NCBI GenBank assembly: GCA_017435665.1
Contig: JAFSEP010000062.1
Span: 1-37,561 of the forward strand
DNA from: Clostridia bacterium
GTDB lineage: Bacteria > Bacillota > Clostridia > Oscillospirales > Acutalibacteraceae
Length of the DNA: 37,561 nt
Direction of reading: 5' to 3'
Shown: piece by piece, positions 1-37,561 of the stretch
Layout: every line of letters starts with the position of its first letter
Numbering within the stretch: position 1 is the stretch's first letter
The notes under the pieces: generated by a model
The model's input: only the letters and a program-made list of their open reading frames with translations
Told to the model about the DNA's origin: nothing
Databases searched by the model: none
Program-made: the position numbers and the translations under genes

Positions 1-538
1 GGCGTCCCCTTTAGGGAAATCTCCCTGTTAGGGAGAATGTCACGAATGTGACAAGAGGGTTCCCGTTCGTGGAACGAAAGCTGTCGCTTTGCGACTGAAG
101 GGGCTAATTCTGCATTCTGCCCTCTGCACTCCGCATTCTGAAAAACCCCTTTCGTCTTCGGCTGTGCCGAAGCCACTTTCCCCTAAAGGGGACAGCTTGA
201 AAACATTTTTTCTGTGATTTTACTGAGTGAGATTTAGGCTCTCCTGAAAGGAGAGCTGTCACGAAGTGACTGAGAGGTGCCAAAGCGGCACGTTTCGTGC
301 CGTAAAAACCTTGGTTGAGACAGAAACTATCCCAACGCCTTCGGCGTTGTTTTGGCGACCTCTCCGTCTGCTCCCGTTGGTCGCATCCACCTCTCCTTTC
401 AGGCGAGGCATACAGCTCCCTCCCTGAGGACGCTGTCAGAATCGGATTACGATTCTGACTGAAGGGGCTAATTCTACCCTCTGCACTCTATTCACTCGCA
501 CGCCGAAAAAGGACGGGCAACGCCCGCCCTGTTATGTT
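1..538. repeat. Gene-free composite of palindromic intergenic repeats
   Basis: No convincing gene is visible here. The stretch is a patchwork of short palindromic elements. One unit (about 5-104) has an outer stem CCCCTT (6-11) / AAGGGG (98-103) enclosing four hairpins (20-36, 39-52, 59-75, 83-95). A second, inverted, lies at 146-191 and recurs at 37152-37197. A third is at 239-277, with an inverted relative at 357-411, and a fourth at about 414-469. Between them are runs such as CTGCATTCTGCCCTCTGCAC that recur near 11.5, 23.6 and 37.3 kb. The function is unknown. Confidence 0.8.
506..529 (-). terminator. Rho-independent terminator after the CapA-like gene
   Basis: On the minus strand, a stem GGGCGGGC / GCCCGTCC with a GTT loop is followed by five T residues. 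It lies about 10 bases past the stop codon of the CapA-like gene. Confidence 0.8.
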
Positions 539-1837
539 TTAATCTGTAACAGCTTCTGTGATTTCACCTGAAGCGTCTGTCATTTCTTTCGTAAGGTCAG
601 TTACCTTCAGCTCAAGATTTTCCTCACCTATAACCTCATTAAAATAGGTCTGAGCAAAGTCGAGATTAAAGCCGTAGATACCGTGGGCATCTGCAGTTTC
701 CTCATCAAGGTCGCTGAGGGGTACCGTTCTCACGTCTGTATAGTTTGACCCGTACATTGTTACAACGGGAATAATCTTTGCAGTTTTTACGGCTGTTTCA
801 CCGGTTTCGTTGTCTTTGACAAAAACGATATCGGCAATACCGCCAAGCATATTTTCCTTTGCAGTCTGCGCAGAAACAAGATTACCCAGAGAATATGCCA
901 CAAGTGCCTGAGAGCCGTCGGCCTTTTCTCTGAACTCAATAGGCTGAACAGAGTTTGTTCCGCTGCCGATAATAACATCTGCACCGAAGGAAACAAGATA
1001 ACCGACAACGTCCTGCTGAGTGGACGAGGGCTCCTTTGCCTCATTGCCGTCAAAATGCACCGATACCACAACAACGTCCGATATGCTTTCGGCCTTCTTG
1101 ATAAGGCTCTTCACACGGTTATATACCTCTGCCGTTGTCTTGCCCTCCTCGTTAAGAGAGATAACATAGGGAAGATTGTCCGAGGGTAAATCCTTGTTTA
1201 CATTTTCCGTAATTCCGAGGAAGCTGAACCTAATGCCGTTGACCACCCTGAGAGGTATGGTTTCCAGCATACTGTCTGACTGATAAAGTCCTACAAGGGT
1301 TGCGCCGTCCTTTTTGCTCCAATAGCTGATTGTGTCCTGTGCGCCGTCGCTGCCCTTATCGCCCACGTTTTTATTTGCGTGGTTGATAACGCTGAAGCCG
1401 AGACTGAACACGGCATCACCAACGGCTGTCGGCGAGCAGAATTGAGGGTAGGACGAGGGGGGAAGCTCCTTTGAAAGAATGGTCTGCTGGTTAATCATAG
1501 CAATATCGCTCTTCTTTATGATTTTTTTAATATCCTTATAAACGTAGGAAAAGTCATAGCCCTCGCCTTCGGCTCTTTCCTTTGCCTGATTGTATATGGC
1601 GCTGTGAATAATATTATCACCTGCACACATCAGTCGGGCTGTATAGGTTTTCGGAATTTCCGGCTCCGTAGAGGCAGGCTGACCGAGAGTGGAAAGATAG
1701 CCCTCTACGTTTTCCTTTATATCAGGTCTGAAGTGCCCCATAAGGGTATATGCACAGCAGGTTGAAACAATCACCGCCAGAATGCATACCAAGGCAACCA
1801 CAGACGAAAACTTATCTTTTTTATTTGCGTTTTTCAT
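539..1837 (-). CDS. CapA-family (poly-gamma-glutamate synthesis type) membrane-anchored protein, probably inactive
   Basis: This 432-residue protein has a short cytoplasmic N-terminus, one membrane segment at about residues 13-33, and an extracellular domain resembling the CapA/PgsA metallophosphatase-like fold. The first block (AGDNIIH, 72-78) and VHFDGNE (260-266) are recognisable. Several ligand motifs usual for the family are altered: the Asn-Leu-Glu block reads NQQT (116-119), the NNH block reads NHANKN (152-157), and the GHHPH block reads GSGTNS (291-296). I infer a structural or binding role rather than catalysis. The start is supported by GAGGA upstream. It lies 18 bases downstream of glyQS and is probably cotranscribed with it. 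The family assignment is good; the loss of activity is inferred from motifs only. Confidence 0.75.
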   Translation of the reverse strand: MKNANKKDKFSSVVALVCILAVIVSTCCAYTLMGHFRPDIKENVEGYLSTLGQPASTEPEIPKTYTARLMCAGDNIIHSAIYNQAKERAEGEGYDFSYVYKDIKKIIKKSDIAMINQQTILSKELPPSSYPQFCSPTAVGDAVFSLGFSVINHANKNVGDKGSDGAQDTISYWSKKDGATLVGLYQSDSMLETIPLRVVNGIRFSFLGITENVNKDLPSDNLPYVISLNEEGKTTAEVYNRVKSLIKKAESISDVVVVSVHFDGNEAKEPSSTQQDVVGYLVSFGADVIIGSGTNSVQPIEFREKADGSQALVAYSLGNLVSAQTAKENMLGGIADIVFVKDNETGETAVKTAKIIPVVTMYGSNYTDVRTVPLSDLDEETADAHGIYGFNLDFAQTYFNEVIGEENLELKVTDLTKEMTDASGEITEAVTD

Positions 1838-1855
1838 TTCAAATTCCTCAGTTTA

Positions 1856-3256
1856 TCAGAAAGCAATCTTTTCTTCGATATACTTAACAAGCTCGCTTAC
1901 GGGTATGCGTACCTGCTCCATGGAATCTCTTTCTCTTACTGTTACGCAGTTGTCTGCGGGAGTGTTTTCGTCACCTACTGTCTCGAAGTCAACGGTTACA
2001 CAGTAGGGTGTACCGATTTCGTCCTGACGGCGGTATCTCTTACCGATTGAGCCTGCATCATCAAAGTCAGTCATAAAGTGCTTTGAAAGCTCGGCATAAA
2101 TTTCCTCTGCCTTACCGTTAAGCTTCTTTGAAAGGGGAAGAACTGCAACCTTGAAGGGAGCAAGAGCAGGGTGGAAGTGAAGAACAACTCTTGTATCGTT
2201 CTTTGCTTCGTCAACAACCTCCTCGTCGTATGCTTCAGTCATAATTGCAAGGAAGAGTCTTTCCACACCGAGAGAGGGCTCAATAACATAAGGAATGTAT
2301 CTTTCATTTGTTGCGGGATCAAAATAATCAAGGCTCTTGCCCGATGTGTTGATATGCTGAGTAAGGTCATAGTCTGTTCTGTCAGCAATACCCCAAAGCT
2401 CGCCCCAGCCGAAGGGGAAGAGGTATTCAAAGTCTGTTGTGGCCTTTGAATAGAAGCAAAGCTCCTGAGCATCGTGGTCACGGAGTCTGAGGTTTTCCTT
2501 CTTCATGCCCAGAGAATAGAGCCAGTCACGGCAATAGCTTCTCCAGTAATCGAACCATTCAAGGTCTGTGCCGGGCTTGCAGAAGAATTCAAGCTCCATC
2601 TGTTCAAATTCACGAACACGGAAAATGAAGTTACCCGGTGTGATTTCGTTACGGAAGGATTTACCGATCTGGCCTACGCCGAAGGGAATCTTCTTTCTTG
2701 TGGTTCTCTGAATATTTGCGAAGTTTACAAAAATACCCTGAGCTGTTTCGGGACGGAGATAAAGCTCATTCTTGCTGTCCTCGGTAACACCCTGGAATGT
2801 TTTGAACATAAGGTTGAACTGTCTGATATCGGTGAAATTATGCTTGCCGCAAGAGGGACAGGCAATTTCCTTCTCCTTGATATAGTTCATCATTTCCTCA
2901 TTTGACCAGCCGGCTACGTTTGTACCGTCAAAGTCTTCGATGAGATTGTCGGCTCTGTGTCTTGTCTTGCACTCTCTGCAGTCCATAAGGGGGTCAGAGA
3001 AGCCGCCCAGATGACCTGAAGCCACCCATGTCTGGGGATTCATAAGAATAGCGCTGTCAAGACCAACGTTATAGGGGTTTTCCTGAACGAACTTTTTGAG
3101 CCAAGCCTTTTTAATGTTATTCTTGAGCTCTACGCCGAGAGGGCCGTAGTCCCATGTATTTGCAAGGCCGCCGTAAATTTCACTGCCTGCGTAAACGAAG
3201 CCTCTGCCCTTGCAGAGAGCAACAAGCTTTTCCATTGACTTATCTGTGTTAAGCAT
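1856..3256 (-). CDS. glyQS: Glycyl-tRNA synthetase, single-chain class II type
   Basis: The enzyme charges tRNA-Gly with glycine using ATP in the cytoplasm. The 466-residue length fits the eukaryal/archaeal-like alpha2 form found in many Firmicutes. Class II motif 2 ([11 protein letters not shown], about 198-208) and motif 3 ([13 protein letters not shown]) are visible, along with a cysteine-pair insertion (CREC near 93-96 and CPSC near 133-136) and a C-terminal anticodon-binding domain from about residue 360. The start is chosen because AAAGGAT precedes the ATG. A strong promoter lies about 50 bases upstream, leaving too little leader for a T-box, unlike many Firmicutes aminoacyl-tRNA synthetase genes. 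The CapA-like gene follows in the same direction. Confidence 0.95.
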
Positions 3257-3305
3257 AATTATCTATCCTTTCTCAGAGCAATATTTTCCTATTATATATC
3301 ATAAT

Positions 3306-3334
3306 ATTATAAGTAAAAAGGGGGAAAAAGTCAA
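3306..3334 (-). promoter_or_regulatory. Sigma-A promoter of glyQS
   Basis: On the minus strand, TTGACT, a 17-base spacer and TATAAT are followed by a leader of about 45 bases to the glyQS start. This is a near-consensus vegetative promoter. Confidence 0.85.
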
Positions 3335-3355
3335 TATTATTTTCTTAACATGGGA

Positions 3356-3391
3356 AAATCCCTGCTATGCCTATTGACAAAGCAGGGATTT
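3356..3391 (-). terminator. Hairpin terminator of the leftward peptide mRNA
   Basis: An 11-bp perfect stem (AAATCCCTGCT / AGCAGGGATTT) is followed on the minus strand by TTTTCCC. It would end the leftward transcript of the 27-residue peptide gene before the glyQS promoter. Its loop contains the -35 box of the rightward antisense promoter. Confidence 0.65.
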
Positions 3392-3402
3392 ATAAATATA
3401 AT
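3374..3402 (+). promoter_or_regulatory. Consensus promoter of a rightward small RNA
   Basis: TTGACA (3374-3379), exactly 17 bases, and TATAAT (3397-3402): a perfect sigma-A consensus. It points right, toward the 3' end of the leftward peptide gene, and has no open reading frame downstream. Confidence 0.85.
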
Positions 3403-3408
3403 GTAATT

Positions 3409-3497
3409 GAAAGGTAACCGTAAAAAGCGGTTAGCCTAACGGAAATTTATAATCATTAAACAACCGTCACTTTGCCGAGTGGCGGTTGTTGCTTTTT
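3409..3497 (+). ncRNA. Candidate antisense RNA (antitoxin RNA) to the 27-residue peptide gene
   Basis: The predicted transcript is about 89 nt. It begins about 7 bases after a perfect TATAAT. It contains a first hairpin (TAACCG / CGGTTA, about 3414-3435) and ends in a strong terminator hairpin (3459-3491) followed by GCTTTTT. The terminator overlaps the last codons of the oppositely transcribed peptide gene (3467-3550), so the two RNAs share about 30 complementary bases at the 3' end of the coding region. I see no coding potential. The arrangement resembles convergent type I toxin-antitoxin loci such as txpA/RatA or par of pAD1. This is an inference from sequence only. Confidence 0.65.
3459..3497 (+). 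terminator. Terminator of the antisense RNA, overlapping the peptide stop codon
   Basis: The stem AACAACCGTCACT / AGTGGCGGTTGTT has one G-U pair when read rightward and is followed by GCTTTTT. Read leftward, one pair is a C-A mismatch and the T tract is poor, so it should work mainly for the rightward RNA. Confidence 0.75.
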
Positions 3498-3550
3498 ATC
3501 CTAATCGTTACAGTATAACTGAATATATGTAATGTTATGATAATCGGCAT
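3467..3550 (-). CDS. 27-residue hydrophobic/basic peptide, candidate type I toxin
   Basis: This tiny gene starts MPIIITLHIF and ends NNRHSAK: a hydrophobic, beta-prone N-terminal two-thirds and a basic tail. I do not recognise a named family. It is supported by a perfect promoter (TTGACA-17-TATAAT at 3611-3639), a strong ribosome-binding site (AAGGGGGTG, 6 bases before the ATG) and a dedicated terminator. The Shine-Dalgarno is sequestered in a hairpin (GGGGGTG pairs with CACTCTC, 3556-3574), a common feature of type I toxin mRNAs. A convergent RNA with its own perfect promoter ends across the last codons. The likely role is a membrane-active or otherwise toxic peptide kept silent by antisense RNA. 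A free-standing small peptide of another role is the alternative. Confidence 0.65.
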   Translation of the reverse strand: MPIIITLHIFSYTVTIRIKSNNRHSAK

Positions 3551-3555
3551 ATTAA

Positions 3556-3574
3556 CACCCCCTTTCGGAGAGTG
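3556..3574 (-). promoter_or_regulatory. Hairpin sequestering the ribosome-binding site of the 27-residue peptide
   Basis: In the leftward mRNA, CACTCTC pairs with GGGGGTG across a CGAAA loop. This includes two G-U pairs and buries the Shine-Dalgarno six bases ahead of the start codon. Confidence 0.55.
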
Positions 3575-3610
3575 TACCAACCGCCTTAAACGCCTTCAAT
3601 TACAGCAGTT

Positions 3611-3639
3611 ATTATACTCCGACTGTAAAATTTTGTCAA
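3611..3639 (-). promoter_or_regulatory. Consensus promoter of the 27-residue peptide gene
   Basis: The minus strand has TTGACA, 17 bases, TATAAT: a perfect sigma-A consensus. The predicted start is near 3604, giving a leader of about 54 bases and an mRNA of about 250 nt if it ends at the hairpin at 3356-3391. Confidence 0.85.
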
Positions 3640-3667
3640 ATATACTTGTTTGTCTGAAATAAGCATG

Positions 3668-3691
3668 AAAAGGACGGAAACCCGTCCTTTT
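3668..3691 (-). terminator. Terminator after the LytR-CpsA-Psr gene
   Basis: The stem AAAAGGACGG / CCGTCCTTTT has a short loop, starts about 8 bases past the stop codon and ends in a T run on the minus strand. Confidence 0.8.
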
Positions 3692-3698
3692 CTTTATC

Positions 3699-5129
3699 TC
3701 AATACAAATTAAATATCTTCACTCTGTTCTCATCCAGAACAATATTTGTTGTTCCGTAGATTGCCTCCTGAACTCTCTTTGCCACAACGGGATAATCCAT
3801 AATTACAAGGCTTGTTCCCTTGATTGTGGGTGTTTTAAAGATTTCCGGGTCTGCAATACTGAGATTATTGATTTCATAATTCAGCCAGCCTCCCGCAAGA
3901 GCTCTTGTGGCATAGTTAAGAATTTCATTCTTTTTCAGGTCTGTTCTGACGTATTTGAACACCTTGTTAAGGGCATTTTTCAGCTGATTGAAGGAAGCAC
4001 CCTTACAGCTGTCTATAAATGCTGTGATAACCTGACGCTGTCTTCTTGTTCGGCTTACGTCACCGTCGGCATCGCTGTGTCTCTGTCTTGCAAAGTAAAG
4101 CGCCTGCTGACCGTTGAGAAGCACATTTTCGCCCACAGGACAGTCAATATTCCACTCACGCTTCATATTTCTGGCTTCATGCGCCTTAACGTCAACCCTT
4201 ACACCGCCTACGGCATCAACAAGCTGCTCAAAGGAGGAGAAGTCAACGGTTACATAGTGGTCAATTTCCAGCTTGAAGACCTTTTCAATGGTTTCAACCG
4301 TACATTCCGCACCGCCGTAAAAATATGAGCCGTTCATCTTTGAATAGTATTCCTTACCGTTGGGTGCCATAAAGTATACCCAGCTGTCACGGAAGAAGGA
4401 AACCATTGTTATCTGCTCAGTTTTTCTGTTAAGGGAAACCAGCATCATCGTATCGCTTCGTCCGCCCTTTTTCAGACCCTTCTTTTCATCAAGACCTATA
4501 AGAAGAACGTTGATAACATTCTTTGATGACATTTTTTCGCCTGTGTTATACCACTGATAAACATAGTCATTCAGGGAGCTTGCGGAGCCTACTGCGGAAT
4601 AAAGGTCATAATCCTCCTCGTCATAAACCTGTTCAATGATTTCTTCGGCTGCAGGGGGAGTATCATCCTCTGCCTGCACCTTATCAAGGGTTGCATTGAC
4701 GAAGCCGTATACCGTGCCCAAAACTATAAGCACAGCAGTCACAAAGCCGTAAGCCAGCTTTGCACGTCTCCTTTTGTTTTTCCAAAGGCTTTTCACAAAG
4801 CCGTAGTTCTCTTCTTCCTCCGTGCTTTGCCCTTCCTCATCATCCTCATCATTTATCACGGGCTCAGCATTTTCGTCAACTATAAATTCTTCCTGAGAAA
4901 ATGAAGATATATCTTCAAACTCCATAGCAGCAGCTTCACCCAAAAGCTGCTCAAAATAGTCGCCTACCGCATCGTTGTCACGGAAAAGCTCTTCCTCTGT
5001 TATTTCAACGGCTTCTTCAACAAATGTCAATTCTTCCGTATCCTCTGTTATTCTGTTAATCGGATTTTCTTTGTTAAATTCTTCGTTCGTGATAACATCC
5101 TGAGTATTATCGTTTTCGATAATTTTCAA
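3699..5129 (-). CDS. LytR-CpsA-Psr family cell-wall glycopolymer ligase
   Basis: LCP proteins transfer undecaprenyl-linked anionic glycopolymers such as teichoic acids onto peptidoglycan outside the membrane. This 476-residue protein has a long acidic cytoplasmic N-terminus (about 1-115), a basic stretch KNKRRRAK, one membrane segment (about 124-146), then the LCP domain from about residue 205. Expected motifs are seen: GLDEKK..GRSDTMML near the start, FFRDSWV, and the arginine-rich ARQRHSDADGDVSRTRRQR segment. The start codon is TTG, supported by AAAGGATG upstream. The gene lies downstream of gyrA, separated by a repeat-filled gap, and ends in its own terminator. Confidence 0.9.
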   Translation of the reverse strand: MKIIENDNTQDVITNEEFNKENPINRITEDTEELTFVEEAVEITEEELFRDNDAVGDYFEQLLGEAAAMEFEDISSFSQEEFIVDENAEPVINDEDDEEGQSTEEEENYGFVKSLWKNKRRRAKLAYGFVTAVLIVLGTVYGFVNATLDKVQAEDDTPPAAEEIIEQVYDEEDYDLYSAVGSASSLNDYVYQWYNTGEKMSSKNVINVLLIGLDEKKGLKKGGRSDTMMLVSLNRKTEQITMVSFFRDSWVYFMAPNGKEYYSKMNGSYFYGGAECTVETIEKVFKLEIDHYVTVDFSSFEQLVDAVGGVRVDVKAHEARNMKREWNIDCPVGENVLLNGQQALYFARQRHSDADGDVSRTRRQRQVITAFIDSCKGASFNQLKNALNKVFKYVRTDLKKNEILNYATRALAGGWLNYEINNLSIADPEIFKTPTIKGTSLVIMDYPVVAKRVQEAIYGTTNIVLDENRVKIFNLY

Positions 5130-5285
5130 TTTTTCTCACATCCTTTTTCAAATGGAAAATTGAAAATGGAAAATGGAAAATTATCCTCTTTCCTTTTCAA
5201 TTCTTCTTCCGTCGGTTTACCTGCGGAGCTTCGCCGCACACCGCCCACTACTGCGGGCGGTCCGTACCCGAACTTACATTACAAA
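5130..5285. repeat. Repeat-filled gap with GC-rich hairpins
   Basis: No gene is visible. The stretch holds tandem GGAAAATTGAAAAT-like words (5153-5182), also present near 23565-23590. It also holds two adjacent GC-rich hairpins (about 5223-5261), GCGGAGCTTCGCCGC and CCGCCC..GGGCGG, which recur at 30431-30467 and in diverged form near 23770-23805. Confidence 0.7.
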
Positions 5286-7781
5286 TTATTCTTCCGTTAC
5301 TTCCTGTGCTACTGTTTCTTCAGAAGCATCTTCAGCTTCCTCTTCCTTTTCAACAGCAACAACGGAAACTATCTTTTCGTTTTCGTTGACCTTCATAACA
5401 CGGACACCCTTTGCACCTCTTGCAACAGTGTTGATCTGAGATGCGGGAATACGGATGATTATACCGTCAGATGAAATAATAATAAGGTCGCTGTTTTCGT
5501 CAACTGCATTGACAGATGCCACAAGACCGTATTTTTCTGTCTTATAGTTTGTAACACCCTTACCTGCTCTTGACTGAACTCTGTAATCGTCACATTCGCT
5601 GAGTCTGCCGTAGCCGGTTTCCGTAACGGTGAGTATCTTCTTGCCCTCCTGAGCAACAACCATACCTACAACCTCGTCGCCCTCACGCAGAGTGATGGCC
5701 TTTACGCCTCTCGCTGTTCTGCCAAGCTCTCTTGCATCTGTTTCCTTGAAGCGTATGCTCATACCGTTTCTTGTGGCAACGATGATATCGCTGTCACCCT
5801 TTGTAAGCCATACCCATGCAAGCTCGTCGTCATCGTCAAGGTTAATTGCAATAACGCCGGTCTTTCTCAGGTGGTTGTATGCGTCAAGGCTTGTACGCTT
5901 GATGATACCCTTACGGGTAACCATAACCACATACTGACCCTCATCATAGTTCTCAATTCTTATCATTGCGCTGACCTTTTCATCAGCCTCAATGGGTAAG
6001 AGGTTGACTATGTTCATACCCTTGCTTGTTCTGCTGCCCTCGGGAATTTCATAGCCCTTGAGACGGTAGGTCTTGCCCTTTGTGGTAAAGAACATAATAT
6101 AATCGTGGGTTCCGCAGGTGAACATTGTTGTGGCAACGTCCTCCTCACGTCGTGTCATACCCTTGATACCTCTGCCGCCTCTGTTCTGAATTGAATAGGT
6201 ATCAACTGTCTGACGCTTGATGTAACCCATATTTGTATAGGTGAATACGCAGTTTTCTTCGGGAATAAGGTCCTCAATATCAACCTCACCGCTGACATTG
6301 ACGATTTCCGTAAGTCTGTCGTCACCGAATTTGTCACCGATTTTTCTTGCTTCTTCCTTAACGATTTCAAGAACTCTTGTCTCACTTGCAAGAATATCCA
6401 TAAAGTCAGCAATCTTTATTTTAAGTTCGGCAAGCTCGGCCTCAATCTTTTCTCTTTCAAGACCTGTCAGCTGACCTAAGCGCATCTGAACAATAGCCTG
6501 AGCCTGAACCTCGTCAAGACCGAAGCGTTCAATAAGAGCAGCCTTACCTGAAGCCTGATCCTTTGATGCACGGAGAATTTTTATAACCTCATCAATGAAG
6601 TCAAGAGCTATCTTGAGACCTTCAAGAATATGGGCTCTCTCCTGAGCTTTGCGTAAATCATATCTTGTTCTTCTTGTGACAACCTCCTGCTGGAAGCTGA
6701 TGTAATTTGTAAGAATATCCTTCAGAGGCAGTATTCTCGGCACACCGTCAACAAGGGCAAGGAGAATAATACCGTAGGTAATCTGAAGCTGTGTCTGTGC
6801 GAAAAGCTGGTTGAGAAGCACCTGAGGGTTAGCATCACGCTTCAGGTCAATAACAAGGTGCATACCGTTTCTGTCTGAATAGTCGTTGATATCTGAGATA
6901 CCCTCAACTCTCTTGTCCTTGACAAGGTCAGCCATGCTTTCGATAAGTCTCTTCTTATTTACCTGATAGGGAAGCTCGGAAACCACAATCTGATATCTTC
7001 CGTTTTTGCTTTCAACGATTTCAGTTTTTGCTCTGAGGGTAATTTTACCTCTGCCCGTTGCATATGCGGCACGCAGACCTGCTCTGCCCATAATGATACC
7101 GCCCGTGGGGAAGTCGGGGCCCTTGATATGCTCCATAATTTCCTCAAGAGAAGCCTCGGGATTATCAATAACGTAGCACATACCGTCGATTGTCTCACGC
7201 ATATTGTGAGGAGGTATGTTTGTAGCCATACCGACAGCAATACCCGTTGAGCCGTTTACAAGGATGTTGGGAAATCTTGAAGGAAGAACCGTGGGCTCCT
7301 TGAGACGGTCATCGTAGTTGGGCATAAAGTCAACTGTTTCCTTATCGATATCCGTCAGCATTTCAAGAGAAACCTTGCTCATTCGGCTTTCTGTGTAACG
7401 GTATGCAGCAGGGGGGTCACCGTCAACGGAACCGAAGTTACCGTGACCGTCAACAAGCATATATCTTGTTGAGAAGTCCTGTGCAAGTCTTACCATAGCA
7501 TCATAAACGGAGGCGTCACCGTGGGGATGGTAGCGTCCGAGAACCGCACCGACGGTATCGGCGCACTTACGGTATGCCTTATCGGGATAAAGACTGTTTT
7601 CATACATAGTGTATAAAATTCTTCTGTGAACAGGCTTCATACCGTCTCTTACATCGGGGAGTGCACGTGAGGTTATAACCGACATAGAGTAATCAAGGAA
7701 TGACTTTTTCATTTCCTTGTTAAGGTCAACGTTTATGATTTTCTGGTTTTCGTATGGGTTTGTAATGTTATTGTTATCCAT
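5286..7781 (-). CDS. gyrA: DNA gyrase subunit A
   Basis: GyrA carries the breakage-reunion activity of DNA gyrase, which introduces negative supercoils with GyrB. At 831 residues it has normal length. The catalytic tyrosine lies in [10 protein letters not shown] (Tyr129). The quinolone-determining region reads [10 protein letters not shown], so the position equivalent to E. coli Ser83 is alanine and Asp87 is retained. The GyrA box QNRGGRG is present ahead of the C-terminal beta-pinwheel, and the tail is acidic. AGGTGATG precedes the ATG. It follows two YcxB-like genes that separate it from gyrB. Confidence 0.98.
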
Positions 7782-7795
7782 ATCATCACCTGATT

Positions 7796-8317
7796 TTATA
7801 CTTTCTTAAAGTTATACTTGAATAAATGTCCGATAAGATTTTTTATTTTCTGATTATCTTCTTCTGCAAGGGATCTTTTGGGAAGCTGAACAATGTCGTT
7901 TGACGAGATGAAGAAAATATACATATTCTCCGATTCAAAGACCATTTTCACAGCCTCGAAAGGATAGTGGATTTCCTCACTGCTCTTTCTGTTTTCGTCA
8001 GCGCAGATGATTTTTTCAACGTGGTCCCGGAAAAATCTCAGCTCCACACCCAGCTTTCCGATGTTTGTTTCGTCATAGCTTTTTCCCGTATGCCTTTTCA
8101 TCAGGAAAAGAGAAACACCGGGAAAAGCAAGAGCTATAAGTCCGAAAAGGAAAACCGAATATATCTCTCCCGATATCATACAGGTCAGGAGAATACCGAA
8201 AACGGAAATAATGCATATTGATATAAATCTCTTTTTCCTTGCTTCTTTGGTTATTGAAAGAATTGTCTCAACAGCCTCCTCTTTTCTGAGACTGTAATTT
8301 ACTTTGATTTCAGGCAT
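7796..8317 (-). CDS. YcxB-like membrane protein (second of a pair)
   Basis: This 173-residue protein starts at the ATG overlapping the upstream stop (ATGCCTGA, 8-base overlap) with GAAGGTG upstream, indicating translational coupling. It has two adjacent membrane segments at about residues 30-75 and a soluble C-terminal region. That region contains FFRDHVEKI, a tyrosine-containing [12 protein letters not shown] segment and QLPKRSL, matching the general YcxB-like pattern (short two-helix N-terminus, then a beta-rich domain ending near a Pro-Lys motif). It is probably a paralogue of the gene before it. Function is unknown. The location between gyrB and gyrA is unusual, because those genes are adjacent in B. 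subtilis. Confidence 0.6.
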
Positions 8318-8909
8318 TGGCTGCACCTTCCATTTCATAAATGAAGCTTTCACCGAACTTTTCTCTGAGAAGCCTGTCAACACCGAACAGCGCATCTGCA
8401 TCCTGACCGTCCTTGGGAATACTGAAAAACATTCCGCTGTTATTGCATACAAAGGTGAAGCATATGCTGTCGCTGACAACGTAATCTATTTCATCATAAT
8501 ATTCCGTATAGCTTTTATAGGGGCTTGTGTAAACGAGTCTGTCCTCGAAAAACTCAATGTTTTTGGGTGTTTTCTGGTCAAAGCCTGTTCTGACAATGTT
8601 AATACCGATTATTTGCGATTGCCTTTCTCTCTTTTTTGCATTCATATAGCCGAAGCCGAGGAAAAGCAGAACAGAAATCAGCATAATTACTGCAGGAATA
8701 ACTATTTTTTCAGTCTGTGTAAACTCATAGCCTTCGGCAAGAAACACATTCAGCACAGAGGATACCGTACCGAAAAGTATACCGCCGAGAATGAATATGA
8801 TATAGTTTCTTCTGATTTCCGATTTTTTCAAAGCACCCTCACGTCTGTCATATATCCCGAAGGAATGGGACATCGATTCCTCTGTGGGGTAATAAGCTAA
8901 TTTATACAT
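8310..8909 (-). CDS. YcxB-like membrane protein (first of a pair)
   Basis: This 199-residue protein has two membrane segments (about 35-60 and 68-90) and a C-terminal region with FFEDRLVY, a YDEIDYVV segment and FSIPKDG, the arrangement seen in YcxB-like proteins. Function is unknown. It starts 23 bases after gyrB, with GAGGAGAAAA upstream of the ATG, and overlaps the next gene by 8 bases. The pair therefore sits in the gyrB-gyrA transcription unit and may be expressed with gyrase. The family call is from motif spacing and is moderate. Confidence 0.6.
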   Translation of the reverse strand: MYKLAYYPTEESMSHSFGIYDRREGALKKSEIRRNYIIFILGGILFGTVSSVLNVFLAEGYEFTQTEKIVIPAVIMLISVLLFLGFGYMNAKKRERQSQIIGINIVRTGFDQKTPKNIEFFEDRLVYTSPYKSYTEYYDEIDYVVSDSICFTFVCNNSGMFFSIPKDGQDADALFGVDRLLREKFGESFIYEMEGAANA

Positions 8910-8932
8910 TTTTTCTCCTCTTTAAATTATTC

Positions 8933-10960
<2,028 letters not shown>

Positions 10961-11230
10961 TTAATAAATTACATCTTCCGCATTTTCTGCTCTTTTAATA
11001 AGAGTAGATGTGGAAATCTGAGTTATATATATAATAATTTCATTTTTTTCATTCTGACAGACAACAAAGGACTTGGGAAGCTCTGTTGATACATTGAAAA
11101 CTCTTCCTTTTTTTTCCATTTTTGTCAGATAGTCTCTTGTTGCTTTTGAAACGGTTGTATTGTCCAGATCAAATATTCCTATTATTTCGTCCTGACGGAT
11201 AACCGTACTTTGTCCCAAGTGGAGAAACAT
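10961..11230 (-). CDS. remB: RemB/YaaB-like DUF370 protein
   Basis: This 89-residue protein begins MFLHLGQSTVI and contains GIFDLDNTTVSK, typical of the DUF370 family. In B. subtilis the related RemA activates extracellular matrix genes by binding DNA, and YaaB/RemB occupies exactly this position between recF and gyrB. Synteny and sequence therefore agree. A regulatory target in this organism cannot be read from the window. A repeat-rich gap of about 290 bases separates it from recF, so it may have its own promoter. Confidence 0.85.
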   Translation of the reverse strand: MFLHLGQSTVIRQDEIIGIFDLDNTTVSKATRDYLTKMEKKGRVFNVSTELPKSFVVCQNEKNEIIIYITQISTSTLIKRAENAEDVIY

Positions 11231-11524
11231 AGCTTTTTCATTTCTTTCTTTTTATTTTTGTTATTCTTAACGAATGCAGAATGCAAAGTGCAGAATGCAA
11301 AATTTAGGGACCTGCGGTCGGCAATTTTATATTGCTAGACTTTTGAAGATAAAAGTTTTGTAATACAAAACATGCACGTTCAGTTTTTTAGTCTTTTTTT
11401 ATAGCTTTCTCACACCTACCTACGACCACGGGCGGCATCAGACTAACAGGTAATATAAATCAAATCGGATATAAACGGAGCCTTGCTCCCCACAATTCTG
11501 CATTCTGCACTCTGCGTTCTGCAT
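11231..11524. repeat. Repeat-rich gap between recF and remB
   Basis: No gene is visible. It holds GCAGAATGC-type words (11276-11300 and 11495-11526), repeat fragments shared with 23.6 kb (GGAGC..GCTCC next to an ATTCTGCAT run) and a degenerate GACCACGGGCGG element (about 11421-11435). Two abutting palindromes, ACTTTTGAAGATAAAAGT and GTTTTGTAATACAAAAC, lie at 11339-11371. Confidence 0.65.
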
Positions 11525-12610
11525 TCATATTACTTTTCCATTTTCAATTTGAAAGGTTTTTCCATTTTTAAGATGGAGAATAGTATTGGGATCGCAGCAG
11601 GTAATAAACACCTGCCAGTCTTTTATGTGATTGAGTATATAATCCTGCCTGGATATGTCAAGCTCACTCATAACATCATCAAGAAGTGCAACGGGCTGCT
11701 GGGTTGATATTTTTTTTATCATACTCGCTTCACCCAGCTTGAGAGCAAGTGCACAGGAGCGTTGCTGTCCCTGAGATCCGAACCTTCTTGCAGAAATTCC
11801 GTTAATGGTGATTTCAATATCATCTCTGTGAGGACCGAAGGAGGTTGTTCCCGTGAGCATATCTGTTTTTCTTGATGCCTTCAGAACTTCAAGAAGCTCA
11901 TCCTTTTTCTCACATAATGCTCCTTTTTCCTCATCCTGAATATATCTGAGACCTATTTCCTCTTTTCCGCAGGAAAGCCCCGAATAAATATCCTTTACTT
12001 CTTTTTTCAGCTTTTCAAGATATGAAAGCCTGTAATTGAGTATCCTCTCCCCGTATGCGGCAAGTGAGTCCTCCCATATATCGAGAGTGTCAAGCAATTC
12101 GGGATGATGATATACATCTTTGAGTATAGCATTTCTCTGGGTAACAGCTCTGTTGTATTTTGTCAGCAGAGAAGCATAATTCGGTCTGAGCTGACCTATT
12201 GCCGTATCAAGAAATCTCCTTCTTTCCGAAGGCCCTTGCTTTATAAGAGAGAGATGAGTGGGAGAAAATACAACTGCAAGAAACTCACCGAGACTTTTAT
12301 TTGCGGAAGGAAGCTGTATTCCGTTAAGCTGAACCTTTCTTTTTTCTTCAATTTCAACCTTCATCTGCTGATTTCTGTCAAAACCGAAAAAGTCAAGCTC
12401 AATTTTTGCTTTTTCCTCACCGAACCTGATAAGCTCCTTATCCTTTGTTCCTCTGAAGGATTTACAGCCTGTGCAAAGCCATATGCTTTCAAGAGTATTG
12501 GTTTTGCCCTGAGCATTTTCTCCGTAAATAACGTTAACTCTGTCGCAAGGCTCAATATTCATTTTTTCAATGTTTCTGAAATTTTCTATACTGAGCCTTT
12601 TAACAATCAT
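11525..12610 (-). CDS. recF: RecF, recombination mediator ATPase
   Basis: RecF is an SMC-like ABC ATPase that acts with RecO and RecR to load RecA at single-strand gaps. The 361-residue protein has Walker A GENAQGKTN (30-38), an ABC signature region near TSFGPHRDDI and Walker B ALLDDVMSELD. The length is normal. It starts 6 bases after yaaA. The last codons read ..NGKTFQIENGK.., whose DNA resembles the AATTGAAAATGGAAAA words found in nearby intergenic repeats. That may be coincidence. RecR is also encoded in this window. Confidence 0.97.
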   Translation of the reverse strand: MIVKRLSIENFRNIEKMNIEPCDRVNVIYGENAQGKTNTLESIWLCTGCKSFRGTKDKELIRFGEEKAKIELDFFGFDRNQQMKVEIEEKRKVQLNGIQLPSANKSLGEFLAVVFSPTHLSLIKQGPSERRRFLDTAIGQLRPNYASLLTKYNRAVTQRNAILKDVYHHPELLDTLDIWEDSLAAYGERILNYRLSYLEKLKKEVKDIYSGLSCGKEEIGLRYIQDEEKGALCEKKDELLEVLKASRKTDMLTGTTSFGPHRDDIEITINGISARRFGSQGQQRSCALALKLGEASMIKKISTQQPVALLDDVMSELDISRQDYILNHIKDWQVFITCCDPNTILHLKNGKTFQIENGKVI

Positions 12611-12616
12611 CTTCTG

Positions 12617-12856
12617 TCACCTTATATTGTATATAACTCTTTCAAATTCAAAGCTGTCTCCCGGACGGAGCTTCTTTCCCCTTGAAAGACAGACTTCTCC
12701 GTTTACCTTTACTTCACCGTCCTGAATCATCATCTTTGCTATGCCGCCTGTGCCTGCAATATCTGCCAGCTTCATAGCGGAATCAAGTCTGATAAATTCC
12801 GTTGTGATAGGTATGTCTTTTTGTTTTTTCTCTGCAATTTTAACCTTCAGCTTCAT
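12617..12856 (-). CDS. yaaA: YaaA-type S4-domain RNA-binding protein
   Basis: This 79-residue protein is almost entirely an S4 RNA-binding domain (IRLDSAMKLADIAGTGG.. through ..VKVNGEVCLSRGKKLRPGD). It matches the YaaA/RlbA-type gene found between dnaN and recF in Firmicutes and is thought to act in ribosome assembly or RNA binding. The ATG overlaps the dnaN end by 17 bases, with GAGG just upstream, so translation is probably coupled. Confidence 0.92.
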   Translation of the reverse strand: MKLKVKIAEKKQKDIPITTEFIRLDSAMKLADIAGTGGIAKMMIQDGEVKVNGEVCLSRGKKLRPGDSFEFERVIYNIR

Positions 12857-13961
12857 TTTTTAACCTCATGGGAAGAATAAGGAAGAGGAAATTATCCTTA
12901 TCAACAGGTGTTATGATAATGGGACTTACGCTGCCGCTGAGCTCAATGTTTACCTTTTCCTCATCGCATACTTTAAGAGCATCAAGCATATATCTTCCGT
13001 TAAAACCTATTTCAATGCTGTTTCCGTCTGTTTCTGCCATACATCTGTCTTTTGCCTTACCGGCTGAAGTGATATTTGAAAGTTTCATCATATTATCTTC
13101 TGCAAGACAGCGGATGGGAGTCTTTATTTTTTCGGCAGAAACGAGAAGTGAAACACGCTCAACACATTCAATAAGATCTCTTGTATCAACCTTTATGGTT
13201 GTTGAATAAGAAGTAGGAATTGCTGCTCTGTAATCAAGGAATTCACCCTCAAGAAGTCGGGAAATAATCTTATATTCTCCAATCTGGAAAACAATGTGTC
13301 TCTTGCCTACGCTCATCTGATATACTGCGTTTTCTTCATCATCAGAGAGCTTCATTATTTCGTTGAGAGTCTTTGCGGGAACAACAAAATGAGTTGTGTC
13401 ACCGTCATAATCTATTTCTTCTCTTCTGACTGCAAGTCTGAAGCCGTCAAGAGCAACAAGAACAATCTTTTTCTTTTCTATCTCAAACTTGATACCTGTA
13501 TGAACAGGCTTGCTGTCTCCGATAGAAACCGCATAGATAGTCTTTCTTATCATATCCTTGAGCATTTCCTGAGGTACAACAATAGGAAAGGTACCTGTTA
13601 CGTTAGGAAGGTCAGGATAAGTATCTGCAGGTGTTCCCGTAATTGAATACTCAGCCTCGCCTGACGTTATCTTACACATATTCTTTTCATCAGCTTCTAT
13701 TTTTACCTTTGTATCAGGAAGAAGTCTGAGAATATCGCAGAGATGACGGGCATTGATTGCAACGGCACCCTTTTCCTCAACAAAAGCATTGATATAAGTT
13801 TCGCTGCCTATTTCAAGGTCATAGCCCGTAAGATTAACGCCGTCACCGTATGCTTTTATGAGAATACACTCCAGAGCAGGAAGTGTTCCCTTTGTTGAAA
13901 CGGCACGCTGAATATTCTGACACGCTTTTGAGAGAATAGAAGTATCACACACTATTTTCAT
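12840..13961 (-). CDS. dnaN: DNA polymerase III sliding clamp (beta subunit)
   Basis: DnaN forms the ring-shaped clamp that tethers DNA polymerase III to template DNA and recruits many repair proteins. The 373-residue length and three-repeat clamp fold are typical: it starts MKIVCDTSILSKACQNIQRA and ends with the conserved FLILPMR. The start has GGAGGAATAAAA upstream. It follows oriC, with dnaA on the other side and yaaA-recF downstream, as in most Firmicutes. A stem-loop (AAGATAGCG / CGCTATCTT, 13984-14016) sits in its leader. Confidence 0.97.
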   Translation of the reverse strand: MKIVCDTSILSKACQNIQRAVSTKGTLPALECILIKAYGDGVNLTGYDLEIGSETYINAFVEEKGAVAINARHLCDILRLLPDTKVKIEADEKNMCKITSGEAEYSITGTPADTYPDLPNVTGTFPIVVPQEMLKDMIRKTIYAVSIGDSKPVHTGIKFEIEKKKIVLVALDGFRLAVRREEIDYDGDTTHFVVPAKTLNEIMKLSDDEENAVYQMSVGKRHIVFQIGEYKIISRLLEGEFLDYRAAIPTSYSTTIKVDTRDLIECVERVSLLVSAEKIKTPIRCLAEDNMMKLSNITSAGKAKDRCMAETDGNSIEIGFNGRYMLDALKVCDEEKVNIELSGSVSPIIITPVDKDNFLFLILPMRLKNEAEG

Positions 13962-13983
13962 TTTTTATTCCTCCGTTCTTTTT

Positions 13984-14016
13984 AAGATAGCGTTAAGCCT
14001 TAAATGCCGCTATCTT
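13984..14016 (-). other. Stem-loop in the dnaN leader
   Basis: AAGATAGCG / CGCTATCTT is a 9-bp perfect inverted repeat with a 15-base loop that can itself fold (TTAAG..TTAA). It lies just upstream of the dnaN ribosome-binding site. No U tract of terminator quality follows, so its role is uncertain. Confidence 0.5.
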
Positions 14017-14251
14017 TAAAAATCAAAAAAAATCGATTTTTAATCAATAAAATAAATAATTTATTTAGTAGTAGTAGTAGTAGGGGTGGAAATGTGGATA
14101 AGTCACAAAAACCCTTGTAATAAAAAGGAAAAAAGCAGGTTTTTTATATGTGCAAAAGTTTATGATAAAAATGAGTTATTATATTTCTGAAACAGAAATT
14201 ATGAATAACAAGGAAAACTTTTTACTTTTCCACAAGGAAAAGTGTGGAAAA
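14017..14251. other. oriC: oriC: AT-rich unwinding region, DnaA-trios and DnaA boxes
   Basis: Read left to right, an AT-rich tract (14017-14065) is followed by six perfect TAG triplets (14066-14083), a G-rich spacer GGGTGGAA, and a perfect DnaA box TGTGGATAA (14093-14101). A second, inverted pair of boxes lies at 14226-14234 (TTTTCCACA) and 14243-14251 (TGTGGAAAA). AT-rich DNA, TAG trios, GC cluster, box is the DnaA-trio arrangement known from B. subtilis, in the same orientation relative to dnaA and dnaN. I infer that strand opening starts at 14017-14065. Confidence 0.9.
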
Positions 14252-14288
14252 GTATGAAGAAAAAAAGCCTGAAAAGATTGTTTTCGGG

Positions 14289-15608
14289 TTATATTTCTTC
14301 CTGAAGATTTTTAAGAACGTCGTCAACCGTAGCTCTGAGAGTGACGTTTTTTGCCATCTTACTTTCGATTTCACTAAGAGAATGCATTACTGTTGTATAA
14401 TGCTTGTTTCCGAACTCGTTTCCTATGTTCTGAAGGGAGAGGTTTGTTGTCTCGTGAACAATATACATTGCAACCTGTCTTGCAAGAACAATATTCTGAG
14501 TTCTTTTTTCACCTCTTATTTCGCCGGGACTGACGTTAAATATCCTTCCGACCTCCTTGATAATATTATCAATGGCAACGGGAAGAGGGGGCTCATCGTT
14601 TATAAGGTCAGCAATTATTTCCTGAACATCCTGAAGGGTGGGAGTAACTCTGTAAAGATTGTTATACGCTTCAATCTTTTTTACTATTCCTTCAAGCTGA
14701 CGGACGTTCTTTTTAATATGCTCTGCAATAAACCTGATAACATCGTCACCCAGGTTCATTCCCAGCTCATCACCCTTGAGCTTTACGATAGCCATTCTTG
14801 TTTCCACGCTGGGAGGCTGGATATCGGCCATAAGACCCCATTCAAAGCGGTTTCTGAGTCTTTCCTCAAGAGTGACCATTTCCTTCGGAGGTCTGTCCGA
14901 GGTAAGAACAACCTGCTTACCCTTCTGAATAAGATAATCAAAGGTGTGGAAGAACTCCTCCTGAGTGGTATCCGTTTTTGAAATAAACTGAATATCATCA
15001 ACAAGAAGAACGTCAACGTTTCTGTATTTTTCGTGGAAGGAATGAGTATCTCTCAGGCTGAGATAATGAACAAGCTCATTTGTGAAAAGCTCACCGCTTG
15101 TATAGATAATATTTGCCTTGGGATTGCTTTCAAGAATTTTTTTCTGTATTGCGCAAAGAAGATGAGTTTTACCCAGACCTGAGTGACCGTAAATAAACAG
15201 AGGGTTATATTTCTCACCGGGATTGTTTGCAACATTGACAGCAGCAGCGTGAGCAAATTTATTTGTAGGACCGACAACAAAATTTTCGAAGGTGTAATCA
15301 TATTTATTCATAGCCTTTTTTGTTGCGGAGTCGATTCTGCCCTCCTCCTCAATATTTTCTTCACCGGGAAGAATAATATCAATATCAACGGGAAAGCCGA
15401 AAACAGTTTCAACAGAATCTCTTATCTGTGTTGAAAACTTATCAAGAATAACGTTTCTTTTGTAATCGGCATTTATTCTGAGAGTGATTTTGTCATTTTC
15501 ATATTTAACAAACTCAAGGGGAGAAAGCCAGACATTGAAGGCAGTTTCTTTAACAGAGGCTCTGATGTCTTCTCTGACAAGATTCCAGATTTCTGAAAAT
15601 GAATCCAT
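14289..15608 (-). CDS. dnaA: Chromosomal replication initiator DnaA
   Basis: DnaA binds DnaA boxes at oriC, opens the duplex and loads the helicase. The 439-residue protein has the N-terminal domain I, a short linker, and an AAA+ domain with Walker A GHSGLGKTH (141-149) and Walker B LLVDDIQF. The C-terminal DNA-binding domain carries the signature QNIGNEFGNKHYTTVMHS. The length is normal. AAGGAGG precedes the start. A promoter lies at 15696-15724 with a leader of about 80 bases. The gene is first in the leftward origin cluster, and oriC follows it. Confidence 0.98.
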   Translation of the reverse strand: MDSFSEIWNLVREDIRASVKETAFNVWLSPLEFVKYENDKITLRINADYKRNVILDKFSTQIRDSVETVFGFPVDIDIILPGEENIEEEGRIDSATKKAMNKYDYTFENFVVGPTNKFAHAAAVNVANNPGEKYNPLFIYGHSGLGKTHLLCAIQKKILESNPKANIIYTSGELFTNELVHYLSLRDTHSFHEKYRNVDVLLVDDIQFISKTDTTQEEFFHTFDYLIQKGKQVVLTSDRPPKEMVTLEERLRNRFEWGLMADIQPPSVETRMAIVKLKGDELGMNLGDDVIRFIAEHIKKNVRQLEGIVKKIEAYNNLYRVTPTLQDVQEIIADLINDEPPLPVAIDNIIKEVGRIFNVSPGEIRGEKRTQNIVLARQVAMYIVHETTNLSLQNIGNEFGNKHYTTVMHSLSEIESKMAKNVTLRATVDDVLKNLQEEI

Positions 15609-15695
15609 TAATTTTCCTCCTTTTTAAATCTTTTATTTTGAACAGACGGTATAAAATAATATATATATAATAGTATCAATATTATACTAACTTAC

Positions 15696-15724
15696 ATTAT
15701 AGCAGATATAAAGCAATTATGCAA
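15696..15724 (-). promoter_or_regulatory. Promoter of dnaA
   Basis: The minus strand has TTGCAT, 17 bases, TATAAT, placing transcription start near 15689, about 80 bases ahead of the dnaA ATG. Confidence 0.75.
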
Positions 15725-15877
15725 GAAAAAAATTAAGTTAATATAAAAAGCCTAAAATATATAAAAATGCAAATAAACCTTGTTTTCGGGGCAAATAAAG
15801 CAAATGAAGCATTTAAAAACCCATTTCAAAAAAAGGAAAACAAAGGTTTAAAGGTCATAATAAGGAATATTTTATAT

Positions 15878-15891
15878 CGAACAAATGTTCT
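15878..15891. promoter_or_regulatory. LexA (DinR)-type operator candidate
   Basis: CGAACAAATGTTCT matches the Gram-positive SOS box consensus CGAACRNRYGTTYG at 13 of 14 positions and has the palindromic core GAAC-N4-GTTC. It lies about 155 bases upstream of the -35 box of dnaA and about 200 bases upstream of oadG. Confidence 0.5.
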
Positions 15892-16087
15892 AATTTTATT
15901 ATAGAAGAAAAAATAGGCTTTGTCAATATTAAAATAAACAAAAAATGCAAAATGTAAATTTTTTATTAAAATATGATGCGTAAACAAAATTTAATATTAA
16001 ATGTATGGTAAAATAATTTTGATTTTGGCTTTTTAATTAAAGCATTGAATTAGTTAATAAAAAAATTAAAATAAGGAGTGTAAAAAG

Positions 16088-16423
16088 ATGTTAAACACAA
16101 CACTTGCTGACGTTATACAGCAAGAACCGTCCATTGGTTTTGTTTGTCTTCTCGGTGTTGCAAACGTGTTCATCGGACTGATTTGTATAATCGGTATTAT
16201 TAAAATAATGAACGCTGTTTCAGCCTTAACTGAAGGAAAAAGCAAAGCCCCTGAAGAAACGGTTATTCCTGTGAACCCCGTGACTCAGACGGCACCGGCG
16301 GTATCATATGAAGCACCGATTGAAAACAGACAGGAAATTATTGCAGCAGTATGTGCGGCAGTAGCAGAAGAAAACGGAACTGATATATCAGCTATCCGTG
16401 TAGTGTCATTCAAAAAATTATAA
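16088..16423 (+). CDS. oadG: Oxaloacetate decarboxylase gamma chain (OadG-like)
   Basis: Small gamma subunits anchor and assemble sodium-translocating decarboxylases in the membrane. This 111-residue protein has one N-terminal membrane helix (about 18-42), a Pro/Thr-rich linker (about 55-80) and a C-terminal segment RQEIIAAVCAAVAEENGTD..IRVVSFKKL. That ending is common to these subunits in Clostridia. AAGGAGTG precedes the ATG. It is the first gene of an operon with the biotin carrier, beta and alpha subunits. Confidence 0.85.
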   Translation: MLNTTLADVIQQEPSIGFVCLLGVANVFIGLICIIGIIKIMNAVSALTEGKSKAPEETVIPVNPVTQTAPAVSYEAPIENRQEIIAAVCAAVAEENGTDISAIRVVSFKKL

Positions 16424-16443
16424 TCTGAGAAAGAGGTATTAAA

Positions 16444-16815
16444 ATGAAAGCTTATAAAGTAACAGTTAACGGAAACGTTTATGAAATCACACTTGAAATA
16501 GTTGATAAGGCAGAAATAGGCACAGCAGCACCTGTTCAGGCAGCACCCGCACCTGCAGCAGCTCCGGCCCCCGCAGCAGCACCCGTTGCAGCACCGGCAG
16601 GCGGCACACCCATCAACGCTCCCATGCCCGGCACAATTCTCAAGGTTAACGTGACAAACGGCGCTCAGGTAAAGAAGGGCGATGTTCTTATGGTTCTTGA
16701 AGCTATGAAGATGGAAAATGAAATTATGGCTCCCTGTGACGGAACAGTAACAGCAGTCAGCGTAAATCCCGGTATGGCTGTTGAAACAAATGCAGTTCTC
16801 TGCACACTTGCTTAA
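16444..16815 (+). CDS. Biotin carrier protein of the decarboxylase pump
   Basis: The protein carries the carboxyl group from the alpha subunit to the membrane beta subunit on a biotin. The 123 residues comprise a short N-terminal domain, a flexible Ala/Pro linker (about 28-52) and a biotinyl domain with EAMKMEN, where Lys89 is the expected biotinylation site. The separate carrier gene, rather than a carrier fused to the alpha subunit, fits the alpha subunit downstream, which lacks a biotin domain. GAGAAAGAGG lies upstream of the ATG, and the gene follows oadG by 20 bases. Confidence 0.95.
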   Translation: MKAYKVTVNGNVYEITLEIVDKAEIGTAAPVQAAPAPAAAPAPAAAPVAAPAGGTPINAPMPGTILKVNVTNGAQVKKGDVLMVLEAMKMENEIMAPCDGTVTAVSVNPGMAVETNAVLCTLA

Positions 16816-16830
16816 TCAGGTGGTCAGCCA

Positions 16831-18111
16831 ATGGAAGCATTATTAAACTTTTTACAGCAGACAGGCTTCTATCAGCTGTTTGTAACAGACGGCGGATGGA
16901 AAAATCTTATAATGATAGTAATAGCCTGCGTACTTGCATATCTTGCAATAGGAAAAAAATTCGAGCCCTTACTTCTTCTGCCTATTTCAATAGGTATGCT
17001 CCTTACAAACCTTCCCGGTGCGGAAATCTTCCACGAGGTATTTTTTGCGGGAGGACACATAAACTGGGAATTATTCGGCGGAGCCCCCATTGATCAGAGT
17101 ATGATAGATGCTCTGATAGCAGGAGGAATGGATGCCTCGGATCACAATATATTATTCCTTACGGAAAACATAGGAAAGAGTCTGTCGGTAGGTCTCATTG
17201 ATATCTTATACTTAGGTGTAAAGCTGGGTATTTATCCCTGCCTGATATTCATCGGTGTAGGTGCAATGACAGACTTCGGTCCCCTTATTGCAAACCCCAA
17301 GAGCTTACTTCTCGGTGCAGCTGCACAGGTTGGTATATTTGCAACCTATGCTGCCGCAGTTCTTCTCGGCTTTACAGGTCCCGAAGCAGGTTCAATCGGT
17401 ATTATCGGCGGTGCAGACGGCCCCACGGCAATTTTTGTTACAACGATGCTTGCTCCTGAGCTTTTAGGTCCCATTGCGGTTGCGGCATATTCATATATGG
17501 CCCTTGTTCCTGTTATTCAGCCGCCCATTATGAGGGCCCTGACAACAAAGAAGGAGCGTTCAATCGTAATGACATCGCTCAAGCCCGTATCAAAGACACA
17601 GAAGATGCTCTTCCCCATAATTGTAACAATCTTTGTTGCTCTTATCGTACCCAGTGCTGCTCCCCTTGTGGGCTCACTTATGTTCGGTAATCTTCTCAAG
17701 GAATGCGGAGTATGTGACCGTCTTTCAAAGACAGCACAGAACGAGCTTATGAATATCGTCACAATTTTCCTCGGTATTTCAGTTGGTGCAACAGCAACGG
17801 CTGCAACCTTCCTCAGACTCAAGACTCTGATGATTATTGCAATGGGTATTGTGGCATTCGGTGTGGCAACAGCCAGCGGTGTTCTTATTGCAAAGCTTAT
17901 GAATGTTTTCTTACCGGAAGGCAAAAAGATAAATCCGCTTATCGGCTCAGCAGGTGTTTCGGCAGTACCGATGGCGGCAAGAGTTTCACAGAAGGTCGGT
18001 CAGGAAGAAAATCCCGGAAACTTCCTTCTTATGCACGCTATGGGTCCCAATGTTGCAGGTGTTATAGGCTCTGCGATTGCGGCAGGTGTACTCATTGCAC
18101 TCTTTGGTTAA
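16831..18111 (+). CDS. oadB: Sodium-translocating decarboxylase beta subunit
   Basis: OadB decarboxylates carboxybiotin and couples this to sodium export. The 426-residue protein is polytopic, with about 9-11 hydrophobic segments. The conserved GGADGPTAIF motif holds the key aspartate (Asp196 here, equivalent to Asp203 of the Klebsiella protein), and GPNVAGVIGSA is near the C-terminus. A hydrophilic insert at about 62-115 follows the first hydrophobic segments. It lies 15 bases after the biotin carrier gene and is followed by oadA. Methylmalonyl-CoA or glutaconyl-CoA pumps share this subunit, but the adjacent alpha subunit points to oxaloacetate. Confidence 0.93.
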   Translation: MEALLNFLQQTGFYQLFVTDGGWKNLIMIVIACVLAYLAIGKKFEPLLLLPISIGMLLTNLPGAEIFHEVFFAGGHINWELFGGAPIDQSMIDALIAGGMDASDHNILFLTENIGKSLSVGLIDILYLGVKLGIYPCLIFIGVGAMTDFGPLIANPKSLLLGAAAQVGIFATYAAAVLLGFTGPEAGSIGIIGGADGPTAIFVTTMLAPELLGPIAVAAYSYMALVPVIQPPIMRALTTKKERSIVMTSLKPVSKTQKMLFPIIVTIFVALIVPSAAPLVGSLMFGNLLKECGVCDRLSKTAQNELMNIVTIFLGISVGATATAATFLRLKTLMIIAMGIVAFGVATASGVLIAKLMNVFLPEGKKINPLIGSAGVSAVPMAARVSQKVGQEENPGNFLLMHAMGPNVAGVIGSAIAAGVLIALFG

Positions 18112-18124
18112 AGGAGAATAAATT

Positions 18125-19522
18125 ATGTCAAATAAAGTATTTATTACAGATACAATCCTTCGTGATGCCCACCAGTCTCAGGCGGCAACACGAATGAGAA
18201 TTGAAGATATGCTTCCCGCTTGTGAGGCTCTCAATGAGGTTGGCTATTGGTCACTTGAGTGTTGGGGCGGTGCAACCTTCGATTCATGTCTGCGTTTCCT
18301 TGGGGAAGATCCCTGGGAGAGACTGCGTGCTCTTAAAAAGGCTATGCCCGACACAAAGCTCCAGATGCTTCTCAGAGGTCAGAATCTTCTGGGCTATAAG
18401 CACTATGCAGACGATGTTGTTGAAATGTTCATCAAAAAGTCAATCGAAAACGGTATTGACGTTATCAGAATTTTCGATGCTCTCAACGATACAAGAAATA
18501 TGGAAACGGCAATCCGTGCCACAAAGAAATTCGGCGGCCATTGCGAAGCTGCAATCAGCTATACGGAAAGCCCTGTTCACAGCAAGGAATACTTTGTGGA
18601 GCTTGCTGCAAAGCTTGAAAAAATGGGTGCAGATACAATCTGCATCAAGGATATGGCTAACCTTCTTCTCCCCTATGATGCATACGAGCTTGTAAAGGCT
18701 CTCAAGGAAAAGGTAAGCGTACCCATTCACCTGCATACTCACAATACAACAGGTACGGGTGAAATGACATATCTTATGGCTATTCAGGCAGGTGTTGATA
18801 TTATCGACACAGCTCTTTCACCCCTTGCAAACGGTACCTCACAGCCCTCAACCGAGGCTATGGTGGCAACACTCAAGGGTACTGACAGAGACACGGAAAT
18901 CGACCTTGGTAAGCTCAGCGACATTGCTGCCCACTTCAGAGCAGTTGCCGCAAAGCTCAAGGATCAGGGCTCACTTGACCCCAAGGTGCTCAATGTTGAC
19001 CCCAACACACTTCTTTATCAGGTTCCCGGCGGTATGCTTTCAAACCTTATTTCACAGCTCAAGCAGGCAAAGGCAGAGGACAAGTACTACGAGGTGCTTG
19101 AAGAAGTACCCAGAGTACGTAAGGATTTCGGTTATCCTCCCCTTGTTACACCCACCAGCCAGATTGTGGGCTCTCAGGCAGTTCTCAATGTTCTTGCAGG
19201 AGAACGCTATAAGATGGCAACGAAGGAATCAAAGGGTCTTCTCAGAGGTGAATACGGTCAGCTTCCCGGTGAAGTAAACGAGGAGGTACGCAAGAAGGTG
19301 CTCGGCGATGCAGAGCTTATCACCTGCCGCCCCGCAGACCTTATTGAGCCTGAATTTGAGAAATACAAGGAAGAAATCGGTGACCTTGCAAAATGTGACG
19401 AGGACGTTCTTTCATACGCTCTCTTCCCCCAGGTTGCAAAGAAGTTCCTTGAGGAACGCAATGCACCCAAGGCAGAGGAAAATGCAGTCCGTGAGCTTAT
19501 AGTTGAAGATTTATCAATATAA
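18125..19522 (+). CDS. oadA: Oxaloacetate decarboxylase alpha subunit (carboxyltransferase)
   Basis: The protein transfers the carboxyl group of oxaloacetate to biotin, giving pyruvate. The 465 residues form a TIM-barrel carboxyltransferase domain and a C-terminal PYC/OADA domain. TDTILRDAHQSQ near the N-terminus and HLHTHNTTG carry metal ligands, and CIKDMA holds the active-site lysine region. The C-terminal biotin domain of the Klebsiella enzyme is absent; its role is taken by the separate carrier two genes upstream. AAAGGAG precedes the start. Together the four genes make a primary sodium pump feeding the sodium-motive force. Confidence 0.95.
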   Translation: MSNKVFITDTILRDAHQSQAATRMRIEDMLPACEALNEVGYWSLECWGGATFDSCLRFLGEDPWERLRALKKAMPDTKLQMLLRGQNLLGYKHYADDVVEMFIKKSIENGIDVIRIFDALNDTRNMETAIRATKKFGGHCEAAISYTESPVHSKEYFVELAAKLEKMGADTICIKDMANLLLPYDAYELVKALKEKVSVPIHLHTHNTTGTGEMTYLMAIQAGVDIIDTALSPLANGTSQPSTEAMVATLKGTDRDTEIDLGKLSDIAAHFRAVAAKLKDQGSLDPKVLNVDPNTLLYQVPGGMLSNLISQLKQAKAEDKYYEVLEEVPRVRKDFGYPPLVTPTSQIVGSQAVLNVLAGERYKMATKESKGLLRGEYGQLPGEVNEEVRKKVLGDAELITCRPADLIEPEFEKYKEEIGDLAKCDEDVLSYALFPQVAKKFLEERNAPKAEENAVRELIVEDLSI

Positions 19523-19529
19523 AAGACAG

Positions 19530-19555
19530 GTGGTATGGAGGAGACTCCATACCAC
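19530..19555 (+). other. Perfect 11-bp hairpin with GAGA tetraloop between oadA and azlC
   Basis: GTGGTATGGAG / CTCCATACCAC closes a GNRA-type GAGA loop 8 bases past the oadA stop codon. No T run follows, so it is more likely an mRNA-stability or processing element, or a partial terminator, than a full terminator. An ATG inside the stem (19535) is therefore rejected as the azlC start. Confidence 0.65.
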
Positions 19556-19576
19556 TATAAATTTAGGATGATACTT

Positions 19577-20290
19577 ATGAAAACCGATAAAAAGATAATA
19601 GTTAAATCCCTGAAAGCCGCTTTTCCCCATACAGTTCCCATACTTGCAGGCTTTCTGTTTCTGGGAATGACCTACGGCATATATATGAATGTATCCGGCT
19701 TCAGCTTTGTCTATCCCATGCTTATGAGTATGACCATTTTTGCAGGCTCAATGGAGTTTGTGACGGTCAATCTTCTTCTGGGTACATTCAATCCCTTGCA
19801 GGCACTTATGATGACCGTAATGATAAACGCACGACACCTTTTCTACGGTCTGTCACTTCTTGACAAATATAAAGATACATCATTTTTCAAGCCTTATCTC
19901 ATATTCGGTATGTGTGACGAATCCTTTTCAATTAACTGCTCCGTTGAAGTTCCCGAAGGTACGGATAAGAAGTGGTTTTACTTTTTTGTCACCATACTTA
20001 ATCAGTCCTATTGGGTAGCAGGCTCAACCTTAGGGGGACTTTTCGGTTCCTTTATTAATTTTGACACTACGGGCATCGATTTCGTTATGACAGCGATGTT
20101 TGTGGTAATCTTCCTTGAGCAATGGCTGAAGGAGAAAACCCACGTCTGCTCTGTTGCAGGTCTCGGAATATCTGCCCTGAGTCTGCTCATCTTCGGTGCA
20201 GAGGATTTCATTATCCCCGCTATGATAGGCTTGCTTGCAGTGCTTACACTTATAAGAAAGCCTCTTGAAAAAGGAGGTAAGCTTATATGA
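19577..20290 (+). CDS. azlC: AzlC-family branched-chain amino acid exporter, large subunit
   Basis: AzlC and AzlD form a two-component exporter for branched-chain amino acids or analogues such as azaleucine. The 237-residue protein has about six to seven membrane segments and family motifs including [22 protein letters not shown] and [13 protein letters not shown]. The start at MKTDKK is preferred because TTTAGGA lies 8 bases upstream; the in-frame ATG 42 bases earlier sits inside a stable hairpin. It overlaps azlD by 4 bases (ATGA). It follows oadA by about 55 bases, so readthrough from the sodium-pump operon is possible. Confidence 0.92.
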
Positions 20291-20622
20291 ATATGACACT
20301 TACACAGCAGATTATAACTATCGGCATGGTTGTAATCGGAACAATGCTTACAAGATTTCTTCCTTTTATACTCTTTCCGAAAAACAGGGAAACACCGAAA
20401 CACATACAATATCTCGGCAAGGCACTGCCCTCAGCGGTATTCGGTCTGCTGATTGTTTACTGCCTGAAAAACGTGGACATCCTTTCAGGCACACACGGTA
20501 TTCCCGAGCTGATTGCAATCATAGTTGTAATAGCTCTCCACCTGTGGAAAAGACAGATGCTCTTCTCCATAGCCGCCGGAACGGTGTGCTATATGGTGCT
20601 TGTGCAGTGGATGGGTGTGTGA
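20287..20622 (+). CDS. azlD: AzlD-family branched-chain amino acid exporter, small subunit
   Basis: This 111-residue protein has three to four membrane helices. The typical AzlD features are an early [12 protein letters not shown] segment, [16 protein letters not shown] and a C-terminal [13 protein letters not shown] helix. It pairs with AzlC. The ATG overlaps the azlC stop, and AAAGGAGGT lies about 11 bases upstream, so the two are translationally coupled. A strong hairpin at 20657-20680 follows. Confidence 0.92.
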
Positions 20623-20656
20623 GGCTTGAATGAAAAATAAACAATAAAGAAGAACG

Positions 20657-20680
20657 CCCCGTTGGTGTAAACCAACGGGG
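20657..20680. terminator. Bidirectional terminator between azlD and the small membrane protein gene
   Basis: CCCCGTTGGT / ACCAACGGGG closes a GTAA loop: a 10-bp perfect stem between convergent genes. The T tracts on both sides are weak (TTGACTTT rightward, CGTTCTTCTTT leftward), so efficiency is uncertain. Confidence 0.6.
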
Positions 20681-20761
20681 TTGACTTTAGGATAATGCTT
20701 TTTGTTTTTTAAACTCTTCTTTATTTTTCTGAAAAAATGACAAACACTGTTTATTTTCGCA

Positions 20762-20986
20762 TTATCCGCAAGCCTTCATCAAACCCCATGCACCTGCGAG
20801 CATAACAATCGGCAACAGTAAAAATGCGCCGCCCACAAACACGAGGCATAGGATGAACAAAGGTATCGCCAGGGAAAGCAGAACAGTTGCAATAACCTTC
20901 GCCGTACCCCAGGTAAGCTTAGCCGCCAGACAGATTGCCTTTATCAGCAACCATACGGCAAGAAGTGAAACAATAATTTCAAACAT
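20762..20986 (-). CDS. Small two-helix membrane protein of unknown function
   Basis: This 74-residue protein is almost all hydrophobic: one helix at about 3-24 and a longer hydrophobic region at about 32-72, with one short basic/polar segment (KLTWGTAK) between. I do not recognise the family. It is supported as a gene by an excellent ribosome-binding site (AAGGAG, 9 bases before the ATG). It faces azlD convergently. No partner gene is adjacent that would suggest a role. Confidence 0.7.
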   Translation of the reverse strand: MFEIIVSLLAVWLLIKAICLAAKLTWGTAKVIATVLLSLAIPLFILCLVFVGGAFLLLPIVMLAGAWGLMKACG

Positions 20987-21135
20987 TTTCTTTATCTCCT
21001 TTTTGTCTTTTTCATTTATCCCTTATGTATATGTCGTACAAACGATTGAGCCGTCTGTCCTTCGTTGTGTCTATATAATACCTCTTTTTTTACGTTAACT
21101 GAATAGCAACAAGTGCGGTAAAACAAGACAAAAAA

Positions 21136-21150
21136 TTGCACTAAGTGCAA
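21136..21150. promoter_or_regulatory. 15-bp palindrome TTGCACTAAGTGCAA
   Basis: This perfect palindrome lies between the small membrane gene and the XRE regulator terminator. The half-site AAGTGCAA occurs again at the -35 box of the XRE gene (21766-21773). It may be a regulator operator, but nothing else supports this. Confidence 0.35.
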
Positions 21151-21160
21151 AAAAGCAAAG

Positions 21161-21193
21161 AAAAACGGTGTCGGAAGAGTTGTTCCGGCACCG
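21161..21193 (-). terminator. Terminator of the XRE regulator gene
   Basis: CGGTGTCGGAA / TTCCGGCACCG, with a GAGTTG loop and one G-U pair, is followed on the minus strand by five T residues. It lies 5 bases past the stop codon. Confidence 0.8.
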
Positions 21194-21198
21194 AAAAC

Positions 21199-21699
21199 TT
21201 ATTCACTTGTTATCTGTTTGTATTTTTCCATATTGATTTTTTCGTCGGCAAGCATCTGTTCAACCCAGAGCTGCAGGGTTTCAACGGTAATTGAAATATG
21301 CTCAAGCTCCTTTTGTATGTATACGAAATCCTCGATTTCATCGTCATCAATAATGCCGTCGGCAGTAATTTCAATCAATCGCTCCTGACTTTTCTTCATT
21401 GAATTAAGTGAAGAAAGCATTTCAAGGACTATCTGCGTCAGATCCTTGACCTTAATTTCAGGCACATATTTTTCACCGATGGGACATTCCTTTGCACAGT
21501 AACGGTTGCACAAAGTGGGCTCGCCGTAAATTTCCGCAAGAAGCATAACCTCATCGGGAGTGATGGGAAATTTGCCGTTTTCAATACGCTCCAGACGTTC
21601 GGGAGTAATAGGGTTGTTCAGAAGCATAGCTTCATCGCACACCTCGTCTCTGGTAAGATTATGGTTTTTACGGGTCTCTTTGAAAATTGTACCTGCCAT
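21199..21699 (-). CDS. XRE-family helix-turn-helix regulator with cysteine cluster
   Basis: This 166-residue protein has an N-terminal helix-turn-helix of the Cro/C1 type (about 4-60; TRDEVCDEA..ITPERLERIENGKFPITPDEVMLLAEIY). It then has a compact cysteine motif CNRYCAKECPIG (about 78-89) and a helical C-terminal region (about 95-160). The cysteine motif may bind metal or sense redox state; this is inference. AAGGAG lies ahead of the ATG. The gene has its own promoter (21745-21773) and terminator, so it is monocistronic. Its targets are not evident. Confidence 0.85.
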   Translation of the reverse strand: MAGTIFKETRKNHNLTRDEVCDEAMLLNNPITPERLERIENGKFPITPDEVMLLAEIYGEPTLCNRYCAKECPIGEKYVPEIKVKDLTQIVLEMLSSLNSMKKSQERLIEITADGIIDDDEIEDFVYIQKELEHISITVETLQLWVEQMLADEKINMEKYKQITSE

Positions 21700-21744
21700 A
21701 AATATTCTCCTTAAAGTTTTATGTATGCACTATATGTGAGACAC

Positions 21745-21773
21745 ATTATAGCATATAATTTTGAAAAGTGCAA
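21745..21773 (-). promoter_or_regulatory. Promoter of the XRE regulator gene
   Basis: The minus strand has TTGCAC, 17 bases, TATAAT. The -35 box forms half of a TTGCACTT word also found in the palindrome at 21136-21150. Confidence 0.8.
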
Positions 21774-21776
21774 TGC

Positions 21777-21880
21777 TGTGATGTTTACCACGAAATATCA
21801 GCGAAGCGACATCATTTCCGCAGGAAACACATGGGGGCATCCAATATCATTTGCCGAAGGCAAACACTACTGAAAAAAGT
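21777..21880. repeat. Degenerate hairpin array near the 3' end of the DUF4279 gene
   Basis: Short palindromes (GCGAAGCG, TTTCCGCAGGAAA, TTTGCCGAAGGCAAA) are separated by ATATCA or ACATCA words. The layout matches, less regularly, the ATGATAT/ATATCAT array on the other side of the DUF4279 gene (22407-22573). It looks like a decayed copy. Confidence 0.5.
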
Positions 21881-21947
21881 TTCTTTTCTGCGAAATAGCG
21901 GCTAAAAGTAGTCCAAACAGGGGTAAGAAAGACTAAAAGTAGAGTAA

Positions 21948-22355
21948 TTACTCTTGATCCATCACATACAAATCAATGTCAATTTTTGTTCTTGTTGCGT
22001 GACAAAAATCAATGACTTTTAGTGATGGAGCAAGGCACGGGCTTGAATTGGAAGTATAAACAGTAGGAACAATCTCTAATATATAGTCAACATCGAATTC
22101 GTTTTTGATTTCATTAAGAATATCAATTTTATTCAAGAGAGGAGCAATAGTTGTATGCATTTGATTTTCTACCAGCACATCATATTGCTCACACAGCCCG
22201 ATTTCCCACGATGCAAAATCATACAATGTCCCATCGTGGCGACTATCTCCGATTTTCCAGTATTTCTCAGGGACCAGACCTAATCGTTCCGTAATAAGAT
22301 CCGGATCAAAATTCCCGGTAATTCTGAAATATGTATAGCAACTGTTTTCGGACAT
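21948..22355 (-). CDS. DUF4279-family protein
   Basis: This 135-residue soluble protein contains YFRITGNFDPDLITERLGLVP, the hallmark opening of DUF4279 proteins (written here only in part: YFRITGNFDPD, then ITERLGL), and a WEIGL segment. Function is unknown; members often occur near mobile or immunity-related genes. The start at MSENSC is chosen because GAAGGTG lies 6 bases upstream; earlier in-frame ATGs lack such a site. The gene is flanked on both sides by ATATCA-type hairpin arrays, which hints at insertion as a module, but this is inference. Confidence 0.8.
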   Translation of the reverse strand: MSENSCYTYFRITGNFDPDLITERLGLVPEKYWKIGDSRHDGTLYDFASWEIGLCEQYDVLVENQMHTTIAPLLNKIDILNEIKNEFDVDYILEIVPTVYTSNSSPCLAPSLKVIDFCHATRTKIDIDLYVMDQE

Positions 22356-22406
22356 AAATGCACCTTCTTTCATCGGCATTATATCACAAAACAGTTTGTT
22401 TTTCAA

Positions 22407-22573
22407 TGATATATCGCTTACACGATATGATATACGGCATACGCCGTATGATATATTTGCTCTGCAAATATGATATAATATCCGTTCCCTTCATACGCGA
22501 AGCGTATATCATCTGCGAAGCAGATATCATAGCGTCAGCAATATCATCCGTGACCATGGGGAACGGATATCAT
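22407..22573. repeat. Modular hairpin array with ATGATAT / ATATCAT spacers
   Basis: Four direct ATGATAT words in the left half and four inverted ATATCAT words in the right half separate different short hairpins, including ACGGCATACGCCGT, ATTTGCTCTGCAAAT and CTGCGAAGCAG. The right half is enclosed by a perfect 12-bp stem, ATATCCGTTCCC (22478-22489) / GGGAACGGATAT (22559-22570). It ends next to the tmRNA terminator. No cas genes are present and the variable parts are palindromes, so it is not a CRISPR array. Confidence 0.75.
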
Positions 22574-22575
22574 TG

Positions 22576-22615
22576 AAAAAAGTCACCTTTGTCGGTAGAC
22601 AAAAGTGACTTTTTT
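22576..22615 (-). terminator. Terminator of ssrA
   Basis: AAAAAAGTCAC..TTTGTC / GACAAA..GTGACTTTTTT forms a long stem with T runs on both strands, directly after the CCA end of tmRNA. It can act in both directions. Confidence 0.85.
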
Positions 22616-22617
22616 CG

Positions 22618-22965
22618 TGGTGGAGATGGCGGGAGTCGAACCCGCGTCCGAAAACCCATCCACCCGACTTTCTACGAGTGTAGTCTGTCTTTTAAGATTC
22701 CCCTCAGGTGACGCCGACGGACAGGCTTCACCCTACGGTATCCTCTTGTTCATGGCAAGGGACGAGGAAAGCCCCTGCTCACGTTCACTGCTCATCGACG
22801 CTTCTTTCCGGGCCGCAGTATTCCCGGAAGAAACGGGCTGCAATTAGGCAGCCTTTAATACTGTTGTATTGTCGTTTATTTTTAAGTTTGCGGCTTTTAT
22901 AGTGGATACCGCCCCACTACTCGCTTATCGGACTTCAGAATCCCCGTCGAAATCCTTTCATCCCC
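22618..22965 (-). ncRNA. ssrA: Transfer-messenger RNA (tmRNA)
   Basis: tmRNA rescues stalled ribosomes with SmpB and tags the nascent peptide for proteolysis. On the minus strand the 5' end GGGGATG pairs with CATCTCC ahead of an encoded ACCA. The T-arm GCGGGTTCGACTCCCGC is clear, and the 5' portion has GGATTTCGACGGGG. The tag frame (22844-22891) reads ANLKINDNTTVLKAA followed by TAA, beginning with the expected alanine resume codon. The length of about 348 nt is normal. smpB lies immediately upstream in the same direction. No promoter is visible between them; the gap is filled by a hairpin array, suggesting cotranscription and processing. Confidence 0.97.
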
Positions 22966-22967
22966 AT

Positions 22968-23077
22968 GTGGCAAAGCCGTTGGCTTTGCAGTGAAATCTG
23001 ACTTACGTCAGGTGAAATCTTTGCTTCGCAAAGGTGAAATCCTGCTTCGCAGGATGAAATCTGCCTTCGGCAGGTGG
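22968..23077. repeat. Modular hairpin array with GTGAAAT spacers between smpB and ssrA
   Basis: Five different perfect hairpins are separated by four RTGAAAT spacers: GCAAAGCC/GGCTTTGC, CTGAC/GTCAG, CTTTGC/GCAAAG, CCTGC/GCAGG and CTGCC/GGCAG. Loops are GTT, TTAC, TTC, TTC and TTC. The array starts right next to the smpB stop codon and ends 5 bases from the tmRNA 5' end. Confidence 0.85.
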
Positions 23078-23542
23078 TTAATACCTTTCCCTAAAGCTTC
23101 TTTCAATGTCTCTTTTTGCGTCCTTTTTGGCGATGTCCTCTCGCTTGTCGTAGTTCTTTTTACCCTTGCAGAGACCTACTTCCATTTTGGCTCTGCCCTT
23201 GAGAAAATATACGCTCAGGGGTATAAGTGTCAGACCGTCCTGCTTAACTCTGCCGAAAAGGCGCATAATTTCTCTTTTATGCATAAGGAGCTTTTTCGGG
23301 CGCATAGGGTCTCTGTTGAAGATATTTCCCTGCTCGTAGGGACTGATGTGCATACCGTTTGCGAAGATTTCTCCGTTGTCGATAGTGCACCAGGAATCCT
23401 TGAGGTTGACCCTTCCGTTGCGTATGCTTTTTACTTCTGTGCCGAAAAGCTCAATGCCTGCCTCATATTTTTCAAGTACAAAGTAATCGTGAGCAGCCTT
23501 TTTGTTCTGTGCCACGACTTTTATTTCTTCTGTGTTTTCCAA
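23078..23542 (-). CDS. smpB: SsrA-binding protein SmpB
   Basis: SmpB binds the tRNA-like domain of tmRNA and delivers it to stalled ribosomes. The 154-residue protein has the family core: [32 protein letters not shown] (each within a longer block), [13 protein letters not shown] and the basic C-terminal tail [20 protein letters not shown]. The start is a TTG with AGGGGTGAG upstream. A longer frame starting 75 bases earlier runs into intergenic repeat words and is not credible. Its RNA partner ssrA is directly downstream. Confidence 0.95.
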
Positions 23543-23924
23543 ACTGCTCACCCCTTTTAAATTGAAAATTGAAAATGGAAAATTGAAAGCTTTGGGAATG
23601 CAGAATGCAGAACGCAAAACCCTTCCACCGCAAGCGGTCCCCCTTCCCTTTCAGGGACGGCTGCAGAATTGTGGGGAGCAAAGCTCCGGATTTTATCCGA
23701 CTCAGTCAGTTCTGACCGTTGGTCTGCTACCGCCGCTAAAACTTGTGTTCTGCTTTTGGGTTCCCCGTGCGGCTCCGACGCACCCCGCCCACGACCACGG
23801 GCGGTTCTGACTCCTTCCGCCGTAAACGGTCCCCCTTACTCATCGAGGAAGGTTTGACAGGCTCCCTCCCTGAGGGAGCTGGCAAAATCGGATTGCGATT
23901 TTGACTGAGGGAGATAATTGTGCA
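23543..23924. repeat. Repeat-filled gap between smpB and recR
   Basis: No gene is visible. The contents are AATTGAAAATGGAAAA words (23562-23588), GCAGAATGC words (23599-23613) and CTTCCACCGCAAGCGGTCCC (also at 37383-37402). A GGAGCAAAGCTCC hairpin unit and a segment around 23706-23735 appear inverted at 37533-37561. A two-hairpin palindromic element lies at 23861-23913. Confidence 0.75.
23861..23913. repeat. Two-hairpin palindromic element with covarying tail
   Basis: GCTCCCTC/GAGGGAGC (23861-23879) is followed by CAAAATCG/CGATTTTG (23883-23903) and the tail TGAGGGAG. The tail repeats the 3' arm of the first hairpin, so the 5' arm has two alternative partners. Relatives are at 414-469 and, inverted, at 30471-30520. 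Confidence 0.75.
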
Positions 23925-24527
23925 TTATATATTCTGTCTTCCCTCAAGAGCCTTGGCGAGGGTAACCTCGTCTGCATATTCAAGGTCTGCACCTACGGGT
24001 ACACCGTATGCAAGACGTGTGACCGTGATGCCCATAGGCTTGATATATCTTGAAATCAGCATAGCTGTTGCCTCGCCCTCAACGGTGGGATTGGTTGCCA
24101 TAATGATTTCAGTTACCTTTCCGTCACCCAGTCTGCCCAGAAGCTCCTTGAAGGCGATATCCTCGGGGCCTACGCCGTTCATCGGCGAGATAACGCCGTG
24201 AAGCACGTGGTAGAGACCGTTGTATTCGTGGGTGCGCTCGAAAGCCATAACATCCCGGGGGTCTTCCACAACGCAGATAACGCTATGGTCTCTGTCGTCA
24301 TTTGCACAGATTGAACAAAGCTCACCCTCTGTCAGGTTACAGCATTTTGCACATCTGTGAATTCTCTCTCTTGCCTCGATGATAGCATCTGCGAAGCCGT
24401 GAGCATCCTCGTCCTTCATATTCAGCACATAGAAAGCCATTCTCTGTGCGCTTTTGTGACCGATGCCCGGCATTCTTTCAAACTGCTCAATCAGCCTTGC
24501 AAGAGCCGCAACGTTGTAGCTTGCCAT
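23925..24527 (-). CDS. recR: Recombination protein RecR
   Basis: RecR works with RecF and RecO to load RecA at gaps. The 200-residue protein begins MASYNVAALARLIEQ and has the helix-hairpin-helix (MPGIGHKSAQRMA) and the C4 zinc finger (CAKCCNL..CSICAND). A TOPRIM domain (VICVVEDPRDVMAFE..) and the Walker-like C-terminal motif follow. Its length is exactly typical. The ATG lies one base after the ybaB stop (TGATATG) with a poor ribosome-binding site, implying coupling to ybaB. Synteny dnaX-ybaB-recR is conserved in Firmicutes. Confidence 0.97.
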   Translation of the reverse strand: MASYNVAALARLIEQFERMPGIGHKSAQRMAFYVLNMKDEDAHGFADAIIEARERIHRCAKCCNLTEGELCSICANDDRDHSVICVVEDPRDVMAFERTHEYNGLYHVLHGVISPMNGVGPEDIAFKELLGRLGDGKVTEIIMATNPTVEGEATAMLISRYIKPMGITVTRLAYGVPVGADLEYADEVTLAKALEGRQNI

Positions 24528-24528
24528 A

Positions 24529-24873
24529 TCAGAAAAGACCGGGGATATTGAGACCTGCAAGACCGCCCTGAGCAGCCTGCATCTTCTGATTCATAGCATC
24601 CTCAGCTCTCTTCATAGCCTCGTTTACTGCGGCAACGATAAGGTCGCTGAGCATTTCAACGTCTTCAGGGTCAACAACTTCGGGCTTGATATTGATAGCC
24701 TTTACCTCATGAGCGCCTGTTACGATTGCTTCAACGGCACCGCCGCCTGCACTTGCGCTGAATTCGGTAGCTTCTACCTCAGCCTGAGCGTTCTGCATAT
24801 CCTCCTGCATCTGCTGAATTTTCTTGAGCATATCTCCTCTGCTCTGGTTTGCACCGGGTATTCTTGCTTTCAT
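24529..24873 (-). CDS. ybaB: YbaB/EbfC nucleoid-associated DNA-binding protein
   Basis: This 114-residue protein has the family pattern: a helical, Met/Gln-rich N-terminal half (MLKKIQQMQEDMQNAQAEVE), a beta-rich middle (GGGAVEAIVTGAHEVKAINI) and a C-terminal helix ending with a Gly/Ala/Leu-rich tail. YbaB dimers bind DNA nonspecifically. AAAGGAG lies ahead of the ATG. It sits between dnaX and recR, the normal Firmicutes order, and the three genes form one leftward operon. Confidence 0.95.
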   Translation of the reverse strand: MKARIPGANQSRGDMLKKIQQMQEDMQNAQAEVEATEFSASAGGGAVEAIVTGAHEVKAINIKPEVVDPEDVEMLSDLIVAAVNEAMKRAEDAMNQKMQAAQGGLAGLNIPGLF

Positions 24874-24892
24874 ATGTGGTACTCCTTTATTA

Positions 24893-26653
24893 TTATTCGT
24901 TTATTTCAACTTTAATCTCCGACTGACGCATTTTGTTCAGCAAATCGTCAAGGGGATCTTTTTTCTGTGTGGCTGTTTCTTCCTTGCGCTTATATATGCC
25001 CAGTCTGTATTTTTCTCCCGTTACGGTAAATATCGCCTTTCTCACGTCGGTTGCATTTGAGCCTTCCCTGATAGTCTGATTGAAGGCCGGGAAGGGACAG
25101 TCAATGAGAACATAATCGCCGTGAAGGTATGCCGTAGAATTGTCAAGGACACCCCACAAAGGCATATTTGTCTTGCGTATTTCCTGTATAACCTCGGGCC
25201 ACTTATCAAACACTCTGTGACCTGCGGGCTCGCTGTCGCTTCTGACGGGTGAAGCAGGCTTCTTCTCAGGTTCCGTCTCAGGCTGAACGGGGACCTCGGT
25301 TTTTGTTGCTTCCTTTGCCTTTTCCGCTGTCTCCTCCTCAGGGTCAGCCGGTGCAGACTCGGGTTGCTTTACGGTTGCTTCGGGTATGCTGACTTCGGGC
25401 TCGGTCTGTATTACAGGAGCTTTGGGTTTATTCTGTATCTGCTCAGGGACGTCGGACCTGACCTCTCCGTCACCTTCGGTGCCGCCTCTCCTTTCAGGCG
25501 AGGCATAACCTGTTCTGACTATACGCTCAAGGTCAGCTATTCTTTTAAGCAAAGCCGAGTTGTCGCTGTTGAGGTTCGGACTTGCAAGGCGGATAACTGC
25601 CATTTCCATCTCTATTCTCTTATTAACGCCCTTTTTCATATTTCCAAGGGCATCCTGAAGGAGATCTATTGAGTTGAGTATGCCTTCAAGGGTATGCTTT
25701 TCAGCCTGCTGAACGGTCAGCTCAAGCTCCTCCTTTGTGCAGACCAGCAGCTCCTCAGCCTTTCTGACGGTTTTGACTATCATCAGGGAACGGAAATGAT
25801 TTATCATTTCGCTGCAAAGTCTTTCCATATCGCAGGAGGTGCTGTGAAGCTCGTCAAGGATTTCCATTGCACCTGCACAGTCGCTTGCGCAAAGACTGTC
25901 GGTCAGGCGGAAAAGATATTCCTTGCCCGTAAGACCTGCCACACGGCTTACAAGGTCGGCAGTTATACGGTTGCTTCTGCCTGCGCACTGATCCATAAGG
26001 GAAAGCGCATCACGCATACCGCCGTCAGAAATTCTTGATATGAGCATTACTGCATCTCTGTCGATTTCTATGCCCTCCTGAGCAGCAATGTATGACATAC
26101 GCTCGAGCATATCCTCTCCTGGAATTCTTCTGAAATCAAATCTCTGGCATCTTGAGAGAATTGTTGCGGGGATTTTGTGAACCTCGGTTGTTGCCAGAAT
26201 GAATTTTACGTGTGCGGGAGGCTCCTCAAGAGTTTTCAGCAGGGCGTTAAAGGCACCTGCGGAAAGCATATGAACCTCGTCGATGATATATACTCTGTAT
26301 TTGCAGGAGGCGGGGGCAAAGTTTACCTCCTGACGGATATCTCTGATGTTTTCAACGCCGTTGTTACTTGCGGCATCAATTTCAACAACGTCCATTATGG
26401 AGCCGTTATCGATTTTTTTGCAGACCTCGCATTCGTTGCAGGGGTCGCCGTTTACGGGATTCAGGCAGTTTACCGCCTTTGCCAGAATTTTGGCGCAGGT
26501 GGTTTTACCCGTACCTCTTGAGCCGGTGAAAAGGTAAGCGTGAGAATGTCTGCCGTTCTCTATTTCATTTTTCAGGGTTGAGGTAATATGGGGCTGTCCC
26601 ACCACATCGGAAAAGACCTTCGGTCTCCACTTTCTGTAAAGCACCTGATACAT
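24893..26653 (-). CDS. dnaX: DNA polymerase III subunit tau/gamma (clamp loader)
   Basis: DnaX is the ATPase core of the clamp loader that places DnaN on primed DNA. From the start MYQVLYRKWRP (AAGGAAG upstream) it is 586 residues. It has Walker A GSRGTGKT (44-51), a C4 zinc motif (C63 and CNECEVC), Walker B VYIIDEVHML and sensor SRC. Domain III is followed by a long low-complexity Glu/Pro/Lys linker, then a C-terminal domain. The linker DNA at 25460-25506 is a copy of an intergenic palindromic repeat, encoding YASPERRGGTEGDGEV in frame. The SRP RNA gene precedes it, as in B. subtilis. Confidence 0.96.
   Translation of the reverse strand: MYQVLYRKWRPKVFSDVVGQPHITSTLKNEIENGRHSHAYLFTGSRGTGKTTCAKILAKAVNCLNPVNGDPCNECEVCKKIDNGSIMDVVEIDAASNNGVENIRDIRQEVNFAPASCKYRVYIIDEVHMLSAGAFNALLKTLEEPPAHVKFILATTEVHKIPATILSRCQRFDFRRIPGEDMLERMSYIAAQEGIEIDRDAVMLISRISDGGMRDALSLMDQCAGRSNRITADLVSRVAGLTGKEYLFRLTDSLCASDCAGAMEILDELHSTSCDMERLCSEMINHFRSLMIVKTVRKAEELLVCTKEELELTVQQAEKHTLEGILNSIDLLQDALGNMKKGVNKRIEMEMAVIRLASPNLNSDNSALLKRIADLERIVRTGYASPERRGGTEGDGEVRSDVPEQIQNKPKAPVIQTEPEVSIPEATVKQPESAPADPEEETAEKAKEATKTEVPVQPETEPEKKPASPVRSDSEPAGHRVFDKWPEVIQEIRKTNMPLWGVLDNSTAYLHGDYVLIDCPFPAFNQTIREGSNATDVRKAIFTVTGEKYRLGIYKRKEETATQKKDPLDDLLNKMRQSEIKVEINE
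25460..25506. repeat. Palindromic repeat copy inside the dnaX reading frame
   Basis: The first 12 bases (GACCTCTCCGTC) and the last 21 are shared almost exactly with the intergenic element at 357-411, including CTCTCCTTTCAGGCGAGGCA. The middle differs but again forms a hairpin (CACCTTCGGTG). The insertion lies in the variable linker and keeps the frame. Confidence 0.8.
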
Positions 26654-26701
26654 TCTCATCACTTCCTTAAATCAGAATAAAAATAAAAGAGACATATTCC
26701 C

Positions 26702-26822
26702 TCGGTCATGCGTCGTGCAGGCGGGCTGTGGCGCACGGGCGTATCGCTTAATGCTGCTCGGTTCCCCGCCTGACATGGTTCACGTAGTTCCGTCGCACAG
26801 GACCCACACGCCGCATGACCGA
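26702..26822 (-). ncRNA. ffs: Signal recognition particle RNA, short 4.5S type
   Basis: SRP RNA binds Ffh and helps deliver membrane proteins. On the minus strand a closing stem CGGTCATGCG / CGCATGACCG (ends at 26821 and 26703) leads to the diagnostic apical part. GTCAGG, CGG, a GGAA tetraloop, CCG and AGCAGC follow in order, as in E. coli 4.5S RNA. The length of about 120 nt means the Alu domain found in B. subtilis scRNA is missing. It lies upstream of dnaX, as in B. subtilis, and has a strong promoter at 26855-26883. Confidence 0.93.
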
Positions 26823-26854
26823 AATAATATATCTCTGCAAATTCAGCGAAGTAT

Positions 26855-26883
26855 ATTATATTACATCTTTAAGATAAAATCAA
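26855..26883 (-). promoter_or_regulatory. Promoter of ffs (and possibly dnaX)
   Basis: The minus strand has TTGATT, 17 bases, TATAAT. The start would be about 25 bases upstream of the mature SRP RNA 5' end, implying 5' trimming. No clear terminator separates ffs from dnaX. Confidence 0.85.
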
Positions 26884-26916
26884 CTGTTTGGGGAAAATTG
26901 CTTGAAAATATTTGTC

Positions 26917-27044
26917 CCGGTCCGTGCAGGAGGGCAGTTGGGGGCGGGGCGGCTGTGCGCAGCACAGCCCAAGGGGCGCAGCCCCTTGTTTGCGCCGAAG
27001 GCGCAAAGCCCCGCCTTGCACAGACTTCCATCCTGCACAGACCC
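26917..27044. repeat. Cloverleaf-like palindrome: nested stems enclosing three perfect hairpins
   Basis: GTGCAGGA (26924-26931) pairs with TCCTGCAC (27031-27038), and inside it GCGGGGC (26944-26950) pairs with GCCCCGC (27008-27014). Between them are three perfect hairpins: GGCTGTGC/GCACAGCC, AAGGGGC/GCCCCTT and TTTGCGCC/GGCGCAAA, with loops GCA, GCA and GAA. It lies between the divergent ffs promoter and the LRR gene and is much more GC-rich than its surroundings. Confidence 0.8.
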
Positions 27045-27105
27045 CGGAACAGGCACAAACCGGACAGCAAAATATAAAATTTTATGAAACTGACAGATTT
27101 AGGTA

Positions 27106-27134
27106 TTGAATTTTGTGGAATAAAATGTTATTAT
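27106..27134 (+). promoter_or_regulatory. Promoter of the LRR surface protein gene
   Basis: TTGAAT, 17 bases, TATTAT. The predicted leader is about 35 bases and holds a strong ribosome-binding site (AAGGAGGGT). Confidence 0.75.
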
Positions 27135-27173
27135 ATACAATGATTAAGAATACCTTAGTTAAGGAGGGTAATT

Positions 27174-29204
27174 ATGAATATAAGATTCAAAAAAGTATTG
27201 GCTTTGTTATTGGTATTGACAATGATGCTTTCAATGACATCCGTTGCAACGGTTCTTGCCGCTGACGGAGATACCGAGCAGACCACAACAGAGGTTGCGG
27301 ATCCCCCCGTAACTGATGAGACCGAAGAGGACGATGAGGAAGAAATCAACATCAAGGGTGATCCTCTGACAACAAAAGACGGTCTGTTTGAGTATTACAA
27401 ATATGAGCTTACTGACGAAACAGCAGGCACAACCGAATATATCCTTGAAATCAAGGCTTATCTCGGTGAAGATAAAATCGTGGAGATTCCTGCAAAGCTT
27501 GACGAGCCCGAAGCATCACCCTATTCGGTAAAGATTATCGGCACAGATGCTTTTGCAGAGAACACCGTTATCACAAGAGTAACTCTCCCCGATACGGTTG
27601 AAAAGATCTCAACAAGAGCCTTCAATAACTGTACTTCTCTTTATAATATCAATCTTACCGACAGCATTAAGGAAATCGGCAACTATGCATTTGGCGGCTG
27701 TGGTGAAATCAGCGCTATTCATATGCCTGCCGCTGTTGAAAGAATCGGCACAGGTGCATTCTTCGGCTGTAAGAAGCTTGTGGGTAACACAACAATTCCC
27801 TCTGAAATTCAGAACGAAGACGGCACATACGATATGGTAAGAGCACTTACCTTCCCCGAAACACTTACATATATCGGCGACAGCGCCTTTGTTCAGTGCG
27901 AAAGCCTTGTAAACGTTATCATTCCTTCAAGCATAACAGCAATCTATACAGGTACATTCGCAAACTGCGAGGGTCTTGAAAAGGTTGACATTCCTTATGA
28001 GGTTACATATGTGGGCGCAGCCTTTAACGGTGCATTCACAGCTCACGCAAGAACAAGCACATATGAGCCCACACTCATTATCAGAAATCCCCACTGTGTC
28101 ATCGTTCTTTCAGACGAGATGGACAAGCATATGGTAATCAAGGGTGTAAAGTATTCACTCGTAAACCATATGGCAGAGGAAGGCAACTATGCCTTCGAGC
28201 CTATCGCAGCTCCGGCACAGCATAACTATTCATATACCGGTGTTGTAACACCTCCCACCTGCTACGAGGACGGCTACACAACCTACACTTGCTCCTGCGG
28301 CGAATATGACGATTTCTGTATCACAGATTACGTTCCCTCTCCCGGACATCAGTACGGCGAATGGTATCTCGGTCACACAGGTGAGGGCGACGAATCAACG
28401 ATGGTTGCTCCCGAAGATGTATTTGTTAACGGCACAGAAGGCGGCGGCATAGAAGATATCCTTGGCGACCTTACAGGCGGCGAAGGCAGCAGCGGAAATT
28501 TTGATGATCTTTTCGATGACATCACCGGTGCAGCCGGTGGTGAAGGCGGCGAAAGCACCGAGGGCAGCGGCAGCGGTAATCTTGAGGATGTTCTCGGCGG
28601 TCTTATCGGCGGCTCAGAGGATTCAAACGGCGAAAAGGTAACTCTTGTAAGTGATAAGCCCATTACAGAGGCTGAGTTTGAAGAAATCTGCAAGGCAGGT
28701 CTTTATAAAAACAACTGTACCTCAGGCGAAGGTATCAGCCGTAAGTGCACAGAGTGCGGAAAGATTCAGTACGGAAAGACAATCCCCACAGGCCATATGG
28801 TCTATAAGGTAACAACAGCAACCTGCACCGAGTTCGGTGTTGTAAAAGAGAAGTGCGCAGGCTGCGGCATTGCACTTACACATCAGGCAGCAGGCCCCTT
28901 AGGTCACGTATGGCACGAGGAGACAGAGCGCATCTCCGAATACGAAAAGTGCAAGACCGACGGCGTTTTGAGATACACCTGTACCGTATGTAACGGAACG
29001 ATGGATGAGATTGTTCCGGCTCACGCAGATGCAGATAAAAATAATATCTGTGACGACTGCGGAACAGAGCTCCAGCCCACAGAATGCTCATGCGGATGCC
29101 ATAAGACAGGCTTCATCTGGGATTTACTCAATGCAATAAGACTTATTGTATGGAAGCTCTTCAAGGTTGAGAAGCACTGTGCTTGCGGTGTATTACATTA
29201 TTAA
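27174..29204 (+). CDS. Secreted BspA-like leucine-rich repeat protein with cysteine-rich C-terminal module
   Basis: The 676-residue protein has a signal peptide (cleavage likely after VLA, about residue 29) and an acidic Thr/Glu linker. LRR_5 repeats (about 105-290) follow, with units such as ITRVTLPDTVEKISTRAFNNC and LTFPETLTYIGDSAFVQC (each quoted in part). Then come CxC/CxxC zinc-ribbon-like segments (about 360-385 and 500-625), interrupted by a Gly/Glu/Ser-rich spacer (about 425-485). The end is CSCGCHK, a hydrophobic helix and CACGVLHY. BspA-type LRR proteins usually act in adhesion. No LPxTG or membrane anchor is seen; the C-terminal cysteine-hydrophobic-cysteine module may be the retention signal (inference). 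Confidence 0.88.
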   Translation: MNIRFKKVLALLLVLTMMLSMTSVATVLAADGDTEQTTTEVADPPVTDETEEDDEEEINIKGDPLTTKDGLFEYYKYELTDETAGTTEYILEIKAYLGEDKIVEIPAKLDEPEASPYSVKIIGTDAFAENTVITRVTLPDTVEKISTRAFNNCTSLYNINLTDSIKEIGNYAFGGCGEISAIHMPAAVERIGTGAFFGCKKLVGNTTIPSEIQNEDGTYDMVRALTFPETLTYIGDSAFVQCESLVNVIIPSSITAIYTGTFANCEGLEKVDIPYEVTYVGAAFNGAFTAHARTSTYEPTLIIRNPHCVIVLSDEMDKHMVIKGVKYSLVNHMAEEGNYAFEPIAAPAQHNYSYTGVVTPPTCYEDGYTTYTCSCGEYDDFCITDYVPSPGHQYGEWYLGHTGEGDESTMVAPEDVFVNGTEGGGIEDILGDLTGGEGSSGNFDDLFDDITGAAGGEGGESTEGSGSGNLEDVLGGLIGGSEDSNGEKVTLVSDKPITEAEFEEICKAGLYKNNCTSGEGISRKCTECGKIQYGKTIPTGHMVYKVTTATCTEFGVVKEKCAGCGIALTHQAAGPLGHVWHEETERISEYEKCKTDGVLRYTCTVCNGTMDEIVPAHADADKNNICDDCGTELQPTECSCGCHKTGFIWDLLNAIRLIVWKLFKVEKHCACGVLHY

Positions 29205-29226
29205 TAACCCATTTTTAAAATCAGAA

Positions 29227-29261
29227 GGGATACAGCGAGCTGCTGTATCCCTTAATTTTTG
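29227..29261 (+). terminator. Terminator of the LRR protein gene
   Basis: GGGATACAGC / GCTGTATCCC with a GAGCT loop, followed by TTAATTTTTG, lies 22 bases past the stop codon. Confidence 0.85.
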
Positions 29262-29340
29262 TTTCGGGGACGTAGATTTGAAAAAACCGATTGAATTTTT
29301 TGCTCAGGGGTGATATTATATCAATTAATAAAAGGTGACC

Positions 29341-29617
29341 TAGGGTGACGAGTGTAATCCGAACCCGCCCAAAAGCGTGAATTTTTGCGGCTTTTCGGCG
29401 TTTCGGATTTGAAAGGCGATAGCCTGTCTGCATCCTCAACATCCAAAAATCCATCAAAAATTCGCACTTTTGGGTCGTAAGATTTTTTGCGGAACGGATT
29501 TTTGGCAAATCAAGGCACAAAACGCAGTAAATCCTGTCGGATTTACGAGTATTTTAACGATGAGTTGGCGGAAATCCGCCCCGTAAAAAACGGGTTCGGA
29601 TTACACCCGTCACCCTA
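29341..29617. mobile_element. MITE-like element with 27-bp terminal inverted repeats and TA ends
   Basis: The left end (29341-29367, starting TAGGGTGACG and ending TCCGAACCCG) and the right end (29591-29617) are inverted repeats matching at 26 of 27 positions. Both outer ends are TA, as expected if TA is the duplicated target of IS630/mariner-type transposons. The 277-bp body has no transposase. A spurious reading frame crosses it on the minus strand. It lies between the LRR gene terminator and the next membrane protein gene. Confidence 0.8.
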
Positions 29618-29642
29618 AGCCAAAAATAACGGAGAAAGAAAA

Positions 29643-30368
29643 ATGGAAAAGATTAAGAAATTTTTTAAGGATGAACGTCAGTCTATGAAAGAGGAGCTGA
29701 CAAAGCCTGAATATTTCAGCTGGTGGGCGGTCAGGGTAATTCTTCTGGCATCGCTTGCTTATCTGCTGATAACGGATATTCACAATTCAAACATTCTTTT
29801 GGTCTGTCTGAACATTCTTGCATCCTTCACAATTCCCCTTGCAAGAATTATTCTCTTTCCCAAGAGTCTTGTGTGTAAAATTCCCTTCCGGTGTCAGACC
29901 TGGCTGAACATTATGATAGTTATCGGCTCAGCTCTGGGTCAGGGCTTCGGACTGAACCACACCATACCGAATTATGATAAGTTTTTACATATACTTTCCG
30001 GCTTTGTTGTGGTGTTTATCGGAAACGAGCTGATAGCAGTGTTTATAAGAAAAGAGGACAGAATATCACCCCTTTTCAGAACCTTTGCCGCAACGGGCTT
30101 TTCCTATATGGCAATCGTAATCTGGGAAATATTCGAGTTTTTCGTTGACTATTATTGGGTTGATTATTGCAATCAGGCATATAACATAAAGCCTGACCAC
30201 AGTATGCTTTTCTTCAGAATATTCGGTCTCGGCGCTCAGAACGAAAATCAGTGGGCAGTATTTGACACTCACTGTGATATGCTCTATGCGATGGTAACCA
30301 CCACGATAGCAGCGGTTATTCTTCTTGTATATCTGACAAAAAAGGAAAAAACATCTGACAGCATATAA
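29643..30368 (+). CDS. Polytopic membrane protein, DUF2238/YjdF-like
   Basis: This 241-residue protein has about six hydrophobic segments. Motifs YDKFLHILSGF (about 111-121) and WEIFEFFVDYYW (about 160-171) and a DTHCDMLYA segment near the C-terminal helix recall the DUF2238/YjdF-type pattern: an Asp-His pair, then Glu-Phe-Phe-Asp, then a late Asp-x-x-Asp. Function is unknown. GGAGAAAG lies ahead of the ATG. A terminator follows directly. A related, shorter-motif paralogue is encoded at 31692-32579. The family call is moderate. Confidence 0.65.
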   Translation: MEKIKKFFKDERQSMKEELTKPEYFSWWAVRVILLASLAYLLITDIHNSNILLVCLNILASFTIPLARIILFPKSLVCKIPFRCQTWLNIMIVIGSALGQGFGLNHTIPNYDKFLHILSGFVVVFIGNELIAVFIRKEDRISPLFRTFAATGFSYMAIVIWEIFEFFVDYYWVDYCNQAYNIKPDHSMLFFRIFGLGAQNENQWAVFDTHCDMLYAMVTTTIAAVILLVYLTKKEKTSDSI

Positions 30369-30369
30369 A

Positions 30370-30403
30370 TTAACGGGCAGTGCAGCTGCCCGTTAATTTT
30401 TTT
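30370..30403 (+). terminator. Terminator of the DUF2238-like gene
   Basis: TAACGGGCAG / CTGCCCGTTA with loop TGCAG is followed by ATTTTTTTG, immediately after the stop codon. Confidence 0.9.
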
Positions 30404-30430
30404 GCCTTCTGCAGGAGGCGGGTTTATCTG

Positions 30431-30520
30431 TGCGGCTTCGCCGCACACCGCCCACGACTGCGGGCGGCCGCCCCCTCAGTCTTTGACTTCGTCAAATCCA
30501 GCTCCCCCTAAAGGGGGAGC
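30431..30520. repeat. Two palindromic repeat elements between convergent genes
   Basis: First (30431-30467): TGCGGC-TTC-GCCGCA and CCGCCC..GGGCGG hairpins, a close copy of 5223-5261. Second (30471-30520, inverted orientation): tail CCCCCTCA, hairpin TTTGACTTCGTCAAA, and hairpin GCTCCCCC/GGGGGAGC. This is the same architecture as 23861-23913 with different stem sequence. Confidence 0.8.
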
Positions 30521-30523
30521 CTT

Positions 30524-30561
30524 CAAAAAAATTAAGGCACACTCGAAAGAGTGCGCCTTAA
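30524..30561 (-). terminator. Terminator of the anchored repeat-rich protein gene
   Basis: TTAAGGCACACTC / GAGTGCGCCTTAA closes a GAAA tetraloop. On the minus strand it is followed by TTTTTTTG. Confidence 0.85.
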
Positions 30562-30577
30562 ATCATATTATTTTGAA

Positions 30578-31507
30578 TTAATACTCGATTGTGTAATCGT
30601 ATTCAAATGTCATACCAACCTGAGCGTCAATACCCATAGCTGTTACATTGAGAATGATGGGTGTTGCATAATTGGCTGAAACGATATGGCCTGTTGCCTT
30701 GTCAATCTTAGCCTTAACTACGCAATCATAATACTTAGCTGTGAAGTTTGATACGACTGAAGCTGCATTGTAAACATCTTCTGCCTTGATAACAGTAAAT
30801 GTTGAAGCAACACCTGTGCCGTTTGCCGGGTCAACGCTTTCGTTGAACTTAATTTCGATGTTATAGTATGTACCGTCATCGTTGCAAGTAGCAGAAGCAA
30901 CATCTGCTGCAGTAGCCTTACTTGCCCATGATTCACCTGCAACGGGATAGTTTGCTGTAATGTCTGCACCTGTGTATTCAACGGGTGTTTCGTTCTTCTT
31001 TAAGAAGGTGCTGATAAGTGTGCTGCCGATAGACTTGAGCAGTGAGGGAACCTGAAGGTGCTGTTCGTCGTGACGAAGGTCTTCATAGTTTCTTGTAACC
31101 TTGGATGCATCTGTCTTAACCTTATCTGCTGCTGTGTTGAAGTAAGAAACGATTTCCTCTGTTGTTGAGGGAGCGTCTGTTGAGGGAGCGTCTGTTGAGG
31201 GAGCATCTGTCTTATCCTCTGAGGGAGCGTCTGTCTTGTCCTCTGAAGGAGCATCAGTCTTATCCTCTGCGGGAGGAGTCTGAGTCTGTGTGTTCTGCTG
31301 AGGTGCCTGAGTCTGTGTGTTCTGCTGGGGAGCCTGCTGAACAGCATTATTACCTGCGGGGGTATAGCCGTCAACGCCTGCCTTGATGTTAGTTACGGAG
31401 CCGCAACCGAAGCCTACTGTGAAAATGAGAACTGCTGCAAGAGCAAAAACGATTGCTCTTTTTGTCATCGGGTGCATATCCGATAACCATTCATTTAACC
31501 AATCCAT
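30578..31507 (-). CDS. Membrane-anchored extracellular protein with Gln/Thr and Asp-Ala-Pro-Ser repeats
   Basis: This 309-residue protein has a short cytoplasmic start, one membrane segment (about 17-37) and a low-complexity region. That region has two PQQNTQTQ repeats, three EDKTDAPS-type repeats and three STDAP units (about 57-115). A globular C-terminal domain (about 115-309) rich in Thr, Val and Tyr follows. AGGAGG sits 7 bases before the ATG, and a good promoter is at 31549-31577. Near the end of the membrane segment a Cys (GFGCGS) is a poor match to a lipobox. The domain is not recognised; an FMN-binding-like or calycin-like beta fold is possible but unsupported. Confidence 0.7.
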   Translation of the reverse strand: MDWLNEWLSDMHPMTKRAIVFALAAVLIFTVGFGCGSVTNIKAGVDGYTPAGNNAVQQAPQQNTQTQAPQQNTQTQTPPAEDKTDAPSEDKTDAPSEDKTDAPSTDAPSTDAPSTTEEIVSYFNTAADKVKTDASKVTRNYEDLRHDEQHLQVPSLLKSIGSTLISTFLKKNETPVEYTGADITANYPVAGESWASKATAADVASATCNDDGTYYNIEIKFNESVDPANGTGVASTFTVIKAEDVYNAASVVSNFTAKYYDCVVKAKIDKATGHIVSANYATPIILNVTAMGIDAQVGMTFEYDYTIEY

Positions 31508-31548
31508 AATATATCCTCCTATGTTATAAACATATTTTGAGCGTTACC

Positions 31549-31577
31549 ATTATAATACATAAATTCATAGATATCAA
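31549..31577 (-). promoter_or_regulatory. Promoter of the anchored repeat-rich protein gene
   Basis: The minus strand has TTGATA, 17 bases, TATAAT, with a leader of about 35 bases to the start codon. Confidence 0.8.
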
Positions 31578-31691
31578 GACCAAAGCAATAAATTTTTAAT
31601 TAAGTCGACAAAAATTAATATAATTCTATTGACTTTTCGGCGTTTTTCCGTCATCATATACTCGCTATCCCTTATAACGGAGGAAAGAAAG

Positions 31692-32579
31692 ATGAAAAAA
31701 CTCAATAAAATACCACCCTTGAGCAAAACCACTCTCGCAATATGGTGGGTATGCCGTGGTCTGCTTCTTGTCTGGGGCATCTGCGGACTTATGTACGGAT
31801 ATACAACAATGTTTGTTCAGGCAACCTTTGCAATAATTTTCACTCATCTCTGGGATCTGTTTCAGCTTCTGGGAGGAAAATCCTTTATAACAAAGATGCC
31901 TGCTTATCTGCAGACGGAGCTTAATATTTTCACCTGCTTCGGCTGTGTTGTGGGAACCACTCTTAATAATTTCACGGACTTCAGCCTTATTGATATTCCC
32001 GAGCATACCTATGCGGGCTTCCTTGCCTGCTCCTTCGGCTTTGTTCTCTGCGACATTATGCAGGGAGAAAGACACAGGATAAAGCCCTCCGTGCAGGCGC
32101 TTTTCGGTATGGCTATCGGTGTTTCGATGATGGTGGGCTGGGAGTTTTACGAGTTCACTATGGACAGACTTTACGGCTATGACCTTCAGCACGCTCTCCC
32201 CTATGCGGCGGACGGTGCCCTTGACACAATGGTTGATCTGATTTTAGGCTCGGCAGGTGCCCTTATTGCCATGTTTGTGGAAGCCTTCCGCAGAGTGGGT
32301 CTTTTCGGAGAAGGTAAGGAGGAGCGCAGAGAGGCATACCGCTTGGCAAGAGAGGAAGCTAAGAGAGATAAGCTGGCAGCGTTACAGCATGAGCCCGAGG
32401 CAGCATCCTCCGTATTTGACGGTATTTATGAGGAGAGTCTTTATACCGACGAAGAAATCTCTATTGATGAGGATGAGGAATACACCCTTTCTGACAATGA
32501 CCCGGCAGAGGATGATGCCGATGATGAGTCGATGTCGGAGGATGACGAAAAGGATGAGGAAAGTTATACAAATAATTAA
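31692..32579 (+). CDS. Polytopic membrane protein with acidic cytoplasmic tail, paralogue of 29643-30368
   Basis: This 295-residue protein has about six hydrophobic segments. It shares the layout of the gene at 29643: an early Trp-rich helix (IWWVCRGLLLVWG), an IPEHTYAGF block, GWEFYEFTMDRLYG, and DTMVDLILG near the last helix. The last hundred residues are soluble, basic then very acidic (many Glu/Asp). The ATG at MKKLNK is chosen because GGAGGAAAG lies just upstream; an earlier in-frame ATG has no such site. Function is unknown. No terminator is seen at its 3' end; a strong promoter for the next gene begins 16 bases after the stop. Confidence 0.7.
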   Translation: MKKLNKIPPLSKTTLAIWWVCRGLLLVWGICGLMYGYTTMFVQATFAIIFTHLWDLFQLLGGKSFITKMPAYLQTELNIFTCFGCVVGTTLNNFTDFSLIDIPEHTYAGFLACSFGFVLCDIMQGERHRIKPSVQALFGMAIGVSMMVGWEFYEFTMDRLYGYDLQHALPYAADGALDTMVDLILGSAGALIAMFVEAFRRVGLFGEGKEERREAYRLAREEAKRDKLAALQHEPEAASSVFDGIYEESLYTDEEISIDEDEEYTLSDNDPAEDDADDESMSEDDEKDEESYTNN

Positions 32580-32594
32580 AGTCTTCTCCGGGTG

Positions 32595-32623
32595 TTGACA
32601 AAATTAACAGTTTGTTCTATAAT
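32595..32623 (+). promoter_or_regulatory. Consensus promoter of the tiny secreted protein gene
   Basis: TTGACA, 17 bases, TATAAT: a perfect sigma-A consensus. The leader is about 55 bases. Confidence 0.88.
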
Positions 32624-32683
32624 TACATTAACAAGGTGGATAAGTGTCTGCCTGAACTAAAATTTTATAAGGAGGCCCCAAAT

Positions 32684-32932
32684 ATGAAAAAGTTAATCTC
32701 GGTTCTTTTAGCAATCGTAATGATTTTCTCAATGTCAACAGTTTGCGCATTTGCAGCAGACGAAACAGAGTCAGACGGTATCATTGATATCGAGCATGGT
32801 GACACAGGCAATGATGATGAAATCGAAGAAACATACTATTCTCTTCTTAACTTCTTTGCAGATCTTATTGAAAGAATTAACCTTCTCTTCGAATACATTA
32901 TGACTGTATTCTTCCCCAACGCTAATGCATAA
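32684..32932 (+). CDS. Small secreted protein with acidic linker and C-terminal hydrophobic helix
   Basis: This 82-residue precursor has a clear signal peptide (MKKLISVLLAIVMIFSMSTV, cleavage likely after AFA, about residue 24). An acidic segment follows (ETESDG..EHGDTGNDDEIEE), then an amphipathic or hydrophobic helix (YYSLLNFFADLIERINLLFE, continuing to YIMTVFF). No family is recognised. AAGGAGG sits 9 bases before the ATG. It has its own perfect promoter and a strong terminator, so it is probably highly expressed as a single gene. A surface-active, membrane-associating or signalling peptide is possible (inference). Confidence 0.8.
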   Translation: MKKLISVLLAIVMIFSMSTVCAFAADETESDGIIDIEHGDTGNDDEIEETYYSLLNFFADLIERINLLFEYIMTVFFPNANA

Positions 32933-32938
32933 TTGATT

Positions 32939-32968
32939 AAAAAGCCAACGCTCAAGCGTTGGCTTTTT
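32939..32968 (+). terminator. Terminator of the tiny secreted protein gene
   Basis: AAAAAGCCAACGC / GCGTTGGCTTTTT with loop TCAA: a textbook intrinsic terminator. Confidence 0.95.
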
Positions 32969-33015
32969 AAAATGCAGAGCCGTAGGGAGCAAAATTCCGG
33001 TTTTATAAAGTTATA

Positions 33016-33042
33016 TCCCGTCAATCGCAGAGATTGACGGGA
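33016..33042 (-). terminator. Hairpin downstream of copA
   Basis: TCCCGTCAATC / GATTGACGGGA with a GCAGA loop. The T-rich tract is better on the plus strand, so termination of the leftward copA transcript here is uncertain. Confidence 0.5.
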
Positions 33043-33101
33043 TGTTTTGATTTTCTTTCTTCCGGTTTTTTCTGTTACCTGTGTGAAGAGGTCATCTGCT
33101 T

Positions 33102-33311
33102 TTAATTTTCGATTTTAACAACCTCATAGCCGGCTTCCGTGATAACCCTTGTGAGCTCTTCATCGCTTATTCCGTCAACAGTGAGGGTTGCTGTCTTTGT
33201 TTCAAGGTCAACCGTTACCTCGCTTGCGCCTTCAAGAGCCGAAAGTGCCTTCTGTACGTGAGCTGTGCAGTGGTTGCACATCATACCTTCAATAACTATA
33301 TTCTTTTTCAT
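33102..33311 (-). CDS. Candidate internal CopZ copper chaperone within copA
   Basis: Starting at the in-frame ATG (MKKNIVIEGMMCNHC), this would encode a 69-residue copper chaperone of standard CopZ length. The internal ATG has a strong Shine-Dalgarno (AAAAGGAGAT) at proper spacing, which is unusual inside a coding sequence and suggests a former separate copZ gene that lost the stop between it and copA. Whether it is translated on its own is inference. Confidence 0.5.
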   Translation of the reverse strand: MKKNIVIEGMMCNHCTAHVQKALSALEGASEVTVDLETKTATLTVDGISDEELTRVITEAGYEVVKIEN

Positions 33312-35630
33312 AGCTGTTATCTCCTTTTCTTCTGTTATATGGGTCTGTTCCTTTTTGGGAACGTGTCTTTTTATTTTAAACCGTCTGAGTCTGAGAGCAT
33401 TGGATACCACAAACACCGAGCTGAAACTCATGGCAAAGGCACCGAGCATAGGACTGAGCTTTATGGCAAAGGGAATAAAGAATACTCCTGCCGCAACGGG
33501 TATACCTATTACATTATAAAAAAATGCCCAGAAAAGATTTTGCTTTATGTTCCGCATAACTGCCTTGCTGAGCTTAACTGCAGCCACCGCATCCGTAAGA
33601 TCGCTTTTCATCAGCACTATGTCTGCCGAATCAATAGCAATATCTGTTCCCGCACCGATTGCTATGCCTACGTCTGCCCGTGTAAGAGCAGGTGCATCGT
33701 TTATGCCGTCACCCACCATAGCAACGGTTTTACCTTCGGCCTGAAGCTGACGGATGAGCTTTTCCTTATCCTGAGGCAAGGCCTGTGCATAAACCTTATC
33801 AATGCCCGAAAGCTGCCTGATTGCTTCTGCGGTTTTCTCGTTGTCACCCGTGAGCATAACTGTTTCAATGCCCATTTTCCTGAACTGCTCAACGGCGAGA
33901 GGGCTTGTTTCCTTTATGACATCGGCAACGGCTATGAGACCCATAAGACGGCTGTCCTCTGCAAAATAAAGAGGGGTCTTTCCCTGAGAAGCAAGAGCCT
34001 CCCCACGGGCAAATATATCCGGGCTCTGAATACCGTTTTCCTGCATCATCAAACGGTTTCCTGCAAGAATTGTATTGCCGCCGATTTCCGTGCGTATGCC
34101 TCTGCCGTCTTCTGCTGTGAAGCTTTCTGCTTGGAGAAGGGAGATATTCTTTTCCTCTGCATTTTTTACAATAGCCTCTGCAAGAGGATGCCCCGAAAGC
34201 CGTTCTGCCGATGCAGCAAGTGTAAGAAGCCTATTTTCGTTTACGCCCTCGGCAGTAATAATATCCGTCACCGAGGGAACGCCCTTTGTTATAGTGCCTG
34301 TTTTATCGAAAACTACTGTCTGTATTTTATGTGCGGTTTCAAGGCTTTCTGCCGATTTGATAAGAATACCGTTTTCAGCACCCTTGCCCATACCGACCAT
34401 TATAGCCGTGGGCGTTGCAAGACCCAGAGCGCAGGGGCAGGAAATTACAAGAACGGATATACCCATTGAAAGAGCAAACTCTGTTGAGTAGCCTGCAATA
34501 AGCCACACCGCCGCTGTTATGAATGCTATTGCCATAACAACGGGGACGAAGATACCGCTGACCTTGTCTGCAAGTCTGGCAACGGGAGCCTTGGAGCCTG
34601 TTGCCTCATCAACCAGCTTCACTATCTGCGAAAGGGTTGTTTCGTCGCCGACACGGGTTGCTCTCATTTGAAAATATCCTGATTTGTTTACCGTTGCGCC
34701 GATTACCGTTGCGCCCTCCCCCTTTTCTGCGGGGATGCTTTCTCCCGTAATGGCAGACTCGTCAATATGTCCCGAGCCGTGAACGATAACACCGTCAACA
34801 GGTATTTTGTCTCCGCCCTTTACAACAAGAATATCGCCTGCCTTTACCTGAGAGGCGGGGACTTCCTTTTCCTCTCCGTTAACAAGAAGGGTTGCTGTCA
34901 TGGGAGCCAGGTTCATCAGCTTGTTTATGGCATCGGTGGTTTTTCCCTTTGCTCTTGCCTCAAGAAATTTTCCCGAGGTGATAAGTGTCAGAATCATACC
35001 TGCCGATTCAAAATATACGTCGTGTGAAAACGCCTGAACCGTAGCCATATCACCGTGACCCAGCGCAAAGGCTATCTTATAAACGGCATAGATACCGTAA
35101 ACAAGAGCAGCCCCCGACCCCATCGCAATAAGGGTATCCATATTAGGCGAGCGCTTTATCAGGGAACGGAAGCCCACGGTGAAATAGCGGAAATTGATAA
35201 ACACAATGGGAAGCACCAGCAGGAGCTGAGTGAAAACCCATATAAGAACATTTTGCTGACCGAGGAAAATCTCGGGCAGAGGCCAGCTCATCATATGCCC
35301 CATTGATAAATAGAAAAGGGGCAGAGCAAAGACAACGGACGTAATGAGCCTGAGCTTCATCTGTCTGTATTCCTCTGAGGGCTTTCCGTCAGGCACCGAC
35401 GGAGAGGCCTTTGCCTCTTTGCCCTTTTTTTCGGCGCCGTAGCCTGCGCTGACAACTGCCTTTATTATATCTTCTTCAGATACAACGGCTTCGTCTGCAT
35501 CAACGGTCATTGAATTTTTTAGCAGGTTAACGGAGCAGGAATTTATGCCTTCAAGCTTTTCCACACTTTTCTGTACCCGTGATGAACAGGCAGAGCAGGT
35601 CATACCCGTGATATTGAAATCGCTTTTCAT
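33102..35630 (-). CDS. copA: Copper-translocating P1B-type ATPase with fused C-terminal CopZ-like domain
   Basis: CopA exports Cu(I) using ATP. The 842-residue protein has an N-terminal heavy-metal domain (GMTCSAC, about 9-15), eight expected membrane helices and TGES. It then has the SCPCALG metal site, DKTGTITKG phosphorylation site, SGHPLAEA and GDGINDAPAL. After the last helix, a basic linker leads to a second metal-binding domain (GMMCNHC) at about 774-842 that looks like a whole CopZ chaperone. AAAAGGAG lies 9 bases ahead of the ATG opening that domain, so it may also be made separately. The ATG follows the M18 peptidase stop directly (TAAATG), implying coupling. Confidence 0.95.
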   Translation of the reverse strand: MKSDFNITGMTCSACSSRVQKSVEKLEGINSCSVNLLKNSMTVDADEAVVSEEDIIKAVVSAGYGAEKKGKEAKASPSVPDGKPSEEYRQMKLRLITSVVFALPLFYLSMGHMMSWPLPEIFLGQQNVLIWVFTQLLLVLPIVFINFRYFTVGFRSLIKRSPNMDTLIAMGSGAALVYGIYAVYKIAFALGHGDMATVQAFSHDVYFESAGMILTLITSGKFLEARAKGKTTDAINKLMNLAPMTATLLVNGEEKEVPASQVKAGDILVVKGGDKIPVDGVIVHGSGHIDESAITGESIPAEKGEGATVIGATVNKSGYFQMRATRVGDETTLSQIVKLVDEATGSKAPVARLADKVSGIFVPVVMAIAFITAAVWLIAGYSTEFALSMGISVLVISCPCALGLATPTAIMVGMGKGAENGILIKSAESLETAHKIQTVVFDKTGTITKGVPSVTDIITAEGVNENRLLTLAASAERLSGHPLAEAIVKNAEEKNISLLQAESFTAEDGRGIRTEIGGNTILAGNRLMMQENGIQSPDIFARGEALASQGKTPLYFAEDSRLMGLIAVADVIKETSPLAVEQFRKMGIETVMLTGDNEKTAEAIRQLSGIDKVYAQALPQDKEKLIRQLQAEGKTVAMVGDGINDAPALTRADVGIAIGAGTDIAIDSADIVLMKSDLTDAVAAVKLSKAVMRNIKQNLFWAFFYNVIGIPVAAGVFFIPFAIKLSPMLGAFAMSFSSVFVVSNALRLRRFKIKRHVPKKEQTHITEEKEITAMKKNIVIEGMMCNHCTAHVQKALSALEGASEVTVDLETKTATLTVDGISDEELTRVITEAGYEVVKIEN

Positions 35631-37037
35631 TTATTCATCATCTCCGAAGAAGGCAAGACAAGCCTTATATGTCATATACACGTCGAACTTTGAAACAACC
35701 TCAAAGGGAGCGTGCATTGAAAGAACGGGAACGCCCAGGTCAACAACGTCAACGTTAAGGTTGGCAATATACATAGCAACCGTTCCGCCGCCGCCCTGGT
35801 CAACCTTGCCCAGCTCGCCTGTCTGCCATACAACATTATTCTTTTCAAGGATGCGTCTGACCTTGCCTACAAATTCTGCGCTTGCATCAGATGTGCCGCT
35901 TTTACCTCTTGCGCCGGTATACTTTGTGATAACTGCGCCGTGGTTGAGGAAGGCCACATTGTTCTTTTCTGTTACCTGGGGGAAGGTGGGATCAAAGGCG
36001 ACGTTAACGTCTGCTGAGAGACATTCCGATAATGAAAGCACGTCTCTGCCCTCAAGACCCTCAAGTCTTGCAAGATCCGATACGAAGTAGCTCAGGAAGG
36101 CTGAGTTCATACCTGTGTTACCGTCTGAGCCGACCTCCTCCTTGTCTGCGAAAATACAAAGAGAGGTATATGCGGGTGTGCCCACATCAAAGATTGCCTG
36201 CATCTCAGGGTATGCGCATACCTTATCGTCATGACCGTAAGCGCCTATCATGCTTCTGTCAAAGCCCACGTCACGTGCCTCATAAGCAGGAACAAGGGAA
36301 AGCTCTGCTGATTGGAAATCCTTTTCGGTAATGCCGTATTTTTCAAACAGGATGTTCAGCACATTCAGCTTTACAAGCTCACTTTCGCTGTCATCTCTGA
36401 AGGGACGGCTGCCCACAAGAACATTAAGCTCCTCACCCTTGATACCGCTTGCAAGAGGCTCCTTCACCTGATCTGCGGCAAGGTGGGGGAGAAGATCTGT
36501 GATAACGAACTGAGGGTCGTCCTTATCTTCACCGATGCATACTCTTATTCTTGTTCCGTCACCGAGAACAACTGCGCCGTGAAGAGCAAGGGGTATCGCT
36601 GTCCACTGATATTTCTTGATACCGCCGTAATAATGAGTCTTGAACAGAGCGATTTCGTCGCTTTCGTAAAGAGGATTCGGCTTGAGATCAAGTCGGGGAG
36701 AATCAACGTGTGCCGCAGCAATCTTCACGCCCTTGGATACACCCTGTGTTCCGAAAACGCAAAGGATAATTGCCTTGCCTCTGTTATTGAGGTAAACCTT
36801 GTCGCCCGGCTTATAGCTGCCGTTTTTGTCAAAGGGAACAAAGCCACGCTTCTCTGCCTCTGCAACAGCAGTTTCAACAGCGTCCCTTTCGTGCTTTGAT
36901 TTGCCGAGGAAATCCTTATAGCCCTCGCAAAAAAGGTCGCAGGCCTTTATTTCTTCGTCTGTCATTATTTTTGAGCAGTGCTCCTTTTTAAGAAAAAGCT
37001 TTTCCTTGAGTAAGGCTGCCTGTGATTTTTCACTCAT
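35631..37037 (-). CDS. M18-family zinc aminopeptidase
   Basis: M18 peptidases are dodecameric, dinuclear-zinc enzymes that remove N-terminal, often acidic, residues from peptides in the cytoplasm. The 468-residue protein has the expected ligand motifs: AAHVDSPRLDLKP (His110 and nearby Asp), HDDKVCA, KEEVGSDGNTG and SMHAPFEVVSKFD near the C-terminus. The length is normal. AAGGAG precedes the start. copA begins right after its stop codon, so the two are probably cotranscribed, although no functional link is obvious. Confidence 0.93.
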   Translation of the reverse strand: MSEKSQAALLKEKLFLKKEHCSKIMTDEEIKACDLFCEGYKDFLGKSKHERDAVETAVAEAEKRGFVPFDKNGSYKPGDKVYLNNRGKAIILCVFGTQGVSKGVKIAAAHVDSPRLDLKPNPLYESDEIALFKTHYYGGIKKYQWTAIPLALHGAVVLGDGTRIRVCIGEDKDDPQFVITDLLPHLAADQVKEPLASGIKGEELNVLVGSRPFRDDSESELVKLNVLNILFEKYGITEKDFQSAELSLVPAYEARDVGFDRSMIGAYGHDDKVCAYPEMQAIFDVGTPAYTSLCIFADKEEVGSDGNTGMNSAFLSYFVSDLARLEGLEGRDVLSLSECLSADVNVAFDPTFPQVTEKNNVAFLNHGAVITKYTGARGKSGTSDASAEFVGKVRRILEKNNVVWQTGELGKVDQGGGGTVAMYIANLNVDVVDLGVPVLSMHAPFEVVSKFDVYMTYKACLAFFGDDE

Positions 37038-37561
37038 AATAACTATCTCCTTAAAATTTATTTCAGTTTGTTTTTATGACAAAATTTTTGTTTGCGTAAC
37101 GATATAATTCTTGTTGGTAAAAAGCATAAAGCAGAGTTAATGCAGAAACAGCCCCTTTCGTCTTCGGCTATGCCGAAGCCACTTTCCCCTAAAGGGGACA
37201 GCTGTGGCTCTCCGTTCAGGTGAGGCTTTTGAAGGGACGCCGAGGACGTCGTCCCCTACAAGTGAATTATGTCGGCGGTATCTGACCAATGCTCTGCACA
37301 TACCAAACCGGATATAATTGCTGACCGCAGGTCCCGCAATTCTGCACTCTGCATTCTGCATTTAATTGTGCATTGGAACGACCCTTCCACCGCAAGCGGT
37401 CCCCCTTTTCTTCCAGAAACCGGAACCCTTTTGTCTGCGTTGCAGACATTTCCCCTGACCGGGGAATTTCCTTTCAGGGACGGCTTTTGAAGGGACGCCG
37501 AGGACGTCGTCCCCTACAAGTGAATTATGTCGGCGGTAGCAGAGCAACGGTCAGAACTGAC
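37038..37561. repeat. Gene-free repeat cluster at the right end
   Basis: After about 100 AT-rich bases that may hold the M18 peptidase promoter, the rest is repeats. A palindromic element at 37152-37202 nearly matches 146-197. Two identical 57-bp direct repeats lie at 37224-37280 and 37482-37538. Words shared with 23.6 kb include CTTCCACCGCAAGCGGTCCC. A stretch of CTGCACTCTGCATTCTGCAT also occurs. No gene is credible here. Confidence 0.75.

Follow-up and report, generated by a model that had tools for sequence, protein, structure and literature searches.

The window analysed here, a 37,561-nucleotide stretch that forms one contig of a 2.2 Mb genome, contains a cassette of about 280 bases (~3357-3639) in which two convergent transcription units are predicted. 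The cassette is flanked by a LytR_cpsA_psr (LCP) gene and by a gene for a class II tRNA synthetase with an anticodon-binding domain; the latter is consistent with glyQS, in agreement with the location between an LCP gene and glyQS given in the original prediction. Two perfect TTGACA-17-TATAAT promoters face each other, as had been described, and the leftward unit carries the expected 27-codon ORF, whose SD sequence is placed by folding inside a hairpin. The predicted terminator of the rightward RNA, a hairpin followed by a T-run, overlaps the last codons of this gene, again as proposed. In the direction of the toxin mRNA, the cassette comprises:

3611-3639, - strand: toxin mRNA promoter, TTGACA-17-TATAAT; predicted start at about 3604, where the alignment to the BsrG model also begins
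3576-3604, - strand: 5' arm of the clamp in the toxin mRNA leader (UGUAAUUGAAGGC..AAGGCGGUUGGU); from fold and covariation
3555-3575, - strand: SD-sequestering hairpin (SD GGGGGUG at 3556-3562); from fold, own versus swapped halves, and helices 5-6 of the covariation alignment
3467-3550, - strand: 27-codon ORF (3550-3470) plus stop (3469-3467), MPIIITLHIFSYTVTIRIKSNNRHSAK, beta-type candidate toxin; from ORF, paralogue and selection test
3459-3490, both strands: central hairpin, forming the antisense RNA terminator (T-run on the + strand) and encoding NNRHSAK on the - strand; helix 7, 98.8% of cells paired
3409-3497, + strand: antisense RNA, candidate antitoxin, about 89 nt with two hairpins; both ends predicted
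3402-3436, - strand: 3' arm of the clamp in the toxin mRNA (GGCUAACCGC..GGUUACCUUUCAAUUACA), complementary to the 5' half of the antisense RNA; from fold and covariation
3374-3402, + strand: antisense RNA promoter, TTGACA-17-TATAAT; from sequence and conservation across loci
3357-3391, - strand: inverted repeat AAATCCCTGC..GCAGGGATTT around the antisense -35; possible toxin mRNA terminator with a short U-run

Perfect promoters with a spacing of 16-18 occur only four times in the window, both strands counted, and this scarcity together with conservation across loci rules out a chance origin of the pair. Conservation was assessed in 97 of the 98 loci gathered (one had too little flank, and some loci are counted under two identifiers). 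An antisense promoter follows the stop codon with at least 9 of 12 matching positions in 96 of the 97 loci and with 12 of 12 in 63, as against control means of 8.5/12 on the other strand of the same stretch and 7.3/12 in a distant stretch (91 loci). Conservation is lower for the toxin promoter, which scores at least 9/12 in 78/97 loci (control mean 7.7), with weak cases of 6/12 at four loci and 3/12 at two. The leader motif is missing upstream in three of 87 loci (L084, L100 and L113), and at L089 the leader was judged by eye to be absent. The inverted repeat around the antisense -35, itself the possible terminator, did not figure in the original prediction; if it terminates the toxin mRNA, the leftward transcript would span the whole antisense gene. 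A terminator-like repeat lies behind the antisense promoter at 31 of 85 loci and spans its -35 at 23, of which 14, counted by eye, belong in or near the genus of the window; 2% of shuffled stretches show such a repeat. Just past the possible terminator, at 3306-3334 on the - strand, is a promoter-like site matching 11 of 12 positions (TTGACT-17-TATAAT), perhaps the promoter of the tRNA synthetase gene. Elsewhere in the window, a tmRNA gene (22618-22965, - strand) adjoins a Gut-1 RNA (22989-23065, + strand; 72 bits).

The original prediction had noted that the leaders of the two RNAs start alike, as if the halves of the cassette had arisen by inverted duplication. The similarity (GTAATTGAA, GG and GCGGTT) is real and renders the two ends of the toxin mRNA complementary, a property that had gone unmentioned; it is best explained by selection for a clamp within the mRNA. 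Taken as RNA, the stretch 3605-3374 folds with -68.4 kcal/mol (z -5.1; none of 200 shuffles as low), the first ~29 nucleotides pairing with the 3' part (3436-3402) and thus enclosing the SD hairpin and the central hairpin. The antisense RNA folds into two hairpins, likewise with a z of -5.1. Across 85 non-identical cassettes, the mean pairing energy of the leader with its own 3' end is -39.3 kcal/mol, compared with -28.0 kcal/mol for the 3' ends of other loci, -30.0 kcal/mol for the best of 2000 permutations and -22.7 kcal/mol for shuffled leaders. The own partner ranks in the top 5% at 55 of the 85 loci and is the very best at 22.

Covariation was examined in 67 of the 85 cassettes (less than 85% alike, antisense promoter of at least 10/12, leader motif present). 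In this alignment 87.6% of 2637 cells are paired, compared with 31-57% when the partners are slid, and 203 cells display double changes against 67 ± 8 in shuffles, none of 500 being as high; these totals pool the clamp, the SD stem and the central hairpin, and the clamp helices alone pair in 67-90% of cells. For the outer clamp helix, the share of paired cells is no lower after a slide of +3 columns (78.0%) than in register (74.1%), so that the alignment is poor at this point and its support comes from the energy test rather than from the columns. The SD stem prefers its own partner (-13.1, swapped -10.6, best permutation -11.6; 73/85 loci usable) and covaries beyond its core. A helix between the leader and the central hairpin, present in the BsrG model, displays no covariation, though 96.6% of its cells can pair. 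Since the variation of the leader at its last U follows the 3' arm, the clamp is favoured over this helix as the selected pairing. Structural occlusion of toxin translation is predicted through the SD hairpin and the clamp, with covariation.

The gene is small and conserved. Its product, originally described as a short hydrophobic and basic peptide, looks beta-amphipathic rather than like a typical hydrophobic helix. Selection was measured over codons 2-19 of 62 distinct ORFs of 27 codons (of 73). Identity at the first, second and third codon positions is 76, 90 and 43%, respectively, and pN/pS in frame is 0.27 (1891 pairs) or 0.17 (331 close pairs), against 1.2 and 2.6 (all pairs) and 1.4 and 3.2 (close pairs) in the shifted frames, in a set biased by the retrieval of most loci through peptide similarity. 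The window copy and its own paralogue, which a DNA search also finds, differ over the same codons by four synonymous changes and one nonsynonymous change. The peptide frame is under purifying selection, and the codons are conserved as a protein-coding reading of the ORF would have them.

The peptide family had not been recognised in the original prediction, and the searches agree: the window peptide has no match at E<=10 in Pfam, NCBIfam, PADLOC or the PDB, none at E<=10 to the Fst/Ldr (par) families of Pfam and NCBIfam, and none at E<=10 to Hol_Tox (PF16935), a search in which the HMMER filters drop most weak matches. PHROGs returned nothing for the window peptide and, for a relative, one weak match to a family of unknown function (phrog_4193, E 0.2). 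Over two strand-like heptads, the hydrophobic moment of 64 distinct beta-type peptides averages 0.81 at 175 degrees and 0.26 at 100 degrees, compared with 0.19 and 0.30, respectively, in 23 transmembrane-type peptides carried by related cassettes (chassis-mates, described below). The best 15-mer hydrophobicity is 0.59 in the beta type and 0.89 in the transmembrane type. By its moment profile, the window peptide does not resemble a Hol_Tox-like hydrophobic helix; the moment, high at 175 and low at 100 degrees, makes it look like an amphipathic beta-hairpin. Beta-type peptides comprise 27-29 residues, are Thr-rich and were seen in three sequence groups, MPxxxTxHI..TVTI..K..NRHSAK, MRITLHIG.FTVTIIVK.RNRHSAK and MKRLTLTIQFDKFTVTIVIKKR. 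The literature searched, which excludes most subscription journals and is no proof of absence, does not name this class, and queries with the peptide sequence strings returned no paper.

A second copy of the cassette is present in the same genome, with 80% DNA identity (query bases 44-306 of 307) and 93% protein identity; the homologous stretch (window 3617-3355) starts at the toxin -10 and ends at the possible mRNA terminator. A weak Gut-1-like match (33.9 bits) lies near this copy (L022:1121-1200). Among 39 genomes of the genus searched, DNA matches below E 1e-10 are this paralogue and copies in six other genomes, which argues that the cassette is not a product of chance; 32 of the 39 have some DNA match at E<=1, mostly weak. 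Peptide searches at E<=1 found matches in 10 of 34 genus genomes, the own genome included, the weakest being chance or broken copies. Several copies may occur in one genome at different places. The LCP gene was matched in 33 of 34 genus genomes, but among 30 LCP loci examined only the window locus has glyQS and a cassette within 1.5 kb, and thus no empty LCP-glyQS site could be read.

Across the order, a profile built from 13 peptides had matches in 44 of 394 genomes at E<=0.1 and in 18 of 394 at E<=1e-6, the own genome included (the latter counted by eye from the table). A pattern search of named genome contigs gave 355 stretches, 283 of them encoding a relative. The 79 loci retained all come from records whose titles name Bacillota or Clostridia groups; they include Evtepia, Anaerotruncus, Oscillibacter, Flavonifractor, Lachnospiraceae and Oscillospiraceae. 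On viral contigs of IMG/VR the pattern occurs in 15 stretches, of which eight code for a relative (L164-L171); some of the eight have identical leaders, and prophage carriage is suggested. Matches at E<=10 were also obtained in three phage records; in one the match is full-length and unannotated. In a plasmid collection, a record of Vescimonas fastidiosa has four matching places; its gene table, which is incomplete, shows no gene at the best of them. Three beta-type cassettes (L022, L049 and L120) have a T-box leader within about 300 bases, on one side or the other; the T-box match at L022 is below the gathering score. In one genome (G008), the 5' and 3' parts of a beta-type cassette are found at two different contig ends (L050 and L054), and both halves run into identical sequence, as if one mobile element had split a single copy.

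Of 4227 Rfam families, BsrG (RF01412) is the only one to match positions 3360-3615 at E<=0.1. The match covers the complete model (1-259 of 259) with 17.3 bits and E 0.034, below the gathering score of 55, and its alignment runs from the predicted start to the antisense -35. The features of the BsrG model, a 5'-3' main helix, an SD hairpin and a central hairpin, are all predicted in the window toxin mRNA. At E<=10 the only match of the model in this genome is to the window cassette (E 0.07); the paralogue goes unmatched. In 197 genomes of the order 52 were matched at E<=10, none above the cut-off, and in 14 control genomes three were matched, one of them above the cut-off; the three include Methanocaldococcus jannaschii. 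At 29 further distinct loci, scanned at E<=1 and E<=10, BsrG matched at the cassette in seven and elsewhere in none; 22 of the 29, the own paralogue among them, gave no BsrG match.

Reading of 28 BsrG-model loci revealed a small hydrophobic ORF behind an SD inside the match in 22 (13/17 on the + strand and 9/11 on the - strand, judged by eye from the ORFs). When eight such peptides were scanned against Hol_Tox (cut-off 23.3 bits), two scored above the cut-off, with 36.2 and 28.6 bits, three gave sub-threshold matches and three none. The leader pattern was found at 23 places in 15 of 295 genomes, which carry beta-type or transmembrane-type peptides except at L181 (chance) and L186 (too short to judge). 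The chassis, that is, the non-coding RNA scaffold, was compared in 28 cassettes, 16 found by the leader, 11 by the BsrG model and one as a neighbour, five of them of the beta type; L172, L187 and L182 (main beta type), L181 and L186, and L192 and L194 (short flanks) were dropped. All 28 have an antisense promoter of at least 10/12 (other-strand control 6-12), and their clamps pair with -37.7 for own versus -26.7 for swapped ends, the own end beating the swap mean in 27 of 28. The common leader, clamp and antisense promoter around differing peptides indicate that, as judged by sequence, one RNA chassis carries Hol_Tox, other transmembrane-type or beta-type peptides. At L055 (1400-1860), a degraded beta-type cassette directly adjoins an apparently intact transmembrane-type cassette of the same chassis. 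In a tree of the non-coding chassis pieces (77 rows) the peptide classes are intermixed, with nine toxin changes, at least three of them forced by starred branches and a single change in 0% of bootstrap trees; with 102 columns and 36 of 74 inner branches open, the tree gives only a hint of toxin switching.

The original prediction likened the locus to txpA/RatA, par and bsrG/SR4. Of these, par fits least. In par(pAD1), convergent RNAs, Fst and RNAII, meet at a shared hairpin, as they do here, and direct repeats lie near the RNA 5' ends. The ends of the window cassette are instead inverted repeats, so that its two RNAs start alike, and its peptide has no Fst match. The best fit is bsrG/SR4 of the Bacillus subtilis SP-beta prophage (RF01412), and in both bsrG/SR4 and bsrE/SR5 the antisense RNA overlaps the 3' end of the toxin mRNA, as in the window. 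The bsrG and window mRNAs both have a main 5'-3' helix, an SD hairpin and a central loop, and the covariance match is full-length, but its score is far below the family cut-off. Unlike in bsrG/SR4, the window central hairpin encodes the peptide C-terminus and the antisense RNA is predicted at about 89 nt; BsrG is, according to PMC8309996, a hydrophobic peptide of 38 residues, which contrasts with the 27-29-residue, Thr-rich, beta-alternating class of the window.

PMC6562991 describes bsrG/SR4 contact as starting between the antitoxin terminator loop and the central loop of the toxin mRNA; pairing then enters the 3' part of the main helix, the SD stem lengthens from 4 to 8 bp and RNase III cleavage follows. 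The contact sites have counterparts in the window, where the antisense terminator hairpin lies opposite the central hairpin and the next segment opposite the 3' arm of the clamp. These counterparts and the covarying SD stem suggest that the order of events may be the same. With txpA/RatA and Hol_Tox (PF16935) the window shares, by the same source (PMC6562991), a 3'-overlapping antisense RNA and a sequestered ribosome-binding site; two chassis-mates in the order exceed the Hol_Tox cut-off, in contrast to the window beta peptide, which has no Pfam match. The clamp is comparable to the long-distance 5'-3' interaction that, according to PMC6733600, keeps full-length hok and aapA mRNAs inert until 3' trimming. 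Unlike hok/Sok and aapA/IsoA, the window antisense RNA complements the 3' half of the mRNA and the peptide has no Pfam or NCBIfam match. The Clostridioides difficile pairs CD2517.1/RCd8, CD2907.1/RCd9 and CD0956.2/RCd10 are overlapping convergent type I toxin-antitoxin systems in Clostridia, a likeness drawn from their description in PMC6563280.

Together, selection on the frame, the antisense promoter, SD sequestration, clamp covariation, the sub-threshold full-length BsrG match and the Hol_Tox chassis-mates fit the type I toxin-antitoxin logic originally proposed. The locus is probably a chromosomal type I toxin-antitoxin cassette with a BsrG/SR4-like RNA chassis and an amphipathic beta-type peptide in the toxin position. 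Toxicity of the window peptide is inferred from the Hol_Tox and transmembrane-type peptides that the chassis carries elsewhere. In such a cassette, the leftward promoter would give an mRNA of about 230-250 nt spanning the antisense gene. Its 5' leader would pair with its 3' end in the clamp, with the SD held in a hairpin, such that the full-length mRNA would be poorly translated. The antisense RNA would target the 3' half of the mRNA; pairing would presumably begin in the loop of the central hairpin and proceed along the 3' arm of the clamp, which may invite RNase III and free the leader to keep or lengthen the SD hairpin. Upon loss of the antisense RNA, refolded or 3'-trimmed mRNA would be translated; 3' trimming may activate the clamped mRNA, as in hok and aapA. 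The peptide would then stop growth, perhaps at the membrane.

That the peptide is like no known type I toxin counts against this explanation, and among the alternatives an antisense-controlled peptide that is no self-toxin, namely a membrane-active antimicrobial or signalling peptide under an RNA switch of the same kind, is unlikely yet deserves the most weight. Amphipathic beta alternation also suits antimicrobial beta-hairpins, and a self-toxin and an exported peptide would be indistinguishable at the sequence level; the Hol_Tox peptides carried by the chassis elsewhere and the genes that flank the window copy, an LCP gene and a tRNA synthetase gene, speak against it. It is considerably harder to sustain that the peptide is a transmembrane helix after all and a divergent member of the TxpA/BsrG (Hol_Tox) family. 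The RNA chassis does match BsrG best, but the chassis-mates match Hol_Tox where the window peptide, within the limits of the HMMER filters, does not, and the moments of the beta and transmembrane types differ as described above. The inverted similarity of the cassette ends, the several copies per genome at differing places and the copies on viral contigs would also suit a MITE-like mobile element with an incidental ORF, the similar halves being its terminal inverted repeats. This reading is highly improbable given the purifying selection on the peptide frame, the covariation of the ends between copies as an RNA clamp, and a paralogue homology that begins at the toxin -10 and stops at the possible mRNA terminator.

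If the toxin-antitoxin reading is followed beyond the window, the beta-type peptides would constitute a structurally new class of type I toxins, amphipathic beta-hairpins rather than transmembrane helices, on a BsrG-like chassis into which, across gut Clostridia, unrelated toxins fit as into a general socket; the class of toxin would have changed several times and the RNA switch persisted. We consider this broader proposal slightly better than an even prospect. What is new here is the class of beta-type peptides, how widely it is spread, and the covariation that supports the clamp. The socket idea is not wholly so, since toxin exchange between two groups on the bsrG chassis is already suspected within Bacillus, according to PMC6562991. 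The clamp lends itself to testing, as the leader covaries with the 3' end of its own mRNA, which is also the target of the antisense RNA. If true, the proposal would provide a handle on small proteins of gut Clostridia that are unnamed in the family libraries searched, and would point to the RNA switch, not the toxin, as the unit that is conserved.
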